From positions 1-64,000 of IMG/VR virus record IMGVR_UViG_3300031857_000069: a stretch of DNA of 64,000 nt. One strand, written 5' to 3'. The position numbers and the translations under genes are program-made. Shown piece after piece: positions 1 to 64,000 of this stretch. The number at the start of each line of letters is the position of its first letter. Within the stretch, counting starts at the first letter, position 1. The notes under the pieces were generated by a model. It searched no databases, was not told where the DNA came from, and was given only the letters and a program-made list of their open reading frames with translations. Source of the DNA: a virus.

Positions 1-2
1 TA

Positions 3-338
3 GAAGGGTCCCTATATAGTAAGCAATTAGGTATTGCTGGGACAGTTGATTGTATCGCTGAATATGACGGCGAGTTAGCAATAATTGACTTTAAAACTTC
101 TAAAAAACCAAAACCACGAGAGTGGATCGAACACTACTTTGTTCAATGTATGGCTTACGGATGTATGCTATACGAACTGACTGGTATTTCAGTCAAAAAA
201 CTTGTAATCATTATGGCTTGTGAAAATGGAGAATGCGTCGTTTATGAAGAAAGAAACAAATCAAAGTACATCAAACTTCTCACAGAATACATTAGAAAGT
301 TTGTTAGAGATAAACTGGAACTCTATGGAACCAAATAA
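3..338 (+). CDS. PD-(D/E)XK exonuclease, 3' part
   Basis: This is the C-terminal 111 residues of a gene whose start lies left of the window. It contains the nuclease core GTVDCIAEYDGELAIIDFKT, in which GxxD and the later D-F-K fit the metal-binding D...DxK motif of Cas4/RecB-like PD-(D/E)XK nucleases. A following WxxHYFVQxxAY segment fits the conserved Q/Y motif of that family. T4-like cyanophages usually carry such an exonuclease just upstream of gp33, as here. It probably acts in DNA recombination or degradation. The 3' end overlaps gp33. Confidence 0.8.
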   Translation, partial: EGSLYSKQLGIAGTVDCIAEYDGELAIIDFKTSKKPKPREWIEHYFVQCMAYGCMLYELTGISVKKLVIIMACENGECVVYEERNKSKYIKLLTEYIRKFVRDKLELYGTK

Positions 339-585
339 AGAACTGGAACAGGCAATCGAAAATAAGTTTTTAACTCCTTCTAAGTTTGCTCTTGAGATTG
401 AAAAGATTGTTGCAGAAGAAAACTTCAACTATATTGACGCAATCGTTCACTATTGTGAAATCAATAGTCTTGAAGTAGAATCAGTAACAAAACTCATTTC
501 AAAACCTCTGAAAGAGCGACTCAAATGGGATGCAACCCGTTTGAACTTTATGAAGCGAACTTCGAAAGCAAAACTGCCTCTATGA
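325..585 (+). CDS. 33: gp33-like late transcription co-activator
   Basis: 86 aa. In T4, gp33 binds the RNA polymerase beta flap and links it to the sliding clamp for late transcription. The ATG at 325 is chosen because the next gene follows with an ATGA overlap and the product then has the size usual for cyanophage gp33. An in-frame start at 220 would bury its N-terminus in the exonuclease gene. Helical regions such as ELEQAIENKFLTPSKFALEI and the position between exonuclease and gp59 support the call. The N-terminal extension remains possible. Confidence 0.7.
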   Translation: MEPNKELEQAIENKFLTPSKFALEIEKIVAEENFNYIDAIVHYCEINSLEVESVTKLISKPLKERLKWDATRLNFMKRTSKAKLPL

Positions 586-1178
586 CCGTGACACCCTTTG
601 AAACTTATCAACATTATCTGTCACTCAAAAATCATTTTACAAATCCAAAATACGACTTCTTTAAGTACGGTGCGAAGACTCGTGCGAGTATAACGTCCTT
701 TAATCGACGCAAAGATAAGTATTTCTTCGAACGCACGAGTCGCAAATTTTCGGACAAGGAAATTGTAGATTTTCTAGTATCAAACTTTGTAGCATCAGAC
801 ACGCCTGGTAATCTCTGGATCGGTGAGATCATCAATTCGGGTGAGAGAACTTATGCTGACTGGATGAGACGCCAGCAAAGTTTGTCTTATATCTTCAAGC
901 AAGAATCGGAAGATATGTTGTCTGAAAGCAACTTAAAGCAGGTTCTTGATGCTTCAAAGCAACATCCAGTCATTCTAAAAAAGTTCCTGAGCGGGAAGAT
1001 TAGTATAGAAACCTTTACTATATGGGATAGAATATTCCTGTTCGGGAAGACCTTTGATAAGCAACTCCTGGACCCAGTGTGGGAAACCGTCAGTTTGAAA
1101 ATTTCAAAGTATAAACCATTTCTAAATATTGACGTGTTCAATTACAAGAAAATTTTAAGGGACATTATAGATGAGTAG
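582..1178 (+). CDS. 59: gp59 loader of replicative helicase
   Basis: 198 aa from ATG 582, which overlaps the gp33 stop as ATGA. An in-frame start at 525 would overlap gp33 more deeply. The N-terminus TPFETYQHYLSLKNHF matches the opening of T4 gp59-type helicase assembly proteins, which load gp41 helicase on gp32-coated ssDNA. Later features are a basic FNRRKDKYFFER segment and an all-helical C-terminal half. gp32 lies two genes downstream, so the DNA-binding partners are encoded together. Confidence 0.85.
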   Translation: MTVTPFETYQHYLSLKNHFTNPKYDFFKYGAKTRASITSFNRRKDKYFFERTSRKFSDKEIVDFLVSNFVASDTPGNLWIGEIINSGERTYADWMRRQQSLSYIFKQESEDMLSESNLKQVLDASKQHPVILKKFLSGKISIETFTIWDRIFLFGKTFDKQLLDPVWETVSLKISKYKPFLNIDVFNYKKILRDIIDE

Positions 1179-1503
1179 CTTTTTCGATTCTGATATTATT
1201 CAGGAAGAACTGAAAGAAATTAACAAGTTACAAGAAGAAATCTACGGAAGTATTTTAACTTTCGGTGGAATGTCCCGTGAGACCAAATTGGAGCACATTG
1301 AGAAACTTGAGCTCTTGCTAGAAAAGCAGAGAGTGATGTATACTAGGTTGTCCCTTTCAGACGACCCTCAAGCGGTTGAAATGAAAGAGAACCTACGCAA
1401 GTCAGTTGCCTTGATGGGTTTCCCACCAGAGACTGATATGCAAGTTTTATTCAGTAGTATGAACAAGACCATTGAATCACTCAAGCAATATATTGACAGG
1501 TGA
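1171..1503 (+). CDS. DUF1825 family protein
   Basis: 110 aa. The N-terminus SSFFDSDIIQEELKEI followed by a helical segment with EKQRVMYTRLSLSDDPQA matches the DUF1825 family, found in cyanobacteria and cyanophages. The function is unknown. It overlaps gp59 by 8 nt and sits between gp59 and gp32, suggesting co-expression with replication genes. Presence in both host and phage lineages suggests ancient exchange or a host-directed role (inference). Confidence 0.75.
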   Translation: MSSFFDSDIIQEELKEINKLQEEIYGSILTFGGMSRETKLEHIEKLELLLEKQRVMYTRLSLSDDPQAVEMKENLRKSVALMGFPPETDMQVLFSSMNKTIESLKQYIDR

Positions 1504-1565
1504 TTCAATCTTCGCTATACTATCTAAGTAAATCCCCCGAATCCAAACTATCCGAGGTAATCCAA

Positions 1566-2489
1566 ATGTCGTTTTCCGACCTTAAAAAACAGTCCAAGCT
1601 GGGCAATCTTACTGCCAAATTGGTCAAAGAAGTAGAAAAAATGAATACTAGTAGCGGTTCTAGTGATGAACGCTTCTGGAAATTAGAATGCGACAAAGCA
1701 AATAATGGTTATGCCGTGATCCGTTTCCTCCCTGCTCCTAACGGTGAAGACCTGCCGTTCGTGAAACTCTACAGTCACGCATTTCAGGGTTCTGGTGGTT
1801 GGTATATTGAAAACAGTCTCACCACTTTGAATCAGAAGGATCCTGTGTCCGAACTGAACTCCGAACTGTGGAACAACGGCACTGATGCTGGTAAAGAACT
1901 GGCACGTAAGCAAAAGCGTAAACTGACTTATATCTCCAACATCTACGTGGTGAAGGACCCTGCGAACCCCGCCAACGAAGGTAAGGTCTTCCTGTTCAAG
2001 TATGGTAAGAAGATCTTTGATAAACTTACCGCTGCAATGCAACCTGAGTTTGAAGATGAGGAAGCAATTGATCCATTTGACTTCTGGCAAGGTGCCAACT
2101 TCAAACTGAAGGCAAAGAACGTTGCTGGTTATCGTAACTATGACTCCTCTGAGTTTGCTGCATCTGCCCCTCTTCTGGACGACGATGACGCAATGGAAGC
2201 AATCTGGAAAAAGCAGTATTCGCTTGCTGAACTCGTTGCTGCCGATCAGTTCAAGTCTTATGATGATTTGAAGAAGCGTCTGGACTATGTGCTTGGCACC
2301 AAAGGCACTCCTCGCTATCAGGACCCTGAAGAGTTTGATGAGGATAATACTCGTGGTCCTGTGAAAGACCTTGATGAAGATCTTCGCAGTGAACTCAACA
2401 ATCTTCAACCTACTCGCCGTGCTGCGGCACCTGTGGAGGATGACGATGATGATGCGTTGTCGTATTTCGCCCGTCTTGCCGAAGATTGA
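1566..2489 (+). CDS. 32: gp32 single-stranded DNA-binding protein
   Basis: 307 aa. ATG 1566 is preceded by GAGGT at about 9 nt spacing, and an upstream in-frame start at 1500 lacks this. The N-terminal basic domain (residues 1-25) is the co-operativity region. The core includes YAVIRFLPAPNGEDLPFVKL and KGKVFLFKYG-like strands typical of gp32. The C-terminus ends in an acidic tail (VEDDDDDALSYFARLAED), which in T4 recruits gp59, polymerase and other partners. It coats ssDNA during replication and recombination. Confidence 0.93.
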   Translation: MSFSDLKKQSKLGNLTAKLVKEVEKMNTSSGSSDERFWKLECDKANNGYAVIRFLPAPNGEDLPFVKLYSHAFQGSGGWYIENSLTTLNQKDPVSELNSELWNNGTDAGKELARKQKRKLTYISNIYVVKDPANPANEGKVFLFKYGKKIFDKLTAAMQPEFEDEEAIDPFDFWQGANFKLKAKNVAGYRNYDSSEFAASAPLLDDDDAMEAIWKKQYSLAELVAADQFKSYDDLKKRLDYVLGTKGTPRYQDPEEFDEDNTRGPVKDLDEDLRSELNNLQPTRRAAAPVEDDDDDALSYFARLAED

Positions 2490-3076
2490 AAACAGATTAC
2501 TACATTGACCGTGTAAGTAAATCCGAAGCCGCAGAGTTACTTCTGCGGTTTCATTATCTTAAGGACTTTTCCAAATCCTTTAAGTCAGGTTACAACTACG
2601 GTCTTTATAAGGGCAATGACTTTTGCCCGTTGAATATTGGTGGTATTCAGGGAGTCTGTATCTTTACTGGACTTCCTGTACCTGAAATTGCAAAAGGAGC
2701 ATTTGGATTAGAACGGAATGAACAAGAAGGACTCTTTGAACTTTCCCGTCTTTGCATACACCCCGAAACACAAGGAACCGAGCATAATATCACTTCTTGG
2801 TTTGTTTCAAGATCGATTAGACAGTTACGGAAGGATACTGAAGTTAAAGCAATCATCTCTTACGCTGATAGTGATTTCCACAATGGTACAATCTATCGCG
2901 CTTGTAATTTTAAATATTGCGGACTTTCAGATCCAAAGAAAGATTTCTATTATGCAGACGGAACTAAACACTCTAGAGGCAAAGTTAAAGGTGCTGCAGG
3001 AGAATGGAAAGAACGCTCCCGCAAACACCGATATGTGATGGTTTTTGATAAGAAATTAAAATTATTGTGGACTTGA
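2486..3076 (+). CDS. Mom-like DNA-modification protein (GNAT fold)
   Basis: 196 aa. It starts at TTG 2486 overlapping the gp32 stop (TTGA), and no nearby in-frame ATG exists. The order of motifs ELLLRFHY, GICVFTGLP-like segment, FELSRLCI, an Asn-Ser stretch, IISYAD, then HNGTIYRACNFKYCGL fits the phage Mu Mom family, which modifies adenine in DNA to block restriction. The HxGxxYxAxxF signature is the strongest evidence. Substrate and chemistry cannot be read from sequence. It could instead be another GNAT acyltransferase. Its 3' end converges with gp53 over 15 nt. Confidence 0.6.
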   Translation: MKTDYYIDRVSKSEAAELLLRFHYLKDFSKSFKSGYNYGLYKGNDFCPLNIGGIQGVCIFTGLPVPEIAKGAFGLERNEQEGLFELSRLCIHPETQGTEHNITSWFVSRSIRQLRKDTEVKAIISYADSDFHNGTIYRACNFKYCGLSDPKKDFYYADGTKHSRGKVKGAAGEWKERSRKHRYVMVFDKKLKLLWT

Positions 3077-3712
3077 CGCTCTTGTGTTCTCAGTTCTAAT
3101 TACTTTATCATTAACATACTGAGATGATTGATCATAAGTCATCTCCTTTCTTACATCATTTAAAACTTGTTGCAAATAAACTGGTTTGAGAACATAAATG
3201 GTTCTTTTGTCATTGTTTTTTAGAACTTCATACTCATAGTTTGAAATACCAACAACTGGATTTAAAGATGCAGTTGGATCTCCTGGTTTTGGAATTGTAA
3301 AGTCAACATCAACAACTTTACCTGCTGGAAGAATTAAACGATCTTCAGAATCTTTGACTTCCGTTGTTTCATAATGATGAATTGAATTTAAATCTGCACC
3401 ATAAATTGACTCTGCATAATCATAAACTTGTGCATCAGACAGCGGCCATTGATCTCTAACTCTAGTAATTCCTGCAGTAATTAAAATAACCCAATCATAT
3501 TGCGAACTACCATAAAGTTCTTCCGCAATAGTATCTGGTCGAGCACCATCAATGATTTGATATTTGTCAAAAACTGTAAAAACATTTTGTAAGTCATCAC
3601 GAAGTTTGACTCTACGGAATAAGTTTTTTACAGTTAAATACTCATCAACAGAAGTCTTATCTGATAAGAATGATTGATATTCTAAGTTTGGTAGTGTTCT
3701 AAAATAAGACAT
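3062..3712 (-). CDS. 53: gp53 baseplate wedge protein
   Basis: 216 aa on the minus strand. An N-terminal region with LKNLFRRVKL-like text, then YQIIDGARPDTIAEELYGSS and YDWVILITAGI, is typical of T4-type gp53, whose LysM-like fold holds baseplate wedges together. It is the last gene of a minus-strand block (gp4, unknown, gp48, gp53). Its ATG shares one base with the gp48 stop codon, so translation is probably coupled. Confidence 0.85.
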   Translation of the reverse strand: MSYFRTLPNLEYQSFLSDKTSVDEYLTVKNLFRRVKLRDDLQNVFTVFDKYQIIDGARPDTIAEELYGSSQYDWVILITAGITRVRDQWPLSDAQVYDYAESIYGADLNSIHHYETTEVKDSEDRLILPAGKVVDVDFTIPKPGDPTASLNPVVGISNYEYEVLKNNDKRTIYVLKPVYLQQVLNDVRKEMTYDQSSQYVNDKVIRTENTRASSPQ

Positions 3713-4605
3713 TAGTAACCAACTCCAATATCGGTTTCTTTGTAATCTTCATTGTAAATTGGAGACAGTTCTTGGAATTGTAACGTCATTTGCATATGAA
3801 CAGGAGTTGCATCAGCATATGTTGCATATTGTGAAGAACCATTATAATTAATACTTATTTGTGTTAAAGCACATGGTTTAAAACGATGTAAGAATGGATG
3901 CTGCTTTCCACCACTCATATATTCTAACTTAAATACATTTGGTGCTTTAACAAATAAACCACCACCATTTTGGTCTGGTGTCCCTTTTCGAGGAGTCATA
4001 TTCTTTTTGAATATTCTAATAATATTTTTAATCATTTCAGACTCTTTTTGAGATCTTGGGACCATATCAAAAGAAAATTGATATGCTGGGCGAAGAGTTA
4101 CACCATTAAATAGTAGTTCAACGTTTTGATTAAAAATTTGTCCAGTTGCTCTGGAAATAATTGAATTAATATCTCCTTGACCTAATGCTGCCGCCATTGC
4201 TGCACCTGCTGCACCTGCTGCAGTTGCTTTTTGACCTTCTCCAGATTTTATGGCTTCAGTAATATTTCCAAATGCTTTTGTAATTGATTCCCCAACCGAT
4301 CCTACAAGATTGGAACTTAATATAGCACTATTTCCACCTGCAGCAAGAGTTGCTTGAACTGGATTCATAGTTCCAGATGTCCAATCTGCAGCATTATTGT
4401 CTTGAATATTTGCTGGCATTGGAAGTATAATTGTTGCCAGAGAATTTTTGATATTTCCAGATTGATTTAATGCTTCTTCTGTTGTTCTTAATGCAAAACC
4501 ACCCGTTAAATTAAGACCAGGTGCTTTATATTCAATCACCTGAATCTTAAAATAGTCGTCTTGATTTCCAATATTTTTAATCGGATATCGGAAGTAATCT
4601 GCCAT
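3712..4605 (-). CDS. 48: gp48 baseplate tail-tube cap
   Basis: 297 aa. The start MADYFRYPIKNIGNQDDYFKI, an Ala/Gly-rich middle (AAGAAGAAMAAALGQG) and the C-terminal FQFSFDMVPRSQKE/FKPCALTQISINYN-type strands fit cyanophage gp48, which with gp54 caps the hub and nucleates tail-tube polymerisation. It lies between an unknown gene and gp53 in the same minus-strand operon. Confidence 0.82.
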   Translation of the reverse strand: MADYFRYPIKNIGNQDDYFKIQVIEYKAPGLNLTGGFALRTTEEALNQSGNIKNSLATIILPMPANIQDNNAADWTSGTMNPVQATLAAGGNSAILSSNLVGSVGESITKAFGNITEAIKSGEGQKATAAGAAGAAMAAALGQGDINSIISRATGQIFNQNVELLFNGVTLRPAYQFSFDMVPRSQKESEMIKNIIRIFKKNMTPRKGTPDQNGGGLFVKAPNVFKLEYMSGGKQHPFLHRFKPCALTQISINYNGSSQYATYADATPVHMQMTLQFQELSPIYNEDYKETDIGVGY

Positions 4606-4628
4606 TTATTTTTTCTAACTATTTATTG

Positions 4629-5225
4629 TTAGTTTTGAATTATTTTTCCGTAGGGAATTCTTAGTAAAATTGAAAATTCATCTCTGCTCAATTCATATAA
4701 TCCGCTAACTAATCGATCTCCATCTTGAGTATTGTATTGTCTATATTTTCCAAGATGAAAATTAAAACCTCTAAATCCTTTTGGTAATAAACTATCAACA
4801 ATAATTAATGGGTATCGATCATAAAGAATTCTTGGAGTTTTAGCATAATAAACATAAGTATAATATCTTCCAGGAGCAGGTGGAAGAGGTGTTTCACTTC
4901 CACTAAGTCTGGATAATATTTCATTCATGAGCTCATCGGGGGTTTCTACTCCTAATAAAGATTCTTTTAACTCAGTAAGACTTTTTGATTTACTTTTACT
5001 ATAAGTGGGACCTTTAACTCTTCTAGGAAGTTTTGGATTTGCTTCAATATAATCAATATCAACTTTAATAATATTAATCAGTTGTTGCTTAGTTAATCTT
5101 TCATATCCTGCAAGTTTTCCCTTTCCACTTGCTGTCTGATAATAAGGATTATATTCTTTAGCAATTTCTACTAATTCTTTTTGGTTATATTGATCTAATG
5201 GTTTTTCGTATCCTGTGAGTGCCAT
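4629..5225 (-). CDS. Unknown cyanophage protein between gp4 and gp48
   Basis: 198 aa. The N-terminal half has helical text such as YNQKELVEIAKEYNPYYQTA and ERLTKQQLINIIK, resembling small SAP/Rho-N-like helix pairs (weak). The C-terminal half (about 118-198) is strand-rich with YYAKTPRILYDRYPLIIVDS and GFRGFNFHLGKYRQY, a pattern I recall from unnamed virion-associated proteins of T4-like marine phages. Its ATG shares a base with the gp4 stop. Position suggests a head-completion or baseplate role, but no function is assigned. Confidence 0.7.
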   Translation of the reverse strand: MALTGYEKPLDQYNQKELVEIAKEYNPYYQTASGKGKLAGYERLTKQQLINIIKVDIDYIEANPKLPRRVKGPTYSKSKSKSLTELKESLLGVETPDELMNEILSRLSGSETPLPPAPGRYYTYVYYAKTPRILYDRYPLIIVDSLLPKGFRGFNFHLGKYRQYNTQDGDRLVSGLYELSRDEFSILLRIPYGKIIQN

Positions 5226-5662
5226 TACTTGATACCTAGTTCGTGTTCTGTGATGATTTTGAACTCATATCCACGATCAGCACACCATTCTTTTGCTGCT
5301 TCCCACTTTGATTGATTTTTAGCATACTCATAAACCTCACTGATATATCTCTTCGTTTGTCTTTGAGGTTTGATAGGAGGAACCGTTTGCTTTGATGGTT
5401 TAATCTCAATCATATATTTTTTGATTGACCCATTCGATTCTTTGACTTTAATAAGAAAATCTGGAAAGTAACGATGTATCTTCCCGTCCACTGGAGAACG
5501 GTAGGGAATCGCTTTTTCTTCAGATTGCCATTCAATTATATTTTCATTTAGATCGCAATAAGTGCAAAATTTTCTTTCCCATAAAGAACGATATATGATA
5601 TTTGTAACATCTCCACGATACTTATCTGGAAATGATGGTTTATATTTTCCTTTGTATGACAT
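5225..5662 (-). CDS. 4: gp4 head completion protein
   Basis: 145 aa. The motif order KYKPSFPDKYRGDVTNIIYRS, LWERKFCTYCD, EWQSEEKAIPYRSPVDGK and HRYFPDFLIKVKE closely follows T4 gp4 (also called gp50/65), needed to complete heads so tails can join. The IPYRSPVDGKIHRYFPDF stretch with E-x-K later resembles a PD-(D/E)XK-like nuclease fold, as known for this family. It is the first gene of the minus-strand operon and diverges from gp54. Confidence 0.9.
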   Translation of the reverse strand: MSYKGKYKPSFPDKYRGDVTNIIYRSLWERKFCTYCDLNENIIEWQSEEKAIPYRSPVDGKIHRYFPDFLIKVKESNGSIKKYMIEIKPSKQTVPPIKPQRQTKRYISEVYEYAKNQSKWEAAKEWCADRGYEFKIITEHELGIK

Positions 5663-5701
5663 CTAAATACTTATACTATAAGACTCATATAAGGTATTTA
5701 G
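5663..5701. promoter_or_regulatory. Palindromic divergent promoter region
   Basis: The 40-nt gap between the divergent starts of gp4 and gp54 is an imperfect inverted repeat: CTAAATACTTATA on the left and TATAAGGTATTTAG on the right, with one bulged base. Each arm gives an AT-rich late-promoter-like sequence facing outwards. It probably drives both morphogenesis operons. Confidence 0.45.
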
Positions 5702-5702
5702 A

Positions 5703-6521
5703 GTGGCAGTTAGACCCCGTAGAATATCGGATATAAAACCATTATTCACTAACCTTGCTCAAACTTCTCATTATGAAGTAAAGTTTGGTGGTCTTCCTCC
5801 ACAATTATTATCTTATCTAAGTAGAAAAGGAATTGATCGTCGATTCATTGCAGAAGATGTTGGACTTTTATGTAATAATGCTGCTCTTCCAACAACACAA
5901 CTTTCAGTAGCAGAAGTTTCTGGAAACTATATTGGAATCACAGAAAATTTTGCTCATCGTAGAGTCTATCAAGATATTAGTCTAGAATTTTATGTCGATA
6001 AAAATTATAAAACCTTGAAGTTTCTTGAACATTGGATGGAATTCATCGCAAGTGGATCTACTAATCCAATTGATAGTCAATTAAATCCAATCAATAATAA
6101 TGTTGATCAAGGATATTTTACTAGAATGCAGTATCCGGAATATTACAAATCAAATCGCACTCGTATTATTAAATTTGATCGTGATTATAAGAGAGAATTG
6201 GAATATACTTTTATCGGTTTGTATCCTTATAATATTGCATCAATTCCAGTTTCATACTCACAATCAAACGTGATGTCTATGCAAGCAACATTTAAAATTG
6301 AGCGTTATGTAGTTGGTAAATCTTATAGTAAAGATATTTTTGAGAATATTGATAATAATAACGAAGTCGGGCAACCTCCACAACAACCACAAAGAGATCC
6401 AAAACCAAGATTAGTTCCAAGATCTCCTGGATCTATTCCTTCAAATGGTGTAGAATTGTTACCTGCTGGTCAAACTTTATATGAGTCTCTTTACGGGACG
6501 GATCTGCAAAAGTATAGATAA
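5703..6521 (+). CDS. 54: gp54-like baseplate tail-tube initiator
   Basis: 272 aa, GTG start at 5703 with AAGG eight bases upstream. Text such as YEVKFGGLPPQLLSYL, FAHRRVYQDISLEFYVDKNYKTLKFLEHWM and ELEYTFIGLYPYNIASIPVSYSQ fits the gp54/gp19-like tube fold that starts tail-tube assembly above gp48. The C-terminal 60 residues are Pro/Gln-rich. The assignment relies on family memory plus position next to gp48/gp4. Confidence 0.7.
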   Translation: MAVRPRRISDIKPLFTNLAQTSHYEVKFGGLPPQLLSYLSRKGIDRRFIAEDVGLLCNNAALPTTQLSVAEVSGNYIGITENFAHRRVYQDISLEFYVDKNYKTLKFLEHWMEFIASGSTNPIDSQLNPINNNVDQGYFTRMQYPEYYKSNRTRIIKFDRDYKRELEYTFIGLYPYNIASIPVSYSQSNVMSMQATFKIERYVVGKSYSKDIFENIDNNNEVGQPPQQPQRDPKPRLVPRSPGSIPSNGVELLPAGQTLYESLYGTDLQKYR

Positions 6522-6524
6522 ATA
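6517..6524 (+). promoter_or_regulatory. Candidate late promoter GATAAATA
   Basis: GATAAATA overlaps the gp54 stop and lies 25 nt before gp26. It differs by one base from the T4 late consensus TATAAATA. T4-like phages read such sites with gp55/gp33 polymerase. Confidence 0.4.
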
Positions 6525-6548
6525 ATTTTATCTGATTTGTAGGTGAAT

Positions 6549-7268
6549 ATGCCATTACCCACTGTTGTAACTCCGTCTTATAGTTTAGAAATTCCATCTC
6601 TTAAAAAAGAAATCAAATATCGCCCTTTTCTTGTAAAAGAAGAAAAGATCTTGATTATTGCAATGGAGAGTGAAGACTCAAAACAAATTGCTGATGCTGT
6701 TAAAAATGTCATTAGCAATTGTATTTTAACAAAAGGAATTAAGGTTGATCAACTTGCAACCTTTGATATTGAATATTTGTTTCTTAATATTCGTGGAAAG
6801 TCTGTTGGTGAAAATGTTGATGTTTTAATTACTTGTCCTGATGATGGTCAAACACAAGTTCCAATCAGCATTAATCTTGATGATATTAAAATTAGTGTAA
6901 ATGAAGAACATTCTAGAGATATTAAATTAGATTCTAATCTAACTCTTAGAATGAAGTATCCATCAATGAAAGAGTTTATCAAAACAAACTTTGGAAATGA
7001 CTTTAACATGAGTGTTGATGATACTTTTGATTTGATTATGTCTTGTGTGGAACAAGTTTATAATGAAGAAGAATCTTGGTCAGCATCTGATTGCACAGCA
7101 AAAGAACTTTCTGAATTTATTGATCAGTTAAGTTCAAAGCAATTCAAAGAAGTTGAAAAGTTTTTTGCAACGATGCCTAAACTTTCTCATACACTTAAAG
7201 TCAAGAATCCAAATACTGGAGTTGAGAGTGAAGTATTACTGGAAGGGTTATCAAGTTTTTTCGCTTAG
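6549..7268 (+). CDS. 26: gp26-like baseplate hub / tail assembly protein
   Basis: 239 aa. The text YSLEIPSLKKEIKYRPFLVKEEK, then AIESED-like KQIADAVKNVISNCIL and FDIEYLFLNIRGKSVGE, is the signature of the T4 gp26-type baseplate protein family. ATG 6549 follows an AGGTG ribosome-binding site closely; GTG 6543 lies in that site and is less likely. The last codons include a TTTTTTC slippery run, so part of the product is probably extended by -1 frameshifting into the following short frame. The role would be hub assembly or tape-measure chaperoning. Confidence 0.8.
   Translation: MPLPTVVTPSYSLEIPSLKKEIKYRPFLVKEEKILIIAMESEDSKQIADAVKNVISNCILTKGIKVDQLATFDIEYLFLNIRGKSVGENVDVLITCPDDGQTQVPISINLDDIKISVNEEHSRDIKLDSNLTLRMKYPSMKEFIKTNFGNDFNMSVDDTFDLIMSCVEQVYNEEESWSASDCTAKELSEFIDQLSSKQFKEVEKFFATMPKLSHTLKVKNPNTGVESEVLLEGLSSFFA
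7256..7262 (+). promoter_or_regulatory. Putative -1 ribosomal frameshift site
   Basis: The heptamer T TTT TTC fits the X XXY YYZ slippery rule in the gp26 frame, two codons before the stop at 7266. Slipping back one base gives TTT CGC TTA GGA ATG GCT, which stays open to 7444. This resembles the gpG/gpGT frameshift of tail assembly chaperones. Confidence 0.6.
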
Positions 7269-7270
7269 GA

Positions 7271-7444
7271 ATGGCTCATGAAAATCTTGAGTCATATTAT
7301 AAAACTAACTTTTCTCTTGTTCAACACCATAAATATTCATTGACAGAAATAGAAAATCTTATACCTTGGGAAAGGGAAGTTTATATTGCTCTTCTCAAAC
7401 AATATATTGAAGAAGAAAACTTAAAGAACAACACAAATGGCTGA
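7271..7444 (+). CDS. gp26 frameshift extension / small hub protein
   Basis: 57 aa from ATG 7271, or a C-terminal extension of gp26 through the -1 slip at 7256-7262, since the frame is open from there. The motif TEIENLIPWEREVYIALLKQYIEEE is conserved in my memory of T4-like phages as the short frame after gp26. Both modes may operate. It overlaps the next gene by 8 nt. Confidence 0.7.
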   Translation: MAHENLESYYKTNFSLVQHHKYSLTEIENLIPWEREVYIALLKQYIEEENLKNNTNG

Positions 7445-9053
7445 GTTAGATCCCGAAAAAGTTGGTAGATCTGGAATAGATCCAGGCACGGGATCTCCTC
7501 TGTCTCAAGAAGTTAGAAATGCACTTTTAAAGAAATCAATAATTGATCAATCTGTTTTCAGAAATCAATTAATAGAATCTGAAAATAGAAAAAGAGAAAT
7601 TGATAACCAGAATGTTAGAGTGATTCAGTCTCAAGAGCAAGCACTCTTAGGATTTAATTCTAATATTCAAGCATTAAGATCTGATATTGGTAAGTTAGGA
7701 ACAGGTCTTGCAAGCATTGCAACACTTCTCCAACAAGATAATGCTGAAGAAATATCTAGAACAAGAGCAGAACAAGAGAAAGAAAGAAGATTAGCAGAAC
7801 AACAAGTTAGAATTGGTAAAGAGAATGAATTAGAGCAAAAGATACAAAATGCTCTTGTTACTCCAGTTCAGAAATTAACTCCAAAGGTAGATGATGTCTT
7901 TGGTAGAATTGGTGCTGCACTTGGAATTTTATTTGGTGGTTGGTTAACAAATCAAGTTGTCCAAGCAATACAAGCATCTGAAGATAAGAATACAAGTCTC
8001 TTTAATAATATTAAATTTAATATTATTAAAAATCTTGCAATCATTGGTGGTGGTTTACTAGCAATTCGTGCAGGATTTTCGATTGTTAAAAATACAATTG
8101 GTAGAATTGCTTTTGGATTAACAAGATTATTAATTGCAAAACCTTTAGCAATTGCAGCAGCATTACTCCCTCGTATTGGCGGTCCAAAGCCTGCTGGACC
8201 AAAACCTGCTGGACCAAAACCTGGTAGTGGTCTTAATGTAAGAAGTAATATTGCAATTGGTGCATTGATGACAGGACTTGACATTGCTGGAGGAGAAAAT
8301 CCTGCCAGAGCAGTTGCAGGTGCCACGAGCGGTATGATTACTTCTGCTGCCGCTTTTGGTTTAGGATCTTTAATACCTATTCCAGGAACAGGACTTATTT
8401 CTGGTGCTCTTGCATATGGTCCAGGTCAAAAGTTTGGAAAAGAAATTTATGATAAGTTTTTTGGAAAAACTGAAACAAATACTAGAATTTTAACAGAAGA
8501 AAAACCTAAAGAATCTCTAAAACCAGCAGCAGAAGAAAAACCAAAAGAATCTCCAAAACCAGCAGCAGAACCTGCACCTGCGGCCGCACCAGCACCTGCT
8601 CCTGCTGCAGTGCAACCACAAACTACCATGATGCCATCTGCTCCAAGTCCAGAAATGGTTTCAAAATTTGAACAGGCATGGCAATATAGAAATAATCCCT
8701 TTGCAAGAGGGAGAATTGAAGATGCATGGAGTAAAATGACTCCAGAAGAAAAGCAACAAGCAAAATCTTGGGCAGCATCTAAAGGATACAATTGGTCCGA
8801 AATGAGATTGCCAGATGCTGTTGTAGCATCTCCAGCAGAAGTTACACCACCTGCAAAACCACCAACACAGGTTGGTCAGTTGCCAGAACCACAACCATCA
8901 ATAACAATGATTAAATCATCAAATAATGCTAATCAACAAGCAAATGTTCCATTGACAAGTGGAGCATTATCTGATGTTCCTTTGATTAACTCTGCAAATC
9001 CTGATAATTTTTATGTTTTATATTCTCAGTTAAATTATAATGTGGTAACATAA
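7437..9053 (+). CDS. Tape-measure-like hub structural protein
   Basis: 538 aa. Residues 25-150 are coiled coil (Q/E/R-rich). Hydrophobic segments follow at about 155-172, 196-215 and 225-245, then three PKPAG-type repeats (about 249-264), another glycine/alanine-rich hydrophobic region (270-335), and a Pro/Ala/Glu low-complexity linker (355-395). The C-terminal region is Pro/Gln-rich. Long coiled coil plus membrane-active segments between gp26 and the hub lysin suggests a tape-measure or DNA-ejection role, like T4 gp29 in position. No close domain is recognised. Confidence 0.6.
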   Translation: MAELDPEKVGRSGIDPGTGSPLSQEVRNALLKKSIIDQSVFRNQLIESENRKREIDNQNVRVIQSQEQALLGFNSNIQALRSDIGKLGTGLASIATLLQQDNAEEISRTRAEQEKERRLAEQQVRIGKENELEQKIQNALVTPVQKLTPKVDDVFGRIGAALGILFGGWLTNQVVQAIQASEDKNTSLFNNIKFNIIKNLAIIGGGLLAIRAGFSIVKNTIGRIAFGLTRLLIAKPLAIAAALLPRIGGPKPAGPKPAGPKPGSGLNVRSNIAIGALMTGLDIAGGENPARAVAGATSGMITSAAAFGLGSLIPIPGTGLISGALAYGPGQKFGKEIYDKFFGKTETNTRILTEEKPKESLKPAAEEKPKESPKPAAEPAPAAAPAPAPAAVQPQTTMMPSAPSPEMVSKFEQAWQYRNNPFARGRIEDAWSKMTPEEKQQAKSWAASKGYNWSEMRLPDAVVASPAEVTPPAKPPTQVGQLPEPQPSITMIKSSNNANQQANVPLTSGALSDVPLINSANPDNFYVLYSQLNYNVVT

Positions 9054-9054
9054 G

Positions 9055-10983
9055 ATGGCATCAATATCAGATTCACTTAGAACATCATCAATTAATATTA
9101 CCAATATTTCTAAATCTTTGTTTGAAACAAAGAGAAGTGTTTCTTCTGTTAATGATTCTGTTAGTAATATCTCTAAAATTATTGCGACAAATACTAGAGT
9201 TAAAAGAGAATTATTTGCAAATACTCAACTTATTGAATCTAGAAGAAGAGAAGCAGCAAAAAGACAAGAAATTGAGGATCAGTTAGAATCTTCTAGAGTA
9301 TCAACATCTCCTTCAAGAGGACTTGCCTTTGCAGGGAGAAGTGATAAGGGACCTTTAGGGAGATTGGTTGGATTTTTAGGATTTATAACTGCTGGATGGA
9401 TTGTAGAAAATCTACCGACTTGGATTTTTATGGGTCAAGAGTTTGTAACTAGAATTCAGATATTTGGTAGAACGATGTATAATATGGTCGGTAATATGCA
9501 AAATATTATCAAATCATTTGGATCTGTTTTAGAGAATTCATTCAATGCAATTATTACACTTGATTTTAATTCGTTTAGTGAGGGAAGTGTTGCACAATCT
9601 TTTGATGAACTTAATCTTGCAGTTCAAGGTTTAGGTGATGAAATTACAGAAACATTCAGACTTTTTACCACACCACTTAATGAATCTGTAGAAACCGGAG
9701 AACAAGCACCTGCTCTTGATGAAGAAAGACCTGATACTATGTTTCCTGAAGAAGATACTGCTAGTAGTGGAACAGTAAGTCCTCAGGCAGTTTATTCATA
9801 TTTAAGACAGTTGGGAGTGCCCCATATTCATGCACTTGGTATTTTGGCAAATATACAAGGAGAAAGTGGATTTCAAATTGGAGTTACTGAAAAAGGTGGG
9901 ACAAAATCTGGTGTTGGATTATTTCAATATTCTTTTCCGTCAAGAAAAAACGCATTTTTAAAAGCAGTTCCTGATTATAAAACTAATTGGAAAGGACAAG
10001 TTGATTTTGCAATAAAGAATGATCCAAATACTCCATTATATTTAAGAAAACAGTTTAATACTCCAGAAGAGGCGGCAGATGACTGGATGATACAATGGGA
10101 GAATCCATCTAAAGGAGTTTATGCTGAACGGAGAAGAAAACACAATCAATTTATTAAAAACTTTAAACCTTCATCAGGACAACCACAAAAACCATCGGTT
10201 ACTCCACAAACTCCTTTAGCAACAAGTTTTACACCTGTAACTGGAACAAGTGGTGCATCAATGGGTAATAAACCTTTAAGTGTTCCATATAGTCCATTTA
10301 AACCTGGTTCTGGAGCAACAATAACCTCAGGAAAAGGAATGAGATGGGGAAAACAACATAAAGGATATGATATTGCTGCTGCTAGTGGAACTCCTTTATA
10401 TGCATATTTTCCTGGAAAAGTAACTCATATTGGTATAGATGGAACTGCATCTTCTGCTGGTTACGGAAACTGGGTTGTTTGGCAAGATGATATGTATGGT
10501 GCATATCATTTCTTTGGTCATATGAGAAATCGTCCTTCTGTAAGTGTTGGACAAGTTATTAATCAGGGAACTTTGATGGGTTATGTTGGAAGCACAGGTG
10601 AATCAACTGGACCACATTTACACTGGGAAATCTCAAATAATCCTCCACAAAGTAATGGGCAGTTTACTTCTTTTGAAGATCCAGGATCCTGGTTAAAAAG
10701 ACACCCTTTAAAATATGCTAAACCTGGAGCAATAACATCACAACCTAGTACTCCACCCGCACAAATTTCTTTCCCATCTTCACGAATGGGACAACCAGCG
10801 GCAATGACTCCCGAAAGAAAAGGATCACAAATAATATTCATTGATGATACACAACCACAGGCACAAGCACCACAAGTATCATACCCATCTCAACAACCTA
10901 CAGTTACTCCAACAATCACCGAATTTAAACTGTTAAATAATTTTATTAAGAACAAACTCTTGCTCGATCTGGCGTATCTATAA
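9055..10983 (+). CDS. Tail-associated lysin with lysozyme-like and M23 peptidase domains
   Basis: 642 aa. Residues 1-85 are coiled coil. A hydrophobic stretch lies at about 98-122. A phage tail lysozyme-like domain spans about 240-370 (HALGILANIQGESGF with catalytic-type Glu, then GVGLFQYS). An M23/LytM endopeptidase domain lies at about 420-545 with HKGYD and HLHWE metal-binding motifs. It probably cuts both glycan and peptide parts of host peptidoglycan during injection. It follows the tape-measure-like gene directly and overlaps the next start by one base. Confidence 0.8.
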   Translation: MASISDSLRTSSINITNISKSLFETKRSVSSVNDSVSNISKIIATNTRVKRELFANTQLIESRRREAAKRQEIEDQLESSRVSTSPSRGLAFAGRSDKGPLGRLVGFLGFITAGWIVENLPTWIFMGQEFVTRIQIFGRTMYNMVGNMQNIIKSFGSVLENSFNAIITLDFNSFSEGSVAQSFDELNLAVQGLGDEITETFRLFTTPLNESVETGEQAPALDEERPDTMFPEEDTASSGTVSPQAVYSYLRQLGVPHIHALGILANIQGESGFQIGVTEKGGTKSGVGLFQYSFPSRKNAFLKAVPDYKTNWKGQVDFAIKNDPNTPLYLRKQFNTPEEAADDWMIQWENPSKGVYAERRRKHNQFIKNFKPSSGQPQKPSVTPQTPLATSFTPVTGTSGASMGNKPLSVPYSPFKPGSGATITSGKGMRWGKQHKGYDIAAASGTPLYAYFPGKVTHIGIDGTASSAGYGNWVVWQDDMYGAYHFFGHMRNRPSVSVGQVINQGTLMGYVGSTGESTGPHLHWEISNNPPQSNGQFTSFEDPGSWLKRHPLKYAKPGAITSQPSTPPAQISFPSSRMGQPAAMTPERKGSQIIFIDDTQPQAQAPQVSYPSQQPTVTPTITEFKLLNNFIKNKLLLDLAYL

Positions 10984-12329
10984 TGTCAATTAAAAAGTCC
11001 TTATACAATGAACTTATTTTAGAATCAAATGACGGATCAAGAACGATTGATCTAATAACTGGTGCTATTTTATTTGAGTATTATGAAGATATTTTTTCAC
11101 CAACAATCACTGCAAAACTTAAAGTCATTGATAATGGAAATGTTATCACACCAGCAGATGGTAAAAGTGGGGATAAGCAGTCAATTTATAATGGTCTTCC
11201 TCTTCGTGGGGGAGAAAGGGTTTCTTTAAATATCGCTGGCAACTCAGCAACAAATCCAGGATTAAATTTTTCTAAGAAAGCAGATGACTATTTTTATGTT
11301 TCAAGCATCACTGATGTAATATCTGAAACAAACAGAGAAACATTTACTTTGCATTTAGTATCAAGAGAAGCAATCACGAATGAAACAGTAAGAGTTTCTA
11401 AAAAATTTCCAACTTCTTTAAGAATTAGTGATTCTGTATCGGCAATTTTAAGGGATACATTAAAAACAAATAAATTAGGAACAATAAATCCTTCATCTAA
11501 CAAATATGGTTTCATTGGCAATCTAAGAAAACCATTTACAGTTTTAGTTTGGTTAGCATCAAAAGCAGTTCCTGAAAGTTCTGGAAGTGCTACTGCTGGT
11601 TTTGTCTTCTATCAAACTCAAGATGGGTTTCAATTTAGATCTCTTGATGAACTAATGAAACAAAGTCCAAAAGCAACTTATACTTATACAGAATCTCAAA
11701 CATCTTATGATGAGAATGATAAAAAAGTAAATAATGATTTTAAAATTTTGAATTACTATGTTGATAAAAATCAAAATTTACTTGAAAAACTTCGTTTAGG
11801 AACTTATGCAAATTATAGAATTTTCTTTAATCCATTAAATGGAACAATCACATCTCCAGGTAAAGAAGTATTCAAACAAAGTAATTATGATCGAAAAACA
11901 AGTAATCTTGGAAGAAAATCATTTAATCTTCCAAGATTAGATAATAATTCAAGTCAAACTCTTGGAGATATTCCAACTAGAATTATCACTGGAATTTTAG
12001 ATGTTGGAACAATGGAAAAAGATGTATCTAAAAATCTAAATGCAGATCCAATAGATTATCAATCACAATCACTCATGAGATATAACACATTGTTTACTCA
12101 GGTTGTTAATATTGTTGTACCGTCAAATACAAATCTAAAAGCTGGTGATATCATTGAATGCAACTTTCCAAAAATCACTCAATCAAATGCAAAAGAATTT
12201 GACCCTGAAACAAGTGGTCTATATATGATTAAAGAACTATGTCATCATTTTGATGTTGAGAATTCATATACATCTATGAAACTCATTCGTGATACATTTG
12301 GAGTCAATGTAGAGGCAAGAAAAACGTAA
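10983..12329 (+). CDS. gp27-like baseplate hub protein
   Basis: 448 aa. The opening KSLYNELILESNDGSRTIDL and GAILFEYYEDIFSPTITAKLKVID describes a beta-rich hub domain; later LVSREAITNETVRVSKKF and the C-terminal NLKAGDIIECNFPKI with HHFDVENSYTSMKLIRD fit the tail-spike-base fold shared with T4 gp27. It sits directly before gp5, as gp27 partners gp5 in the hub. Assignment is by fold-like pattern and position. Confidence 0.65.
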   Translation: MSIKKSLYNELILESNDGSRTIDLITGAILFEYYEDIFSPTITAKLKVIDNGNVITPADGKSGDKQSIYNGLPLRGGERVSLNIAGNSATNPGLNFSKKADDYFYVSSITDVISETNRETFTLHLVSREAITNETVRVSKKFPTSLRISDSVSAILRDTLKTNKLGTINPSSNKYGFIGNLRKPFTVLVWLASKAVPESSGSATAGFVFYQTQDGFQFRSLDELMKQSPKATYTYTESQTSYDENDKKVNNDFKILNYYVDKNQNLLEKLRLGTYANYRIFFNPLNGTITSPGKEVFKQSNYDRKTSNLGRKSFNLPRLDNNSSQTLGDIPTRIITGILDVGTMEKDVSKNLNADPIDYQSQSLMRYNTLFTQVVNIVVPSNTNLKAGDIIECNFPKITQSNAKEFDPETSGLYMIKELCHHFDVENSYTSMKLIRDTFGVNVEARKT

Positions 12330-14360
12330 ATGTTAGATCAATCATTACTTCAAAGTCATTTTATTGGTAGAGACGGTTTTCGTTGGTGGTTAGGTCAAAT
12401 TGCACCGGTAGAATCGTGGGAAGAGCAAGCAAATGGTGGTGGATGGGGATACAGATACAAAGTTAGAATTATAGGATACCATCCTTTAGACGTTTCTGAA
12501 TTATCAAATGATGATCTTCCATGGGCGCAGGTTATGTTCCCAACTACTACTGGAAGTGGTGCAGCAAAGTATGCAGTAAATCCAAAAATAAGACCTGGCG
12601 ATATGGTCATTGGATTTTTCATGGATGGTGATAATGCACAAATCCCAGTTATTATGGGAACACTTGGTCATACAAGTGATTGGTCAACTGCCGAATATAA
12701 AAATCCTTTTACTCCTTTTACTGGACACACATCTAGAGTAAAAAGTCCAAAAGGAACTGGTAGAATAGAATCTGATGAATCAAATGAAGCAACAGAGCAA
12801 TCTCAAAAAAGTCCAAGAGCAGTTCCTCCAGAAGTAGCAGCAAGATTAAAAGAAATATCTGCTTATAGTGGTATTGGAAAAAAAGTTGTATTTGCCGATA
12901 CTTGTGAAGATACAACAATTAAAACAGTAAAATCCGAAGTTGATAATTTACTTAAAGATATACAAGATGCCCAAGGAAAAATTTCTGATTTTAAACAGGC
13001 AATTCAAAATACTGCTGAGGTAATTAAAGGTGCAGTCAACTGGTTAGTTGGTGAAATTTTTAATATAATTTATGAGTATCTAGTTGGTGATGAGAAAAAT
13101 CCAGGAATTATTCCAAAAGCATTACAAGCACTGTATATTAGTGTTTATGGGTCAGTTCTTGCTGCAACTGGTAGTCCAGCAGCAGCACATACTGCAGGAT
13201 ATAAGTCTAATGAAGTTTTTGTAATTCCGATTAAAGTTCTAGAAGAAGCACTTTCTTGTGTCGCAAATGCAATTGTTGAGGGTCTTAAAGATTTGATTAT
13301 TCAGTTACTTGAATCACTTCTCGAAAATGTTGAAAGATTTGTAACTTGTATAGCAGAGCAATTCATCGGATCTCTTATTAATACAATTACCGATGCGATT
13401 GCTGATGGATTATCTTCTGCTTTAGATGGTATTTCTGCTTTATTGGGTGGTGTTTTTAGTGTTGTTGATTTTATTAAAAGTGCAAAAGATTTATTTAGTG
13501 GATCTGGTGGTCTCTTTGACTGTAATCAAAGCAATAATAAGTGTGATGGAACTAAAGAATGGGTAGTTGGAGTTGGTCCAAAGAGTAGTATAGATCCTCT
13601 AGAATCATTTAATAGTATTTTTGATATTGCAAACACTATTGGTAGTGTTGTTGGAGATGTAACTTCTGCAGTTGAAGGTGTTGCAGGAATTGCAGATGTA
13701 TTCTCAAACGATATCTTACAGGATGCTGTCAACGGATTGGGTGAGTGTATTCCAACATTCCCAGCGACTTGTGGTTCTCCTACAATTAACATTTTTGGTG
13801 GAGGAGGATCTGGAGCAACAGCAATTGCCATTCTTGGTGCTAGAAATCCACTCATAAATGCAATCAATAATGTAACACAGACTGCAAGTATTATTGGATC
13901 TGTAGTTACAAATCCTGGTTCTGGATATCGGTTTCCACCCTTTGTTGAATTTAGTGATAGTTGTGGATTAGGATATGGTGCAAAAGGTAGAGCAGTAATC
14001 AATGATGCTGGAGAAGTAACTGCAATTTATATGCTATCTTCTGGTGAAGGATATCCATTAGTGCAAAATCAAGATGCTTATGGTGTTACTGATGTTATAG
14101 TACAAACTGCTGGATTAGAATACTCTAACAATGATACTGCAACCGATAATCTTGGAAATACTTATAGTTTAACAGTTGATAATGGTAGAATACTTTCGGC
14201 AACACCTCTAAATATTTTGGAGGTTTCTGATATTCCTGTAATTACAGTTAACTCAGACACTGGATTTGGTGCTATCTTGAAACCAATTCTTGGTACAATA
14301 TCTCAACAAACAATTAGAGATAAAGTAGGTATTCAAACATCAATAGATTGTCCAACATAA
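12330..14360 (+). CDS. 5: gp5-like baseplate hub OB-fold protein
   Basis: 676 aa. The N-terminal 115 residues form the OB domain of gp5/VgrG proteins (FRWWLGQIAPVES, YKVRIIGYHP, WAQVMFPTT, GDMVIGFFMDGDNAQIPVIM). No T4-type lysozyme insert is visible. The lytic activity appears to be in the 9055 gene instead. The middle (about 195-420) is long and helical, and a Gly-rich segment and beta-rich repeats with GSGYRFPPFVEF follow. The C-terminal needle part seems to be in the next gene. Confidence 0.75.
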   Translation: MLDQSLLQSHFIGRDGFRWWLGQIAPVESWEEQANGGGWGYRYKVRIIGYHPLDVSELSNDDLPWAQVMFPTTTGSGAAKYAVNPKIRPGDMVIGFFMDGDNAQIPVIMGTLGHTSDWSTAEYKNPFTPFTGHTSRVKSPKGTGRIESDESNEATEQSQKSPRAVPPEVAARLKEISAYSGIGKKVVFADTCEDTTIKTVKSEVDNLLKDIQDAQGKISDFKQAIQNTAEVIKGAVNWLVGEIFNIIYEYLVGDEKNPGIIPKALQALYISVYGSVLAATGSPAAAHTAGYKSNEVFVIPIKVLEEALSCVANAIVEGLKDLIIQLLESLLENVERFVTCIAEQFIGSLINTITDAIADGLSSALDGISALLGGVFSVVDFIKSAKDLFSGSGGLFDCNQSNNKCDGTKEWVVGVGPKSSIDPLESFNSIFDIANTIGSVVGDVTSAVEGVAGIADVFSNDILQDAVNGLGECIPTFPATCGSPTINIFGGGGSGATAIAILGARNPLINAINNVTQTASIIGSVVTNPGSGYRFPPFVEFSDSCGLGYGAKGRAVINDAGEVTAIYMLSSGEGYPLVQNQDAYGVTDVIVQTAGLEYSNNDTATDNLGNTYSLTVDNGRILSATPLNILEVSDIPVITVNSDTGFGAILKPILGTISQQTIRDKVGIQTSIDCPT

Positions 14361-14361
14361 A

Positions 14362-14928
14362 ATGACTCATAGAAATTACGAAGCAAGAGATTATATTAGT
14401 GTAGGACCAAAATTTAGAATTACTACAAATGATCCCTTAATGGGAATGGATGGAACATCTGTTTATCACATGTATGCTTATACAAATGATAATGATGTTC
14501 ATTTGCAGACTTTTACTGAAACAGGGTCTTATAAGATTTTAAATGATAAAGGAATTGAAATCGTCGCTGGAAATACAGGATCTGAGGGAAATGTTGATAT
14601 TTGTCTCACTGGAATGGGTGGAGATATTTGTATCACTGCAATGAGTAATGGTACAGTGAAGATCAAAGGAAAAACTATTATGATTGAGGCAGTAGAAGAT
14701 TTAGATTTAAAAGCGGGTAGAAATATTAATGCAATATCAGGATCTGGTCGCATTATTATGAAAGCAAACAAAATAGATCAAGTAGCACTGACTGGTAATG
14801 CTATTCTTGACTCTTTTGGAAAGAGAGCATTCTCACTCTCACCTGTAGGAAATGAATATATTACTGATGTGTTTGTTGGTGGATTAAATGTAATTGGCGC
14901 AATTAAAGCAATTGTAGGAGTAGGTTAA
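14362..14928 (+). CDS. gp5 needle-like beta-helix protein
   Basis: 188 aa. Short repeating strands such as GNVDICLTGMGGDICITAMSN and KGKTIMIEAVEDLDLKAGRN match the VxGxx-type pattern of the T4 gp5 C-terminal triple beta helix. It starts 1 nt after the gp5 stop, suggesting the needle domain is encoded separately. Its tip-proximal C-terminus is hydrophobic (NVIGAIKAIVGVG). Confidence 0.55.
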   Translation: MTHRNYEARDYISVGPKFRITTNDPLMGMDGTSVYHMYAYTNDNDVHLQTFTETGSYKILNDKGIEIVAGNTGSEGNVDICLTGMGGDICITAMSNGTVKIKGKTIMIEAVEDLDLKAGRNINAISGSGRIIMKANKIDQVALTGNAILDSFGKRAFSLSPVGNEYITDVFVGGLNVIGAIKAIVGVG

Positions 14929-15602
14929 TGTCAGTAGTAAATACTTTATTCAGTTTAATTGGATTTCCAACTCTTCCTGAAAAAGGTAAAGAAAAATTTT
15001 ATCACGATAATAGCACTTTTAATCAAAATGTAAAAGTCACTGGGCAGTTAATAGGACAAAGTAATTCTTTAATTCTTGGTGAGCAAGCTGTTTGTGGAAA
15101 TTTATGGATGCTTAAAAATCCATTTAATTTAAAAGCACCTCCAAATATTATAGGAACTAGGGGAAAAATTCTGAATTTTTCTGGAGTTTATCTATTTGGA
15201 CTAAGTTACATATCTGGAAGATTAACCGTTATTGGTAGAACTAATTTTTTTGGAAAGGTTAGAATTAATGGTAAGGATCTAGAAGCAGAACTTGCATTAG
15301 GTAAGAAACTCCCAACTTCCGACATACGACTCAAAGAAAATGTTCATACAATTGAAAATGCACTAGATAAAGTTTCTGCTCTTCGTGGAGTATCTTTTGA
15401 CTTTAAAGAAACTAAACAACCACAAATTGGAGTTATTGCACAAGAAGTTGAACAAATCATACCAGAAGTTGTTGGAGAAAATCCTGATGGATACAAAGGT
15501 GTCCAATATGGAAACATTGTCGGTCTTTTAATTGAAGCAATTAAAGAACAACAAAAACAAATTGAAGAACTGAAGGAGAAAATAAATGAAATTTCTAAGT
15601 GA
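14928..15602 (+). CDS. Virion protein with S74 intramolecular chaperone
   Basis: 224 aa. Residues about 1-125 are short beta repeats (KVTGQLIGQSN, GRLTVIGRTNFFGKVRING). The C-terminal 95 residues match the endosialidase-type S74 chaperone: SDIRLKENVHTIENALDKVS, IGVIAQEVEQIIPEVV and a final coiled coil. S74 domains trimerise fibres and then cut themselves off at a Ser in SD. It probably forms a baseplate-attached short fibre or spike. Confidence 0.75.
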   Translation: MSVVNTLFSLIGFPTLPEKGKEKFYHDNSTFNQNVKVTGQLIGQSNSLILGEQAVCGNLWMLKNPFNLKAPPNIIGTRGKILNFSGVYLFGLSYISGRLTVIGRTNFFGKVRINGKDLEAELALGKKLPTSDIRLKENVHTIENALDKVSALRGVSFDFKETKQPQIGVIAQEVEQIIPEVVGENPDGYKGVQYGNIVGLLIEAIKEQQKQIEELKEKINEISK

Positions 15603-16263
15603 AATATTAAGTGAAAAATTATCTGCAAATACGGATGCAATCTCTTTCCTCAATGAGAGTAAAGGAGAATCGCAAGAAAGCATCGAATCATTTTCACCCC
15701 CTTGTACAAACATTGATAAAAAGATAGTTTCTATTGCAGCATCAATAGTTGTTCTTCAAACGGAAATAGTATCTCTTTCACAAAATGCATATGCTGTTGG
15801 GTGTGGAACAACTGTTGGCGTTTCAACTGTTTTTCCTGATGTTGTAAGAGTTTATAGTGAAAATATGTCCTCACCAACTTATAACGGTGAAGATCCTTTT
15901 GATAGTACTAGCACATTTTTGGTCACATCAAATGTAGGTATAGGTACGTGGTTAGTTTACACACAAAATGATTCTACACAGTCTGGAATCGGAAGTTTAT
16001 ATGGTAACTTGTCTTCTTGTTACAGAATACCTTGTACATCTTCAGTTTGCGTCTCACACGCATCATCTATAACATCAAAGCAATCGCAAATTGTATCTTT
16101 AAGAAGTGAACTAACAAGTTTAATTACTAGCTCAAATCAAATTAAAACTGAAAGAAGAGAATATGAGTTTGAGAGATATGGGCAGAATTTTACAATTAAA
16201 GATCTTCAAGAAGAAAACACAAGAATCGTTGGGTCCATTGGTGTAATTAAAAATTACTCTTAA
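15586..16263 (+). CDS. Unknown virion-associated protein
   Basis: 225 aa, overlapping the previous gene by 17 nt. It has helical N- and C-terminal segments (VSIAASIVVLQTEIVSLSQN; SSNQIKTERREYEFERYGQN) around a Gly/Ser/Thr-rich middle with four Cys (CYRIPCTSSVCVSHAS, CGTTVGV). No family is recognised. The late-gene position next to an S74 protein suggests a structural role. Confidence 0.7.
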   Translation: MKFLSEILSEKLSANTDAISFLNESKGESQESIESFSPPCTNIDKKIVSIAASIVVLQTEIVSLSQNAYAVGCGTTVGVSTVFPDVVRVYSENMSSPTYNGEDPFDSTSTFLVTSNVGIGTWLVYTQNDSTQSGIGSLYGNLSSCYRIPCTSSVCVSHASSITSKQSQIVSLRSELTSLITSSNQIKTERREYEFERYGQNFTIKDLQEENTRIVGSIGVIKNYS

Positions 16264-16270
16264 AGACCTC

Positions 16271-16299
16271 TTGACACCAGCACCAAGACCCCCTATAAT
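16271..16299 (+). promoter_or_regulatory. Sigma70-type promoter
   Basis: TTGACA at 16271-16276 and TATAAT at 16294-16299 with a 17-nt spacer. GGGGGTAATC follows in the start region, shared with several other promoters in this window. It drives the 16325 gene and perhaps the tRNA block. Confidence 0.85.
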
Positions 16300-16324
16300 A
16301 TGGGGGTAATCAACGGAACACCCC

Positions 16325-16525
16325 ATGAGCACTGCACAAGAGACCGTACAGGGCATTGTAATTGATGTATGCAGTCGTACCTTCTTGCTCCTGAGTGATC
16401 AAGGCAACGAGCGTCTGGTAGAATGTGATACTGTTCAAGAGTTTATGAACGTCCTTGAAGTTGTCACTGCTAATCTTGAACCCGATCAAATTGAATACGC
16501 AGACCTTGCAGTTTATGGCGAGTGA
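16325..16525 (+). CDS. Small unknown protein
   Basis: 66 aa. MSTAQETVQGIVIDVCSRTF and LSDQGNERLVECDTVQEFMN suggest a compact alpha/beta or beta-barrel domain. It lies directly behind a strong promoter, so is probably expressed early. No family is recognised. Confidence 0.65.
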   Translation: MSTAQETVQGIVIDVCSRTFLLLSDQGNERLVECDTVQEFMNVLEVVTANLEPDQIEYADLAVYGE

Positions 16526-16528
16526 TGC

Positions 16529-16541
16529 TATAATATAAATA
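16529..16541 (+). promoter_or_regulatory. Overlapping -10 box and late promoter
   Basis: TATAAT (16529-16534) overlaps TATAAATA (16534-16541), the exact T4 late consensus. The site lies 6 nt before the next ATG, so any transcript would be almost leaderless or start inside the gene. Confidence 0.4.
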
Positions 16542-16547
16542 TCGGAA

Positions 16548-16721
16548 ATGGAAATTTTCACAGTGGAAGAGTTTCAAGAGAGGTTTGATGAACTGATGGG
16601 ACGAGTTGAAAATGGAGAAACTTTAGGTATTGTGGATGAGAATGGAAAGGCAGCAGTAATGATGCCCGCAGACGACGATCTGATACGAATACACACTGAA
16701 TTAAACAACGAAGCTCAGTGA
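16548..16721 (+). CDS. Phd/YefM-like small antitoxin-type protein
   Basis: 57 aa. FTVEEFQERFDELMGRVENGETLGIVDENGKAAVM follows the layout of Phd/YefM antitoxins: helix, then a GE-x-hydrophobic strand and an NGK turn. The C-terminal toxin-binding helix is short. No toxin gene is adjacent, so it may act as an orphan repressor or as an antidote to a host toxin. The family call rests on pattern only. Confidence 0.55.
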   Translation: MEIFTVEEFQERFDELMGRVENGETLGIVDENGKAAVMMPADDDLIRIHTELNNEAQ

Positions 16722-16736
16722 TACTCTGAGTTTTTT
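16714..16736 (+). terminator. Rho-independent terminator
   Basis: CTCAG, a 7-nt loop, CTGAG, then TTTTTT. It overlaps the stop codon of the Phd-like gene and precedes the tRNA genes by 2 nt. Confidence 0.6.
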
Positions 16737-16738
16737 AT

Positions 16739-16810
16739 GGGAGCATAGCTTAATGGTTAGAGCGGGCACCTTATAAGTGCTTAGCGCGGGTTCAACTCCC
16801 GCTGTTCCCA
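16739..16810 (+). tRNA. tRNA-Ile(TAT)
   Basis: A full cloverleaf: acceptor GGGAGCA with TGTTCCC and discriminator A. The anticodon stem GGCAC/GTGCT encloses CTTATAA, giving anticodon UAU. The T arm is GCGGG-TTCAACT-CCCGC. It would read AUA, a codon common in this AT-rich genome and rare in its hosts. Confidence 0.88.
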
Positions 16811-16813
16811 TCG

Positions 16814-16889
16814 TGCAGGTTTAGCTCTCTGGTTGAAAGCACCGAACTCATAATTCGGCTAAGGTGGGTTCGATCCCCACAACCTGCAC
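16814..16889 (+). tRNA. tRNA with CAT anticodon (Met or Ile2)
   Basis: Acceptor TGCAGGT pairs fully with ACCTGCA. The anticodon stem CCGAA/TTCGG encloses CTCATAA, giving CAU. The T arm is GTGGG-TTCGATC-CCCAC. The U1-A72 pair and lack of GGG in the anticodon stem argue against an initiator. Whether C34 is modified to lysidine (Ile2) cannot be read. Confidence 0.88.
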
Positions 16890-16918
16890 TTGACCACTAC
16901 AACTCTTTGAGTTATAAT
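16890..16918 (+). promoter_or_regulatory. Sigma70-type promoter before tRNA-Leu
   Basis: TTGACC at 16890-16895 and TATAAT at 16913-16918, spacer 17 nt. It starts right at the 3' end of the CAT tRNA and reads into the intron-bearing tRNA-Leu gene. The downstream GTCTCACATC resembles leaders at 28086 and 38144. Confidence 0.8.
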
Positions 16919-16931
16919 GGTCTCACATCAC

Positions 16932-17213
16932 GGGAGCGTGGTGGAATTGGTAGACACAACGGACTTATGTAAAATTGAGCCTCATTTGGGAAACCTCATG
17001 AGTGTAACTCCTCAAATTCGGTGAAACCTGTAAAATGGCAATACCGAGCCAAGCATCGAAAGATGAAGGTGTAGAGACTAGACGGGGAGCACCTAAATCA
17101 CAAGATATGGTGAAGGTATAGTCCAGACCACAAACTCTATGAGGCGGCGAAAGTCGTAGTGGTAAGAAAATCCGTCGGCTTCGGCTATGCGAGTTCAAGT
17201 CTCGCCGCTCCTA
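16932..17213 (+). tRNA. tRNA-Leu(TAA) interrupted by a group I intron
   Basis: Exon 1 is 16932-16966 and exon 2 is 17167-17213, 82 nt when joined. The acceptor GGGAGCG pairs with CGCTCCT (one G-U). The anticodon stem ACGGA/TCCGT closes a CTTAAAA loop once spliced, so the anticodon is UAA. The variable arm has a GGC-TTCG-GCT hairpin, the T arm is GCGAG-TTCAAGT-CTCGC, and the discriminator is A. The intron sits between U34 and A35, the same place as in cyanobacterial tRNA-Leu(UAA). Confidence 0.92.
16967..17166 (+). other. Group I intron in tRNA-Leu(UAA)
   Basis: A 200-nt self-splicing-type intron with no open frame. It follows exon-terminal U and ends in G. Core elements are visible: AATTCGGTGAAACC (P/Q-like), GCAATACCGAGCCAAGC, GTAGAGACTAGACGG (R/P7) and AAGGTATAGTCC (S). 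These follow the order and wording of the cyanobacterial tRNA-Leu intron. It is shorter than the roughly 240-300 nt usual in hosts, so peripheral loops appear trimmed. Confidence 0.92.
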
Positions 17214-17246
17214 CTAAAAATAAATATAAGATATGGGAAAACCCCT

Positions 17247-17552
17247 ATGTCTTATCGTATAGATTCTGCATACTGCTGGTACAATGACGGCAGTATGATT
17301 GTGAAGATGTATTTTATCAACTCTGTTCCATTTACCTTCGATGAGTTGCCAGAGGGACACTTATACGATCAAGATTTGTGCAGAGAAGCAGATAAGAATC
17401 GCACATTTGAACCAGACGATTTATATAGAAGTTCTTTCTACTTGATTGATGAGGAGGCACACCCCTGTCTCTTTCCAGTTGAGTTAGAAAATCCTGAAGA
17501 TATGCCAGAAGAGATAGAATATGAGTATGATGAGGAAGATTTGACTAACTAA
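17247..17552 (+). CDS. Acidic unknown protein
   Basis: 101 aa from ATG 17247. An earlier in-frame ATG at 17187 would start inside the tRNA. It is strongly acidic, with an EEIEYEYDEEDLTN end, and has Cys and Trp near the N-terminus (YCWYNDGSMIVKMYF). No family is recognised. Confidence 0.65.
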   Translation: MSYRIDSAYCWYNDGSMIVKMYFINSVPFTFDELPEGHLYDQDLCREADKNRTFEPDDLYRSSFYLIDEEAHPCLFPVELENPEDMPEEIEYEYDEEDLTN

Positions 17553-17584
17553 ATAGAAGATAATAAGAGTTAAAATCAATAAAA

Positions 17585-20500
17585 ATGGGTCTGAATAAAC
17601 TTGACAATTTTATCAAGAATACAGAAGGTCGTATTCTTTACGTCAATCCAAATGATCTTGATTCAACTGATAGTATTGAGAATCAAGGTAATTCTCTTGC
17701 TCGCCCTTTCAAAACAATACAAAGAGCATTATTAGAAGCGGCAAGATTCTCATATATTGCTGGAGATAATAATGATTTAGTAGAAAAAACCACAATTTTA
17801 CTATTTCCCGGTGAGCATTTAATTGATAATAGACCTGGATATGCAGTTTATAATAACAGTGGAGCAAAAGCAGTCAATCGATCTGGTGGTCAAGATACTG
17901 CTACAAATGTTTTTTCACTTGGATTAAATTCAAACTTTGATCTTGCACAAGAAGATAATATTCTTTATAAGTTTAATAGTTGGTATGGTGGTGTTGTTGT
18001 TCCAAGAGGAACTTCTATTGTTGGTCTTGATTTAAGAAAGACCAAAATTCGTCCAAAATATGTTCCAAATCCAACAGATGATACTGTATCTAAATCTGCA
18101 ATTTTTAGAATTACTGGTGCTTGTTATTTTTGGCAATTTTCTATTTTTGATGCAGATGCAAGTAGCACGGTATATACAAATCCAGATGATTTTTCATCAA
18201 TCTATCGCTCAACACCTAATTTTTCACACCATAAAGTAACTTGTTTTGAATTTTGTGATGGTGTAAATAATATTACATTGCCTATTGGTGGTGCTGGTGG
18301 AACTGCAACAGGTCTCACCGATCTTGATATGTATTATAGCAAAGTCTCAAATGCTTATAATGCATATCGTGAAATTAAAGCAGAAGATAAATATCCAACG
18401 AATCCTCTTGGTTTTGCAAAGAGAGATCCAGAGTTTCAAATTGTCGGTGCTTTTGCTTCAGATCCAATTACAATTGCTTCAATATTTTCTGGTAATGGCA
18501 GTGTTGCAGACGCACGTGTTACAGTTACAACCACAACAGAGCATGGTTTAAACGTAGGTACTCCAATTAAAGTTAAAGGAGTTGGTGTAGGGGTTTATAA
18601 TGTTTCAACAACTGTTCAATCTGTTTTAAGTTCAACATCATTTACTTACCTTCTTTCAACAGTTCCTACAATTCCAAGTCCAAGTGCTGCCGGAGCGACA
18701 GTAACAGTTGAGACTGATACTGTATCTGGCGCATCCCCTTACATTTTTAACTGTTCATTACGCTCTGTCTGGGGTATGAATGGTCTTCATGCTGATGGTA
18801 GCAAAGCATCAGGATTTAGAAGCACCGTTGTTGCACAATTTACTGCAGTATCTCTTCAAAAGGATGATCGTGCCTTTGCAAAATATAATAAATCTTCTAG
18901 ATCTTATGAAAAAATTGATTACACTACTGTTTCTGGTGGAGATCTTCCAAATGGAGCATCTCAAACAGATACAAATAGAGTTTATCATTTAGATCCAGAC
19001 GCTATCTATCGTCAAGGATGGGAAACAAGTCATATTAAAATTACAAATGATGCTTTCATTCAAATTGTTTCTGTATTTGCAATTGGATTTAATAAGCATT
19101 TTGATGCAGAAACTGGTGGTGATGCATCAATTACAAACTCAAACTCAAACTTTGGTCAAATTTCATTAAATTCTTCTGGATTTAAAAAAGAAGCATTTGA
19201 TAAGGATAATAAAGCTTTTATTACCTCTATAGTCACACCAAGATCAGTTTCTTCTGTTGAAGATAACATTGAGTGGTTATCTTTAAACGTAGGACTTACA
19301 ACTCAAGTTGGTATCTCAAGTCACCTTTATCTTTTTGGATTTAACTCAATTAATGTTGCCCCATCATCTCTTACACAAGGATATCGAATCGGTGCAAAAT
19401 TAAATGATAAGTTATACGTTCCTTTGGGAACTGGAACTAGTGAAGCAAATATTTACATGTGTAATAATGCAATTAGTTCTTCTGGACTTACAACTGCATT
19501 AGGAACAACAAGTTCTGTTAAATTTTATGATGCAACCACTACACCTCCAACTGGATTTACGACATCATTTACAATTGGATCTAACAATCTGTTAACGGGT
19601 GAAAAGATCATAATCATAAGTGATGATGGAGATTTGCCAGAAAATATTGATCCTCATCAAATTTACTATGCAATTAATCCTGGAGATAATAATACAGTAA
19701 AACTTGCAGCATCGTATACAAATGCTCTTCAAAACAAACCAATTCAAGTTGTAGGTGGTACAAATCTTCACATTTTAAGTAGAGTTTCTGACAGGGAATC
19801 TGGAGAACTTGGATCACCTATTCAATTTGATAGTCAAAATAATAACTGGTTTATTCACGTTAATCAAAACAATGAAATTTATAATGCATTGAGTATTGGT
19901 GGAACGATAACTTTTGGTCCAACAACAGATCTTGCTTATGTGAAGCGTATTTCTGATGAAAGAAGTTTAGACGAAAAAATTTATAAGTTGAGAGTTGTTA
20001 TTCCAAAAGAATTTGCAAACGCAAAAGATCCAGAAACGGGATTTATTCTTCAAGAATCCAGCACTACAGGTGTTAGAACTGACACTGATTTTACAAGAAC
20101 TAGCATTGCAAGCACTGATTATGCATATTTAAAAAATCCAAGATTGATTGCATCTTGTTCAGAAAGTTCAAATGTAGTTACGGTATTAACTGAACTTCCA
20201 CATAATGTTCAAGTTGGTGAAGTAGTAACAATTAGAAATGTTAAAAGTTCAACAAATTCTACGGGAAGATTTGATTCTGGATACAATGGTAGATTCATTG
20301 TATCTAATATTATTGATGCATATACCTTTAGATATACAACAACAAATACAATTACGGGCGTAACACAATCTGCTGGAACATTTACAGATACAACATCAAC
20401 TAGAGATCAAAATCTACCAAGATTTGAAAGGAATGATTGGCAAAGTAATTTATTTGTTTACAGAAATGAAATTATTTCTCCATATATTTTCAATCAACAA

Positions 20501-22795
20501 GATGGAATTTATCACTTATATGTTTTAAACTCAAGTAATGCAATTAGTGCAAATCTTTTTACAAATCTTAAGTATGGACAATTACCTGTCGATTTATATC
20601 CTCAATTAGATAGAGATAATGTAAATGATAACCCTCAAGCAGCAAAAACATTTGCAAAACGTGCTCCAATTGGTGCGGTTGAGACAAATGATCTAAAGAA
20701 AAGTATTACACGTGAAACAACAGATCTCTCTCTTAAAAATGTTGGAGTTGCTCTTACAATTTCTTCTGTTGAATCAAGTTCTGGAATTGCAACATTAACT
20801 TTTGCAAGATTTCATGGTCTTTCAGGAATTGTAACTGGTTCAATTTCAAATGGTGGAACATCTTATACAAATGGAACATATTATAATGTTAAACTTCTTA
20901 ATGGATCTCAAACAGGTTCATGGAGTGGTGCAACTTCAAAAGTAATTGTGAGTAGTGGAATTGTAACTTCTGTTGAAATTATGGCACCTGGATCTGGTTA
21001 TACTGCTGGATCTCTATATTTTGATCAAAGTAAAATTGGTGCTGGAAGTGGTGCTCTTTACACAGTCTCAACATCAGGAATTTCTACAAACATTGGTGAC
21101 GTTGTTCAAATCACCGGTGCAGGAACAGTAACAGATGGTTATTATCGAATTACTTCTATTGGATCTTCAACATCAATTGCAATCGCTAAAACTGTTGGAG
21201 ATCCAACAATACAAACTGGACAATACGCTTTTGTCGTTAACTCATCAATTAGAATTAGCGGGACAGCATACAACTCCTCAGCAGGTATTACAACATTTAC
21301 AACTTACGATGCTCATGGTCTTCTTTCTGGAAATCGTTTCCGTGTAATTGATTCTAATAATAATAATATAGGAGATTACATTGTCGATAAGAGAGAAAGT
21401 GTAACGACATTTACAGCACTTACAAACTCTTCAATTTCGGCAACAAATGGATATGTTTTAAAACATGGACTTTCTTCAAATAATGCAATTTCTGATGAAA
21501 ATGGAGAAAATTTTGGAACACGTAATGTCTCTTTTTATGATAATCAAACATTTATTTTAACATCTGAGTTAACAACAGGAAGCACAATTAATATTAGTCA
21601 TACTGGTATTGGAACAGCACAAAGATTGCCACTTGGATGTTATATTCAAATTGATAATGAAATTATGAGAATTACCAGCAGTGGTAATGATACTTCTGCA
21701 ACTGTAATTCGTGGATCTCTTGGAACAGTTCAAGAAAATCATGATGTCAACTCGTTGATTCGTAGAATTAATCCAATTGCAATTGAGTTCAGAAGACCTT
21801 CTATTCTTCGTGCGTCAGGGCACACCTTTGAATATCTTGGATATGGTCCAGGTAACTATTCGACTGGATTGCCACAAGTTCAGGTTAAAACACTAAATGA
21901 TCAAGAAAACTTTTTAGCGAACTCTCAGGAACGTTCTGGTGGTATTGTTGTATATACTGGAATGAACAATTCTGGAGATTTTTATAATGGAAATACCAAA
22001 ACATCTGCAGCAAGTGGAGAGGTTGTTTCTTATGATATTCCAAAACCAACAGTTACTGGTGAAAATCCTAATCGTTTAAGTGCCGTATTTGATGAAGTTA
22101 CAATTAAAGAGAGATTACTTGTAGAAGGTGGTGCATCTGGACAAGTTCTTTCTCAGTTTGATGGTCCCGTAACATTTAATAAAGAAATTAGAGCAAAATC
22201 ACAAACAACATTTAATAATACAGTCAGACTGACACAAGGAGCAGAGTCTACTTCTTCAACAACTGGGGATTTAATTATTTCTGGTGGAGTAGGAATTGGT
22301 AAAAATGTTTATATTAATGGCACATTAAATTGTTCTACTGTTCAACTTGGAAATATTAAATTAGCACAAACTGATGATAATACAATTGACACATCATCTG
22401 GAGATCTTAAATTAAGTGCAGTATCTGGATCAAAGGTAGCAATTAATACAACAACTCAAATCAATTCCGATTTAAATGTAACTGGTGATATTACTGCATT
22501 TTATACCTCTGACCAGAGACTAAAAGATAATATTACTCCAATTGATGATCCTCTTGCAAAAGTTCTTTCCATTAGTGGTAATACTTATACTTGGAATGAA
22601 AAGTCTGGCAAGGAAGGAAATGATGTTGGAGTAATCGCACAAGAAGTTCTTGAAGTTCTTCCTGAGGCGGTTGTAACAAGAGATAATGGTTACTTGGCAG
22701 TTGATTATCATAAGGTCGTTCCACTTCTTGTTGAAGCAATCAAGGAACTTTCTGCGAAGGTTGAAAACCTTGAACAAAAACTTACGGATAAATAA
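17585..22795 (+). CDS. Giant tail-fibre/adhesin protein with S74 domain
   Basis: 1736 aa. The N-terminus (LYVNPNDLDSTDSIENQGNS, RPFKTIQRALLEAARFSYIAG) resembles the first turns of a pectate-lyase-like beta helix found in cyanophage fibre proteins. Long Ser/Thr/Gly/Asn-rich beta repeats follow, including short motifs such as EHGLNVGTP, PHNVQVGEVVTI and FHGLSG that recur every few hundred residues. The last ~95 residues are an S74 chaperone (SDQRLKDNITPIDDPLAKVL, VGVIAQEVLEVLPEAVV). It is the largest gene here and probably contacts the host surface. Confidence 0.8.
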   Translation: MGLNKLDNFIKNTEGRILYVNPNDLDSTDSIENQGNSLARPFKTIQRALLEAARFSYIAGDNNDLVEKTTILLFPGEHLIDNRPGYAVYNNSGAKAVNRSGGQDTATNVFSLGLNSNFDLAQEDNILYKFNSWYGGVVVPRGTSIVGLDLRKTKIRPKYVPNPTDDTVSKSAIFRITGACYFWQFSIFDADASSTVYTNPDDFSSIYRSTPNFSHHKVTCFEFCDGVNNITLPIGGAGGTATGLTDLDMYYSKVSNAYNAYREIKAEDKYPTNPLGFAKRDPEFQIVGAFASDPITIASIFSGNGSVADARVTVTTTTEHGLNVGTPIKVKGVGVGVYNVSTTVQSVLSSTSFTYLLSTVPTIPSPSAAGATVTVETDTVSGASPYIFNCSLRSVWGMNGLHADGSKASGFRSTVVAQFTAVSLQKDDRAFAKYNKSSRSYEKIDYTTVSGGDLPNGASQTDTNRVYHLDPDAIYRQGWETSHIKITNDAFIQIVSVFAIGFNKHFDAETGGDASITNSNSNFGQISLNSSGFKKEAFDKDNKAFITSIVTPRSVSSVEDNIEWLSLNVGLTTQVGISSHLYLFGFNSINVAPSSLTQGYRIGAKLNDKLYVPLGTGTSEANIYMCNNAISSSGLTTALGTTSSVKFYDATTTPPTGFTTSFTIGSNNLLTGEKIIIISDDGDLPENIDPHQIYYAINPGDNNTVKLAASYTNALQNKPIQVVGGTNLHILSRVSDRESGELGSPIQFDSQNNNWFIHVNQNNEIYNALSIGGTITFGPTTDLAYVKRISDERSLDEKIYKLRVVIPKEFANAKDPETGFILQESSTTGVRTDTDFTRTSIASTDYAYLKNPRLIASCSESSNVVTVLTELPHNVQVGEVVTIRNVKSSTNSTGRFDSGYNGRFIVSNIIDAYTFRYTTTNTITGVTQSAGTFTDTTSTRDQNLPRFERNDWQSNLFVYRNEIISPYIFNQQDGIYHLYVLNSSNAISANLFTNLKYGQLPVDLYPQLDRDNVNDNPQAAKTFAKRAPIGAVETNDLKKSITRETTDLSLKNVGVALTISSVESSSGIATLTFARFHGLSGIVTGSISNGGTSYTNGTYYNVKLLNGSQTGSWSGATSKVIVSSGIVTSVEIMAPGSGYTAGSLYFDQSKIGAGSGALYTVSTSGISTNIGDVVQITGAGTVTDGYYRITSIGSSTSIAIAKTVGDPTIQTGQYAFVVNSSIRISGTAYNSSAGITTFTTYDAHGLLSGNRFRVIDSNNNNIGDYIVDKRESVTTFTALTNSSISATNGYVLKHGLSSNNAISDENGENFGTRNVSFYDNQTFILTSELTTGSTINISHTGIGTAQRLPLGCYIQIDNEIMRITSSGNDTSATVIRGSLGTVQENHDVNSLIRRINPIAIEFRRPSILRASGHTFEYLGYGPGNYSTGLPQVQVKTLNDQENFLANSQERSGGIVVYTGMNNSGDFYNGNTKTSAASGEVVSYDIPKPTVTGENPNRLSAVFDEVTIKERLLVEGGASGQVLSQFDGPVTFNKEIRAKSQTTFNNTVRLTQGAESTSSTTGDLIISGGVGIGKNVYINGTLNCSTVQLGNIKLAQTDDNTIDTSSGDLKLSAVSGSKVAINTTTQINSDLNVTGDITAFYTSDQRLKDNITPIDDPLAKVLSISGNTYTWNEKSGKEGNDVGVIAQEVLEVLPEAVVTRDNGYLAVDYHKVVPLLVEAIKELSAKVENLEQKLTDK
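22787..22794 (+). promoter_or_regulatory. Candidate late promoter GATAAATA
   Basis: GATAAATA overlaps the end of the giant fibre gene and lies 19 nt before the next ATG. One mismatch to the T4 late consensus. Confidence 0.4.
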
Positions 22796-22812
22796 CTAAA
22801 AAACCATATAAG

Positions 22813-24597
22813 ATGGCAAATTATAGAAAGTCATTTAACCTTAGAAATGGTGTTCAAGTTGATGATGATAATTTCGTTGTAAATGCAAATGGTTTGGTGG
22901 GAATTGGAACTTCCGTTCCTACCGAATATTTGTTAAATGTTTATGGCGATACTAGAGTTACTGGTGCTACAGTAACAAAAGATCTAAATGTTTCTGGTGT
23001 TACAACAGTAGGAATTTTGAGTGTAACACAAAATGTATCAGTTTCTGGTGTTGTTACAGCAGAATTATTTTCAGGAAGTGCATCTGGATTAACTGACATC
23101 TATGCAATTGCTGTTGATGGATGGTATGTAAACAGCAGTAATTCTACAATTTCTACATCCTTCAGCGTTGGTATAGGAACTACGATTCCAAGAGGAAATT
23201 TACAAATTGGAACTGGAGTTACAATTAATTCAAATGGAAATGCATCATATTCTGGAATTATAACTGCAGCAAGTTTCACTGGTTCTGGTATTGGTCTTAC
23301 TGGTCTTAATGCTCCACAATTAACTGGAACAATTGATAATGCAAGATTACCATCAAATATTAATGTTGGAATTATAACAGCAACAACGGGTTTTTATGGA
23401 AATTTAACTGGAATAGCATCAACTGCATCTTCAATTACAACAACAGCAGATATTACAGTCAATTCAATTAATAGTGGATTTTCAACAACTGGAGTATCAA
23501 CAGTATTTACAAGATCTCATGTTGGAACTGGAGGAACTGCATTTGCTGCTCTTAATTCTGGGAGAATTGGTGTTGGAACAGCATTACCAACATCAGAATT
23601 GCAAATTAGAAAAGAATCTGGATCACTCTTAGAAGTTATTTCCAATAGTGGAAATGCAAGAATTAGTATTGGTCAATCTGTTGGAGTAGGAAAAAGCACA
23701 GCACTTTTAAGATTTGGTGATATAGACAGGACACTTGAGATTTTAAACAATGATACTGGTGATTTCAGTATGTACTTACATGCTGGTCCTATGGGAATTG
23801 GCACTGGTAGGTTTAATTGGTTCTATGGACAAACATTTGTCGAATTAATGACACTAACTTATGATGGAAGGTTAGGTATTGGGAATACAGATCCACAAGG
23901 AAATCTACAAGTTGGAACTGGAGTTACAATTAATGCAAATGGAACTGGATTTTTTAGTGGAAATGTAAATATACTTGGTACAATATCAGCCGGAACGTTT
24001 GATTTACCAACGATCCTTAACAATAAAAATATTAGCAATACATCTGGAATATCCACATTCTTTAATGTTGGTATATCAAGTAATTTGAGTGTTGTTAATA
24101 GTGTTGGTATTGGAACAACCATCCCAATTGCTAATCTAGATGTTAGAGAAAAAACTGCCCTTTTTGGAAATGTAGGAGTTGGAACAGCACAAATTCCTAC
24201 CGTCGCTTTAAAAGTTTCTGGGCAAACTATTAGTGATAACGTTGGAATTGGAACTACAACCACTAATGGTGAGGGATTGTATATAGAAGGAAAATCAATT
24301 GTCCAATATAATGCAACAACAAACTTATATAATTCTGTACTTTATATAAGAGGATCTGGAGGTGTAGGTGTAGGAACAACAGCGGTTCGTTCTGCAGTTG
24401 ATTTTTCTGATGCTGGGAAATCTTCACCAGGTTTATTGCCCGGTGAAGGCGTTGGATCTAGAGCATATATGTTACCTCCAAGACTAACAACTGCTCAAAG
24501 AGTGGGTTTAGTAACTGTTGCTGGAGCATTTATTTTTAATACGGATACAAATAAATTTCAAGGATATACTGGAGTTGGGTGGACTGATTTCCATTAA
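22813..24597 (+). CDS. Repetitive tail-fibre protein
   Basis: 594 aa. A repeated V/I-G-I-G-T-x-x-P motif (VGIGTSVPTEYLLNV, VGIGTTIPRGNLQIG, VGIGTTIPIANLDV) occurs at least six times, typical of trimeric fibre shafts. The start MANYRKSFNLRNGVQVDDDNF is a conserved baseplate-anchoring-type sequence in cyanophage fibres. No S74 domain follows. It lies between the giant fibre and the halogenase. Confidence 0.78.
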   Translation: MANYRKSFNLRNGVQVDDDNFVVNANGLVGIGTSVPTEYLLNVYGDTRVTGATVTKDLNVSGVTTVGILSVTQNVSVSGVVTAELFSGSASGLTDIYAIAVDGWYVNSSNSTISTSFSVGIGTTIPRGNLQIGTGVTINSNGNASYSGIITAASFTGSGIGLTGLNAPQLTGTIDNARLPSNINVGIITATTGFYGNLTGIASTASSITTTADITVNSINSGFSTTGVSTVFTRSHVGTGGTAFAALNSGRIGVGTALPTSELQIRKESGSLLEVISNSGNARISIGQSVGVGKSTALLRFGDIDRTLEILNNDTGDFSMYLHAGPMGIGTGRFNWFYGQTFVELMTLTYDGRLGIGNTDPQGNLQVGTGVTINANGTGFFSGNVNILGTISAGTFDLPTILNNKNISNTSGISTFFNVGISSNLSVVNSVGIGTTIPIANLDVREKTALFGNVGVGTAQIPTVALKVSGQTISDNVGIGTTTTNGEGLYIEGKSIVQYNATTNLYNSVLYIRGSGGVGVGTTAVRSAVDFSDAGKSSPGLLPGEGVGSRAYMLPPRLTTAQRVGLVTVAGAFIFNTDTNKFQGYTGVGWTDFH

Positions 24598-24608
24598 TTT
24601 ATAATTTT

Positions 24609-26066
24609 ATGAAAAAATTTATTGTTTTGGGGGCAGGAACCTCTGGATTGATTGCAGCATCAATGATTAAAAAATATTGGGGAGATAAAGTTCAAGTTTC
24701 TCTATATTTTGATGCCAAAAGAAAAAATATAGGTGTTGGTGAAAGTACTACACCAATTATTCATTTATTCCTTAATTCTCTGGGAATAAAAACTGAAGAT
24801 TTAATTAGAGACTTAAATGTAAGTGTAAAATTAGGAATAAATTTTAAAAATTGGATTCCCAATACAGAATATTTTCATGGATTTAAAGAAGTTTCTTTTT
24901 GGGGGGAGTCGGATCAATCAAGTGCAATCTATTCTATTCTAAACGATTGCTATAATGGTGGTCTACTTTATAATGAAGCAACATCTACATTACCAAAAAA
25001 AACTTTTGATTATAGTCATGCGCTGCACATTGATACACAAGAATTTTCAAATTATATTTTTGGAAAGATGAATAACGAGATTGATTTTATTGATGATATT
25101 GCTGAAAAAATTAATATTGAAAATAATCAAATTGAAAGTATAGATTTCAAAAATAGTGGAAATGTAAAAGCAGATTTTTATATTGATGCCTCTGGATTTA
25201 ACTCTATGTTAATTAAAAACTTAAAGGTAAAGTGGAATGACATTACAGATTATTTGCCAATTGACAGAGCAATTCCACAACAAATTCCATATGATTTTGA
25301 AGAAGTGCCATCTTACACGTTAGCAGAAGCGACAGATAATGGATGGATATGGCAGATACCAATTGGAAATCGATATGGAACTGGATATCTTTATTCTTCC
25401 AGATTTACTTCAGATGAAGAAGCAAAAACAAAATATAATTGTTGGCTATTAGAAAAATTTGGAGTTAGATTGCAAACAGACAAAATTATTTACTATAAAC
25501 CTGGATATTATGATCAAGCATGGGTTGGAAATTGTTTAGCAATTGGTCTTTCAAGTGGATTTGTAGAACCGCTAGAGTCTACTGGTATTCACATTATCAT
25601 AAATCAAATTAAAGATTTTATTTCTTTAAATTCAAATTTAACCTTCTTGGAATATAATAGAAAAAAATTTAATGAAATAAACCTAAATGCTTATAAAGTC
25701 ATCGTGGATTTTATTTGTCTTCATTATAATACAAATAGATTTGATTCTGACTTTTGGAAATACATGACTGAAAATAAAACTGAATGGGTCAGAGATTTTG
25801 AGGAAAAATGTAAGTACGAGTTTTTAGATGCTAAAAATCTAGGCAATAATTCAACCAAATTTGTTTGGTCACTTGATAATTTTATTCAAGTTTCAAACGG
25901 ATTAAATATGTTTGATAAAAATGCAATTCGAGATTTCTTAAATTCAAAAAGAAATAAACAACAGATTTTAGAATTTGCAAAAGAACATTATGAATATACG
26001 AAAATTAAAAAATTAGAAAATCAAAGAATATCACATAAAGAAATTATAAACGCCATTCATAAATAA
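24609..26066 (+). CDS. Flavin-dependent (tryptophan-type) halogenase
   Basis: 485 aa. FAD-binding LGAGTSGLIAA at residues 7-17 and GVGESTTP at 42-49. Lys74 in VSVKLGINFKNW aligns with the catalytic Lys of PrnA/RebH. The flavin-dependent halogenase signature GWIWQIPIG begins at 245, and GFVEPLESTGIHII begins at 317. All key residues are present, so it should be active. It is related in type to the viral halogenase VirX1 described from cyanophage Syn10, which prefers iodide. Its place between fibre genes suggests virion-surface or host metabolite modification, which is inference. Confidence 0.88.
   Translation: MKKFIVLGAGTSGLIAASMIKKYWGDKVQVSLYFDAKRKNIGVGESTTPIIHLFLNSLGIKTEDLIRDLNVSVKLGINFKNWIPNTEYFHGFKEVSFWGESDQSSAIYSILNDCYNGGLLYNEATSTLPKKTFDYSHALHIDTQEFSNYIFGKMNNEIDFIDDIAEKINIENNQIESIDFKNSGNVKADFYIDASGFNSMLIKNLKVKWNDITDYLPIDRAIPQQIPYDFEEVPSYTLAEATDNGWIWQIPIGNRYGTGYLYSSRFTSDEEAKTKYNCWLLEKFGVRLQTDKIIYYKPGYYDQAWVGNCLAIGLSSGFVEPLESTGIHIIINQIKDFISLNSNLTFLEYNRKKFNEINLNAYKVIVDFICLHYNTNRFDSDFWKYMTENKTEWVRDFEEKCKYEFLDAKNLGNNSTKFVWSLDNFIQVSNGLNMFDKNAIRDFLNSKRNKQQILEFAKEHYEYTKIKKLENQRISHKEIINAIHK
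26058..26065 (+). promoter_or_regulatory. Candidate late promoter CATAAATA
   Basis: CATAAATA overlaps the halogenase stop and lies 19 nt before the glycine-rich adhesin gene. One mismatch to TATAAATA. Confidence 0.4.
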
Positions 26067-26083
26067 AGGAAAAACTCAGTGTA

Positions 26084-27625
26084 ATGGCAGTAACAGTATC
26101 AAAAGCTGGTCCTTATTACTCTTCAGGTGCTATTTCCTTTAGTTCTTTAAGATCTAATTTTCGTGCTCAGCAGAGAAAACAAACCTCTTCTACAACTGAG
26201 ACATTTAATAGTGATACTGGTCAAATTAGTGTTTCAGAACTAAAAAGAATCATAAGTACAACAAATACAGACCCAGTTGTTCCAGATTCTACCGAAAATG
26301 CCAATATTTCAACATCAAATAATTGGAAAACATCACAATTTAGAAATTCAGTAAAATATTATTATCTTACTCAAAGTGATACTGAACTTAATCTTGATAT
26401 CTCAAATCAATCTTGGAATAATAATTTAAATAAGAACATTAGAAAATTTTTGTTTATTGATGGAATCTGTGGATCTGTAAATACTTCTACTCCATCTGCA
26501 ATATTGAATACAATTGCACATAATTTGGTAATTGATGTTTTTGGTCAAATTTTTGGTGCTTCTGGAAGAGGAGGTGGAACTGGTAATGGCGCACCTGATC
26601 CTGGAGGTGAGAATGGTGGAAACGCTTTTTCGTTATCTCCCATCGGTGGAAATAATGTTAATGTTTTATTAAGACCATCGGCACAAGTATATGGTGGCGG
26701 CGGTGGAGGTGAGAGAGGATCTCAAGGTGCTCCTGGAGGCGCAGGATCTTGTTATAATGAATATACGACTCAAGGATGTGGCGGAGCTCCTGGTTGCGGT
26801 AGTGGTTATAATGATGCTGGAACTTGGGGTGGGAATTGTTGTCAATCTACTTGCGATTGGTGCTGGGGTTGTTGTGAACGATGTGTGAAAAATACTCAGT
26901 ATCGTCGATGTACTCAATATTCAACAATCACTGCTGGAGCAGGTGGATATGGAGGAACAGGTGGATATGGTAGAGGATATAATAATCAAGATGGAACTTT
27001 ATTAGGGTCTCCTGGAGGTCTTGGTTCGGATCCTGCAGGTGCTGGATATTCCTTATCATCTATCGGATATTACTGGACAGAAAATAATGATGATGCTTTC
27101 TTAAATGTAACTGGGAGTGGATCTGCCCGAATTACTATGGAAATTGATACAAATGATAATCCAAATACTAATGGTAGATGTTACGATACGATTAGAGTTC
27201 GTGATGGTAATACTGCAGCGTATGCAGAAATATTCTCATGGAATTTTAAAAATGGAATTAGAAGATATACTTTTAATGTATCTCCAAAGACATATATGGT
27301 GCAAATTTCTGGAAATCCAAGAAATGTTCTAATTAGAGATAATGGTGTTAAGTTGAGAGACAATAGTGGAGATGATACAAATGCAAGAATTTATATAACC
27401 TCTGTTGATCAATATACTTTGTCGTATAGCCCATCAACTTGTGGTGCTACTCGTGGATCAAATGGAGAATCCGGTGGTTCTGGTGGAGATTGGGCAACAT
27501 CTGGATCTGGCACCACAGGAGCTACAGGTGCAGGAAATGGTGGATCGGCAATTGTTGGATCAAATTATACAATATCAGGATCAATAAATGCATCAACTAT
27601 AAAGGGATCTTATCAACCACAATAA
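26084..27625 (+). CDS. Glycine- and cysteine-rich tail adhesin
   Basis: 513 aa. Residues 1-45 have the SFSSLRSNFRAQ opening seen in cyanophage tip proteins. The centre (about 160-330) is full of GG and GxGG runs like T4-type gp38 adhesins, and includes a Cys/Trp-rich patch with about twelve Cys in 80 residues (CCQSTCDWCWGCCERCV). A beta-rich insert follows (340-450), and a second Gly-rich stretch ends the protein. It probably forms a polyglycine-helix tip that binds the host. Confidence 0.7.
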   Translation: MAVTVSKAGPYYSSGAISFSSLRSNFRAQQRKQTSSTTETFNSDTGQISVSELKRIISTTNTDPVVPDSTENANISTSNNWKTSQFRNSVKYYYLTQSDTELNLDISNQSWNNNLNKNIRKFLFIDGICGSVNTSTPSAILNTIAHNLVIDVFGQIFGASGRGGGTGNGAPDPGGENGGNAFSLSPIGGNNVNVLLRPSAQVYGGGGGGERGSQGAPGGAGSCYNEYTTQGCGGAPGCGSGYNDAGTWGGNCCQSTCDWCWGCCERCVKNTQYRRCTQYSTITAGAGGYGGTGGYGRGYNNQDGTLLGSPGGLGSDPAGAGYSLSSIGYYWTENNDDAFLNVTGSGSARITMEIDTNDNPNTNGRCYDTIRVRDGNTAAYAEIFSWNFKNGIRRYTFNVSPKTYMVQISGNPRNVLIRDNGVKLRDNSGDDTNARIYITSVDQYTLSYSPSTCGATRGSNGESGGSGGDWATSGSGTTGATGAGNGGSAIVGSNYTISGSINASTIKGSYQPQ

Positions 27626-27651
27626 ATATTTTTAGTTGAAATATAAAAACA

Positions 27652-27984
27652 ATGTCTGAAGATAAAAATTATCCTTCTCTTATAGAACAAACCAAAAATC
27701 TTGCTAATTTTTCTTGGGAATTAGTTCAATACATAACTCAAAATCGTGATGCAATTCTCTTTGTTTCTGACGAAATTTATAAACAAAGAATTGAAACATG
27801 CAAAGGTTGTGATAAGTATGATGAATTAGAAAATCGTTGCAGAGAATGTGGATGCTATGTTCCTGCAAAGGCAAAAATTATCCTTGACTCATGCCCACTA
27901 AGTAAATGGGATGCTGATAAAGAAACTTGGGATTCAAAATTTCAAAAAATTGCTGAAGATATTGACAAAAAACAACAATCCTAG
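27652..27984 (+). CDS. Zinc-ribbon-like small protein
   Basis: 110 aa. A Cys cluster CKGCDKYDELENRCRECGCY followed by a later CPLSKW gives a probable zinc (or iron) site. N-terminal helices precede it. It follows the adhesin gene by 26 nt. Function unknown. Confidence 0.65.
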   Translation: MSEDKNYPSLIEQTKNLANFSWELVQYITQNRDAILFVSDEIYKQRIETCKGCDKYDELENRCRECGCYVPAKAKIILDSCPLSKWDADKETWDSKFQKIAEDIDKKQQS

Positions 27985-28040
27985 TAGACTACCTTTGTCC
28001 CGGTTGAAGATGAGAATCTAAAGCTTCATAGGACACTTAG

Positions 28041-28076
28041 GAAACCGTCCACTGAGTCGCATCAGGGACGGTTTTC
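28041..28076 (+). terminator. Terminator-like hairpin
   Basis: AAACCGTCC and GGACGGTTT form a 9-bp stem around a 15-nt loop, followed by TTC. It closes the fibre/adhesin operon before the helicase promoter. Confidence 0.5.
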
Positions 28077-28079
28077 TGC

Positions 28080-28085
28080 TATGAT
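28080..28085 (+). promoter_or_regulatory. -10 box TATGAT before helicase
   Basis: TATGAT with a GTCTCATACGC leader nearly identical to that after the -10 box at 38138. GTCCAC lies 34 nt upstream, in the place of the box shared by many promoters here. No good -35 box is visible. Confidence 0.55.
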
Positions 28086-28098
28086 AGTCTCATACGCA

Positions 28099-29361
28099 AT
28101 GATCCCTGTGATTCAACTCCGTCCTCACCAGCAACGCGGTCTTGAAGCAATGCTCAAGTATCGTATTGGTCAATTGATCATGCCGACTGGTGCTGGAAAG
28201 ACTCTGACCATGATTGCTGATGCGATCAAAGAGTTTTCCAATAGCGATCCTCAAACTATTGTTGTAGTTGCTCCTCGTATTCTTTTGAGTGAACAGTTGT
28301 CTGCTGAATTCTTGGAGTATGTTACTAATGCATCTGTTATTCATATCCATTCGGGGGAAACAAGGCATTTTAGCACTACAAAACCCTCTGAGATTCAGTA
28401 TTGGAATCAAATTGTGACTAGTGCATTCAATCCTGATGCTCCCAAACACAAACTGATCTTCACTACCTACAACTCTCTACAGCGTCTACAGCAAGCAGAC
28501 ATTCATATTGACACTATTTACTTTGATGAAGCACACAACAGTGTTAAGAGTCATTTTTTCCCTGCTACAAAACACTTCTCTGCTACTGCTAACCGCTGCT
28601 ATTTCTTCACTGCTACTCCTAAGCATTCTGCTACTATTTCCAAACCTGGCATGAATGATGGATCTGTATATGGTCAAGTAATTTGTAATGTTGCTGCACC
28701 TGAATTGGTTGAAGGTGGTTTCATTGTTCCTCCTCAGGTTTGTGTGAGTCAGATCAATGCAATTCGTGACAAAGATGATGCAGCAGAGCGTGATTGCATG
28801 ACTCTTCTGGATAAGATTCTCAATGAGGACAATATGCAGAAGGTTTTGGTAGCAGCACCCAATACTAAAGTGTTGGTTCGAATGCTTGCTGAGACTGATT
28901 TTATGACAGAAGTTCAGTCACATGGTTATGATGTATTGTGGGTGACTGCAAAGTATGGTGCATTCATCAACAACAAAAAGGTTTCCCGTGAACTGTTTTT
29001 TGACACTCTGACTGCATGGGGTAAGGATCCTGAGAAGAAGTTCATCATTCTTCACTACAGCATCCTTTCTGAGGGTATCAACTGTCCTGGATTGACCTCC
29101 TGCGTCCTCATGAGGAACATGGATTACATTGCTATGGCACAGACCATTGGGCGTGTGATTCGCCTCCATCCAGACGATTCTAAGCGCCTCTCAGAGGGTT
29201 CTTTGGTGCCTGGACAGTTGAAGGACTATCACAAGTCCTATGGGTTCATTCATGTTCCCGTGTATAGTAACGTTGGCATCGCAACTGCCAAACGTTTGCA
29301 GAGTGTCGCTGAGACGATCTTTGTTCAAGGCGAACCTGCAATCTCCACCATCAAACGCTGA
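28099..29361 (+). CDS. DEAH-box superfamily 2 helicase
   Basis: 420 aa from ATG 28099. The earlier in-frame ATG 28081 lies within the -10 box. Motif I is MPTGAGKT (about 25-32), motif II DEAH (about 142), motif III TATP (about 170), and motif VI-like QTIGRVIRLH near the C-terminus. The layout is that of UvsW/type III restriction-like SF2 helicases, common in cyanophages. It may unwind branched DNA or RNA. Confidence 0.85.
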   Translation: MIPVIQLRPHQQRGLEAMLKYRIGQLIMPTGAGKTLTMIADAIKEFSNSDPQTIVVVAPRILLSEQLSAEFLEYVTNASVIHIHSGETRHFSTTKPSEIQYWNQIVTSAFNPDAPKHKLIFTTYNSLQRLQQADIHIDTIYFDEAHNSVKSHFFPATKHFSATANRCYFFTATPKHSATISKPGMNDGSVYGQVICNVAAPELVEGGFIVPPQVCVSQINAIRDKDDAAERDCMTLLDKILNEDNMQKVLVAAPNTKVLVRMLAETDFMTEVQSHGYDVLWVTAKYGAFINNKKVSRELFFDTLTAWGKDPEKKFIILHYSILSEGINCPGLTSCVLMRNMDYIAMAQTIGRVIRLHPDDSKRLSEGSLVPGQLKDYHKSYGFIHVPVYSNVGIATAKRLQSVAETIFVQGEPAISTIKR

Positions 29362-29368
29362 GGTAATT

Positions 29369-29509
29369 ATGAAGCATCGTGTCACCTGCATGGTTAGTGG
29401 ACAAACATTCTATGTTGAGTGTTATGCCCGCAATCGTCAAGAAGCAATACAAGTTGCTCTTGCACAATATCCAAATGCCCGTGTAATGTCCTCTAACATT
29501 GTATTTTGA
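29369..29509 (+). CDS. Small unknown protein
   Basis: 46 aa with a good ribosome-binding site (GAGGTAATT). KHRVTCMVSGQTFYVECYAR then AIQVALAQYPNARV suggests a small beta-beta-alpha fold. It lies between helicase and HNH genes. Confidence 0.65.
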   Translation: MKHRVTCMVSGQTFYVECYARNRQEAIQVALAQYPNARVMSSNIVF

Positions 29510-29511
29510 TT

Positions 29512-29970
29512 ATGTTGAGTCTTTCCAAACAAATGAAAGAGAAGTTCTTTGTCGAAGGGCATGAACTTCCTACATGTGTCAATGATGGTTGTAATAATAA
29601 AGTTCTTGTGCGAGAATGGAAGTATTGGTCTTTCAAATCCGAATGTTCCCGTTGCACTAGTGCTCGAAAGAATGGTAAAGTAATTCCTGGAGTTACAATT
29701 CATAAGAAATCATATTGTGAAAATCATGATGGACATCTTGGATGGACTTGTCCAGTTCCTAAAGATGGATGGGTTGGATTTGAAAACAGTTTGGATCTTG
29801 ACCATCTAGATGGCGATCATCATAACAATATTCCAGACAATGTTAAAACTTATTGTAAACTGTGTCATGGTCGAAAATCACTAATTAACGGTGATTGTGA
29901 TAGTAACAAAGCATCGAGTAGAAAAATTCAATGGATCAGATCTTACAGGGAGATTCATCCCGACTTTTAA
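29512..29970 (+). CDS. HNH endonuclease
   Basis: 152 aa from ATG 29512 (a TTG at 29506 is in frame). A zinc-type CNDGCNNK...CSRC pair precedes the HNH core LDLDHLDGDHHNNIPDNV...CKLCHGRK at about 95-125. It overlaps the downstream DNA methyltransferase by 40 nt, so the two are likely made together. It could be the nuclease of a restriction-modification pair or a free-standing homing nuclease. Confidence 0.8.
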   Translation: MLSLSKQMKEKFFVEGHELPTCVNDGCNNKVLVREWKYWSFKSECSRCTSARKNGKVIPGVTIHKKSYCENHDGHLGWTCPVPKDGWVGFENSLDLDHLDGDHHNNIPDNVKTYCKLCHGRKSLINGDCDSNKASSRKIQWIRSYREIHPDF

Positions 29971-30719
29971 AAGAAATAGAAAGTGAGAGTGTGCATCTTA
30001 CTTGCACCTCTCCTCCATATTATAACGCCAGAGAATATTCAACTTGGCCAACTTACCAAGAGTATCTTGACTTCTTGAGAAATGTGTTTCTTGAAGTGTT
30101 AAGAGTCACTCAACCAGGTAGAATGTGTGTTGTAAATCTTTCTCCAGTGATTGAGGCAAGACAATCACGGGCACATGAGAGTAAACGTCTTGCAATTCCA
30201 TTTCATTTTTTTACTTTAATGGAACAAATGGGATGGAAATACATTGATGATATTATCTGGTTAAAACCTGAGGGTGCATCAATTAATCGTAATGGTGGAT
30301 TCTTTCAACATCGCAAACCAGTTGCATACAAACCAAACATTGTAACTGAGACTATCTTTGTATTTCAGAAACCAGCACCATTCTTAATTGATAAAGTTGT
30401 TCGATCTTATGATGGTGATGTATTAGAGCAATCACTTGTCAATGAAGACTATGAACGATCTAACGTATGGAAGATCAATCCAGAAACACATTCAGATCAT
30501 TTAGCGCCCTATCCAAAAGAACTGTCTGATCGTATCATTAAGTATTACAGTTACATTGGTGATTTAGTTCTTGATCCTTTTATGGGATCTGGGACAACTG
30601 CAATTTCATGTATTGATTTGAAACGGAAGTATCTTGGAGTTGAAATTCATGAGGAGTATGTTAATATGGCAATGGAACGAATCCGATCTTTTAATCCTTT
30701 AGATCAATTTTTTAACTGA
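29931..30719 (+). CDS. DNA methyltransferase (N4-cytosine/N6-adenine type)
   Basis: 262 aa. The catalytic motif CTSPPYYNAREY is near the start (about 25-36) and the SAM-binding DPFMGSGTTA lies near residue 215, the beta-class order. SPPY is usual in N4-cytosine enzymes but also occurs in adenine ones. The target-recognition region lies between (about 100-190). The 5' end overlaps the HNH gene. It would methylate phage or host DNA. Confidence 0.88.
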   Translation: MDQILQGDSSRLLKEIESESVHLTCTSPPYYNAREYSTWPTYQEYLDFLRNVFLEVLRVTQPGRMCVVNLSPVIEARQSRAHESKRLAIPFHFFTLMEQMGWKYIDDIIWLKPEGASINRNGGFFQHRKPVAYKPNIVTETIFVFQKPAPFLIDKVVRSYDGDVLEQSLVNEDYERSNVWKINPETHSDHLAPYPKELSDRIIKYYSYIGDLVLDPFMGSGTTAISCIDLKRKYLGVEIHEEYVNMAMERIRSFNPLDQFFN

Positions 30720-30720
30720 A

Positions 30721-30942
30721 ATGAATATACAAAATGAAGGTATTCTGAATCCTAAACCAGGAGACCCCAACGGATATGTGACTAAGGATGGCATGTGGGC
30801 TGCCGTTCCTTATGGTAAAAAGTTTGTTATCATTCACAATGGGCAGCAAGTTCACACTGCCAGCACCTATAAGACTGCCAAGTCTTATATTCAGAAGGCA
30901 ATGAACGGCAAATCAGTCTCATCACTGGACAAATTTCTATGA
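30721..30942 (+). CDS. Small unknown cyanophage protein
   Basis: 73 aa. Beta-rich text GDPNGYVTKDGMWAAVPYGK and a basic helical tail (KSYIQKAMNGKSV). ATGA overlap with the next gene indicates coupling. Confidence 0.65.
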   Translation: MNIQNEGILNPKPGDPNGYVTKDGMWAAVPYGKKFVIIHNGQQVHTASTYKTAKSYIQKAMNGKSVSSLDKFL

Positions 30943-31145
30943 CTCAGACATTTAAAGTCACATCTGATGTCCCTTATGATAGACATACCTATGAAGTTGT
31001 CCTGAAAAATGACAAAAAGGTATTTTTCGACAATTGGACGGATGCTCAGGGGTTCTGGTTCCAGAACTGCCAGATCCCCGATTTTTTAGATGTTATCATC
31101 GTAAAAGATAAACAAAAGGTTAAGAGCAAGGGATTTGGTCAATAA
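30939..31145 (+). CDS. Small unknown cyanophage protein
   Basis: 68 aa. DRHTYEVVLKNDKKVFFDNW and GFWFQNCQIPDFLDVIIVKD suggest a small beta-sheet domain. It is coupled to the preceding gene by an ATGA overlap. Not recognised. Confidence 0.65.
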   Translation: MTQTFKVTSDVPYDRHTYEVVLKNDKKVFFDNWTDAQGFWFQNCQIPDFLDVIIVKDKQKVKSKGFGQ

Positions 31146-31169
31146 ATATTTTGAGAATAGGAGAGAGCT

Positions 31170-31340
31170 ATGACTGCTCTGTTTCTCACTACGATTATCA
31201 CCTGCGGTCAAGCTCATGATGTTATCAATCGAATTCGAACACATAAAATGTTATCGAATGAAATCAAAGTAGAACTTATCAATCTCATTCGTGAAACTAT
31301 TCCATCCTGCCCTGTGGTGATTAAAAAAGATGCAAAATGA
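31170..31340 (+). CDS. Small unknown protein with hydrophobic start
   Basis: 56 aa, ribosome-binding site AGGAGAGA. The opening TALFLTTIITCGQAHD resembles a short signal or membrane segment, followed by a helical tail. AATAAATA, a late-like site, lies 21 nt upstream of the start. Confidence 0.55.
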   Translation: MTALFLTTIITCGQAHDVINRIRTHKMLSNEIKVELINLIRETIPSCPVVIKKDAK

Positions 31341-31503
31341 ATCTCAATCCGATAAATGGAATCGTGGTTTGACTTTATTTGAAGAGAGTGTTCTGAAACC
31401 AGATCATGAATTGAGAAACTGTGCTCATAATCAAGAATGTTACAACGAACTCATGATTGTTCGTGAGCATGTGTTAGAATATCTCAAAACTCTAAGACAA
31501 TGA
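31330..31503 (+). CDS. Small unknown helical protein
   Basis: 57 aa overlapping its neighbours on both sides. It is largely helical and charged, with CAHNQECYNELMIVREHV. Not recognised. Confidence 0.55.
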   Translation: MQNESQSDKWNRGLTLFEESVLKPDHELRNCAHNQECYNELMIVREHVLEYLKTLRQ

Positions 31504-31733
31504 GTACCTCATACATTTACTTTATCATATTCTTTTGCATCGCATATCTGATTATCACCGATCAATCAGTCGCAAGAGGGTTTTATATGCTCACTCAACT
31601 TGCAAGAGTTCAATATGAAAAGACAAAGTGGTGGATATTACATAATCCTGCAAATCCGATTGTGAAGTATCTTATGTGGCGTCGGTCTATGAAACTCGCA
31701 AAAGAGTTAATGGATGAATACAAAAATAAATAA
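31500..31733 (+). CDS. Small membrane protein
   Basis: 77 aa. One membrane segment at about 5-21 (YIYFIIFFCIAYLIIT), then a basic, amphipathic cytoplasmic tail rich in Trp, Lys and Arg. It is coupled to the previous gene by ATGA. Confidence 0.6.
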   Translation: MSTSYIYFIIFFCIAYLIITDQSVARGFYMLTQLARVQYEKTKWWILHNPANPIVKYLMWRRSMKLAKELMDEYKNK

Positions 31734-31753
31734 CCCATATCTGGAGTTAGAAT

Positions 31754-32077
31754 ATGCTTTCCACACAATACAGACTCAGACTTGAATCAATTTGTGATAA
31801 GATTGTAAAAGGTGAGTCAGTTGAATTAAGTGAAATGATTTGGTGTGAAAAACTCGCCAAAGCAAACCGAAGTGCTGCAACAATCCTTCGTCAGGCAAGA
31901 AGGAGAGCAGAGAATCCAGATATGGTAGAAGGTGACTTAGACGACTTTATGAATCAATTAGATATTGGTGGATTGGGTCACGAAAGATTTGGTCGTCGTG
32001 GTTTTGATTCTCCTGATGACTTACACGATTGGTTTAAGAGAGATGAAGATGACACTGATTGGCGCACTCGTGATTGA
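31754..32077 (+). CDS. Conserved cyanophage protein, unknown
   Basis: 107 aa. A helical N-terminal half (LRLESICDKIVKGESVELSE, KANRSAATILRQARRRAEN) and an acidic C-terminal half. I recall close relatives in marine cyanophages but no function. It precedes the homing endonuclease region. Confidence 0.68.
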   Translation: MLSTQYRLRLESICDKIVKGESVELSEMIWCEKLAKANRSAATILRQARRRAENPDMVEGDLDDFMNQLDIGGLGHERFGRRGFDSPDDLHDWFKRDEDDTDWRTRD

Positions 32078-32094
32078 TGGTGGGCAGCAACAAT

Positions 32095-32168
32095 AAGTCT
32101 TGGCGGAATTATGTTGCGTAAGACCCACACATATGTTATTATAAATAGTATCAGTCACGCCAAGACTT
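32095..32168 (+). promoter_or_regulatory. Inverted repeat with late promoter in its loop
   Basis: AAGTCTTGGCG (32095-32105) and CGCCAAGACTT (32158-32168) are perfect 11-nt arms 52 nt apart. The loop holds TATAAATA (32140-32147), the exact T4 late consensus. The right arm ends 3 nt before the start codon of the endonuclease gene. Long early transcripts could fold and hide the start, while late transcripts begin inside the loop and cannot. This is the layout known for T4 I-TevI. Confidence 0.75.
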
Positions 32169-32171
32169 ACA

Positions 32172-32645
32172 ATGAAAGTATCACAACACCCCCTATATCA
32201 TACTTGGAATGGTATGATACGCAGATGTAAAGATCCAAAAAATATAAACTATTCAGAGTATGGTGCTCGTGGGATAGAAATTTTTGAAGAGTGGTCTGAA
32301 AGAGGGTTTCACGGCACCACACAAACTCCGCCAGGTTTTATAAAGTTTCTAAAATATATTGATGAAAATTTGGGTGAAAGACCAGAAGGATATTCTATTG
32401 ATAGAATAAACAACAACTCTGGATATATTCCTGGCAATATAAGATGGGCAGACAACTCTACACAAAATATAAATCGCAGATGTCCCAATGGTGAGTTGAG
32501 AAATATAAAAAAAGTCCCATCTGGTAAATATCAAGTCAATATGTGGCATAAAAAGATTAACTACTATGTTGGCACTTATGATACGATAGATGAAGCAATT
32601 ATTGCCAGAGATTGTTATAGAAAAATGTTACAAGAGACAACTTAA
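32172..32645 (+). CDS. HNH homing endonuclease with AP2-like domain
   Basis: 157 aa. LYHTWNGMIRRCKDPKN, YGARGIEIFEEW, and GYSIDRINNNSGYIPGNIRW form the HNH nuclease of the type often fused to AP2. The C-terminus (KKVPSGKYQVNMWHKKINYY, VGTYDTIDEAIIARD) is an AP2-type three-strand/one-helix DNA-binding domain. It is free-standing and lies among unrelated small genes, as mobile homing genes do. Confidence 0.85.
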   Translation: MKVSQHPLYHTWNGMIRRCKDPKNINYSEYGARGIEIFEEWSERGFHGTTQTPPGFIKFLKYIDENLGERPEGYSIDRINNNSGYIPGNIRWADNSTQNINRRCPNGELRNIKKVPSGKYQVNMWHKKINYYVGTYDTIDEAIIARDCYRKMLQETT

Positions 32646-32648
32646 CCA

Positions 32649-32852
32649 ATGAAATCCTATCAAGAGTTTATAGCAGAAGAAGAAAAGTCTTCTAAGGAAA
32701 CAGCAAAATATCAAAATCATCCGAAGGGCAATGAGAAGTGCTCCAATTGTAATATGTGGAGACCACCGAATGCCTGTACCGCAGTAAAAGGAAAGATTGC
32801 TGCCGATGGTTGGTGCAAGTGGCATCAGTATGATAGAAAAAACAAAGATTGA
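32649..32852 (+). CDS. Capsid-targeted small Cys protein (HiPIP-like)
   Basis: 67 aa. The start MKSYQEFIAEEEKSS nearly matches the T4 internal-protein capsid-targeting sequence (MKTYQEFIAEA), with IAE-E as a possible gp21 protease cut. The body CSNCNMWRPPNACTAVKGKI...GWCKWH resembles the four-Cys pattern of high-potential iron-sulfur proteins. It would be packed in the head and injected. Metal and function are inferred. Confidence 0.6.
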   Translation: MKSYQEFIAEEEKSSKETAKYQNHPKGNEKCSNCNMWRPPNACTAVKGKIAADGWCKWHQYDRKNKD

Positions 32853-32877
32853 CAAACTGCCCTAGATACCCTATAAT
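32849..32877 (+). promoter_or_regulatory. Sigma70-type promoter
   Basis: TTGACA at 32849-32854 and TATAAT at 32872-32877, spacer 17 nt. It drives the microgene run starting at 32899. Confidence 0.88.
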
Positions 32878-32898
32878 ACCTGCATATACTTTCTGATT

Positions 32899-33102
32899 AT
32901 GAATTATCGTCCTTATAGTATGGAATGGAGTCGGAGGAGATACCTTGCCGAAGCAATCCAGAAATACTTTGATACTGATGCCTCTCTGGATGTTGTGCTG
33001 GACGATATTGTAGGTGTATTGGAAGAGAATGTAGAGCACCACAAGAGTCGTGCCGAAAGATTCCAAGAAGTATTAGATGGTCTGAAGTCGTTACCTTACT
33101 GA
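32899..33102 (+). CDS. Small helical unknown protein
   Basis: 67 aa. First gene after a strong promoter. Helical and acidic (LDVVLDDIVGVLEENVEHHK), basic at the N-terminus. Not recognised. Confidence 0.65.
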   Translation: MNYRPYSMEWSRRRYLAEAIQKYFDTDASLDVVLDDIVGVLEENVEHHKSRAERFQEVLDGLKSLPY

Positions 33103-33104
33103 TT

Positions 33105-33389
33105 ATGAAACTCATTCAATTTGGCGAAAGAAACGACTACGGAAAAGAATGGTATATGACTCTTTGTACTGGAAGACGATATTCACTACTTCAACTTGCT
33201 TTTGATTATGGAGAGTATGGGAAATGGATTGAATTTCCTTATCTTCAAATCTCTATGGGATATGGAAGACTATTCTCCTTTCTATTTTCTATTGGTCGGT
33301 TAGGTTTCACTTTTGATATTTGTGGTCGTAACTGGCGTGATGAATTGTTTTACCGTGCAAGAGATTATATGAAGTTGAAAGATGGCTAA
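33105..33389 (+). CDS. Small unknown protein, paralogue of 35356 gene
   Basis: 94 aa. MKLIQFGERNDYGKEWYMTL and LQISMGYGRLFSFLFS are shared in pattern with the gene at 35356 (YGKEWFLQ..., FQLSIGSSHLFGGF). Duplicates within one microgene block suggest a family. Aromatic-rich; function unknown. Confidence 0.65.
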   Translation: MKLIQFGERNDYGKEWYMTLCTGRRYSLLQLAFDYGEYGKWIEFPYLQISMGYGRLFSFLFSIGRLGFTFDICGRNWRDELFYRARDYMKLKDG

Positions 33390-33732
33390 AAAACTAAACT
33401 GGTTTGAATATTACTTTGGTCACTGCTTCCAAACTGGTTGGAGAGAGATGTGGAATAACTTCAAGATGTGGAGAGACCTCATCAGTGGAAACTATAAGGA
33501 CTATGCTCTACTTCCAACTGATGACCCATATGAAGAATGTTACCAGTGGTTTTGGACAAGTATCAACCTAGATGAAACCTACCCCAAAGAGTTTCTTGAG
33601 TACCTGATGGAAATGTGTGATAGAATTGATAGAGGAGAAGAAAAGGTATATCCACTTGATGAAGATTTCTTTGACCGATTGAAAGACCTTACTGATGGTA
33701 TTGATGTTGATTTAGATGAAGAACTTACCTGA
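33382..33732 (+). CDS. Unknown Trp-rich protein
   Basis: 116 aa. A Trp/Phe-rich N-terminal half (NWFEYYFGHCFQTGWREMWN) and an acidic C-terminal half. It overlaps the preceding gene by 8 nt. Not recognised. Confidence 0.65.
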   Translation: MAKKLNWFEYYFGHCFQTGWREMWNNFKMWRDLISGNYKDYALLPTDDPYEECYQWFWTSINLDETYPKEFLEYLMEMCDRIDRGEEKVYPLDEDFFDRLKDLTDGIDVDLDEELT

Positions 33733-33787
33733 TAAACTACAACTTGATATAATGTGGACTGTTGCCACCTCATCCAGTATTGAAACT

Positions 33788-33829
33788 GGCACAAAACCCC
33801 AGTACGGGTTCGCCCAGATGCTGTATGAT
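33788..33829 (+). promoter_or_regulatory. Box-type promoter (GGCACA + TATGAT)
   Basis: AACTGGCACA at 33784-33793 with TATGAT at 33824-33829, 36 nt apart. This is the spacing seen in a family of promoters across the window. It lies before the gene at 33870. Confidence 0.5.
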
Positions 33830-33869
33830 TACCTTGCAGACACAAAACCCCGTGTTGAACTTGGACCTT

Positions 33870-34142
33870 ATGAACCTCAAAGAAAAGAAAGCACTTCTCA
33901 AGAGACTTGAAACTGCTTATAATACCTGTATGGATTGTGGACGAACCTATGGTGTTTATTCGGTAGGTTGTTCTTCTGTTTATACGTCAACCTGTGATGT
34001 GTGTGGTGAAACCAAACCTATCACAGAGACCCGTGACTTTGCTTACTTCATTACTGGAATTCGTAAACTCAAACTAGAGATTGAAAATGAAAAGAGTAAC
34101 CGTAAGACCCAAAAGCAGCAAGGCGAAGAACCGTCTGTGTAA
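33870..34142 (+). CDS. Small zinc-ribbon protein
   Basis: 90 aa from ATG 33870. Two CxxC pairs (CMDCGRTYGVYSVGCSS, CDVCGETK) fit a zinc ribbon, between helical ends. An upstream in-frame start at 33762 would read through the promoter, so it is not used. Confidence 0.62.
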   Translation: MNLKEKKALLKRLETAYNTCMDCGRTYGVYSVGCSSVYTSTCDVCGETKPITETRDFAYFITGIRKLKLEIENEKSNRKTQKQQGEEPSV

Positions 34143-34287
34143 TATGATGGGCAACAATCCTGTTTGTATTGTTGAGCAAGACAAGGGTGATGGTATGATG
34201 TTTCTTGCATCCGAGAATCAGAAATACTTCTTCTGGGTCAATGTAAACAACGATTGTCATTGGGAATGTGATTGGGAGGTATTATGA
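34087..34287 (+). CDS. Small unknown protein, paralogue of 56213 gene
   Basis: 66 aa. KSSKAKNRLCNMMGNNPVCI and FLASENQKYFFWVNVNND match in order the product at 56213 (SKKAKNRFSNIMNRIEICII, FLTSLNGRNHFWATLDND). A recurrent cyanophage family of unknown role. It overlaps the zinc-ribbon gene by 56 nt. Confidence 0.65.
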   Translation: MKRVTVRPKSSKAKNRLCNMMGNNPVCIVEQDKGDGMMFLASENQKYFFWVNVNNDCHWECDWEVL

Positions 34288-34457
34288 ACTACTTGTGCTT
34301 GGTTGATGGTCTGGTAGAATATGGGAGCACAAGTCTCTCTGACTTCGCACACTATCAACTGATGTATGCCGAAGAACACCAAGATGCTGATGTTCAGTAC
34401 CTGACTCTGACCGATGAAGAGTATGATGCTATGTTCCCTTGTGAGGAAGAAGAATGA
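34284..34457 (+). CDS. Small acidic unknown protein
   Basis: 57 aa, ATGA overlap on both sides. Very acidic, ending EEEE. Not recognised. Confidence 0.6.
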   Translation: MNYLCLVDGLVEYGSTSLSDFAHYQLMYAEEHQDADVQYLTLTDEEYDAMFPCEEEE

Positions 34458-34636
34458 AACCTAAGTTTTATGTCATTTTAGAACAGGCAATTGAAGAGGG
34501 TGTGCGTCAAGGATGGCATCGGGCACACAAACATGTAGAAAACCCCAGTGAAGGTGCTGTGATTGAGCATATTGAAGATGCTGTGATGTCTGCGATTCAC
34601 GAATACTTTACTTTTCCTGAGGACGAATACCAATGA
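34454..34636 (+). CDS. Small helical unknown protein
   Basis: 60 aa, coupled by ATGA. YVILEQAIEEGVRQGWHRAHKH suggests one long helix followed by an acidic helix. Not recognised. Confidence 0.6.
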   Translation: MKPKFYVILEQAIEEGVRQGWHRAHKHVENPSEGAVIEHIEDAVMSAIHEYFTFPEDEYQ

Positions 34637-34923
34637 GTTTTTCTAAAACTGTTTCTGTTGTTGCTGCCCTTGCTAGTATTTTTAGTGTGGGTCTTGCAAG
34701 TTGGAAGATTTCTGAGGATATTAAAAACGCACAAACTGCTCCTCTGGAACAGACTCTGGAACAGAAAATCCAAGAACTTGAAAAGAAACTAGAAGAACCA
34801 GCACAACCAGCACAACCAGTTGAGCAAGTGGCACAACCTCAAGTGCAAGCAGTTCAACAACCCGTTATACTACCTCCAGTAGCACCACCCCCTGTGCCAC
34901 CTGAACAACCTACAAATCCATGA
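34633..34923 (+). CDS. Membrane-anchored Pro/Gln-rich protein
   Basis: 96 aa. A membrane segment or uncleaved signal at about 5-25 (TVSVVAALASIFSVGLASW), a short coiled coil (EQTLEQKIQELEKKL), and a Pro/Gln/Val tail. The layout resembles inner-membrane spanin-like or anchored linkers, but no lysis context is seen. Confidence 0.6.
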   Translation: MSFSKTVSVVAALASIFSVGLASWKISEDIKNAQTAPLEQTLEQKIQELEKKLEEPAQPAQPVEQVAQPQVQAVQQPVILPPVAPPPVPPEQPTNP

Positions 34924-35369
34924 AAACCTACACTCTCACTATCACAGAAGAACAGGCACGGGCACTGCAATATGCTACTGATGTACTCCAACGAGTTCAG
35001 TTGGGGCAGTGGGAAGAGATTGTGGATTGGTTGCCTCTTAAAAAACCGACTGATTATACCAAACTTCACGAAGACACACGCACGATTGGCAATATTCTTT
35101 GCAATCATATGGTAGATGATATTGATTGTCCTCAAGTTTCTTTGGGTATTGGGCATCCAGACCTTCCCAAGAATAATGGAGTTCTTTATGACCTTCACTG
35201 TGTTATTCGTAAGAAACTTTCTTGGGAACGGGCAGTAGAAGAAGGTATTATTGAGAGTGAGGATTCGGAAAGAAAGTGGCCTGAAATGATGCAGGTATGC
35301 TATGATGACCCTATGAAATGGGGACACGAACCCCTTGCTAAAATGGAGAGGATTGATGAAACTCTTTGA
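34920..35369 (+). CDS. Unknown protein
   Basis: 149 aa. KTYTLTITEEQARALQYATDVLQRVQLGQWEEI at the start (a helical T4-like microgene pattern) and CYDDPMKWGHEPLAKM at the end. I recall relatives in other phages' accessory regions, without function. Confidence 0.65.
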   Translation: MKTYTLTITEEQARALQYATDVLQRVQLGQWEEIVDWLPLKKPTDYTKLHEDTRTIGNILCNHMVDDIDCPQVSLGIGHPDLPKNNGVLYDLHCVIRKKLSWERAVEEGIIESEDSERKWPEMMQVCYDDPMKWGHEPLAKMERIDETL

Positions 35370-35619
35370 CTATGAAACCTATGAGGACTATGGGAAAGAA
35401 TGGTTTCTCCAAGTTCTCTCATGCCGCAGATTTGCTCTGTTGGATATTACTCTCCAATGGGATGATTATGGATGTGATGATTTATTCCCAGCATTTCAGT
35501 TGAGTATTGGTTCCAGTCATTTGTTCGGTGGTTTTATCCGATACAAACGATTTCAATTTGATTGTAGTATAGTTGATTGGAAACCAAGAGACCTTCGTTG
35601 GTATAAAGAACACAAATGA
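35356..35619 (+). CDS. Small unknown protein, paralogue of 33105 gene
   Basis: 87 aa from ATG 35356. See the 33105 gene for shared motifs (DYGKEWFLQVLSCRRFALLD). It overlaps the previous gene by 14 nt. Confidence 0.65.
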   Translation: MKLFDYETYEDYGKEWFLQVLSCRRFALLDITLQWDDYGCDDLFPAFQLSIGSSHLFGGFIRYKRFQFDCSIVDWKPRDLRWYKEHK

Positions 35620-35807
35620 CGACTAGGGCACAAGAACTCCTAGATGCTTCTATGGAACTCACATTGCGACCACAGAAGGATGACCGCAAGAAACTGATTG
35701 CTTTTATCATCAACGAAGCAGCAGCACGACTTTGTACTGATTGTGGAGAACTTCAAAGTCCTGTTGATGTATTGTATGAACTTGCCAATGAGGTAGAAGC
35801 ACTATGA
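35616..35807 (+). CDS. Small unknown protein
   Basis: 63 aa, ATGA-coupled on both sides. Helical, with one CTDC pair. Not recognised. Confidence 0.6.
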   Translation: MTTRAQELLDASMELTLRPQKDDRKKLIAFIINEAAARLCTDCGELQSPVDVLYELANEVEAL

Positions 35808-36049
35808 GTAGAAAAAACAGAGCACAACAAGTAATGAATGAGTATTATAGTAAGTTGGGTCCAGGTCCAAATTATTATGATAATGCTGCCGTTGCTGCTG
35901 CTCTCCGTGAAGTAGTGGAGGGTCTCAATATTGAACCAGACCCTGACCGAGAATTGAGTATGGAAAAAAATTATTTCATCAAGGGACAGAAGTGGGTAAA
36001 GGGTGCTATACTGCGTCTTGCTGATGAGTTGGAGGACGATGAACTCTAA
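35804..36049 (+). CDS. Small unknown protein
   Basis: 81 aa, coupled. Basic start and acidic end, helical middle (AAVAAALREVVEGLNIEP). Not recognised. Confidence 0.6.
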   Translation: MSRKNRAQQVMNEYYSKLGPGPNYYDNAAVAAALREVVEGLNIEPDPDRELSMEKNYFIKGQKWVKGAILRLADELEDDEL

Positions 36050-36234
36050 TGGTTGAGAAAGTAAAGTTTGTAACTGTTACACGAACTATTGACATCACAA
36101 AAGGTATTCATTACCTTGATGCTATTGATGAGAATGGGTATCACTGGACAGCAGAAATGGATAACAGACAAGAGAAGTGGTTAGTGTATACAAAAGTGTG
36201 GACTAAAGACCCTCAAATGCCGTATGATATATGA
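36049..36234 (+). CDS. Small beta-rich unknown protein
   Basis: 61 aa. The start shares a base with the previous stop. Strand pattern KFVTVTRTIDIT, YLDAIDENGYHWTAEMDN. Not recognised. Confidence 0.58.
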   Translation: MVEKVKFVTVTRTIDITKGIHYLDAIDENGYHWTAEMDNRQEKWLVYTKVWTKDPQMPYDI

Positions 36235-36452
36235 AAAACTATCGTATCAAAAAAGTCACAGACGGACACTCAACCAGATATTACCCACAACACAAAAGAT
36301 TTGGATTGTTCTGGTATAATATATTTGTAGATGAATATAGGGATGGTGATTATTCTACATTTGAAGAAGCACAGTGGCACCTTTGTAACTTCTTGAGGAA
36401 ACCTGTGATAGAATACCTTGACTTTGATTGTGATTGTGGAGAACCTCTGTGA
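36231..36452 (+). CDS. Small unknown protein
   Basis: 73 aa. NYRIKKVTDGHSTRYYPQHK and WYNIFVDEYRDGDYSTFEEA look like the beta-beta-alpha arrangement of a common phage family for reading out small substrates; no function known. C-terminal CDCGEP. Confidence 0.6.
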   Translation: MKNYRIKKVTDGHSTRYYPQHKRFGLFWYNIFVDEYRDGDYSTFEEAQWHLCNFLRKPVIEYLDFDCDCGEPL

Positions 36453-36661
36453 CTGAACCCATTCGTCTATGTAAGGATTGTAAGCACTACAAGAAAGATT
36501 GGTGTGCTCGTATTACTGGATATGGAGACACATTTGACTTATGCCTCAATCCTCATCTGTCTGGAAATGTTGTGACTGGGAAATCTAATGGTGGTTTTTG
36601 TGATAATATGAGAAAGTATCACGGATGTGGAATGGAAGGTAAGTATTGGGAGGCAAAATGA
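36449..36661 (+). CDS. Small Cys-rich protein
   Basis: 70 aa from GTG 36449, which overlaps the previous stop as GTGA. CKDCKHYKKDWCARI, CLNPHLSG and GGFCDNMRKYHGCG suggest a metal-binding protein of a type repeated in many phages. Confidence 0.62.
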   Translation: MTEPIRLCKDCKHYKKDWCARITGYGDTFDLCLNPHLSGNVVTGKSNGGFCDNMRKYHGCGMEGKYWEAK

Positions 36662-36822
36662 CTGAAAAGTATTACTGCGATTACCCAACAGAACCTATTG
36701 GTGGTGATAATCCTTATTATCGTTGTTCTTATTGTAAGATTAGTGATCCACAAATCAACGGATACTTGGAAAATCACGAAGAATGGTGTGAGTATCGCAT
36801 AAAAATGGAGGCACGGAAATGA
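36658..36822 (+). CDS. Small zinc-finger protein
   Basis: 54 aa, ATGA-coupled on both sides. CSYCKISDPQINGYLENHEEWC fits a C2HC zinc finger. Confidence 0.6.
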   Translation: MTEKYYCDYPTEPIGGDNPYYRCSYCKISDPQINGYLENHEEWCEYRIKMEARK

Positions 36823-37406
36823 CTGAAATTGAAAAAACAAAAGCAGAAATTAAAGTGCTTGAAAAGAAACTCTCTTTCCTTGAAGAACTGGAAAAAACAA
36901 AATCACCAGTAGAAGAAGCATATAAAGATTGGATGGGTGTGTATCCTCCAACTAATCCAAGTGTTGATAATATTTTTGATATTAGGTGGAGAGCATTTCA
37001 AATGGGATATAATGCCTCAAAAGAAAAGAAAGTGAGTGAAAGTTTCCAAGCAGGTTATGAGTTTGCTTATCAACAAAATGTGAGTGAGTGGGAACCAACT
37101 CCACAAACACCAGAGCAAGTTGCTGATGGATTGAAAGGAGCATTCAGGGAAGCAGTCAAGCAAGGTGTAGTTTCATCTTCTACTAAACCACAAAATCTTA
37201 CTGATTTGATTTATGATTGGTGGGAAGATGTATTTACAACCAATAGTAATGATGATATGGAAACTTCTATTGAGGATTTGGTAGATAGGATTGAGTTGTT
37301 CTTACCGAAAGAACAATCTTCTGCTGGTTCTCAAAATGAGTATGTTGAATGCACGGTAGATGGTTTCAACGATTGTCTCAAGAAAATTAAGGGGAAACTA
37401 CGATAA
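36819..37406 (+). CDS. Unknown protein with N-terminal coiled coil
   Basis: 195 aa. A coiled coil (IEKTKAEIKVLEKKLSFLEE) is followed by repeated helical motifs RAFQMGYNASKE and FQAGYEFAYQQ, then an acidic region. The tandem GY-A motif resembles helical repeats. Not recognised. Confidence 0.65.
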   Translation: MTEIEKTKAEIKVLEKKLSFLEELEKTKSPVEEAYKDWMGVYPPTNPSVDNIFDIRWRAFQMGYNASKEKKVSESFQAGYEFAYQQNVSEWEPTPQTPEQVADGLKGAFREAVKQGVVSSSTKPQNLTDLIYDWWEDVFTTNSNDDMETSIEDLVDRIELFLPKEQSSAGSQNEYVECTVDGFNDCLKKIKGKLR

Positions 37407-37600
37407 TGCCATTCTTTCCCGACTGCTATGATGAGTGGGGGCTTTATAAGTTTACCTACGATGGAGACCACAAGATGTATGAAATGCTGTTTGAGGGCAC
37501 AGAAGAAGAGTGTCGTCAGTATGCTTACGACAACTATACTGATAAGGAGCAAACTAACATGTGCCTGATGGATTGGGAAGCAAGGGAGTGGAGTGTATGA
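37406..37600 (+). CDS. Small unknown protein
   Basis: 64 aa. Acidic and Tyr-rich (YDEWGLYKFTYDGDHKMYEM). The start shares a base with the preceding stop. Not recognised. Confidence 0.6.
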   Translation: MPFFPDCYDEWGLYKFTYDGDHKMYEMLFEGTEEECRQYAYDNYTDKEQTNMCLMDWEAREWSV

Positions 37601-37866
37601 CCCATGAGGAAATGCTAGAAGTTGCCGCACAACGAGAAGCAGAAAACAAAGCCTTAGAATCACTTGGAATTGATTATGGTGATTTTGAGGGTGAAGACGA
37701 TGTAGATTATTATGCACCGAATGGTGATTACATCAAGTCTTATCCACTTATCAATCGTGTAGAAGTGATTGGTAAGAATGGACGAGAGTTTGTTCAATAT
37801 GACTGCTCTAATGTTCAAATATCAGAACAAGATGAAGGACGTACACTCAAGGTATTTTTATCATGA
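37597..37866 (+). CDS. Acidic unknown protein
   Basis: 89 aa from ATG 37597 in an ATGA overlap. Acidic centre (DYGDFEGEDDVDYYAPNGDY) and a beta-like tail. Not recognised. Confidence 0.6.
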   Translation: MTHEEMLEVAAQREAENKALESLGIDYGDFEGEDDVDYYAPNGDYIKSYPLINRVEVIGKNGREFVQYDCSNVQISEQDEGRTLKVFLS

Positions 37867-38132
37867 GACTCATAGACCGATATAACGAATACTACAACGA
37901 TGAATGTGCTGCTGCTCCTTGGGGTTCTCTTACCAGCATGGAACATTTGCAGGCAACCACAATTCGTGCTGTGCTTTATGCCTTTGCCCGTAAGTATAAT
38001 ATGAAGGAGAGTATTTCTGTAGAAGATTTGAACAACCTTGCTGACCTGATTGAAGAACAAGGAAACGAAAGCAACAAGAGGCATGAGACAGTTATGAAAG
38101 TGGCACAAGAGCACTCCACAGATGCCACTTGA
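37863..38132 (+). CDS. Small unknown protein
   Basis: 89 aa. Helical (LQATTIRAVLYAFARKYNMK). Last gene before a new promoter, whose GGCACA box lies inside its 3' end. Confidence 0.6.
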   Translation: MRLIDRYNEYYNDECAAAPWGSLTSMEHLQATTIRAVLYAFARKYNMKESISVEDLNNLADLIEEQGNESNKRHETVMKVAQEHSTDAT

Positions 38133-38143
38133 TGCCCTATAAT
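38102..38143 (+). promoter_or_regulatory. Box-type promoter (GGCACA + TATAAT)
   Basis: GTGGCACA with GGCACA starting 38102, and TATAAT at 38138-38143, 36 nt apart. The leader GTCTCATACAC matches that after 28085. No -35 consensus is seen. Confidence 0.65.
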
Positions 38144-38169
38144 AGTCTCATACACAAAGGAACTCCCTA

Positions 38170-38406
38170 ATGCCTTTCTACACAAAACTTCCTGGAACTG
38201 ATGTGCTCCGCAGTAAGATTGATGTCTTCACGATGTCTGACCCTGATGATGAAAAGATTTTTCATCGGGTAGAACTTACAGTAGATAATGCTGGTGTCTT
38301 CATTACTTCCTGTGAAGGGGGTGCTCGTGAGGATATGAGTATCGCACAGAAGGATTTGGCAATCGCAGTTGCCCGTGCTATTCTGGAAGCATACGGAGAG
38401 GTTTGA
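38170..38406 (+). CDS. Small unknown protein
   Basis: 78 aa. Beta-rich (KIFHRVELTVDNAGVFITSC) then helical (IAQKDLAIAVARAILEAYG). First gene after a promoter. Confidence 0.65.
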   Translation: MPFYTKLPGTDVLRSKIDVFTMSDPDDEKIFHRVELTVDNAGVFITSCEGGAREDMSIAQKDLAIAVARAILEAYGEV

Positions 38407-38702
38407 TGACTTATTCACTCAACCAAGAAGCAAAAGCATTCTCATACACAAGAGAAGAACTCTTTAAGTGTATCACGAATATCGTAGCACATCCTCATAA
38501 AACCATCACAGAGCACGACCAATCCCGTGCTCTTGCAATTATGGTGGTGATTGATGATTACTACACCAATTATGTTCAAAGTGATAATAATGGTGGGTAT
38601 TGTGTCTATGAATGTGATGCTACTGACCTCACTGATTTTGTAAGGTTCAAACTTGGTATTGGAGATTATGATGCCGTTGATGTTTATGAGGTTTTGAAAT
38701 GA
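38406..38702 (+). CDS. Small unknown protein
   Basis: 98 aa from ATG 38406 (TGATG overlap). Helical N-terminal half, acidic C-terminal half with VRFKLGIGDYDAVDVYEV. Not recognised. Confidence 0.6.
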   Translation: MTYSLNQEAKAFSYTREELFKCITNIVAHPHKTITEHDQSRALAIMVVIDDYYTNYVQSDNNGGYCVYECDATDLTDFVRFKLGIGDYDAVDVYEVLK

Positions 38703-38923
38703 CAGAAGACCGCAACGATTTTCCAAAGGAAGAATGTAAGAATCCCGATGAGATTATCGTGCGGGATATTGATACATTTCATATGGAAGTGATGGGTCCT
38801 GATAGTGTGTGGATTGGGATTACTCGTAAAAATGGACAGATTGATCACTTTAATGTTATAGTGAAAGGTAAGAAGTTAAGCACCTTATGGTCTCCTAATA
38901 CAGGTAATCTAAATGAGATTTGA
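38699..38923 (+). CDS. Small acidic unknown protein
   Basis: 74 aa, ATGA-coupled. Strand pattern FHMEVMGPDSVWIGITRKNG and HFNVIVKGKKLSTLW. Not recognised. Confidence 0.58.
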   Translation: MTEDRNDFPKEECKNPDEIIVRDIDTFHMEVMGPDSVWIGITRKNGQIDHFNVIVKGKKLSTLWSPNTGNLNEI

Positions 38924-39125
38924 AAACCCAACAAAATGGGAACTCTTCCTTGATGGTTTCCATAACTTCTGGTATGCTTTGGATAGTTATGATACTATTG
39001 AGCACTTTCCAGATGATTTTTGGGAAGCACTTTCTTATGGTTGGATGCAAGAATATATTTTTCCTTATGATGACCCATTCAATCGCACTATTTCACCTGA
39101 ACGTAAGTTGAGGTTAGGGCAGTGA
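38913..39125 (+). CDS. Small aromatic-rich unknown protein
   Basis: 70 aa. FENPTKWELFLDGFHNFWYA and FWEALSYGWMQEYIF. Overlaps its neighbours. Not recognised. Confidence 0.58.
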   Translation: MRFENPTKWELFLDGFHNFWYALDSYDTIEHFPDDFWEALSYGWMQEYIFPYDDPFNRTISPERKLRLGQ

Positions 39126-39298
39126 ATGAGAAATCTAAAATATTCTATAACATCTGGTGCTGTGCATACCAACGCAGAGCATTATATAAAGGCACTGCTA
39201 GAGAGCACCGAGAGCACGAAACTATCCGTATGTGTCTTGATATGAAAGATGTAAAGTTCTACCAATTTGATACAGAAAAACCCAAACACTTGAACTAA
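39122..39298 (+). CDS. Small unknown protein
   Basis: 58 aa from GTG 39122 (GTGA overlap). FYNIWCCAYQRALYKGTARE with several His. Not recognised. Confidence 0.5.
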   Translation: MNEKSKIFYNIWCCAYQRRALYKGTAREHREHETIRMCLDMKDVKFYQFDTEKPKHLN

Positions 39299-39299
39299 A

Positions 39300-39470
39300 A
39301 TGAATGATGCACATTATGGTTGGGTAATCAATACTCATTATGATTGGATCAATATGCTCACTCGAATGGAGCAGAAGAAACCACAACGATTTGAAGAGTT
39401 TCAGTATTCACAACAGACAATTTATCATCACCTAGATAAGTTGCAACACGAACAGCATCTTTATGACTAA
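39300..39470 (+). CDS. Small unknown protein
   Basis: 56 aa. AHYGWVINTHYDWINMLTRM then a charged helical end. Starts 1 nt after the previous stop. Confidence 0.5.
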   Translation: MNDAHYGWVINTHYDWINMLTRMEQKKPQRFEEFQYSQQTIYHHLDKLQHEQHLYD

Positions 39471-39645
39471 TTTTAATGATTGGTTTGAAGAGATGGAAGG
39501 GTTCTCATTCCGCTCTGAGCGGTTCTATGATGACTTTGATTATGCTGCTAAAACAAATGATTACGGAGCAATCATCAAGTGGTTACAAGCGGCATATCAA
39601 CTAGGATATGAAGAAGGACAACGACTTTATGGAGGAACTGAATGA
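39463..39645 (+). CDS. Small acidic unknown protein
   Basis: 60 aa. FNDWFEEMEGFSFRSERFYD and LQAAYQLGYEEGQRLYGG. Overlaps both neighbours. Not recognised. Confidence 0.55.
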   Translation: MTNFNDWFEEMEGFSFRSERFYDDFDYAAKTNDYGAIIKWLQAAYQLGYEEGQRLYGGTE

Positions 39646-39803
39646 ACTTTACACCTGAACAATATAAACTCATTTACACTGCTGTGCGTCGTTATCAGTA
39701 TGATAAGACCGTGCTGAACAGTAAAGAGTATCATACCTGTGGTGAGGTGCTTGACGAATTGTTTGATGCCGTGTATACTCAACGTGTTGAGCAACCTACC
39801 TGA
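39642..39803 (+). CDS. Small unknown protein
   Basis: 53 aa in an ATGA overlap. Helical (FTPEQYKLIYTAVRRYQYDK). Not recognised. Confidence 0.55.
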   Translation: MNFTPEQYKLIYTAVRRYQYDKTVLNSKEYHTCGEVLDELFDAVYTQRVEQPT

Positions 39804-39976
39804 TGGATTACAGCGAAGAGTTTCCGTTTGATCAATTTCCATGGAAGTTGATTCATAAGGATGGAAAAGAAACACGTAAATGTTACTTTCAAACAGAAGA
39901 ACATCGTAAAAAGCACATTGATCGCTACAACCTTAAAAAGAAAGACATTCAATTAAGTTACAAATATGACAATTAG
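39803..39976 (+). CDS. Small unknown protein
   Basis: 57 aa. Its ATG shares a base with the previous stop (TGATG). Basic C-terminal half (EHRKKHIDRYNLKKKDIQLS). Not recognised. Confidence 0.52.
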   Translation: MDYSEEFPFDQFPWKLIHKDGKETRKCYFQTEEHRKKHIDRYNLKKKDIQLSYKYDN

Positions 39977-40130
39977 AACTTTTGTTGATAAGCATGGTAA
40001 TGAGTGGAACTGGGAAGAAACTCCTGCTGTTGTAGAAGCAGTCAAGAATCTATCTTTGTTTGCTGGTAATTATGAAGGACCACTCTATGCACCTCATCCT
40101 GATTTGAAAAATGGAAAAAAAACTGATTGA
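39966..40130 (+). CDS. Small unknown protein
   Basis: 54 aa, overlapping both neighbours. FVDKHGNEWNWEETPAVVEA. Not recognised. Confidence 0.48.
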   Translation: MTIRTFVDKHGNEWNWEETPAVVEAVKNLSLFAGNYEGPLYAPHPDLKNGKKTD

Positions 40131-40317
40131 TGATTGCTTCTATGTTGAGCAAAAAAAGTATGGACTCTGGGATTCTACCGACAAAGATGGTAACGGACTG
40201 GTCACGTCTCTCACTGAAGAGCAATGTGTATCAGCAACCCGTTATGTTCTTAAAGGACGGCAGGAAGGTTTCCCTGAATCCAAAACTCATGAAGGAACTG
40301 TAGGTGGAAAACTCTGA
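40111..40317 (+). CDS. Small unknown protein
   Basis: 68 aa. DDCFYVEQKKYGLWDSTDKD then SLTEEQCVSATRYVLKGRQE, a strand-then-helix layout that recurs in phage microgenes. Confidence 0.58.
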   Translation: MEKKLIDDCFYVEQKKYGLWDSTDKDGNGLVTSLTEEQCVSATRYVLKGRQEGFPESKTHEGTVGGKL

Positions 40318-40468
40318 TCATCCATATCATGTTTTAGATCCTACTACGCCATGGTATGAGTGGTTATGTTACTGTGAGATCTGTCATCAACTAGATGTTA
40401 AAGATCAACCAAATATGAGAAGATATATGGGATATCGAAACTATCTTAAATCTGTAGGTGTATTATGA
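40304..40468 (+). CDS. Small Cys/Trp unknown protein
   Basis: 54 aa from GTG 40304. WYEWLCYCEICHQLDVKD has a possible CxCxxCH metal site. ATGA overlap with the next gene supports it. Confidence 0.48.
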   Translation: MENSDHPYHVLDPTTPWYEWLCYCEICHQLDVKDQPNMRRYMGYRNYLKSVGVL

Positions 40469-40692
40469 TTGGAACAAATTGGTTTCAAAAGAAATGGGGA
40501 CTAGAAGATCCTGTTTTGATTGATGAACTCTATACCAGAGTTGTTGAGTTAGAGCAACGTGTTAAAGTTCTTGAAGAAGAGAATATCAATACGACTAACT
40601 CAATATACGAAATTTTTAACAGTCTTGAAGCACGTATTGACATCCTTGCATCCGAACCTTATAATCTTGATAGATTTTCACTTAACAAATAA
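40465..40692 (+). CDS. Small coiled-coil protein
   Basis: 75 aa. LYTRVVELEQRVKVLEEENI is a clear coiled coil. Function unknown. Confidence 0.6.
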   Translation: MIGTNWFQKKWGLEDPVLIDELYTRVVELEQRVKVLEEENINTTNSIYEIFNSLEARIDILASEPYNLDRFSLNK

Positions 40693-40892
40693 TGTACGAA
40701 ACTCTAACTGAATTTGAAAGAGCACTTGCCCGATTCGGGGACAAAGTGCAATATATTGTAGGACTTGAAATTTCTGATAAGATGTCTCCCGAAGTAGCAT
40801 ACCAAGAAATTAAAGAAATGCTGAAAGAATTGAAAAAACTTCGTAAAGCAGAAAAACAAACTTGGATAAATGATATTCATATTGATATGTGA
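40692..40892 (+). CDS. Small helical protein
   Basis: 66 aa. Charged helix AYQEIKEMLKELKKLRKAEK. The start shares a base with the previous stop. Not recognised. Confidence 0.6.
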   Translation: MYETLTEFERALARFGDKVQYIVGLEISDKMSPEVAYQEIKEMLKELKKLRKAEKQTWINDIHIDM

Positions 40893-41056
40893 TGGAAGAC
40901 TCACTTAAAATAACAGAGAACGAGGATGGATCGTTCACAATGGATTGGGACAAGGAAGATCCAAATTGGAAATGGTTAAATGGGTTGACATCCAAAGAGA
41001 TTTCCATTATAGTACAGCAAGCAATTGAGGAAGAACTCAAACGTCATGGCAATTAA
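40892..41056 (+). CDS. Small acidic unknown protein
   Basis: 54 aa. ENEDGSFTMDWDKEDPNWKW then SIIVQQAIEEELKRHG; a short family common in phage microgene blocks. Not assigned. Confidence 0.55.
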   Translation: MEDSLKITENEDGSFTMDWDKEDPNWKWLNGLTSKEISIIVQQAIEEELKRHGN

Positions 41057-41639
41057 GTATCAGAAAGTTTGGGATACAATGAATGATCTTGAGATGATCA
41101 TTGCAAAGGTCGTCTCTGCCCGTGAAATGATTGATGTTGCAAACGAATGTTGCAGTAACAATCAACAAGAACGTGCAGAGGCCATGACAATGGCAGCATA
41201 TGAGTTTCTTGGATACTTCATTGAGGAGTTTGATGAGAAGTTTAAACTTGCTTGGCAGGCAACTGTTGGTGACTTGCGTGATGGTGATGTAAAAAACCCT
41301 CTGACTTGTGATAAAGATGATCCATCACCCGAATGCAAAGATGCTTGGAACTCTTTCTGGGAAAGCACTGGTTCAACCGTAAGTAGTGTTCGGTACACTG
41401 ATGAGGAACTGAATGCAATGTGTGATGCTGCAGAAAAACAAGAAAAAGCAGATAAGGTTGTAAAGTGGCAACTTCCTGTTGAATTAGAACCAAGTGGTGA
41501 ATGTTTTGTAACTTTCCCAGATGACCTTCTTGAAGCAGCAAACCTAAAGGAGGGTGATCAGGTTGAATGGGTTGATAATGGCGATGGATCTTATACACTT
41601 ACTAAAGTGTCTAAACCACTTGGAATGGATGAGTGTTGA
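41046..41639 (+). CDS. Unknown protein with C-terminal AbrB-like domain
   Basis: 197 aa from ATG 41046. Helical N-terminal 90 residues, a DC-P-rich middle, and a C-terminal swapped-hairpin AbrB/MazE-type domain (ECFVTFPDDLLEAANLKEGD, VEWVDNGDGSYTL). Such domains bind DNA as dimers, so a transcription role is possible. A second AbrB-like protein is at 61128. Confidence 0.6.
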   Translation: MAIKYQKVWDTMNDLEMIIAKVVSAREMIDVANECCSNNQQERAEAMTMAAYEFLGYFIEEFDEKFKLAWQATVGDLRDGDVKNPLTCDKDDPSPECKDAWNSFWESTGSTVSSVRYTDEELNAMCDAAEKQEKADKVVKWQLPVELEPSGECFVTFPDDLLEAANLKEGDQVEWVDNGDGSYTLTKVSKPLGMDEC

Positions 41640-41809
41640 TGCTTGAAACTCTTATTTGTGGTTATAATCTATTCTGTCATGTAAAAAATGTGGTAGAATA
41701 TCCAAGAACACAAATACCTGTGGTAAAATACTATGAAGCAGGTAAGTCTTGTTATGTAAATGGAACTTTTTATACTAAATGTGAGGATCGATTAAATGGC
41801 ACTAAATAA
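41639..41809 (+). CDS. Small unknown protein
   Basis: 56 aa. The start shares a base with the previous stop. Four Cys are scattered through it. Last gene before the regulatory hairpin. Confidence 0.5.
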   Translation: MLETLICGYNLFCHVKNVVEYPRTQIPVVKYYEAGKSCYVNGTFYTKCEDRLNGTK

Positions 41810-41819
41810 TATTACCTGA

Positions 41820-41889
41820 TTTGCTCGCACTTATCGGGAGGGGGGGGTGAAAGTCCCTCCTTTTTAATATAAATAGATATGCGAGCAAA
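41820..41889 (+). promoter_or_regulatory. Inverted repeat, terminator and late promoter
   Basis: TTTGCTCGCA (41820-41829) and TGCGAGCAAA (41880-41889) are perfect arms. Between them is a G-rich terminator hairpin (GGAGGG/CCCTCC then TTTTT, about 41837-41865) and TATAAATA (41868-41875), the exact T4 late consensus. The right arm ends 13 nt before the start of the endonuclease gene. Same design as at 32095-32168. Confidence 0.72.
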
Positions 41890-41902
41890 TTAGAGTAGAA
41901 CT

Positions 41903-42697
41903 ATGCAACCACGTATCTACACATACAAAATTACCTTTGAAGAAGTTCCTTACTACTATTATGGAAGTAAGAAAGAAAAAGTATTTGATGAGGAATACTG
42001 GGGTTCTCCAATAACAAATAAGTGGTGTTGGGAACTTTATACTCCAAAGAAACAAATATTAGAAGTATTTGATTATACTGATGAAGGTTATGAAGAATGT
42101 AGAAAACTTGAAGATAGATTGATAAAACCAGTTCTTAATGATTCTTATTGCCTTAATGAAAGATGTGGAGGTTCTTATTCTATATCAATAAAAAGGCAGA
42201 ATGGAATAAGTGTTAGAGATAGTAAAAAGGGTATTCATTCATTTAGTGAATACCAAAGAATAGAAAATGCAAAAAATGCAAGAAAATATTTAAAACAAGA
42301 ATCTCTTTCAAAAGGTGGTAAAGAGGCATCAAAAATAAACAAAATTAATAAAGTGGGAATATATGGATTGGCAGAAGAAAGAAAAATGGAAATATGTAGT
42401 AATGGTGGAAAAATAGCAGGTAAAAAATTGTATGAAGAAGGTAAAGGTTTATTTGGAATGAATGATGAAGATATGAAAAAAGCAAGAATAGCAGGAGGTA
42501 AAAAACAAGGAAATACTTGTAAAGAATTTAAGATAGGTATATGTGGATTGACAAAAGAACAAAGAAGTGAAAATGCTAAAAAACAAAACAAAATCAAATG
42601 GAGATGTCTCATTACAGGGCATATTTCAACTTATAATGCCCTCTCAAGATTTCAAAATAATAGAGGGATTGACAAAAGCATGAGAGAAATGGTATGA
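41903..42697 (+). CDS. GIY-YIG-type homing endonuclease with NUMOD3 repeats
   Basis: 264 aa. The N-terminus (IYTYKITFEEVPYYYYGSKK...WGSP) fits the GIY-YIG fold with Y-x-Y and YYG. The C-terminal half has repeats around LSKGGKEASKINK, GKIAGKKLYEEG and ARIAGGKKQGN with GIYGL/GICGL motifs, typical of NUMOD3 DNA-binding modules. It is free-standing and likely mobile. The catalytic Arg/Glu are not certain by eye. Confidence 0.75.
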   Translation: MQPRIYTYKITFEEVPYYYYGSKKEKVFDEEYWGSPITNKWCWELYTPKKQILEVFDYTDEGYEECRKLEDRLIKPVLNDSYCLNERCGGSYSISIKRQNGISVRDSKKGIHSFSEYQRIENAKNARKYLKQESLSKGGKEASKINKINKVGIYGLAEERKMEICSNGGKIAGKKLYEEGKGLFGMNDEDMKKARIAGGKKQGNTCKEFKIGICGLTKEQRSENAKKQNKIKWRCLITGHISTYNALSRFQNNRGIDKSMREMV

Positions 42698-42721
42698 TGA
42701 AATTAAGTTGAAATATTTAAA

Positions 42722-42949
42722 ATGCTGACAAATCAAGTTGAAGAAAACTTAAAAGAAGCAGAGGGGTGCCTAAGAAATGCTCTACATTGGGCAGCAAAAA
42801 ATGAACGTCCTATGGTATGTTCTGTGATTGCTGATATGATTAGTCGTATTGAAACACTACAAACGACTGATTCTCTTCTTGATAAACTTGAAAACCGTAA
42901 ACCAGGAGACTCTGGTTTCTTTGGAACTATTTTTGGGAAAGATGACTGA
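42722..42949 (+). CDS. Small helical unknown protein
   Basis: 75 aa. EENLKEAEGCLRNALHWAAK and a Gly-rich end (GFFGTIFGKDD). Overlaps the next gene by 8 nt. Confidence 0.62.
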   Translation: MLTNQVEENLKEAEGCLRNALHWAAKNERPMVCSVIADMISRIETLQTTDSLLDKLENRKPGDSGFFGTIFGKDD

Positions 42950-43298
42950 ACCTAACGAACTCGGCAAGGCACTAAAAGAATGGTGGGACTCTGATGCCTG
43001 TAAACAAATGCAAAAGGCAAATGAAGAAGCAAAGCAACGTGCAGTAGGAAAGTATTTTATGCTTTCTGAAGAAGATAAACTTGATATGGTTCAGGCAATC
43101 TGCTATATTATGTGTAAAGCAGAAAGTGAGGGAACCAGTCACAGAGGATTGATGGATGATCTTGGAATTTATCCTTCTGGGTTTTGGATAGATCATTTGA
43201 TGGATGTTCATAATGCTCTATGGTCTTATTATCACGACAAGAAAAGGGAACAAGAACTTAAAGATGATCTTGATGCCCTTGATGAGTTTATTAAGTAG
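42942..43298 (+). CDS. Unknown protein
   Basis: 118 aa from ATG 42942. Helical and charged throughout (ANEEAKQRAVGKYFMLSEED). Not recognised. Confidence 0.62.
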   Translation: MTEPNELGKALKEWWDSDACKQMQKANEEAKQRAVGKYFMLSEEDKLDMVQAICYIMCKAESEGTSHRGLMDDLGIYPSGFWIDHLMDVHNALWSYYHDKKREQELKDDLDALDEFIK

Positions 43299-43382
43299 TG
43301 TAACAGGATCCCAAAGAAAACATTAAGTTACTAGATACTAATGTATTGAAATGCTAATATTGGGACACAACGCAAAACACCT

Positions 43383-43559
43383 ATGACTCTAGCAAAAACT
43401 GGTCCTAAAAATCTTACTCAAGAGGAATGGGATGAACTTGTGGCACTCAAAGATGCTATAACTTATCGTCCCCAGTCAGTTTCTGCTGAAAAGATGGAAA
43501 AATTCACTGAACTTATGGTTCGATCACTGGAAGGTAAAGGTGATTGTACACCACGATAA
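43383..43559 (+). CDS. Small unknown protein
   Basis: 58 aa. KTGPKNLTQEEWDELVALKD, helical and acidic. Lies directly before the CP12 gene. Confidence 0.6.
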   Translation: MTLAKTGPKNLTQEEWDELVALKDAITYRPQSVSAEKMEKFTELMVRSLEGKGDCTPR

Positions 43560-43567
43560 AATAAATA
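43560..43567 (+). promoter_or_regulatory. Candidate late-like site AATAAATA before CP12
   Basis: AATAAATA lies 21 nt before the CP12 start. One mismatch to TATAAATA. It may instead be chance in AT-rich DNA. Confidence 0.3.
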
Positions 43568-43588
43568 TTATCAACCCGATACAAAACC

Positions 43589-43801
43589 ATGAATAACATC
43601 GACCAACACATCCAGAAGGATGAAGAACTTTTGAGTGATCCTACAATTTCTCCTCAGTCTAGGAGACATACTGAAGAAGAATTAGAAGCACTAAAAGCAT
43701 ATAAGAATCATCATCCAGAAGATTCTCACGATCCTACACCACTTGAGCTTTATTGTGATGCAAACCCTAATGCACTTGAGTGTAGAGTTTACGACGATTG
43801 A
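43589..43801 (+). CDS. cp12: CP12-like Calvin cycle inhibitor
   Basis: 70 aa. The C-terminus LELYCDANPNALECRVYDD is the CP12 signature, with Cys56 and Cys65 as the redox pair that binds GAPDH. The usual N-terminal Cys pair is absent. CP12 locks GAPDH and phosphoribulokinase together and slows carbon fixation. Cyanophage CP12 is thought to push host carbon into the pentose phosphate pathway to make NADPH and nucleotides. The middle (EEELEALKAYKNHHPEDSHD) is acidic. Confidence 0.85.
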   Translation: MNNIDQHIQKDEELLSDPTISPQSRRHTEEELEALKAYKNHHPEDSHDPTPLELYCDANPNALECRVYDD

Positions 43802-43817
43802 GGACGGTTCTAAAACT

Positions 43818-43859
43818 GGCACACAGGGGGTTCTCAGGGCACTGGGGACCCCTTATAAT
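43818..43859 (+). promoter_or_regulatory. Box-type promoter (GGCACA + TATAAT)
   Basis: AACTGGCACAC with GGCACA at 43818 and TATAAT at 43854-43859, 36 nt apart. GGGTAATC follows, as at 16303. It drives the membrane protein genes at 43882. Confidence 0.7.
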
Positions 43860-43881
43860 ATGTGGGTAATCAAAAATTACA

Positions 43882-44064
43882 ATGAAAATCTTTGGTCTTG
43901 CCTTTGTTGTTCTTGTCCTTGCCACTGCTGGACTTCTCTTTGAGGCGTGGTTGCTTGGTTTGATTCTGTCTTGGTTTAGTGTATCCTTGACCTTCTGGCA
44001 GAACTTTGCTATCATCTTCCTTGCTAACGCTATTTTCAAATCTACTGGAGTTTCCTCAAAATGA
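43882..44064 (+). CDS. Small membrane protein
   Basis: 60 aa. Two membrane segments, about 3-22 and 24-48 (FGLAFVVLVLATAGLLFEAW; LGLILSWFSVSLTFWQNFAI). Coupled by ATGA to the prohibitin-like gene, so they may act together in the membrane. Confidence 0.65.
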   Translation: MKIFGLAFVVLVLATAGLLFEAWLLGLILSWFSVSLTFWQNFAIIFLANAIFKSTGVSSK

Positions 44065-44465
44065 AAGAAGATAACACTATGCGGAACGCCACAATTATTG
44101 GTGCTTCCTTTATTCTCTCTCTGTTTATTATCAATGCTGTGGTTGGTCCTCTCTACAATGTGTGGGCACAATCTCTGCAAGGTAAAGCAGAACTTCAGAA
44201 AGCAGAATATACTCGTCAGGTAGCAGTTCTGGAAGCACAAGCAAAGAAAGATTCGGCACAACAACTTGCTGATGCTGAGGTGATTCGTGCTCAAGGTGTT
44301 GCAAAAGCAAACCAAATCATTGGTAACAGTTTGAAAGATAATCGTGAATATCTTCAGTATCTTTACATTACTGGACTGGAAGAAGGTAGCAACAAAGGCA
44401 ATGTGACCATTTATGTTCCAACAGAAGGTGGTATGCCTGTGCCCACTCTTCAAATGAATAAGTGA
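44061..44465 (+). CDS. Prohibitin/SPFH-like short membrane protein
   Basis: 134 aa. One membrane segment at about 10-30 followed by a coiled coil (LQGKAELQKAEYTRQVAVLE, AEVIRAQGVAKANQIIGNSL) that matches the C-terminal helical part of prohibitin/HflC-type proteins. The SPFH core is missing. Cyanophages are known to carry such proteins; role unknown. Confidence 0.62.
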   Translation: MKEDNTMRNATIIGASFILSLFIINAVVGPLYNVWAQSLQGKAELQKAEYTRQVAVLEAQAKKDSAQQLADAEVIRAQGVAKANQIIGNSLKDNREYLQYLYITGLEEGSNKGNVTIYVPTEGGMPVPTLQMNK

Positions 44466-44478
44466 CACTCTAACAACT

Positions 44479-44519
44479 GGCACACGGGGCATCCCAGACC
44501 CCTCTGGGTGCCCTATAAT
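44479..44519 (+). promoter_or_regulatory. Box-type promoter (GGCACA + TATAAT)
   Basis: AACTGGCACAC with GGCACA at 44479 and TATAAT at 44514-44519, 35 nt apart. It drives the gene at 44541. Confidence 0.7.
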
Positions 44520-44540
44520 AAGCACATACGCAACGAACCG

Positions 44541-44999
44541 ATGACGACCACCTTCGCTGATTACTCCGCCCAAGCAGAGGCACGGAAGAACATCGCAGAG
44601 GCAGTTCTGGGTCACACCTATGCTCTCTGTGAGGCACTGCGTCAGAACTTTATTGATTACAGCATCAAGTCTCATGAGCAGTCTGTTTTGACTTTTTCTC
44701 TTGCTGGTGCTGTTACCTCTGTTGAGTATCACAAAGCATGTATCACTGACCTGAAGAACGGCAATTGTGGTTATGAGTTCTACCCTGAAACGGGTCGCAA
44801 GTATCACAAAATCATTATGGTTGCAAATGGGAGCAGGAGTGTTCACTGCTTCATTGACAAGAAGACTGGTGAAGTTTACAAAAGTTCCAGTTGGAAAGCG
44901 CCCGCCAAAGGTGTTCGCTATGATCTGCGTTTGATCAGTGATCGTGAATGGTTGCTTGAGAATGCAGATTGGTGTGGTTCTTATCTCTATGCTCGTTGA
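44541..44999 (+). CDS. Conserved phage protein, unknown
   Basis: 152 aa from ATG 44541. An in-frame start at 44508 lies before the predicted transcript start. Motifs SVHCFIDKKTGEVYKSSSWK and PAKGVRYDLRL are shared by a widespread phage family of unknown role. Confidence 0.7.
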   Translation: MTTTFADYSAQAEARKNIAEAVLGHTYALCEALRQNFIDYSIKSHEQSVLTFSLAGAVTSVEYHKACITDLKNGNCGYEFYPETGRKYHKIIMVANGSRSVHCFIDKKTGEVYKSSSWKAPAKGVRYDLRLISDREWLLENADWCGSYLYAR

Positions 45000-45063
45000 G
45001 TATGACTGCTAAAGAAAAACTTCTGTTTGTTTCAAGTTTCATTTGGTTTTTGCATTGGGGGCA

Positions 45064-45540
45064 ATGTCTTACTTCATTCATTGTGGATACGGTTATCGCA
45101 AACGGGTCTGTGAGGATGTTACCGCTTGGTTTCTGAATAAATTCTTTCCACGCCATAAGATTGTCATTGATATTATTCATCGTGGTTTGAAACGTGAAGG
45201 TGTCAATGGATATTGTGATATAATAGATAAGCAGTATCGTCCTCGTGAATTTCAAATTGAACTTGATACTTACATGAATGAGGAATTGTATATAAAAACT
45301 CTTTTGCATGAACTGACGCATATGCGGCAGTGGGTAGATGGTTCGTTGCGGGTTCGTTATGGAAAATTGTGTTATTCTAAAGAACCCGTAGAGAAGTATG
45401 AGTATTGGCATCAACCACACGAAATTGAGGCACGGGAACAAGAAGAAACCCTATATCTTGAGTATTTGTTTGACGAACTGAATGTACCAGTTCCAGAAGT
45501 GGTACAGTTTTTTCCTAACCGCTTGACTCAGGCAGTATAA
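45064..45540 (+). CDS. SprT-like zinc metalloprotease
   Basis: 158 aa from ATG 45064 (GGGGG just upstream); a TTG at 45043 is in frame. The HExxH motif (KTLLHELTHMRQWVDGS) and a later HEIEAREQEE helix with Glu fit the SprT/Spartan protease fold. The N-terminal part is basic. Substrate unknown. Confidence 0.75.
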   Translation: MSYFIHCGYGYRKRVCEDVTAWFLNKFFPRHKIVIDIIHRGLKREGVNGYCDIIDKQYRPREFQIELDTYMNEELYIKTLLHELTHMRQWVDGSLRVRYGKLCYSKEPVEKYEYWHQPHEIEAREQEETLYLEYLFDELNVPVPEVVQFFPNRLTQAV

Positions 45541-45576
45541 TATGAAGGTCATTATCCGACACAAGCAGACTCACAA

Positions 45577-45942
45577 ATGATGAAATCTATTTTTCTTTCC
45601 TTTTTTCTTCTTGCGTCTCCTGTATTCGCACAACAGCAGCAAACTTCAACGTATCGTCCGTTTCGCTATGAAACTCCCTGTGGAATTGAGTCTGGTACTG
45701 AGTTCTTTGAGGATACTTGTGTTGTGATTGAAACTCGGGAAAAGAGCGGTGCGCTTCGCACTCGCAATATTTTCTCTAATAAGTTTGCTCTGACGATCAA
45801 GGGGCGATTTGATAAAGAAAAAGGATATATGACTTGGGATAGTCACAACAAATATGAATACAAGTGGGATTACAAACCTGGTGGAACTGGTTGGACTTAT
45901 GTAATGCCTGGAGTTCTTCTTGAAAATGTATCTTGGGACTGA
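45577..45942 (+). CDS. Secreted or periplasmic unknown protein
   Basis: 121 aa with a clear signal peptide (MKSIFLSFFLLASPVFAQ, cut after FA-Q). The mature part is beta-rich with Cys at about 35 and 49 that could form a disulfide. Phage-exported proteins may act on the cell envelope or on other phages. Start 45577 or 45580. Confidence 0.7.
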   Translation: MMKSIFLSFFLLASPVFAQQQQTSTYRPFRYETPCGIESGTEFFEDTCVVIETREKSGALRTRNIFSNKFALTIKGRFDKEKGYMTWDSHNKYEYKWDYKPGGTGWTYVMPGVLLENVSWD

Positions 45943-46091
45943 TGAAACAATCAATCAAAGAGTTTTTTACCGAACGTGAGTGGGAGATCATTCTGGACGC
46001 TGTTGAGCAAGAAGGAATGTTAGAAGAAGAAGATTATGCTGATGAATGTAGTATTATTATTGACAAAATTAATTCAATGATGGAGAATTAA
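45942..46091 (+). CDS. Small acidic helical protein
   Basis: 49 aa. The start shares a base with the previous stop. KEFFTEREWEIILDAVEQEG. Not recognised. Confidence 0.55.
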   Translation: MKQSIKEFFTEREWEIILDAVEQEGMLEEEDYADECSIIIDKINSMMEN

Positions 46092-46295
46092 ATGACTGAA
46101 ACTATTGTAAATCTGAATGTGCATGAAATCGGTGTAATTCTATCTGCACTACAGACTCTAACTTTGCGTGAGGAACATCAGATTGCACGGGAATACGGAA
46201 GTGTTCCAGCACTGTATAACAAACTCTATTCAGTTTTTGAACAAATGGACAGTTCGCAAACTGGTCTACGCAACGATGTGGTGCCCTCTTTCTGA
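46092..46295 (+). CDS. Small helical unknown protein
   Basis: 67 aa. VNLNVHEIGVILSALQTLTL and LYNKLYSVFEQMD. Starts right after the previous stop. Its 3' end contains the box of the next promoter. Confidence 0.6.
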   Translation: MTETIVNLNVHEIGVILSALQTLTLREEHQIAREYGSVPALYNKLYSVFEQMDSSQTGLRNDVVPSF

Positions 46296-46303
46296 CCTAT
46301 AAT
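46263..46303 (+). promoter_or_regulatory. Box-type promoter (GGTCTA variant + TATAAT)
   Basis: AAACTGGTCTAC in the position of AACTGGCACAC, with TATAAT at 46298-46303, 35 nt on. GAGGTAATC follows. It drives the gene at 46329. Confidence 0.55.
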
Positions 46304-46328
46304 ACAGAGGTAATCGAGAGAGACTCTG

Positions 46329-46577
46329 ATGCAACTGTCTACCTTCTCCAAGATTGACGGTGAACCCTCCATGACTGTGGATTACTTTCCTGTCAAAGAT
46401 AGCACTCGTCACATGTTCAAAGTGCTCAAGTTTCGTGGTGTTGATGCTATGTCTTACAAGTGTATCACGATGCGTGACTTTCAACGTGAGATGGATGAAC
46501 GCATTGGATTGGGTTGGGAAGTGACTGGGTTCAACACTGAAGTTAAAAATGTCAATCCTATGAACGGTGCCTGCTGA
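46329..46577 (+). CDS. Small unknown protein
   Basis: 82 aa. STFSKIDGEPSMTVDYFPVK and MDERIGLGWEVTGFNTE. Not recognised. Confidence 0.6.
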   Translation: MQLSTFSKIDGEPSMTVDYFPVKDSTRHMFKVLKFRGVDAMSYKCITMRDFQREMDERIGLGWEVTGFNTEVKNVNPMNGAC

Positions 46578-46759
46578 TGAACGAAAAAGATATTCAGCAA
46601 TTTATGTCTGCTTTTGAAGATTTCATGAAACATTCTGAAACCGAAATTGATTCACATCAGAAATGGCAAGAAGCAGAAAAGTATACTGAATTGTTTTATG
46701 AACAAAAAGCAAGCGAGTTAGAAGTAACTGTTGATTATTATATGGCAGAATTTATATGA
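46577..46759 (+). CDS. Small acidic helical protein
   Basis: 60 aa. The start shares a base with the previous stop. Helical (IQQFMSAFEDFMKHSETEID). Not recognised. Confidence 0.58.
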   Translation: MNEKDIQQFMSAFEDFMKHSETEIDSHQKWQEAEKYTELFYEQKASELEVTVDYYMAEFI

Positions 46760-46926
46760 ATCAACAAACAAAACTCATTCTCGCATTAATGCAAATTGAT
46801 AATCTGACATCATTGATAAAGGATAATGAGTATCAACAATTTCTATATTCTCATCTAATGTCAATTCAAATTGAACTTCAACGTCAGTTGACAAATTTGA
46901 ATCATTCCTCTAAAATAAAAAAGTAA
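46756..46926 (+). CDS. Small helical unknown protein
   Basis: 56 aa, ATGA-coupled. TKLILALMQIDNLTSLIKDN and basic end. Not recognised. Confidence 0.5.
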   Translation: MNQQTKLILALMQIDNLTSLIKDNEYQQFLYSHLMSIQIELQRQLTNLNHSSKIKK

Positions 46927-46939
46927 TTTACAAAAACCG

Positions 46940-47170
46940 ATGAAGTATCTTTACATTATTGATTACTGGGTGCCATTTCCTTCTAGTGAATATGGTGGTC
47001 TAATCAATTTAATTGCAAGTAACGACACTGAAGCATTTGAGATTCTCTCAAAAGAACAATCATTTGATGATCGTTACACAGATCGTATTATGGAACGTGT
47101 TGTCAATTCTCAGAAGTTTGCACTTGTTGATGAGTATGAATCGGGTATTCTGGAGGCATTTACCACATGA
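46940..47170 (+). CDS. Conserved cyanophage small protein
   Basis: 76 aa. YLYIIDYWVPFPSSEYGGLI and FEILSKEQSFDDRYTDRIME. I recall it from other cyanophages; no function. Confidence 0.65.
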   Translation: MKYLYIIDYWVPFPSSEYGGLINLIASNDTEAFEILSKEQSFDDRYTDRIMERVVNSQKFALVDEYESGILEAFTT

Positions 47171-47328
47171 CAAAACTCTATCGTATTGAAGAATTGTATA
47201 CCACTGGATGGACCTTGATTGATGATGAGGCACAAAAACTAACAAAAGAACAGTGTGATCTTATGTTGAATAATTATCTTTCTTTGGGACATAACCCCAA
47301 TAATCTTCGTGCTGTTATTGACAACTGA
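47167..47328 (+). CDS. Small unknown protein
   Basis: 53 aa, ATGA-coupled. YRIEELYTTGWTLIDDEAQK and LTKEQCDLMLNNYL, a strand-helix layout recurrent in cyanophages. Confidence 0.62.
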   Translation: MTKLYRIEELYTTGWTLIDDEAQKLTKEQCDLMLNNYLSLGHNPNNLRAVIDN

Positions 47329-47627
47329 TGTTTCTGAGTCTTTTTGGTTTTCTGTTTGCTGCATTATCATTTGTACAAGTGCCACAATGGGACAATGACT
47401 GGAAAAAATGTTCTGTATTCGTCCCTGACACTGCTTGCCATTGGTATGTGGTCAACCCTGATAATACTTTTGGCAAGGGATTTAGTTGGATTACTGCACC
47501 AACCTACGATGTTGAAGCAATCTACGACATTGGAAAGACTCATGATCTTACCATCGCAAAAAAATTCCAAACGACTGTTGAAATGATGAATGCTGAATCT
47601 GGATTAGAATATGGAGATGATTACTGA
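47328..47627 (+). CDS. Small exported or membrane protein
   Basis: 99 aa. N-terminal hydrophobic segment (FLSLFGFLFAALSFVQV) then a polar domain with CSVFVPDTACHWY, a possible disulfide. Not recognised. Confidence 0.62.
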   Translation: MFLSLFGFLFAALSFVQVPQWDNDWKKCSVFVPDTACHWYVVNPDNTFGKGFSWITAPTYDVEAIYDIGKTHDLTIAKKFQTTVEMMNAESGLEYGDDY

Positions 47628-47898
47628 TTTTCCACATAAAGCACCTAAAGGTTACTATTATGAGCAGACAGACTTTAAACAGAATGTTGTTGCAATTTGG
47701 ATTCATTATCAGCGTAGGTTTATTTACAATGGTGGTGATCCCGTTTGTTGTATCTGGGGATTCTACAACACCAAAACTAGAACCTATCATTCCCCCATCA
47801 ACTCCAAAAGTGTTGGACAATCGGTGGACATAAGAAATACAACACCTTATAGTGCAATGGTGCCAAAACTAACCGCATTGGAGTCATGTTTTGTATGA
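47617..47898 (+). CDS. Small conserved unknown protein
   Basis: 93 aa from ATG 47617. YNTKTRTYHSPINSKSVGQS and VDIRNTTPYSAM are conserved in cyanophage relatives as I remember them. Overlaps the previous gene by 11 nt. Confidence 0.62.
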   Translation: MITDFPHKAPKGYYYEQTDFKQNVVAIWIHYQRRFIYNGGDPVCCIWGFYNTKTRTYHSPINSKSVGQSVDIRNTTPYSAMVPKLTALESCFV

Positions 47899-48182
47899 AT
47901 TATATCCCTGAAGTCAATGATTATGTAACATGGACAAAAGGTGTTGAGGGATGGGTATACTTTAAGAGTGATGAATATATTACAATTGAAGCATCTGTTC
48001 AACCAAAGGATTTGCAAAATTACAATGCCTGTCGTCTTCATCGTAATGACAGATTGTTAGTTTTATGTTACCATAATCAATGGAATGAATTAAAGTATGT
48101 CACAACTAGAAAATCAGTATACGAAGAAGAGAAAAACGTTGTGGCGTTGGTGGGCAAAAGCATTGGGGGAGAAAGCGTCTAA
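47895..48182 (+). CDS. Small unknown beta-rich protein
   Basis: 95 aa from ATG 47895 (ATGA overlap). YIPEVNDYVTWTKGVEGWVY and ITIEASVQPKDLQNYNACRL look like a small beta barrel. Not recognised. Confidence 0.62.
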   Translation: MNYIPEVNDYVTWTKGVEGWVYFKSDEYITIEASVQPKDLQNYNACRLHRNDRLLVLCYHNQWNELKYVTTRKSVYEEEKNVVALVGKSIGGESV

Positions 48183-48387
48183 AAATGACAACGAATCAGA
48201 TTACATTGCTAGTATACGGACTGTTATATTCCTCACTTATCTTCTTACTAATATTTTCATTGTTGCAGGAGTCTTAAGACACTGGAACGACGGAGAAACC
48301 ATTCATTTACATTTTTATGAAGTACCAAGTGATTTACCTGAAAAACAAAAAGAACAAACAATCCAAACAAGTTGCAACATTCTATAA
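48097..48387 (+). CDS. Small membrane protein
   Basis: 96 aa. Basic N-terminus with TLWRWWAKALGEKASKN, one membrane segment (RTVIFLTYLLTNIFIVAGVL, about 42-61) and a polar tail. It overlaps the previous gene by 86 nt, an unusually long overlap in this window. Confidence 0.6.
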   Translation: MSQLENQYTKKRKTLWRWWAKALGEKASKNDNESDYIASIRTVIFLTYLLTNIFIVAGVLRHWNDGETIHLHFYEVPSDLPEKQKEQTIQTSCNIL

Positions 48388-48466
48388 AATTGAGGATGCA
48401 TCATTTTGGGAAAAACATGTCATTCAAGAAGGATTCACTAATGTTGAAATTGTTCCGATCTTCTGA
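48317..48466 (+). CDS. Small basic unknown protein
   Basis: 49 aa, overlapping the previous gene by 71 nt. YQVIYLKNKKNKQSKQVATF. Not recognised. Confidence 0.45.
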   Translation: MKYQVIYLKNKKNKQSKQVATFYKIEDASFWEKHVIQEGFTNVEIVPIF

Positions 48467-48467
48467 A

Positions 48468-48530
48468 ATGAAACTGTTCGCTACTGGTCTTATTTTTGGT
48501 GTCATTCTGGCATTTGTGTCAAATCGGTAG
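48468..48530 (+). CDS. Possible 20-aa membrane peptide
   Basis: A 20-residue frame starting 1 nt after the previous stop, almost entirely hydrophobic (LFATGLIFGVILAFVS). Too short to be sure. Confidence 0.3.
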   Translation: MKLFATGLIFGVILAFVSNR

Positions 48531-48544
48531 ACAGTTTAAACACT

Positions 48545-48585
48545 GGCACACTGCCAATCTAAAGCAGGATAATCTGCTGTATAAT
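48545..48585 (+). promoter_or_regulatory. Box-type promoter (GGCACA + TATAAT)
   Basis: CACTGGCACAC with GGCACA at 48545 and TATAAT at 48580-48585, 35 nt apart. It drives the gene at 48612. Confidence 0.68.
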
Positions 48586-48611
48586 ACATGTATTCCACAA
48601 GGAGGATTCTC

Positions 48612-48881
48612 TTGGACGTTCCAATGATTGAACTCAATGAAACCAACTATTGTGATCAAAAACCAGTCACAATGCAATTTTCATTTGAAGAGCATGATGT
48701 AATCAATAATATTCTAAATCATGCTCTTGATGCCTATGATTTTACTGGTTACAGTGAAATCTATGATTTGCCTGATGATTCTCCAGTCAAACAGAAGTAT
48801 AATATGATTCTGGAATTGCGAGAGCGGTCTCATGCTCTTTGGATGCATCGTTTTGATAATCCTCCTTACAACAATGACTAG
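48612..48881 (+). CDS. Small unknown protein with TTG start
   Basis: 89 aa. TTG 48612 is chosen because AAGGAGGA ends 6 nt upstream, the best ribosome-binding site in the region. ATG 48624 is in frame but too far. Product is acidic with HALDAYDFTGYSEIYDLPDD. Not recognised. Confidence 0.65.
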   Translation: MDVPMIELNETNYCDQKPVTMQFSFEEHDVINNILNHALDAYDFTGYSEIYDLPDDSPVKQKYNMILELRERSHALWMHRFDNPPYNND

Positions 48882-49050
48882 ATTTTTGTTGAACAATCTA
48901 ATCAAAGCATCAGGATCTTATCGGGTGGAAGAGAATCGAATCTATCGTAATCTTCCATTCGGACTTTCATATTGTTGCAGTGAGTGTGAGAGTACACTTG
49001 AAGCATGTAGAATTGCTTACCAACTCAACCAACTGAGAACAATCAAATGA
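48874..49050 (+). CDS. Small unknown protein
   Basis: 58 aa from ATG 48874. Includes LSYCCSECESTLEACRIAYQ, a Cys-rich helix. Not recognised. Confidence 0.55.
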   Translation: MTRFLLNNLIKASGSYRVEENRIYRNLPFGLSYCCSECESTLEACRIAYQLNQLRTIK

Positions 49051-49283
49051 CCCGCAATATAATTCTTCACAGAACAAAGATCATTGTCTATGTGGGCATT
49101 ACTCTTGTTTTACTTGCAATTGATTCGATTTGGAAGGGTATTCATTGGTTCTTTGTGTATCAAGTTTATGCCTTTGCAGGTCTGTTCTATGAACCTTATC
49201 AGAACGCAAGTTATTATGGTCGCAAGTATCTGAACCCCAAAACTTTGAAGTGGAATGGCAATGACCGACGCACAAAAGATTGA
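49047..49283 (+). CDS. Small membrane protein
   Basis: 78 aa, ATGA-coupled. Membrane segments at about 10-28 and 31-46 (VYVGITLVLLAIDSIW; WFFVYQVYAFAGLFY). Basic C-terminus. Not recognised. Confidence 0.6.
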   Translation: MTRNIILHRTKIIVYVGITLVLLAIDSIWKGIHWFFVYQVYAFAGLFYEPYQNASYYGRKYLNPKTLKWNGNDRRTKD

Positions 49284-49434
49284 TGCTCTGACTGAACTTC
49301 TCTCCAATGTGATTCACTCTCTGGAGATGACACAATACGAAATTGAAGATGTATCAGAGGCAGCAAATGTGATTCGTGATGCTGACAACTATCATCAACA
49401 AATGCTAGACATTCTTCACTCTGAGTGCAACTGA
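49255..49434 (+). CDS. Small acidic helical protein
   Basis: 59 aa from ATG 49255 (ATG 49261 also in frame). QKIDALTELLSNVIHSLEMT. Not recognised. Confidence 0.55.
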   Translation: MAMTDAQKIDALTELLSNVIHSLEMTQYEIEDVSEAANVIRDADNYHQQMLDILHSECN

Positions 49435-49435
49435 A

Positions 49436-49762
49436 ATGATTACTGCAACTGAACTTCTTAATTTTCTCACCAAAGCACAAAGAGTTTCTCCTTGTGGAGC
49501 AACCTTTCGTCAAACTGATGAAGGTTATAAAATCACTCTGTATTGTGATTGGCACGATGATGGCAATAACTATAAACAATCCATTTTCATTGACAACGAA
49601 GGTGAATCCAGTTGGGATACTGGGGATTATGATTTCTACACAATGGATAACATTCTGGATGAAATGATTACGAAACAACAAGAGAAAGAAATCAAGGCAC
49701 AAAAGCGTAAAGAACTGATTGAATCTCTCACACCAGAGCAAAGAGAACTGCTGGGGGTGTGA
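49436..49762 (+). CDS. Unknown protein with coiled-coil end
   Basis: 108 aa. Strand-rich N-terminal part (TFRQTDEGYKITLYCDWHDD) and a charged helix (ITKQQEKEIKAQKRKELIES). Not recognised. Confidence 0.62.
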   Translation: MITATELLNFLTKAQRVSPCGATFRQTDEGYKITLYCDWHDDGNNYKQSIFIDNEGESSWDTGDYDFYTMDNILDEMITKQQEKEIKAQKRKELIESLTPEQRELLGV

Positions 49763-49774
49763 CAGTCGAACAAC

Positions 49775-49817
49775 TGTCCACTCTGCCCTGACTCTGCTCA
49801 CACTCTGCCCTTATACT
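49775..49817 (+). promoter_or_regulatory. Box-type promoter (GTCCAC + TATACT)
   Basis: CAACTGTCCAC with GTCCAC at 49775 and TATACT at 49812-49817, 37 nt apart. It drives the ligase-like gene at 49843. Confidence 0.6.
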
Positions 49818-49842
49818 GATTGCATACCAAACAAACCAACTC

Positions 49843-50736
49843 ATGCAAAACCTTCACATTGAGCATCCTGAAGACACCATTCTGAATGGTGATCTGAATG
49901 TGCTGGATTGGTTCACTGCTGCAGGCACATTGTCTCTGAAGATTGATGGTGCTCCTGCGATTGTATGGGGAACCAATCCTGCTAATGGTCAATTCTTTGT
50001 TGGCACCAAAGCGGTTTTCAACAAGGTAAAGATTCGCATTGCACATTCTCATGAAGAGATTGATCAATTCTATGAAGGCAATGTGGCAAACATTTTGCAT
50101 GAGTGTTTTGATGTTCTGCCACGTACCGAAGATATTATTCAAGGTGATTTCATTGGTTTTGGTGGAGACACTGAATACACTCCTAATACCATCACTTATC
50201 AGTTTCCTGATGTCATCACACACAAGGTGATTCTTGCTCCTCATACTCGTTATGAGGCAAATGATGATCTGCGTGACAGTTGGGCAATTCCACTTACAGT
50301 TAATCTGAACAGCACTGATGAAGTGTTGTTTGTGAAACCCAAAGCATATATTCAACACAATCAGATCTCTTTTGCTGATGTGGAAGAAATCTGTGACTTT
50401 GCCCGTCAAATGTCTACTACTTGCACCTTTGTGTCTGGTAAACAACTGACTGAATTGAAGAAAGCGATCAATGCGTGTATTCGGGAACAGCGTAAGATTG
50501 AGGATGATGCATTTGATTGTGATGCCAATCTGATTCGCCTGTGGAAGTTGGTCAAATCCATCAAGGAAGATTGTCTGTTCCTGTGTCGCAATGATGGCCC
50601 TGCTGCTTATATTGGATATGATCGGATTGATGCCGAAGGTTATGTAATGTCCAATGAGTATGGCACTTATAAACTGGTCAACAGAGAGTTCTTCAGTCAT
50701 GCGAACTTCACGATGCAAAAGGCATGGTCTAAATAA
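49843..50736 (+). CDS. Ligase-like nucleotidyltransferase (DUF6267-type)
   Basis: 297 aa. LNVLDWFTAAGTLSLKIDGA holds a KxDGxP motif (KIDGAPAIVWG) typical of motif I of DNA/RNA ligases and capping enzymes, where Lys takes AMP or GMP. FFVGTKAVFNK and IIQGDFIGFGG could be motifs III and IIIa/IV. The family (DUF6267) is found in marine T4-like phages. Whether it seals nucleic acids is unknown. It precedes three capsid-targeted genes. Confidence 0.62.
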   Translation: MQNLHIEHPEDTILNGDLNVLDWFTAAGTLSLKIDGAPAIVWGTNPANGQFFVGTKAVFNKVKIRIAHSHEEIDQFYEGNVANILHECFDVLPRTEDIIQGDFIGFGGDTEYTPNTITYQFPDVITHKVILAPHTRYEANDDLRDSWAIPLTVNLNSTDEVLFVKPKAYIQHNQISFADVEEICDFARQMSTTCTFVSGKQLTELKKAINACIREQRKIEDDAFDCDANLIRLWKLVKSIKEDCLFLCRNDGPAAYIGYDRIDAEGYVMSNEYGTYKLVNREFFSHANFTMQKAWSK

Positions 50737-50745
50737 AAATAAAAC

Positions 50746-50952
50746 ATGAAAACCTTTGCACAATTTCTGGAAGCAGTGGGTGATCCAATTAAACCAGCAC
50801 AGGTGATCTCACTCAAAGATCCAGAAGTTCAAAGAAATCTCAGAAGTGCCATGAGACAACCAACTCAAGCACCAAAACCAACAAAAGATCCAGATCGTGT
50901 GAGACAATTCATTCAAAGAATGAGAATCAACACGATGCTCTCACCACTGTAG
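50746..50952 (+). CDS. Capsid-targeted small internal protein
   Basis: 68 aa. The start MKTFAQFLEAVG has the layout of the T4 capsid-targeting sequence (MKTYQEFIAEA), with FLE-A as a likely prohead protease cut. The remainder is basic and Pro/Gln-rich and ends with RQFIQRMRINTML. It is probably packed with DNA in the head. Confidence 0.62.
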   Translation: MKTFAQFLEAVGDPIKPAQVISLKDPEVQRNLRSAMRQPTQAPKPTKDPDRVRQFIQRMRINTMLSPL

Positions 50953-50956
50953 AATC

Positions 50957-51250
50957 ATGAAGACATTTTCACAGTTCATGTCCGAAAGCGGTGGATCTCC
51001 GTATCAACCTTATAAACCAGCACCACAACCTGAACCATCAACACCACCACCAGGTTGGAAGGAAAGGTATCTGGAACCATTAAAGAAACCACCAGTTAAG
51101 TTAGCAAAAGCAGTTAAGGAAGATATTAACAAACTAAAACAGTATCAAACTGAACGTCAACAACGACGCAGAACACCAGCAGAAAAGAGAGCAGATCCAG
51201 ATCTAGCAAAACTGACTTATATGCTGAATCAAGATCGTCCTGGAAGATAA
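50957..51250 (+). CDS. Capsid-targeted basic internal protein
   Basis: 97 aa. MKTFSQFMSESGG matches the capsid-targeting pattern. A Pro-rich stretch and a highly basic part (LKQYQTERQQRRRTPAEKRA) suggest DNA contact inside the capsid, like T4 IPI-III. It starts 4 nt after the previous gene. Confidence 0.62.
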   Translation: MKTFSQFMSESGGSPYQPYKPAPQPEPSTPPPGWKERYLEPLKKPPVKLAKAVKEDINKLKQYQTERQQRRRTPAEKRADPDLAKLTYMLNQDRPGR

Positions 51251-51253
51251 ATA
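51246..51253 (+). promoter_or_regulatory. Candidate late promoter GATAAATA
   Basis: GATAAATA overlaps the previous stop and lies 15 nt before the 51269 start. Late timing would suit a packaged head protein. Confidence 0.42.
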
Positions 51254-51268
51254 ATTTTTAAAAGAGTC

Positions 51269-51919
51269 ATGAAGACATTTTCTGAATTTATTGCAGAAGC
51301 AAGAAGAATGAGAGTTCTTCGCACAGCACATTATACTTCTGCTTCAAATAAGGAAAATATCCTCAAAACTGGATTCCAGGACTCACCATCCACTGGAACC
51401 TATCATCCTGATGAACGAAAAGGAGTTGTTTATACTACTCCATCATCCAGAGTTGGTTCTGATTATGGTGGATCAAGAGTGAATCTAAGAGTTGTCAATC
51501 CAAGAATGACAAACACAGATTCACCAAGAGATTTTGGTAAAAACATCAAACGTTGGATGGCATCAGCATCTGATGAAGATATTGCTGATAAGAAAGGTAA
51601 ACCAACCAGTTCTGTTGATCAGGCAAAAGCAGCATTCAAACAAGGTGCTAAAGTAGTTAGAGTTCCAAATGCACATGGAGGATTTACTCCAAGACCAGGA
51701 CAGGCACAAGGATCTTATGTGATGATGGATAAGGATGTTGCAAATAAGTCTATTGTAACCAATCCTCAACCAACAATTCGAGCAAAAGGTAAAGAAAGAA
51801 GAACACAAACTCGCATGTCAGGATCTCTTTCAAATACAAACTCTAGAACCAACTCAACATCATACACTCCTGGAGCAGGTGGAAGATTTGGAATTGCAGG
51901 AGTTGGACTGGCAGACTGA
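51269..51919 (+). CDS. Capsid-targeted ADP-ribosyltransferase-like protein
   Basis: 216 aa. The N-terminus MKTFSEFIAEARRM is close to the T4 internal protein/Alt signal, with IAE-A as the cut site. The body RTAHYTSASNKENILKTGFQ, GVVYTTPSSRVGSDYGGSRV and VNLRVVNPRM follows the order of ADP-ribosyltransferase folds (H-Y, strand, TTPS, YGG). T4 Alt is also a packaged ADP-ribosyltransferase that modifies host RNA polymerase. Residues for catalysis are inferred, not certain. Confidence 0.55.
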   Translation: MKTFSEFIAEARRMRVLRTAHYTSASNKENILKTGFQDSPSTGTYHPDERKGVVYTTPSSRVGSDYGGSRVNLRVVNPRMTNTDSPRDFGKNIKRWMASASDEDIADKKGKPTSSVDQAKAAFKQGAKVVRVPNAHGGFTPRPGQAQGSYVMMDKDVANKSIVTNPQPTIRAKGKERRTQTRMSGSLSNTNSRTNSTSYTPGAGGRFGIAGVGLAD

Positions 51920-51932
51920 CACTTGAAGAACT

Positions 51933-51973
51933 GTCACACGCCCCATCAGAATCGCCTGTAGCACCCTTATAAT
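51933..51973 (+). promoter_or_regulatory. Box-type promoter (GTCACA + TATAAT)
   Basis: AACTGTCACAC with GTCACA at 51933 and TATAAT at 51968-51973, 35 nt apart. GGGGTAATC follows. It drives the microgenes from 51999. Confidence 0.7.
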
Positions 51974-51998
51974 ACAGGGGTAATCCAATCCACCTCTC

Positions 51999-52154
51999 AT
52001 GATTACCGACACTGCTCAAGACGCTCAGATCCGTCGTTCCATTCTGAAATCCATTGAGGATATGGATCTTGAAATGCTCAAGCGAATCGCCTACGAATGC
52101 CGCTGTGAAGAAATGGGTCTTTATCCTGATCAAACTTACTACAACTGGAACTGA
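51999..52154 (+). CDS. Small acidic helical protein
   Basis: 51 aa. Helical (AQDAQIRRSILKSIEDMDLE) with two Cys. Not recognised. Confidence 0.58.
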   Translation: MITDTAQDAQIRRSILKSIEDMDLEMLKRIAYECRCEEMGLYPDQTYYNWN

Positions 52155-52157
52155 ATC

Positions 52158-52361
52158 ATGAATCAAGACCAACTGATTCGCTGTATTGAACAGCAACTTG
52201 ATGATCTCTCTTATCTGAATGAGTATCTGTTTGACGATTGGTGTCATCAATTGTATACTGAGAATGATGAACCCATTGTTGAACGGTTTACTCTTAAAGT
52301 TCTAAATTCACTCACTTCACTTGTTTCCTCACTCGATCATGAATCTCTACATTATCAATGA
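52158..52361 (+). CDS. Small helical unknown protein
   Basis: 67 aa. CIEQQLDDLSYLNEYLFDDW. Starts 3 nt after the previous stop. Not recognised. Confidence 0.58.
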   Translation: MNQDQLIRCIEQQLDDLSYLNEYLFDDWCHQLYTENDEPIVERFTLKVLNSLTSLVSSLDHESLHYQ

Positions 52362-52584
52362 TGTTCTTTATGATTACACTTCTGGAATGTGTGTAATCGC
52401 AGCGGAATCGATGCCTCATTGTGAACAGATCTTTATGGAACACTTTAGTAGCGATGGTGGTTCTGATTATTCAAAAATGCGAAATGAAGAACTGCAAAAA
52501 GATTTCAATACTGCAGAAATCAAGGTGATTGAGAATGTCAATCATCCTGCTGGTGTTGTGTCTTATGTTTATGGTGGAGGTTGA
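52339..52584 (+). CDS. Small unknown protein
   Basis: 81 aa from ATG 52339. NLYIINDVLYDYTSGMCVIA and EHFSSDGGSDYSKMRNEELQ, a strand-helix layout repeated in cyanophage microgenes. Confidence 0.6.
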   Translation: MNLYIINDVLYDYTSGMCVIAAESMPHCEQIFMEHFSSDGGSDYSKMRNEELQKDFNTAEIKVIENVNHPAGVVSYVYGGG

Positions 52585-52585
52585 A

Positions 52586-52771
52586 ATGATTTTTCCTCCT
52601 TGTTACTGGTCTGATGAAGAACTTGCAGATATTCCATCAGAAGATCTATGGTGTGAGATTGCAGATTGTATGTTCTTTCCAAACACTCAAGACTATGTGC
52701 AACAACTTCAAAATGAATTAGATCGTCGCAAAGATCAAGATCATAATCAGTATAATCACAAAGAGTATTAA
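52586..52771 (+). CDS. Small unknown protein
   Basis: 61 aa from ATG 52586. Helical end (YVQQLQNELDRRKDQDHNQ). Its 3' end overlaps the minus-strand gene at 52718 by 54 nt. Confidence 0.58.
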   Translation: MIFPPCYWSDEELADIPSEDLWCEIADCMFFPNTQDYVQQLQNELDRRKDQDHNQYNHKEY

Positions 52772-52903
52772 CCCACTGAGATCAATTCCTGTATTACGAC
52801 TTCCGCAATTAGGACAAACATTCGAAATGTTCTTACCTCTTGGATACCATGTATACCAACAGGAATAACACATATTTTGTGGTCTTTTTGTGATTTTAGA
52901 CAT
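52718..52903 (-). CDS. Zinc-ribbon membrane protein, minus strand
   Basis: 61 aa. CYSCWYTWYPRGKNISNVCP and NCGS form a four-Cys zinc ribbon, then a membrane segment (GLILFVIILIMILIFATI). It is the only convincing minus-strand gene outside the 3-5.7 kb block. The YTWYPRG core recalls a small cyanobacterial family. Confidence 0.62.
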   Translation of the reverse strand: MSKITKRPQNMCYSCWYTWYPRGKNISNVCPNCGSRNTGIDLSGLILFVIILIMILIFATI

Positions 52904-52946
52904 ATTTTAACTTAAATTTAATTAAAAAAGGTATTAAAAAACATAT

Positions 52947-52984
52947 ATTGATTCTCAATAAGGTGATTGTTATTGAGAATCAAT
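52947..52984. repeat. Perfect 15-nt inverted repeat
   Basis: ATTGATTCTCAATAA (52947-52961) and TTATTGAGAATCAAT (52970-52984), 8-nt loop. A further half copy (GTTGAGAATAGG) follows. Part of a non-coding stretch 52904-53445 with no other gene. Possible terminator for the minus-strand gene or part of an origin. Confidence 0.75.
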
Positions 52985-53011
52985 AAGGGTATTAGTTGAG
53001 AATAGGTGTGT

Positions 53012-53163
53012 TTATTCTCATTAAAACCTTATGTAATACTCTCTAAATCCTTCTACTAATACTCATTAAAACCTTATGTAATACTCATTAAAACCTTATG
53101 TAATACTCATTAAAACCTTATGTAATACTCATTAAAACCTTATGTAATACTCATTAAAACCTT
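53012..53163 (+). repeat. 22-bp tandem repeats (iteron-like)
   Basis: The unit TAATACTCATTAAAACCTTATG is present in four perfect adjacent copies (53057-53144), a fifth broken copy (53145-53163), and two degraded copies upstream from 53012. There are no spacers, so it is not a CRISPR array. Such iterons are typical of replication origins or partition sites. Confidence 0.85.
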
Positions 53164-53168
53164 CTAGG

Positions 53169-53201
53169 TCTTGTGAGTTAGGCGAGCAGTCTATCACAAG
53201 A
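53169..53201. repeat. Inverted repeat after the tandem array
   Basis: TCTTGTGA (53169-53176) and TCACAAGA (53194-53201), 17-nt loop. It lies 6 nt after the tandem repeats, so may be part of the same control or origin region. Confidence 0.5.
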
Positions 53202-53264
53202 ACTCAAAAAAGTCAAGCGCCTCCAAAAATTTCCCATGAGACCCACACATAAGACTCAGAGACC

Positions 53265-53293
53265 TTGACAGTCTTGTGCGTTCGTGTTATGAT
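53265..53293 (+). promoter_or_regulatory. Sigma70-type promoter
   Basis: TTGACA at 53265-53270 and TATGAT at 53288-53293, spacer 17 nt. It starts a leader that carries the CTCGACGAG palindromes. Confidence 0.75.
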
Positions 53294-53328
53294 ACTCAGA
53301 GATCTCATGTTTATAAAAGCACACAATT

Positions 53329-53529
53329 CTCGACGATAGTGCATATATATTAGCATGATCTCGACGAGACGGTGCATCATAAAGCTTGCAATCTCGTCGA
53401 GGATTATGCTATAATTCATTCAGTTACACAATCTCGACGAGCATTATGTACGACGACTACGATCTCGACTATACATACGCATCAGACTATTCATACGATC
53501 TCGACGAGTATACACAAGATCTCGACGAG
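53329..53529. promoter_or_regulatory. Cluster of CTCG(A/T)CGAG palindromes
   Basis: Perfect 9-mers at 53360-53368, 53393-53401, 53433-53441, 53500-53508 and 53521-53529, with broken copies at 53329 and 53464. The 53393 copy lies between TTGCAA (53386-53391) and TATAAT (53410-53415), the place for a repressor site. The 53433 copy is just before a start codon. Likely operators or RNA-structure elements. Confidence 0.55.
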
Positions 53530-53586
53530 GATTATGCACGAGATGGGCAAGATTATCAAGATCTTGCATATCGCCATTATGCATGA
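53446..53586 (+). CDS. Tyr/Asp-rich small protein
   Basis: 46 aa from ATG 53446. Nearly all residues are Asp, Tyr, Glu, Ala or Leu, with YDLDEYTQDLDEDYARDGQD. The LDE units are encoded by CTCGACGAG palindromes, so DNA sites and coding overlap. A TATAAT box lies 31 nt upstream. The strong acidity suggests DNA mimicry, which is speculation. It may alternatively be non-coding. Confidence 0.45.
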   Translation: MYDDYDLDYTYASDYSYDLDEYTQDLDEDYARDGQDYQDLAYRHYA

Positions 53587-53617
53587 TAGAATCTAGAACA
53601 CAACGCACGAGGATCTT

Positions 53618-53770
53618 ATGATTGCACAAAAGAGACTAGTTCGAGTCACGCTGGACATTAGATGTTATGATGATCTAGATCTAGAAGATATCAATTGGAG
53701 GGAAGTCCTGCAATTGGAAGGTGGTGAAGAGGTAGACTGTAGAATCAAAGATTACTCTGATCTTTATTGA
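53618..53770 (+). CDS. Small conserved cyanophage protein
   Basis: 50 aa. RVTLDIRCYDDLDLEDINWR and EEVDCRIKDYSDLY belong to a family I recall in many cyanophages. Function unknown. Confidence 0.62.
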   Translation: MIAQKRLVRVTLDIRCYDDLDLEDINWREVLQLEGGEEVDCRIKDYSDLY

Positions 53771-53783
53771 TTGTGACACATAA

Positions 53784-53820
53784 AAAAGCGGCACAAGGAG
53801 ACAATCCAAGTGCCGCTTTT
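53784..53820 (+). terminator. Rho-independent terminator
   Basis: AAAAGCGGCAC and GTGCCGCTTTT, perfect 11-bp arms with a 15-nt loop. It ends the 53.2-53.8 kb unit. Confidence 0.8.
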
Positions 53821-53854
53821 GTCTTATATTGGTTGCGTTGAAACATTAGAACTC

Positions 53855-54073
53855 ATGCCCACCAAGTTTTACATTGAGAACGGTCACGGTTGCTTATACT
53901 TTGTGGACAACCATGAGTTGTTCTTTGCACCGATCAATGTGTATGGGATGGTTGACTTGGAGGAATGTGCTCCTGTAGATTTGGCAGACTGTGAGACGCC
54001 AGAGGATGAAGCACAACTCCTGCGGATTCGGGATCTGCTTATGCCAGTTTCTGTAGTGGCACAAGGGTCTTGA
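53855..54073 (+). CDS. Small acidic unknown protein
   Basis: 72 aa from ATG 53855. FYIENGHGCLYFVDNHELFF then acidic helical end. An earlier in-frame ATG (53810) lies inside the terminator. Confidence 0.6.
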   Translation: MPTKFYIENGHGCLYFVDNHELFFAPINVYGMVDLEECAPVDLADCETPEDEAQLLRIRDLLMPVSVVAQGS

Positions 54074-54122
54074 CGGACTGCTGAGAATCCCGTAAATTGA
54101 CATTGTTCAACACCACACACCA

Positions 54123-54524
54123 ATGGCAACCAGATCACGCATTGGCATCGAACTGGCAGACGGTTCGATTCTTTCTGCCTATCACCACTGGGATGGTTAT
54201 CCTGAATGGTTGGGTAGGATTCTTCGCACTCATTATCACAACAGGGATAAGGTCGCTGCACTGATTGATGGTGGCGACATGTCATCCTGCTGGACTGAAG
54301 ATCGCTGGGATAGTAAAGCACAAGAATACGGTGCTCAATACTATTCTCAGCGTGGGGAAGATACTCCTCCCCGTTATGATTCTTCACTGAAAGAGTATCT
54401 CTCAGCAGGTGAAGAGTTTGCATACCTTTACCGTAAGGGTGAATGGGTATGTTATGACATGCACCAGTTTGAGAAGAAAAAACCTTCACTGGTGGAGATT
54501 CCTGCTGGTAACCTGGCAGTTTAA
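54123..54524 (+). CDS. Widespread conserved phage protein
   Basis: 133 aa. ATRSRIGIELADGSILSAYH, HWDGYPEWLGRIL, DKVAALIDGGDMSSC are the hallmarks of a very widespread phage family of unknown function (MATRS...GYP...HY). Confidence 0.75.
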   Translation: MATRSRIGIELADGSILSAYHHWDGYPEWLGRILRTHYHNRDKVAALIDGGDMSSCWTEDRWDSKAQEYGAQYYSQRGEDTPPRYDSSLKEYLSAGEEFAYLYRKGEWVCYDMHQFEKKKPSLVEIPAGNLAV

Positions 54525-54529
54525 GAAGT

Positions 54530-54570
54530 GTCACAAGGGCACTGGAAGCGCCTCTGGTGCCCCTTATACT
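54530..54570 (+). promoter_or_regulatory. Box-type promoter (GTCACA + TATACT)
   Basis: AAGTGTCACAA with GTCACA at 54530 and TATACT at 54565-54570, 35 nt apart. GAGTCAACC follows, as at 57978 and 57229. It drives the microgenes from 54597. Confidence 0.68.
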
Positions 54571-54596
54571 ACAAGAGTCAACCAACCACACACCAC

Positions 54597-54737
54597 ATGG
54601 AAGACACACTCTGGATCGAAATTGCTGATGCTCCTGGTGAGATCTTCGACATTCCTGAGATGCGGGAATTGGATGAAGAATACCAGAATGATGAGGCAAC
54701 CTGGAATGCTTTTCTGAACTCTGATTGGGATTTCTGA
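54597..54737 (+). CDS. Small acidic unknown protein
   Basis: 46 aa from ATG 54597. Acidic, ending FLNSDWDF. First gene of the run. Not recognised. Confidence 0.58.
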   Translation: MEDTLWIEIADAPGEIFDIPEMRELDEEYQNDEATWNAFLNSDWDF

Positions 54738-54874
54738 TGGTTACTCTGATTCTGGGTGCTGGCATCTTGACAATGTTCGGTGCCATGTTCTACTATGAGG
54801 ATCGGATGGGGTTGGGGGTTTATGATCCTGACCCTACCGCTTCTGACCGTCACCGTCGCTCTAAAGACAAATGA
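54737..54874 (+). CDS. Small membrane protein
   Basis: 45 aa. One membrane segment (VTLILGAGILTMFGAMFYY) then a basic tail (DRHRRSKDK). The start shares a base with the previous stop. Confidence 0.58.
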   Translation: MVTLILGAGILTMFGAMFYYEDRMGLGVYDPDPTASDRHRRSKDK

Positions 54875-55020
54875 CTCTCACTGCTCTGACTTTTGAAGAA
54901 CTGGATGCGCTTCTGGCGCTGATAGAGTTTCATGATGATTGGGATGAAGTGAGTGAAATTGTGGGGTGCGATGTTTCCGCACTCTATGACAAACTCTCTG
55001 AAATGCGGGATGAAGTTTGA
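54871..55020 (+). CDS. Small acidic helical protein
   Basis: 49 aa, ATGA-coupled. LTFEELDALLALIEFHDDWD. Not recognised. Confidence 0.58.
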   Translation: MTLTALTFEELDALLALIEFHDDWDEVSEIVGCDVSALYDKLSEMRDEV

Positions 55021-55169
55021 TGAACTATCTCACTCCTCACGATCTCAACAATCTGATTCGTTTGGTTGAAGAGAACAACCAATACAATGATGATGAGGAT
55101 GTAGAGTTTTGGAATGACATTCTCATTCGTTTGAATCAAACCTACCGTCACTGTCTCAACGATTTCTGA
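55020..55169 (+). CDS. Small acidic helical protein
   Basis: 49 aa. Start shares a base with the previous stop. LTPHDLNNLIRLVEENNQYN, similar in layout to the preceding gene, suggesting duplication. Confidence 0.58.
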   Translation: MNYLTPHDLNNLIRLVEENNQYNDDEDVEFWNDILIRLNQTYRHCLNDF

Positions 55170-55342
55170 TGACTGACCTTCGTTACTCTACGGGCACAGA
55201 ACTCTTTGAGTTTTTGTATGCTAAATGCAGGGAAGATCACGACCTTCTTGCTATGATTGTCGATGAGTACATTGTCTCTCTAAGTGACAGCAAACTCATT
55301 GAACTTGAAGACTTCCTCACCAACAACTTCGGAGACGACTGA
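55169..55342 (+). CDS. Small acidic unknown protein
   Basis: 57 aa. LFEFLYAKCREDHDLLAMIV. Coupled on both sides. Not recognised. Confidence 0.58.
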   Translation: MTDLRYSTGTELFEFLYAKCREDHDLLAMIVDEYIVSLSDSKLIELEDFLTNNFGDD

Positions 55343-55518
55343 TGACTTACAAGGAACTTCTGCAACAGTTGCAACAACTGAATGAAGAACAACTGAATCA
55401 GGATGTTTGCATCTACAACAGTTGGGAAGATCAACACATTCAACTTGATGTAGATCTTGCATTTACAACTGATGAATGTGATGTCCTTGATGTTGACCAC
55501 CCTGTAATTCGTTTCTGA
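55342..55518 (+). CDS. Small acidic unknown protein
   Basis: 58 aa. TYKELLQQLQQLNEEQLNQD then strand-like VCIYNSWEDQHIQLDVDLAF. This resembles short phage proteins that recur in such runs. Confidence 0.58.
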   Translation: MTYKELLQQLQQLNEEQLNQDVCIYNSWEDQHIQLDVDLAFTTDECDVLDVDHPVIRF

Positions 55519-55520
55519 TT

Positions 55521-55790
55521 ATGTACCGCACTCTTTCTGAACTTCGTGACTCTATCAACCAACTGATTGAGAGTCAAGGTGAGGACGCAGGTTGTGCTGC
55601 GTTTGTATTCACTCAAAACGATGTTTTTGAGTATAATGAGGAAATGACAGAAGAGCATCGTTTTCCTGAACTTTTCACTCAAGATGTTCTCTGTGATGTG
55701 GGAGGTTGCGACTACATCTACGAACAGATTGGTGATGTATTGGAGGACGCAATCCGCCTCCGTAAGAAACTGCCCCTCTACGCTAACTGA
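55521..55790 (+). CDS. Small acidic unknown protein
   Basis: 89 aa. YRTLSELRDSINQLIESQGE and DYIYEQIGDVLEDAIRLRKK. A conserved cyanophage microgene type. Not recognised. Confidence 0.62.
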   Translation: MYRTLSELRDSINQLIESQGEDAGCAAFVFTQNDVFEYNEEMTEEHRFPELFTQDVLCDVGGCDYIYEQIGDVLEDAIRLRKKLPLYAN

Positions 55791-55792
55791 TT

Positions 55793-55975
55793 ATGAACCG
55801 CACTGAACTTCAAGATCAACTCATTCAGCAGATGTTGGATGACATGGACCTCAAGACAATGACCCAACTTTGTTATGATTATCTGGATGAGGGTTATGCA
55901 AAGTATTCGGATGAAGAATTGATTACTGAGTGTGAAGAATACTATCCCGAACTGCTGGAGGAATCTGCACAATGA
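55793..55975 (+). CDS. Small acidic unknown protein
   Basis: 60 aa. LCYDYLDEGYAKYSDEELIT and ECEEYYPELLEESAQ, a family I recall in other cyanophages. Confidence 0.62.
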   Translation: MNRTELQDQLIQQMLDDMDLKTMTQLCYDYLDEGYAKYSDEELITECEEYYPELLEESAQ

Positions 55976-56118
55976 CCAAACAACTTCTGATCTCTCAACT
56001 TCGCCAAGGCAAAAATGGGAACGACATCCTTCACATTCTTGATGTACTCTGTGATGGGGTGGACAGCAGTGAATCTAGTCAAGATAATGTTCCAACACTA
56101 GACGAGATCCAGTTCTGA
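55972..56118 (+). CDS. Small unknown protein
   Basis: 48 aa, ATGA-coupled. LLISQLRQGKNGNDILHILD is a short motif shared with other cyanophage peptides. Confidence 0.55.
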   Translation: MTKQLLISQLRQGKNGNDILHILDVLCDGVDSSESSQDNVPTLDEIQF

Positions 56119-56120
56119 AA

Positions 56121-56206
56121 CTCGTCGAGGTGTGCCAGTTCATCTAGTGGTACACCTCTCTCGACGAGATCAGCAAGATCAACTAGATTATGCACATCTC
56201 GACGAG
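56121..56206. promoter_or_regulatory. CTCGTCGAG palindromes forming a long hairpin
   Basis: Copies at 56121-56129, 56160-56168 and 56198-56206. The first two lie in a longer inverted repeat: CTCGTCGAG+GTGTGCC (56121-56136) faces GGTACACC+TCTCGACGAG (56151-56168) with a 2-nt bulge. The third copy is 7 nt before ATG 56213. Confidence 0.55.
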
Positions 56207-56212
56207 ACCATC

Positions 56213-56401
56213 ATGCAAACTGCATCTGTTACACCAATCTCGAAGAAAGCAAAGAACAGATTCTCGAACATCATGAATCGCATCGAGATCTGCATCATTG
56301 AGCAACACAAAGGTAACAAAGTGTTTCTCACATCATTGAACGGTCGCAATCATTTCTGGGCAACACTTGACAATGACCCAGACTGGATGGTAGAATTATA
56401 A
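56213..56401 (+). CDS. Small unknown protein, paralogue of 34087 gene
   Basis: 62 aa from ATG 56213. SKKAKNRFSNIMNRIEICII and FLTSLNGRNHFWATLDND match the 34087 product. The palindrome cluster directly upstream may control it. Confidence 0.62.
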   Translation: MQTASVTPISKKAKNRFSNIMNRIEICIIEQHKGNKVFLTSLNGRNHFWATLDNDPDWMVEL

Positions 56402-56492
56402 GACAAGGAGGAAGGGGTTTGCCTCCGCTAAAAGAAAGTCACCCACGAAGCGAACAGATAATTCTAGCATGGTTAAGGTGATGTGGACGCTG

Positions 56493-56520
56493 AGGATCAG
56501 GGTGGTGCCTGATCCTTTTT
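56493..56520 (+). terminator. Rho-independent terminator
   Basis: AGGATCAGG, 6-nt loop, CCTGATCCT, then TTTT. It ends the 54.6-56.4 kb microgene unit. Confidence 0.82.
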
Positions 56521-56544
56521 ACTATTCTTCACATTCTATTATTT

Positions 56545-56700
56545 TATGGCAGGGGCGGTGGCGATGTGTTGTCGTCCACAGGGATACCCCTCCCCTCATC
56601 TGATTGTCCCCATAGGATACTGCCAGACCGCATCAAAACCCGGTGGGTTGTGCCAGTTCTAAAGGTGGCACAAACCCGCTTGTGGTGGCAGGTTCTCATC
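56545..56700 (+). repeat. Non-coding repeat module, copy A
   Basis: No convincing gene lies in 56402-56757. This part shares a run of motifs in order with 58336-58500: GGCAGG, CGGTGGCGA, TGATTGTCCCC, GCA(T)CAAAACCCG and an ACTGGCACA/GTGGCACAA box. Each copy follows a terminator. It could be a structured RNA or a long promoter region. Confidence 0.45.
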
Positions 56701-56757
56701 GTTCATCATTCCGTCAACGGCGCACCACTGACGCCGACCACACACCACCCCACCACC

Positions 56758-57180
56758 ATGAACACCCCTTTCTTTAATCCTTCCCTGGATCAGGATCTTA
56801 ACTCCAACCAGATCAAAGATTTGGATCGTATTTGTCAAGAAGTCACCTCAAAGTTTTTCAATGAGCATTACACTGAGGTGATTATGAATACTCTTAAGTA
56901 TTGTCGTGGTCGCAATCGCCACACTACAGATTTTCGGGGATTTAACTCTGTTTATCATACAATCAGAAGGTTCTCAGATTATTCGGATTATGTTGTCTTC
57001 CGTAAGTATCTGCAGACTCTGAGTGCAGTTTATCGCTGGCATTTTGCATCCTTTCAGCATTACTGCTATCGTAATTCTCTGCATGAACGTATCAACCTGG
57101 AATCGCATTGTGAGCACTGTGGTTCACTCTCTAAGGCACTGATTGATCGCCTGATTGAAGAGAAACTCTGGAAGGTGTGA
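56758..57180 (+). CDS. Unknown basic protein
   Basis: 140 aa from ATG 56758. Basic, with His/Tyr/Arg-rich helices (LKYCRGRNRHTTDFRGFNSV, YRWHFASFQHYCYRNSLH) and CEHCGS. An in-frame start at 56566 would read through the repeat module. Not recognised. Confidence 0.6.
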   Translation: MNTPFFNPSLDQDLNSNQIKDLDRICQEVTSKFFNEHYTEVIMNTLKYCRGRNRHTTDFRGFNSVYHTIRRFSDYSDYVVFRKYLQTLSAVYRWHFASFQHYCYRNSLHERINLESHCEHCGSLSKALIDRLIEEKLWKV

Positions 57181-57193
57181 CAGTTGGCAAGGT

Positions 57194-57234
57194 GGCACAG
57201 GGGGCATCGACAGGGTGCCCCCAACCCCTATACT
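57194..57234 (+). promoter_or_regulatory. Box-type promoter (GGCACA + TATACT)
   Basis: AGGTGGCACAG with GGCACA at 57194 and TATACT at 57229-57234, 35 nt apart. AGGTCAACC follows. It drives the gene at 57261. Confidence 0.68.
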
Positions 57235-57260
57235 TAAAAGGTCAACCGCACCACACCACC

Positions 57261-57938
57261 GTGCAAGTCGCCATCACCACCGCCTCAGGCAACAGCAACA
57301 CGGGACCGATCCCCACCACCGTCACAGAACGGGCATCCTGCTCAACTGCCTGCCCTTTTTATGAAACAGGGTGCTACGGTAAGTATCATCTACAGGGTGT
57401 ACATTGGCGCAAGGTTTCTAATCACGAGCGCGGCGTATCTTGGGATGAGTTTATCTCCAAGGTTCGTAAATTTGCCCCCAATTCTTTATGGCGTCATAAC
57501 GTAACTGGGGATCTCCCGCATCTCTTAGGTGACATCAATCCGCTGATGGTTGATGCACTTGTGCGGGCAAATCGTGGCAAGAAAGGTTTCACCTACACTC
57601 ACCACGTTCTGAATGATCACAACCTAAAAGTGATTCAGAACGCTAACGCTAACGGGTTCACAGTCAACGTGAGCACAGAATCCGTAGAGGTTGCTGATTC
57701 GGTTATGTCAGAGCACGGAATCCCTGCGGTTGCTGTTGTTCCTTCCACAGAATCGCGGCGGTTCTTTAACACTGAGAGCGGTCGTAAGGTTGTTGTTTGC
57801 CCTGCTAAGATTCACAAGGGTAAAGTTAACTGCAGCACCTGCGGTTTGTGTCAACAATCCGACCGTGAGTTTATTATAGCATTTCCTGCACACGGGACTG
57901 CTAAGAAGGCAGTTGACGCCATTGTGACAGATCGTTAA
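57261..57938 (+). CDS. Conserved phage protein (DUF7227-like)
   Basis: 225 aa from GTG 57261, the first in-frame start after the promoter. Motifs STACPFYETGCYGKYHLQGV, HWRKVSNHERGVSWDEF, LWRHNVTGDLPH, GFTYTHHVL and CPAKIHKGKVNCSTCGLC define a family in which Cys clusters suggest metal or iron-sulfur binding. The function is unknown. Base composition is more GC-rich than the structural genes. Confidence 0.72.
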   Translation: MQVAITTASGNSNTGPIPTTVTERASCSTACPFYETGCYGKYHLQGVHWRKVSNHERGVSWDEFISKVRKFAPNSLWRHNVTGDLPHLLGDINPLMVDALVRANRGKKGFTYTHHVLNDHNLKVIQNANANGFTVNVSTESVEVADSVMSEHGIPAVAVVPSTESRRFFNTESGRKVVVCPAKIHKGKVNCSTCGLCQQSDREFIIAFPAHGTAKKAVDAIVTDR

Positions 57939-57940
57939 GA

Positions 57941-57983
57941 TGCACACGGGGGGCGCGGATGCCCCCCACCTATCCTGTAGACT
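57941..57983 (+). promoter_or_regulatory. Box-type promoter (TGCACAC + TAGACT)
   Basis: TGCACAC at 57941 and CCTGTAGACTT with TAGACT at 57978-57983, 37 nt apart. GAGTCAACC follows. It drives the 58009 gene. Confidence 0.55.
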
Positions 57984-58008
57984 TACAGAGTCAACCGCAA
58001 ACGACACT

Positions 58009-58281
58009 ATGGCAACCGCAACCGACTTCACGATCAGCGCCAGCGTTCAATCCAGCGCCATCGCCCATCTTGCTATTGTTCGCGCCGATGGGGATTGTTA
58101 CGATCTGCTGGTGACATTTAACAGCAGCGATAAAGTTTATCGCTACGCTTGGGAAGATGAAGGTGAGTGTGAGCGTTGGTTTGCACTTCTCTCCAATGAT
58201 GAAGACAAAGCGGCAACATCTTGGGGTCAGTTGTTTAACCGTGCTCTGAAGCATGGTGACATTGAACAGATCGAAGTCTGA
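58009..58281 (+). CDS. KTSC-like small protein
   Basis: 90 aa from ATG 58009. SSAIAHLAIVRADGDCYDLL and TFNSSDKVYRYAWED resemble the KTSC domain (a small domain found near lysyl-tRNA synthetase and in phages). Function unknown. Confidence 0.58.
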   Translation: MATATDFTISASVQSSAIAHLAIVRADGDCYDLLVTFNSSDKVYRYAWEDEGECERWFALLSNDEDKAATSWGQLFNRALKHGDIEQIEV

Positions 58282-58288
58282 TCCTAAA

Positions 58289-58330
58289 GTATAAAAGAGG
58301 GGGCACAATCCGCCCCCTTTCTTTATACTT
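58289..58330 (+). terminator. Long terminator hairpin
   Basis: AGTATAAAAGAGGGGGC faces GCCCCCTTTCTTTATACT around a 7-nt loop, followed by a run of T. Stems GGGGGC/GCCCCC are perfect. Confidence 0.78.
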
Positions 58331-58335
58331 TTTTT

Positions 58336-58500
58336 TATAATACCGGCAGGCAGGTTCGGTGGCGACCGTTTGCGTCAACGGGGCGACCCTGCCCCTCTCT
58401 TGATTGTCCCCGTATTATAAGCATCCGATCCCCCGCAAAACCCGCATCGGTGGACAGTCTGACCACTGGCACAACCTGGATGGATCTGCCCCCCATCTGC
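58336..58500 (+). repeat. Non-coding repeat module, copy B
   Basis: See copy A at 56545. It starts with TATAAT (58336-58341), then GGCAGG, CGGTGGCGA, CCTGCC (pairs with GGCAGG), TTGATTGTCCCC, CGCAAAACCCGCA and ACTGGCACAAC. A small structured RNA starting near 58348 is possible. No gene is seen from 58331 to 58534. Confidence 0.45.
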
Positions 58501-58509
58501 CCCCATACT
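58468..58509 (+). promoter_or_regulatory. Box-type promoter (GGCACA + CATACT)
   Basis: CACTGGCACAA with GGCACA at 58468 and CATACT at 58504-58509, 36 nt apart. It drives the 58535 gene. Confidence 0.55.
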
Positions 58510-58534
58510 GGTATCAGTTCACCACACCACTCCG

Positions 58535-58795
58535 ATGAACCTCCGAACCGCCATCCGCACCGCCGTCCGCGCCACACTGATTCAGAACGGCGAGCAAACA
58601 TGCAGCGACATTGTGCGCGGCATGGGAATGGACCCCCGTAAGCATAAGGGCACTGTTCACGCCATTATGGTGGAGATGGAGCGGGAGGGCATTCTCACCG
58701 CCACACTGCGCCCTGATGGCAAGCGTGATCAGTGGAGCATTTTTCCCGATAAGATCCGCAAGCGTGATCGTCTTGCCGCTGCCCTGTTCGGGTGA
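58535..58795 (+). CDS. Winged-helix-like DNA-binding protein
   Basis: 86 aa. NGEQTCSDIVRGMGMDPRKH then GTVHAIMVEMEREGILTATL reads as two helices, a recognition helix and a wing, like small phage winged-helix regulators. Basic. GC-rich coding. Target unknown. Confidence 0.58.
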   Translation: MNLRTAIRTAVRATLIQNGEQTCSDIVRGMGMDPRKHKGTVHAIMVEMEREGILTATLRPDGKRDQWSIFPDKIRKRDRLAAALFG

Positions 58796-58828
58796 TACAA
58801 TACGGGGGCACCAACCCCCCATCCTACC

Positions 58829-58966
58829 ATGAAAGCATTCCCTCTCCTGTTCTGCCTGTTCGCGTGTGGCGTTGCTCAAATGGCATTGGCAACCGTCAAT
58901 ACTAGCACAGAATCCGCCGCCGATCGCATCTGCATCACCCGTCCATCTGCCTGTGGTCTCAAGTGA
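58829..58966 (+). CDS. Small exported protein
   Basis: 45 aa. Signal peptide FPLLFCLFACGVAQMALA, then a short Cys-bearing tail (ICITRPSACG). A TACAAT box lies 27 nt upstream. Not recognised. Confidence 0.55.
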   Translation: MKAFPLLFCLFACGVAQMALATVNTSTESAADRICITRPSACGLK

Positions 58967-59115
58967 AAGCACTCAGCAAAGCAACTGCCAATCCTACCAT
59001 GCTCCGCCTGATGATCGCAACCCTACTGCTCTGGATTCTCTGGGAACCGATTCGCCCGATCCGCACTGTGACAGCGGATGCACTGTCCACCGCTGCTGAG
59101 ATGGTGCGCCACTGA
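58963..59115 (+). CDS. Small membrane protein
   Basis: 50 aa from GTG 58963 (GTGA overlap). Membrane segment MLRLMIATLLLWILW, then RPIRTVTADALSTAAEM. I recall similar short cyanophage proteins. The next promoter box lies in its 3' end. Confidence 0.6.
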   Translation: MKALSKATANPTMLRLMIATLLLWILWEPIRPIRTVTADALSTAAEMVRH

Positions 59116-59126
59116 CCCTGTAGACT
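59085..59126 (+). promoter_or_regulatory. Box-type promoter (GTCCAC + TAGACT)
   Basis: CACTGTCCAC with GTCCAC at 59085 and TAGACT at 59121-59126, 36 nt apart. The CCTGTAGACTTC string also occurs at 57974. It drives the 59153 gene. Confidence 0.58.
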
Positions 59127-59152
59127 TCTCTCAGTTCACACCACACCACTGA

Positions 59153-59305
59153 ATGAACTACCCCATCACCAACTGCCGCCAACTGGAAGAAGATCGGGCA
59201 CTTGATCTTCATGAATACATTCAAGAGAATTGGGAGGATCTTCAGGAACACTGGAATCATGAAGATTTCCCGATTGATGAGTACGGATACTGCATTCAAA
59301 AGTAA
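59153..59305 (+). CDS. Small acidic unknown protein
   Basis: 50 aa. CRQLEEDRALDLHEYIQENW, acidic helical. Not recognised. Confidence 0.58.
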   Translation: MNYPITNCRQLEEDRALDLHEYIQENWEDLQEHWNHEDFPIDEYGYCIQK

Positions 59306-59352
59306 CATTCACGGGGGGTAACATTCCCCCCTCTTAACCACACTACAGAACC

Positions 59353-59508
59353 ATGCAAACATTCCTCACCGCTGAAGAAATCCTACAGTTAGTTACAACC
59401 GGAGTCGTTGAACTTACTGATGAGTTGATGATTCGAATGACTGAATCTTATGAGGATTCTGATTGGTACAATGACCCCAACAATGTTATGTCACACCACC
59501 ACTACTGA
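59353..59508 (+). CDS. Small acidic unknown protein
   Basis: 51 aa. FLTAEEILQLVTTGVVELTD, then acidic end with HHH. Not recognised. Confidence 0.55.
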   Translation: MQTFLTAEEILQLVTTGVVELTDELMIRMTESYEDSDWYNDPNNVMSHHHY

Positions 59509-59666
59509 TGATTAAATCTTTACATTCTGAGTGGCAAACTGCTTTTGCTGAGTGGCATCTTCATCGTACTGATGAATGTGCAGAATTAGAAAAAACTGCA
59601 CGACAAAATTATCTTTCACTCATTCGTGAAATGAGAAAAGCAAAGATTAGATCTCGAAAAGAATAA
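59508..59666 (+). CDS. Small basic helical protein
   Basis: 52 aa. Start shares a base with the previous stop. RQNYLSLIREMRKAKIRSRK, basic. Not recognised. Confidence 0.52.
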   Translation: MIKSLHSEWQTAFAEWHLHRTDECAELEKTARQNYLSLIREMRKAKIRSRKE

Positions 59667-59690
59667 TCTAGTCGAGAGCGCACACATTAT

Positions 59691-59724
59691 CTCGTCGAGA
59701 CACACATACATACATCTCGACGAG
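59691..59724. promoter_or_regulatory. Pair of CTCG(A/T)CGAG palindromes
   Basis: CTCGTCGAG at 59691-59699 and CTCGACGAG at 59716-59724, with a broken copy (CTAGTCGAG) at 59668. They lie upstream of the 59752 gene, the same placement as at 53.4 and 56.2 kb. Confidence 0.55.
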
Positions 59725-59751
59725 ATACACACACCTAACACATCTAGATTC

Positions 59752-59916
59752 ATGTACAACAATCAACAACAAATCAATTCAATCGGGTTCACAATTACTT
59801 ATCAATCACCATACAATGATTGTGAATGGAGAACACAATCTTTCACCACTAAAGAAGAGGCAGAAAGAATGATTGCATTCTATAAGTCTTGTGGTTCACC
59901 TGCTAAGTTTATCTGA
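59752..59916 (+). CDS. Small unknown protein
   Basis: 54 aa. IGFTITYQSPYNDCEWRTQS then a helix (TTKEEAERMIAFYKSCG), a common phage strand-helix layout. Confidence 0.58.
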   Translation: MYNNQQQINSIGFTITYQSPYNDCEWRTQSFTTKEEAERMIAFYKSCGSPAKFI

Positions 59917-59925
59917 GGAAGAACA

Positions 59926-60051
59926 ATGTTTGGTAGATGGATTCACAAGGATGGCAAATCCCGTCCTGATAAAAGATTCAAGAATGTAAAGTCTCAAGCA
60001 AAAACTAATGGGGCAAAGAAGGCAGCGAATACTAGAAAGAAGAAAAAGTAG
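59926..60051 (+). CDS. Small highly basic protein
   Basis: 41 aa, GAGGAAGA ribosome-binding site. More than a third Lys/Arg with a KKKK end. Probably binds nucleic acid. Confidence 0.55.
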   Translation: MFGRWIHKDGKSRPDKRFKNVKSQAKTNGAKKAANTRKKKK

Positions 60052-60058
60052 TTTTTAA

Positions 60059-60088
60059 TTCTTTATACTTACCACTGAGTATAAAGAA
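60059..60088. terminator. AT-rich terminator-like hairpin
   Basis: TTCTTTATACT and AGTATAAAGAA, perfect 11-nt arms with an 8-nt loop. The same TTCTTTATACT word recurs in hairpins at 58.3 and 60.9 kb. The stretch to 60261 holds no clear gene. Confidence 0.5.
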
Positions 60089-60194
60089 TAACTCAGGGTT
60101 GAATGTAATTTATTGTCAGTGGTGTGGTTTATTCTTTACATTCATCCCTGTCTTATTCTTTATACAAACTGGGGTCTTGTGCCAATCGGCAGAC

Positions 60195-60237
60195 TGTCCT
60201 GATCCCCCTAGGCAGGGTCAGTGCTGGGGGTTAATCT
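60195..60237 (+). promoter_or_regulatory. Box-type promoter (GTCCTG + TAATCT)
   Basis: GACTGTCCTG with GTCCTG at 60195 and TAATCT at 60232-60237, 37 nt apart. GGAGTCAAAC follows. Weaker match than the others. It would drive the 60262 gene. Confidence 0.42.
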
Positions 60238-60261
60238 ATGGGAGTCAAACGCCACTGACTC

Positions 60262-60486
60262 ATGACCGCCACCACCACCGCTGAGGTTTGCATTTCCTAC
60301 TTCCTACCTACCGATGCTCGGCACTGGATTCCTAACGGTGTCGCCACTGTAGAATTGACCGTGCCTGCAGAATGGATGGATTGTGATCAGTCAGAATGGG
60401 AGGATCTGCTCACTGAAAGTGCAGAAGCATGGTGCGAATCGACCTACGGTAAGGGTTCCTTCTGGGGTATGATCTGGGAGGATTGA
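60262..60486 (+). CDS. Small acidic unknown protein
   Basis: 74 aa. ATVELTVPAEWMDCDQSEWE and WCESTYGKGSFWGMIWED. Acidic, Trp-rich. Not recognised. Confidence 0.6.
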   Translation: MTATTTAEVCISYFLPTDARHWIPNGVATVELTVPAEWMDCDQSEWEDLLTESAEAWCESTYGKGSFWGMIWED

Positions 60487-60496
60487 ACTATAATTA

Positions 60497-60516
60497 GGGG
60501 CGGCAAGATCCGCCCC
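60497..60516 (+). terminator. Terminator-like hairpin
   Basis: GGGGCGG, 6-nt loop, CCGCCCC, then CATTCTTT. Strong stem, poor T-run. Confidence 0.55.
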
Positions 60517-60550
60517 CATTCTTTACACTTTCACCACTGCACTTTTGATC

Positions 60551-60859
60551 ATGACTGCTACTCTCACCAACCAAATTCGCATCAATTGGGAATACTCTGG
60601 TTTGGAGGATACTGTTAAAGTTCTGATGCAAATCAACCGCAACGGTCACACTAACGCCGAAAGTATGGCGTCTTACATTAGAACGATCGCCTACAATTAT
60701 GCGGTTAAGTGTCAATTAGAGGGTACAGTTCCAACTATAACAGGAACCGGCGGATGGTATGTAACATTTTTCCCGTCAGAATCTGAGGAGTTCGATTATG
60801 GCGTGGATGTCACACTTATGGCGTACACTGTAGCGAAGCACTTAGGATTGCGCGACTAA
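60551..60859 (+). CDS. Unknown protein
   Basis: 102 aa from ATG 60551. ATLTNQIRINWEYSGLEDTV, then alternating helices and strands (GGWYVTFFPSESEEFDYGVD). Not recognised. Confidence 0.62.
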   Translation: MTATLTNQIRINWEYSGLEDTVKVLMQINRNGHTNAESMASYIRTIAYNYAVKCQLEGTVPTITGTGGWYVTFFPSESEEFDYGVDVTLMAYTVAKHLGLRD

Positions 60860-60872
60860 GTTAGTCTTTCGT

Positions 60873-60901
60873 GGGCGGCAGTTCTTTATACTCTGCCGCC
60901 C
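60873..60901. terminator. Strong hairpin with TTCTTTATACT loop
   Basis: GGGCGGCAG and CTGCCGCCC, perfect 9-bp arms. The loop is TTCTTTATACT. No T-run follows, so it may be an RNA-processing or regulatory element. From here to 61127 no gene is seen. The gap has the near-repeat ATATAAGACTCAAA/ATATAAGACCCAAA. Confidence 0.55.
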
Positions 60902-61127
60902 TAATCGTGACTGATGAGAATACCTTATGCGTTCGTGTTTGACAGTTAAGCGATCCTGATGGGCGGGTCGGGGGTATGCGATATAAAATCAATGGGTCCC
61001 CATAAGCTATAAAGTCTTGCTTTCGCTAGTTAAATATAAGACTCAAAGGAAATCGAATATAAGACCCAAACAAAATAAAAAAATTCCCCGCTATATAAAA
61101 ACAAAATAAACCTTTATATTCACAATA

Positions 61128-61298
61128 ATGAGAAAAAATTCCGGAGATATTTTTGAGTCCGTACAAGTCGATCCAATTAGCGGGCAGTATTTCATTCAGA
61201 TTCCTGAGCAGATTATGAATGAATTAGAATGGTATGAGGACACAAAGATTAAATTTTCCATCGAAGGCGGTGAAGTTATTCTGACAGAGGCAGATTGA
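61128..61298 (+). CDS. AbrB/MazE-like small DNA-binding protein
   Basis: 56 aa. VQVDPISGQYFIQIPEQIMN, then an acidic strand (IKFSIEGGEVILTE) is the SpoVT-AbrB swapped hairpin. Probably a dimeric transcription regulator. No toxin is adjacent. Its stop overlaps the next promoter. Confidence 0.65.
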   Translation: MRKNSGDIFESVQVDPISGQYFIQIPEQIMNELEWYEDTKIKFSIEGGEVILTEAD

Positions 61299-61323
61299 CA
61301 AAGCATAGATAATATTGTATGAT
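61295..61323 (+). promoter_or_regulatory. Sigma70-type promoter
   Basis: TTGACA at 61295-61300 and TATGAT at 61318-61323, spacer 17 nt. It drives the glycosyltransferase gene at 61346. Confidence 0.82.
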
Positions 61324-61345
61324 ACTGAAGTAACTACTTTCTATT

Positions 61346-62101
61346 ATGGCTAAAGGATTTACCGTAAAAGCAAAAGCACCAACTGTTTCGCAGCAACAAG
61401 AATGGGATTATAACCTAGCAAGAGAGATGGTAAAAGGCAAGTCTATTGTCTTTTGTCTTCCTGGCAGAGGAGTTTCTTACACATATCTAAAGAACTTTGT
61501 ACAACTCTGTTTTGATCTTGTACAATCAGGAGCAAGTATCCAGATCTCGCAGGACTATTCCTCAATGGTAAACTTTGCTCGTTGCAAATGTTTAGGAGCG
61601 AATGTACTGCGTGGACCTGATCAGATTCCTTGGGACGGCAAACTGAATTATGATTGGCAACTTTGGATTGATTCTGATATTGTATTCAATTCAAACAATT
61701 TCTGGCAATTAGTTTTGATGGATAAAGACATCGCTGCTGGTTGGTATGCAACTGAAGACGGGCACACGACCTCTGTTGCTCACTGGTTAGAAGAAGATGA
61801 TTTCCGCAATAATGGCGGTGTCATGAATCATGAAACCGTTGAGAGTATCTCAAAGCGTCGTAAACCATTTACTGTTGACTACACTGGATTTGGATGGTTG
61901 TTGATTAAAAATGGAGTCTTCGAGCATTCTGAGATGAAGTATCCATGGTTTGCACCAAAGATGCAAGTCTTTGAGTCTGGTGATGTACAAGATATGTGTG
62001 GAGAAGACGTATCATTCTGTTTGGATGCAAAGGAAGCAGGATTTGAGATTTGGTGTGATCCTCGCATTCGCGTAGGGCACGAAAAAACAAGGATTATTTG
62101 A
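61346..62101 (+). CDS. GT-A type glycosyltransferase
   Basis: 251 aa. SIVFCLPGRGVSYTYLKNFV opens the nucleotide-sugar fold. WIDSDI (about 107) supplies the DxD-like metal site. GEDVSFCLDAKEAGFEIWCD ends with the acceptor/base region, then VGHEKT. Such enzymes are common in cyanophages, where they may glycosylate DNA, virion proteins or host lipids. Confidence 0.8.
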   Translation: MAKGFTVKAKAPTVSQQQEWDYNLAREMVKGKSIVFCLPGRGVSYTYLKNFVQLCFDLVQSGASIQISQDYSSMVNFARCKCLGANVLRGPDQIPWDGKLNYDWQLWIDSDIVFNSNNFWQLVLMDKDIAAGWYATEDGHTTSVAHWLEEDDFRNNGGVMNHETVESISKRRKPFTVDYTGFGWLLIKNGVFEHSEMKYPWFAPKMQVFESGDVQDMCGEDVSFCLDAKEAGFEIWCDPRIRVGHEKTRII

Positions 62102-62295
62102 TGTCTAACGAACGCTATAATATTCTTTGTAAGGGACGTAGAATTTACACAAGTCTTACAGAAGAAGAATATTTCAATGCAATGGAGGATCTGTCAATTG
62201 AGTATTATCAGACAGGTTCTCCAAAACCTGAAGATCTTGAAACTGAAATTTTAGTGGAGAATAATGTATGGCTACAAAAGCAAAAGGTGGATTGA
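62101..62295 (+). CDS. Small acidic unknown protein
   Basis: 64 aa from ATG 62101, which shares a base with the previous stop. YNILCKGRRIYTSLTEEEYF and acidic tail, a conserved cyanophage strand-helix layout. Confidence 0.62.
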   Translation: MSNERYNILCKGRRIYTSLTEEEYFNAMEDLSIEYYQTGSPKPEDLETEILVENNVWLQKQKVD

Positions 62296-62423
62296 GTAAG
62301 AATAGTTCTTATATTGCGGGTCCTCCGAAAAAGTCTCGTCAAGGACAAGGTGGTGGAACTAAATATGCTGCGTCTTCTCGCAATGGAGCACGTAAAAAGT
62401 ATAGGGGTCAAGGTAAAGGATAA
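62268..62423 (+). CDS. Small basic conserved cyanophage protein
   Basis: 51 aa. Gly/Lys/Arg-rich with TKYAASSRNGARKKYRGQGK, which I recall as conserved in cyanophages. Probably binds nucleic acid or is packaged. Overlaps the previous gene by 28 nt. Confidence 0.65.
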   Translation: MATKAKGGLSKNSSYIAGPPKKSRQGQGGGTKYAASSRNGARKKYRGQGKG

Positions 62424-63022
62424 TGTATTACCTAGAGTGTGATGATGAATGGAATCAAATACATCCATCAGACCTCTGGATTTACAATAAACTCTTTTTA
62501 AGTCGGGTTTTAGGTTATACTTGTGGTCCAGCGGGAACCACAGTTCCAAAACCCGACTTTTATATTGTTCGACCATCGTTTAATTTATTTGGAATGAGCC
62601 TTTTTGCTCGTAAAGAATGGATAGAAAAAGAAACAGATAACATACACCCATCAGAGTTTTGGTGTGAAATCTTTGAAGGAGAACATTTAAGTGTTGATTA
62701 TCACAACCAACAACAAGATTTAGTGATTTTGGGCACAAAAACAGAAATTGACTCTATTCATCAGTGGTCTAAATGGGAAAAAGTAGATAGAAAAGTCGAT
62801 TTCCCTAATATTTTGAAGAATTTGAACAAAAATTATGAATGGATAAATTGTGAATTCATTGATGGACACCTGATAGAGGTACAATTTCGTAGAAATCCAA
62901 ATTTTAGATATGGAAACACTGTTGCAATACCAGTCTGGGAGGGTAGAAATGACGAAAATCGTGAAGGATATCGATTTATTGAAGACTCCAGTTACGAACG
63001 TAAGGGTTTTTGGGTCAAATAA
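62423..63022 (+). CDS. Conserved phage protein, unknown
   Basis: 199 aa. HPSDLWIYNKLFLSRVLGYT, CGPAGTTVPKPDFYIVRPSF and NLFGMSLFARKEW are hallmarks of a conserved marine-phage family with ATP-grasp-like wording, but no function is established. It lies next to speD and gp25. Confidence 0.7.
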   Translation: MYYLECDDEWNQIHPSDLWIYNKLFLSRVLGYTCGPAGTTVPKPDFYIVRPSFNLFGMSLFARKEWIEKETDNIHPSEFWCEIFEGEHLSVDYHNQQQDLVILGTKTEIDSIHQWSKWEKVDRKVDFPNILKNLNKNYEWINCEFIDGHLIEVQFRRNPNFRYGNTVAIPVWEGRNDENREGYRFIEDSSYERKGFWVK

Positions 63023-63059
63023 ATAAATTTTTACAATAATTGAATTGAAACAGTACTCA

Positions 63060-63386
63060 ATGGGTAAACACCTGCTCTTAGAGGTGTATGATGTCGATTT
63101 TGAAGCGATTAATGATGTAGAATCGCTTCAAAATGCCATGATCAAAGGTATAAATCGTGCAAAGATGACGATTTTAAACACTTTTTCCCATTGTTTTATT
63201 CCTCAGGGGTGTACAGTGGTCATTGCACTGGCAGAAAGTCACGTTTCTTGTCATACTTGGCCAGAAAATGGGTGTCTAGCGGTTGATGTTTACACATGTG
63301 GTGAAGGAAATCCTAGATTGATTGCTCTTGAAATTTTAAAATACCTTGATTCAGACTCATATTCATTGAGAGAAGTTGAACGTTAA
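63060..63386 (+). CDS. speD: S-adenosylmethionine decarboxylase proenzyme
   Basis: 108 aa from ATG 63060. The in-frame TTG at 63045 would add five residues. MGKHLLLEVYDVDFE opens the SpeD fold. ESHVSCHTWPENG holds the E-S self-cleavage site that gives the pyruvoyl group, and LAVDVYTCGEGNP follows. It makes decarboxylated SAM for spermidine synthesis. Many cyanophages carry speD as a host-derived metabolic gene. Confidence 0.9.
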   Translation: MGKHLLLEVYDVDFEAINDVESLQNAMIKGINRAKMTILNTFSHCFIPQGCTVVIALAESHVSCHTWPENGCLAVDVYTCGEGNPRLIALEILKYLDSDSYSLREVER

Positions 63387-63453
63387 ATAGACATAAGGAG
63401 ATAGCAACCTCCTTTATAAAAGTTCTGTTTTATTACTTAAAACAGGAGCTAAA

Positions 63454-63702
63454 ATGTCTAATTTACCTGTCGATAGAGACAAAAATTACATGTATGAAAT
63501 GTGGGGAACCACTCAATTAATTACTGATTATACTTCAACACCACAAAAACGAGTAATTCAAGAAGTTATGCATGATGTTGCACCAAGACATGACTTCAAA
63601 AAACAACTTGAATTGCATGAGAAGATTAGAAATGATGAAGATTATAACGATTGGGATTATGGGACAGAACCAACGTATGGATCTTCCTGGAAATTGTCAT
63701 AA
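63454..63702 (+). CDS. Small acidic unknown protein
   Basis: 82 aa with AGGAG ribosome-binding site. DKNYMYEMWGTTQLITDYTS and a Tyr/Asp-rich end. Directly before gp25. I recall relatives near cyanophage gp25 but no function. Confidence 0.65.
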   Translation: MSNLPVDRDKNYMYEMWGTTQLITDYTSTPQKRVIQEVMHDVAPRHDFKKQLELHEKIRNDEDYNDWDYGTEPTYGSSWKLS

Positions 63703-63705
63703 ATA
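63698..63705 (+). promoter_or_regulatory. Candidate late promoter CATAAATA
   Basis: CATAAATA overlaps the previous stop and lies 22 nt before gp25. One mismatch to the T4 late consensus. Confidence 0.42.
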
Positions 63706-63726
63706 AGTAAAGAAATTTATTTAACA

Positions 63727-64000
63727 ATGGCAGTTACTCGGATATCTAGATCTTTTAAAGATATTAGTTTATCTTTTGATCCACATCCGGTGACAAAAGA
63801 TTTGGCAATTTTAACTAATGAAAGAGCAATCATTCGTTCTATTCGCAATTTAGTTGAAACCATTCCAACTGAACGATTTTTTAATTCAACACTTGGTTCA
63901 AATGTAAGAAGTAGTTTGTTTGATTTTTTTGATTATGGAACTGCATCTGCCATTGAAGATCAAATTTATGAAGTGATTTCTAATTATGAACCTAGGGTAA
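63727..64000 (+). CDS. 25: gp25 baseplate wedge protein, 5' part
   Basis: 91 residues, cut by the window end. ISRSFKDISLSFDPHPVTKD, then LTNERAIIRSIRNLVETIPT and ERFFNSTLGSNVRSSLFD are the gp25 family (sheath/wedge initiator) signature. It begins the next structural block. Confidence 0.88.
   Translation, partial: MAVTRISRSFKDISLSFDPHPVTKDLAILTNERAIIRSIRNLVETIPTERFFNSTLGSNVRSSLFDFFDYGTASAIEDQIYEVISNYEPRV

Follow-up and report, generated by a model that had tools for sequence, protein, structure and literature searches.

Three neighbouring genes of a T4-like cyanophage encode unrelated proteins with T4-type capsid-targeting sequences, probably an exchangeable set of internal head proteins

In a cyanophage, proteins with unrelated cargo share a tag of the T4 capsid-targeting type. 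This is supported by three neighbouring genes (P1, P2 and P3, Table 1) found within positions 1-64,000 of the IMG/VR virus record IMGVR_UViG_3300031857_000069. This stretch of 64,000 nt is called the window in the following; the whole source record (G000) comprises 96,136 bases. We consider it quite probable that P1 to P3 are internal head proteins, i.e. exchangeable cargo which would be packaged into the head by means of its tag and injected with the DNA. The tags, the protease gene of a related record, promoter-like boxes, a fold prediction, a gene slot and signs of cargo exchange are read from sequence, whereas the function of the tag in T4 and the occurrence of one tagged protein in cyanophage virions are taken from the literature.

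We infer the following course for P1 to P3, from late expression through packaging, cleavage and injection to their function. The first 9 or 10 residues would serve for capsid targeting in the manner of T4 IPII and IPIII. The proteins would be made late from TAAATA-type promoters, the aromatic residues 4 and 7 of the tag would dock them on the prohead core, and the gp21 protease would remove the tag after the Glu at position 9 or 10. The basic mature parts would remain in the DNA, together with which they would reach the next host cell. The three genes themselves would represent an exchangeable cargo island behind a gene encoding a DUF6267 protein.

Table 1. Positions of the tagged genes and neighbouring features in the window
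Feature	Position	Strand	Description
DUF6267/phrog_455 gene	49843..50736	+	PF19782 E 7.5e-79, phrog_455 E 2.9e-120
CTAAATA box	50729..50735	+	10 bases upstream of P1; coincides in part with the Lys-stop end of the DUF6267 gene
P1	50746..50952	+	68 aa, start MKTFAQFLEA, tag = codons 1-9 (50746-50772)
P2	50957..51250	+	97 aa, start MKTFSQFMSES, tag = codons 1-10 (50957-50986)
Late-promoter-like box GATAAATA	51246..51253	+	15 bases before P3, overlaps the P2 stop codon
P3	51269..51919	+	216 aa, start MKTFSEFIAEA, tag = codons 1-10 (51269-51298)
Fourth tagged ORF	32649..32852	+	67 aa, HiPIP-like, start MKSYQEFIAEEEK

The three reading frames carry the coordinates and N-termini claimed for them in an earlier note on this DNA. 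The likeness to the T4 internal-protein signal drawn there was confirmed as well, MKTYQEFIAEA being read in NC_000866 at the starts of both ORFs which we take to be the genes of IPIII and IPII. The tag M-K-[ST]-[FY]-x-[EQ]-F is present in P1, P2, P3 and the ORF at 32649. The DNA pattern ATGAARACNTTYNNNSARTTY, corresponding to MKTFx[EQ]F, had three matches in the window, all at P1 to P3, and none in 100 dinucleotide shuffles of the window (chance expectation 0.00). A looser tag pattern gave four matches compared to 0.02 expected, the additional start being the one at 32649. After the predicted cuts the mature proteins would have a pI of 11.3 (P1), 10.0 (P2) and 10.6 (P3). A fifth tagged ORF, starting with MKSFKEFLSES, lies beyond the window at base 94015 of the source record (L174). 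It encodes a conserved tagged protein of 104 aa and is located two genes ahead of that for the large terminase subunit (the terminase being recognized by eye); its homologue in Synechococcus phage S-SRM01 is tagged, too.

The assignment to a cyanophage, already made in the earlier note, was upheld by a related record, IMGVR_UViG_3300031951_000015 (174,667 bases), in which P1 to P3 are identical and the same five tagged ORFs occur. This record contains a gene for the gp21 prohead protease (PF03420, E 2e-37) as well as two genes for photosystem reaction centres (PF00124, E 4.5e-90 and 7.7e-75), and its gp23 shows 91% identity to that of S-SRM01; the next-best gp23 matches, a marine single-cell virus and P-SSM2, reach 77%. 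From these genes we conclude that the source is a T4-like cyanophage. PF03420 had no match on the 96,136-base source fragment itself. The window also contains a tryptophan-halogenase-like gene at 24609-26066 (phrog_2928, E 1.1e-96), which is called prnA in some cyanophages.

A search for N-terminal tags, suggested in the earlier note as a check, yielded at least 120 stretches in viral contigs compared to 8 in the whole collection for a control with the same codons in permuted order. Together with the shuffles of the window, this control rules out a chance origin of the tags. Among the matches listed, 103 of 120 loci contained at least one homologue (E <= 1e-10) of an ORF from S-SM1, a T4-like cyanophage, and 29 of the 120 loci contained two or more tagged ORFs. 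Pooling of the tag scan, the relatives of P3 and our own record gave 140 loci with 177 distinct tagged proteins. By a coverage rule, the 174 proteins of at least 50 aa were grouped into at least 66 cargo clusters; a first grouping by single linkage (55 clusters, the largest with 61 proteins) was replaced because the clusters chained. The mature parts of P1, P2 and P3 fell into three separate clusters and are hence unrelated, as had been proposed. We considered a TQPKKK-like C-terminal tail as a second signal and rejected it; it was present in 6 of the 174 proteins, which by eye belong without exception to the P3 family.

The cargo of these clusters appears diverse and in part enzyme-like. For 70 tagged proteins (one per cluster and four more) a Pfam search returned 18 families with E <= 0.01, of which some were marginal. 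Thereby, glucosaminidase was found in two members and DUF6267, DUF5661, DUF6321, a SAM lyase family, DPBB, GNAT, HiPIP and PARP/ART-PolyVal in one member each. PHROGs matches (25 of 48 listed) included an internal head protein (phrog_2667, four members), a cytidyltransferase and endolysin families. The cargo was strongly basic, with a cluster median pI of 9.8 compared to 6.1 for untagged ORFs. A pI of at least 9 was reached by 53 of 66 cargo clusters and by 250 of 907 untagged ORFs, the latter being mechanical ORFs of at least 100 aa in the tag-scan loci and therefore including some false ORFs. In six contigs (L137, L135, L009, L139, L057 and L087) tagged genes of the ADP-ribosyltransferase-fold and GNAT types lay close together, the GNAT assignment being made by Pfam in L137 only. 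A DUF5661-like protein of this phage lineage carries no tag (L179:14247-16046, minus strand); similar proteins elsewhere are tagged (L069, by eye).

In T-even phages it is established that unrelated cargo proteins share the tag. The internal proteins IPI, IPII and IPIII of T4 resemble P1 to P3 in the N-terminal tag of 10 residues with aromatic residues at positions 4 and 7 and, in IPII and IPIII, a Glu at position 10; they, too, are small basic cargo of a phage with a gp21 protease. In the IPIII tag, residues 4 and 7 serve targeting and residues 8 and 10 processing (available text of PMC9026906). T4 Ip1-3 have only the leader in common and inhibit GmrSD type IV restriction enzymes after injection (available text of PMC12373910). 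Different from T4 are the other phage family, the enzyme-like cargo, the exchange slot behind the DUF6267 gene and a class of tags with Glu at position 9. We found no report of capsid-targeting tags in cyanophages in the literature searched, which covered few subscription papers.

The prohead protease of T4 cuts according to the rule [I/L]-x-E, of which the cleavage after Glu was confirmed. The claim of likely protease sites in all three proteins stood in part: at residues 8-10 P3 (I-A-E/A), like the ORF at 32649 (I-A-E), fits this rule and P2 (M-S-E/S) is near-canonical, whereas the site of P1 (F-L-E/A, residues 7-9) falls outside it. The scan pattern of the collection fixes Glu-10 and Ala-11 and is therefore silent on the conservation of the site, so that searches with partial residues were used instead. 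For these we fixed residue 7 and some of residues 1-4 (residue 3 being free in S-SRM01 and restricted in all other records), and ORFs shorter than 45 aa were dropped. In five cyanophage records 18 of 19 such ORFs had a Glu at position 9 or 10 (G000 5/5, P-SSM2 2/2, S-SM2 1/1, S-RSM4 1/1, S-SRM01 9/10). In T4 this applied to three of four ORFs, IPI having no Glu there, and in the pelagiphage HTVC008M to none of three ORFs of at least 45 aa. The pattern had no match in Syn9, whose MKKF-type tag it missed, and in S-PM2 no match of at least 45 aa. A 54-aa ORF at base 19110 of NC_000866 (minus strand, L159) starts with MKTFKEFIKED, with Asp instead of Ala at position 11, and is possibly an overlooked tagged protein of T4.

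The departure of the P1 and P2 sites from [I/L]xE might mean that only P3 is processed cargo and that the tags of P1 and P2 have decayed or that both proteins are packaged uncut. Asp at position 10 of the T4 tag stops cutting and leaves targeting intact (available text of PMC9026906), therefore packaging without cutting would be possible. On the other hand, the Glu-9 form is common in S-SRM01 (five tags, or six counting one with Glu at both positions) and E9 is retained in the relatives of P1 (L134 and L130). Furthermore, relatives of P2 use the same Glu-Asp junction as the end of the tag and inside the protein. We regard this possibility, a variant of our reading that is compatible with it, as somewhat unlikely.

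P3 provides a prediction of what such cargo may be. Its AlphaFold2 model (mean pLDDT 73.5; between 70 and 93 for the 10-residue blocks of residues 11-170) has a predicted ADP-ribosyltransferase fold at residues ~15-163 and a disordered basic tail from ~179. The best 50 rows of a VIA-align comparison were all ADP-ribosyltransferase-fold chains by title (best Z 8.8, rmsd 2.6, 101 residues), 19 of them at Z >= 8.0, below which matches may be trivial. Foldseek gave a best E of 4e-5 in a viral library, PARP-like entries being among the best, and placed ADP-ribosyltransferase structures at the top in the PDB (best E 0.01, none below 0.001). When P3 was aligned with 16 relatives, F7, E10 and A11 of the tag were invariant and M1-F4 nearly so; outside the tag H21, I31, G35, V54, A158 and P168 were invariant. 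The residues H21 (17/17) and Y55 (16/17; a second Tyr, Y66, 12/17) are presumably the motif 1 His and the motif 2 Tyr of the His-Tyr class (PARP/diphtheria-toxin/RES), as judged from family knowledge and the fold match. Outside the tag none of the Glu residues was invariant among the 17 sequences, and by our reading the expected place of motif 3 holds Ser, so P3 may be inactive as an enzyme. Because the third catalytic position seems to be other than Glu we name P3, on the basis of the fold matches, an ADP-ribosyltransferase-fold protein and make no claim of activity.

Sequence comparisons of P3 itself returned little. No Pfam family matched at E <= 1 and membership in the PARP family was rejected, while the fold assignment was retained. 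One relative (L081) matched PARP (PF00644) with E 3.9e-4 and 20.4 bits, below the cut-off of 26.7, and ART-PolyVal as well. We dismissed phrog_3966 (E 0.099, residues 1-15 only) and judged two sequence-profile matches in the PDB (E 0.14 and 0.31) to be chance. Against 50,697 phage records, from which the nearest were possibly excluded, the DNA of P3 had no match and the protein ten weak ones in Vibrio phages (best E 0.1), mostly annotated as capsid proteins. In bacterial and archaeal genome contigs the P3 alignment gave 102 stretches with one short peptide pattern and no relatives.

The fold recalls T4 Alt, a head-packaged ADP-ribosyltransferase, to which P3 would be similar in fold and, apparently, in packaging. 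Alt is made with a propeptide and belongs to the Arg-Ser-Glu class of ADP-ribosyltransferases. P3 would differ from this description of Alt, given here as general background, by its IP-type tag and by motifs which we take to be of the His-Tyr class. Since its cargo is a domain of this predicted fold, P3 would most likely serve to modify a protein of the host or of a defence system, or NAD+, ahead of phage gene expression. That P1 to P3 act at once on the host, as had been proposed from their tags, gains strength from this predicted fold only. For P1 and P2, a role as small proteins of counter-defence or associated with DNA seems most likely. Matches of P1 to DUF1641 (E 0.45) and of P2 to phrog_24981 (E 0.46) were dismissed. 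The proteins DarA and Hdf of phage P1 are injected head-associated defence proteins, comparable in their delivery with the DNA and different in the mechanism of targeting, again according to general knowledge.

The product of the fourth tagged ORF matched the HiPIP family (PF01355, E 4.1e-5, 24.2 bits compared to a cut-off of 22). All 80 relatives kept of 85 in viral contigs had a tag-like start with Glu at position 10, and a relative with 88% identity is encoded by the cultured phage S-SRM01. No late-promoter box was found within 60 bases of the 80 relatives. It would be unusual for cyanophages to package an iron-sulfur protein in the head.

The gene of P1 starts 9 bases past the stop of the DUF6267 gene, homologues of which were found in 9 of 10 records searched, including our own; T4 has none. 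The predicted structure of the DUF6267 protein (pLDDT 85.8) had DNA and RNA ligases as top PDB rows in Foldseek (best E 0.053), and K33-x-D35-G36 was invariant in 11 aligned sequences. From fold and K-x-D-G motif only, the protein is predicted to be ligase-like. In one locus (L028) the DUF6267 protein itself is tagged.

Among the 18 loci containing relatives of P3, 12 have a DUF6267 homologue upstream, a count that includes apparent copies of one virus (L123/L124; L131/L132), and there the first tagged ORF follows after ~9-222 bases; some of the remaining six loci end close by at contig ends. In Syn9 a tagged cytidyltransferase (gp184) starts with MKKFSAFLSEAERS 1 base after the DUF6267 homologue. 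In S-SM1 the cytidyltransferase SSM1_190, labelled T4-GC190 in the record, starts with MKKFSAFLNEAERS and overlaps the homologue by 14 bases. Both have the tag MKKFSAFL[SN]EAERS and, like our island, a place at the end of the DUF6267 homologue, whereas their cargo is unrelated to P1-P3; a match to this cytidyltransferase was found neither in G000 nor in the related record of 174,667 bases. The DUF6267 homologue of S-SRM01 (74% identical) is followed by the tagged gp165, by gp166, in which we found no tag, and by the tagged gp167 and gp168, which represent other cargo. Comparing Syn9, S-SM1, S-SRM01 and the source, we therefore see one slot whose tagged cargo differs between phages. In the flanks read for P-SSM2, S-SM2, S-PM2 and HTVC008M there was no tagged ORF behind DUF6267; P-SSM2 and S-SM2 have a tagged cytidyltransferase at another place.

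Several joins between cargo modules were detected. P2 consists of a Pro-rich module and a C-terminal module, the junction being Glu-Asp, and in L125, L126, L135 and S-SRM01 gp165 the tag is fused straight to a P2-type C-terminal module at the same Glu-Asp. A tagged protein of 419 residues (L131:3047-4303) contains the P3 domain as its second half, preceded by an internal tag remnant (RSFLLFITEAKRR) in which the site I-T-E/A is kept. The P3 of L135 is joined to a second cargo, relatives of which are tagged. A further difference among close relatives is an untagged gene located between P2 and P3. Such joins are the pattern that would be expected from recombination of cargo genes at the tags.

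The basic cargo and the shortness of P1 and P2 would also suit proteins which are targeted to the prohead core and act there, in scaffolding, DNA condensation or head size, instead of in the next host. Cyanophages are described as being without gp67 and gp68 (available text of PMC2984593), so that other core proteins may replace these. A role in the core is at odds with the enzyme-like cargo (ADP-ribosyltransferase fold, GNAT, glucosaminidase, DPBB, cytidyltransferase), with cargo content differing among close relatives, and with the action of T4 Ip1-3 after injection described above. It seems to us distinctly unlikely, and we prefer to see P1-P3 as injected cargo.

The expected late expression of P1-P3 is consistent with the boxes in front of P1 and P3, which overlap stop codons and therefore may partly be coding. 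According to the available text of PMC2984593, the cyanophage late promoter is NATAAATA. In a first test, ATAAATA anywhere in 60 bases preceded 33 of 141 tagged and 182 of 1217 untagged ORFs (P 0.014). It was outdone by a shifted control word, TAAATAA, which separated the two sets better (39/141 and 102/1217), and CTAAATA was therefore chosen post hoc. At 8-32 bases upstream CTAAATA was found for 36 of 141 tagged compared to 24 of 1220 untagged ORFs; since it was picked after inspection of the data, its P-value is exploratory. For [CA]TAAATA at the same distance the values were 66/141 and 138/1220, and a further word, AAATAAT, was enriched, too (12/141 and 34/1220). Counted per cargo cluster with at least one member, CTAAATA occurred in 20 and [CA]TAAATA in 27 of 66.

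Leaders are alike (CTAAATA, A-rich, ATG) before some unrelated cargo, in 20 of 66 clusters, therefore the common stretch could be a recombination joint. That the N-terminal motif is just such a hot spot, or a signal for translation or assembly, with head packaging playing no part, is nevertheless highly improbable, as its conserved positions are those of T4 targeting and processing, the basic pI of the remaining protein would stay unexplained, and a tagged homologue has been reported in virions. The latter is T4-GC190, a putative cytidylyltransferase, which was detected in purified S-SM1 virions according to a main-text sentence of Sullivan et al. 2010 (PMC3037559), whose available text makes no mention of N-terminal cleavage. 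It is the one virion report that we found, and it concerns another protein of the slot than P1-P3. In the available text of the S-SRM01 paper we found no virion proteomics, and the term 'mass spectrometry' is absent from it.

Going beyond P1-P3, T4-like cyanophages might share a modular delivery cassette consisting of TAAATA box, A-rich leader and tag, which recombines onto new coding sequences and has an exchange site behind the ligase-like DUF6267 gene. Each phage would then own a set of head-packaged effectors, including ADP-ribosyltransferase-fold proteins of the PARP/diphtheria-toxin type and acetyltransferases, which meet the cell before phage genes are read; some cargo would be tandem polyproteins cut at internal tag remnants. 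We put this forward as a tentative idea, plausible though falling a little short of even chances.

Cyanophages shape the photosynthesis of ocean and lake, and to our knowledge there is little insight into the means by which cells are disarmed within the first minutes. The tag offers a route, based on sequence only, to list the proteins which a T4-like phage probably injects; two scans of viral contigs gave the at least 66 cargo clusters described. Many cyanophage genes now called 'hypothetical' would thereby become candidate effectors of anti-defence or take-over, and the tag suggests a shared delivery system that can be tested on cultured phages such as S-SRM01, Syn9 and S-SM1. If an ADP-ribosyltransferase of the PARP/diphtheria-toxin type is among the cargo, the idea realized in T4 Alt would occur a second time, apparently independently.
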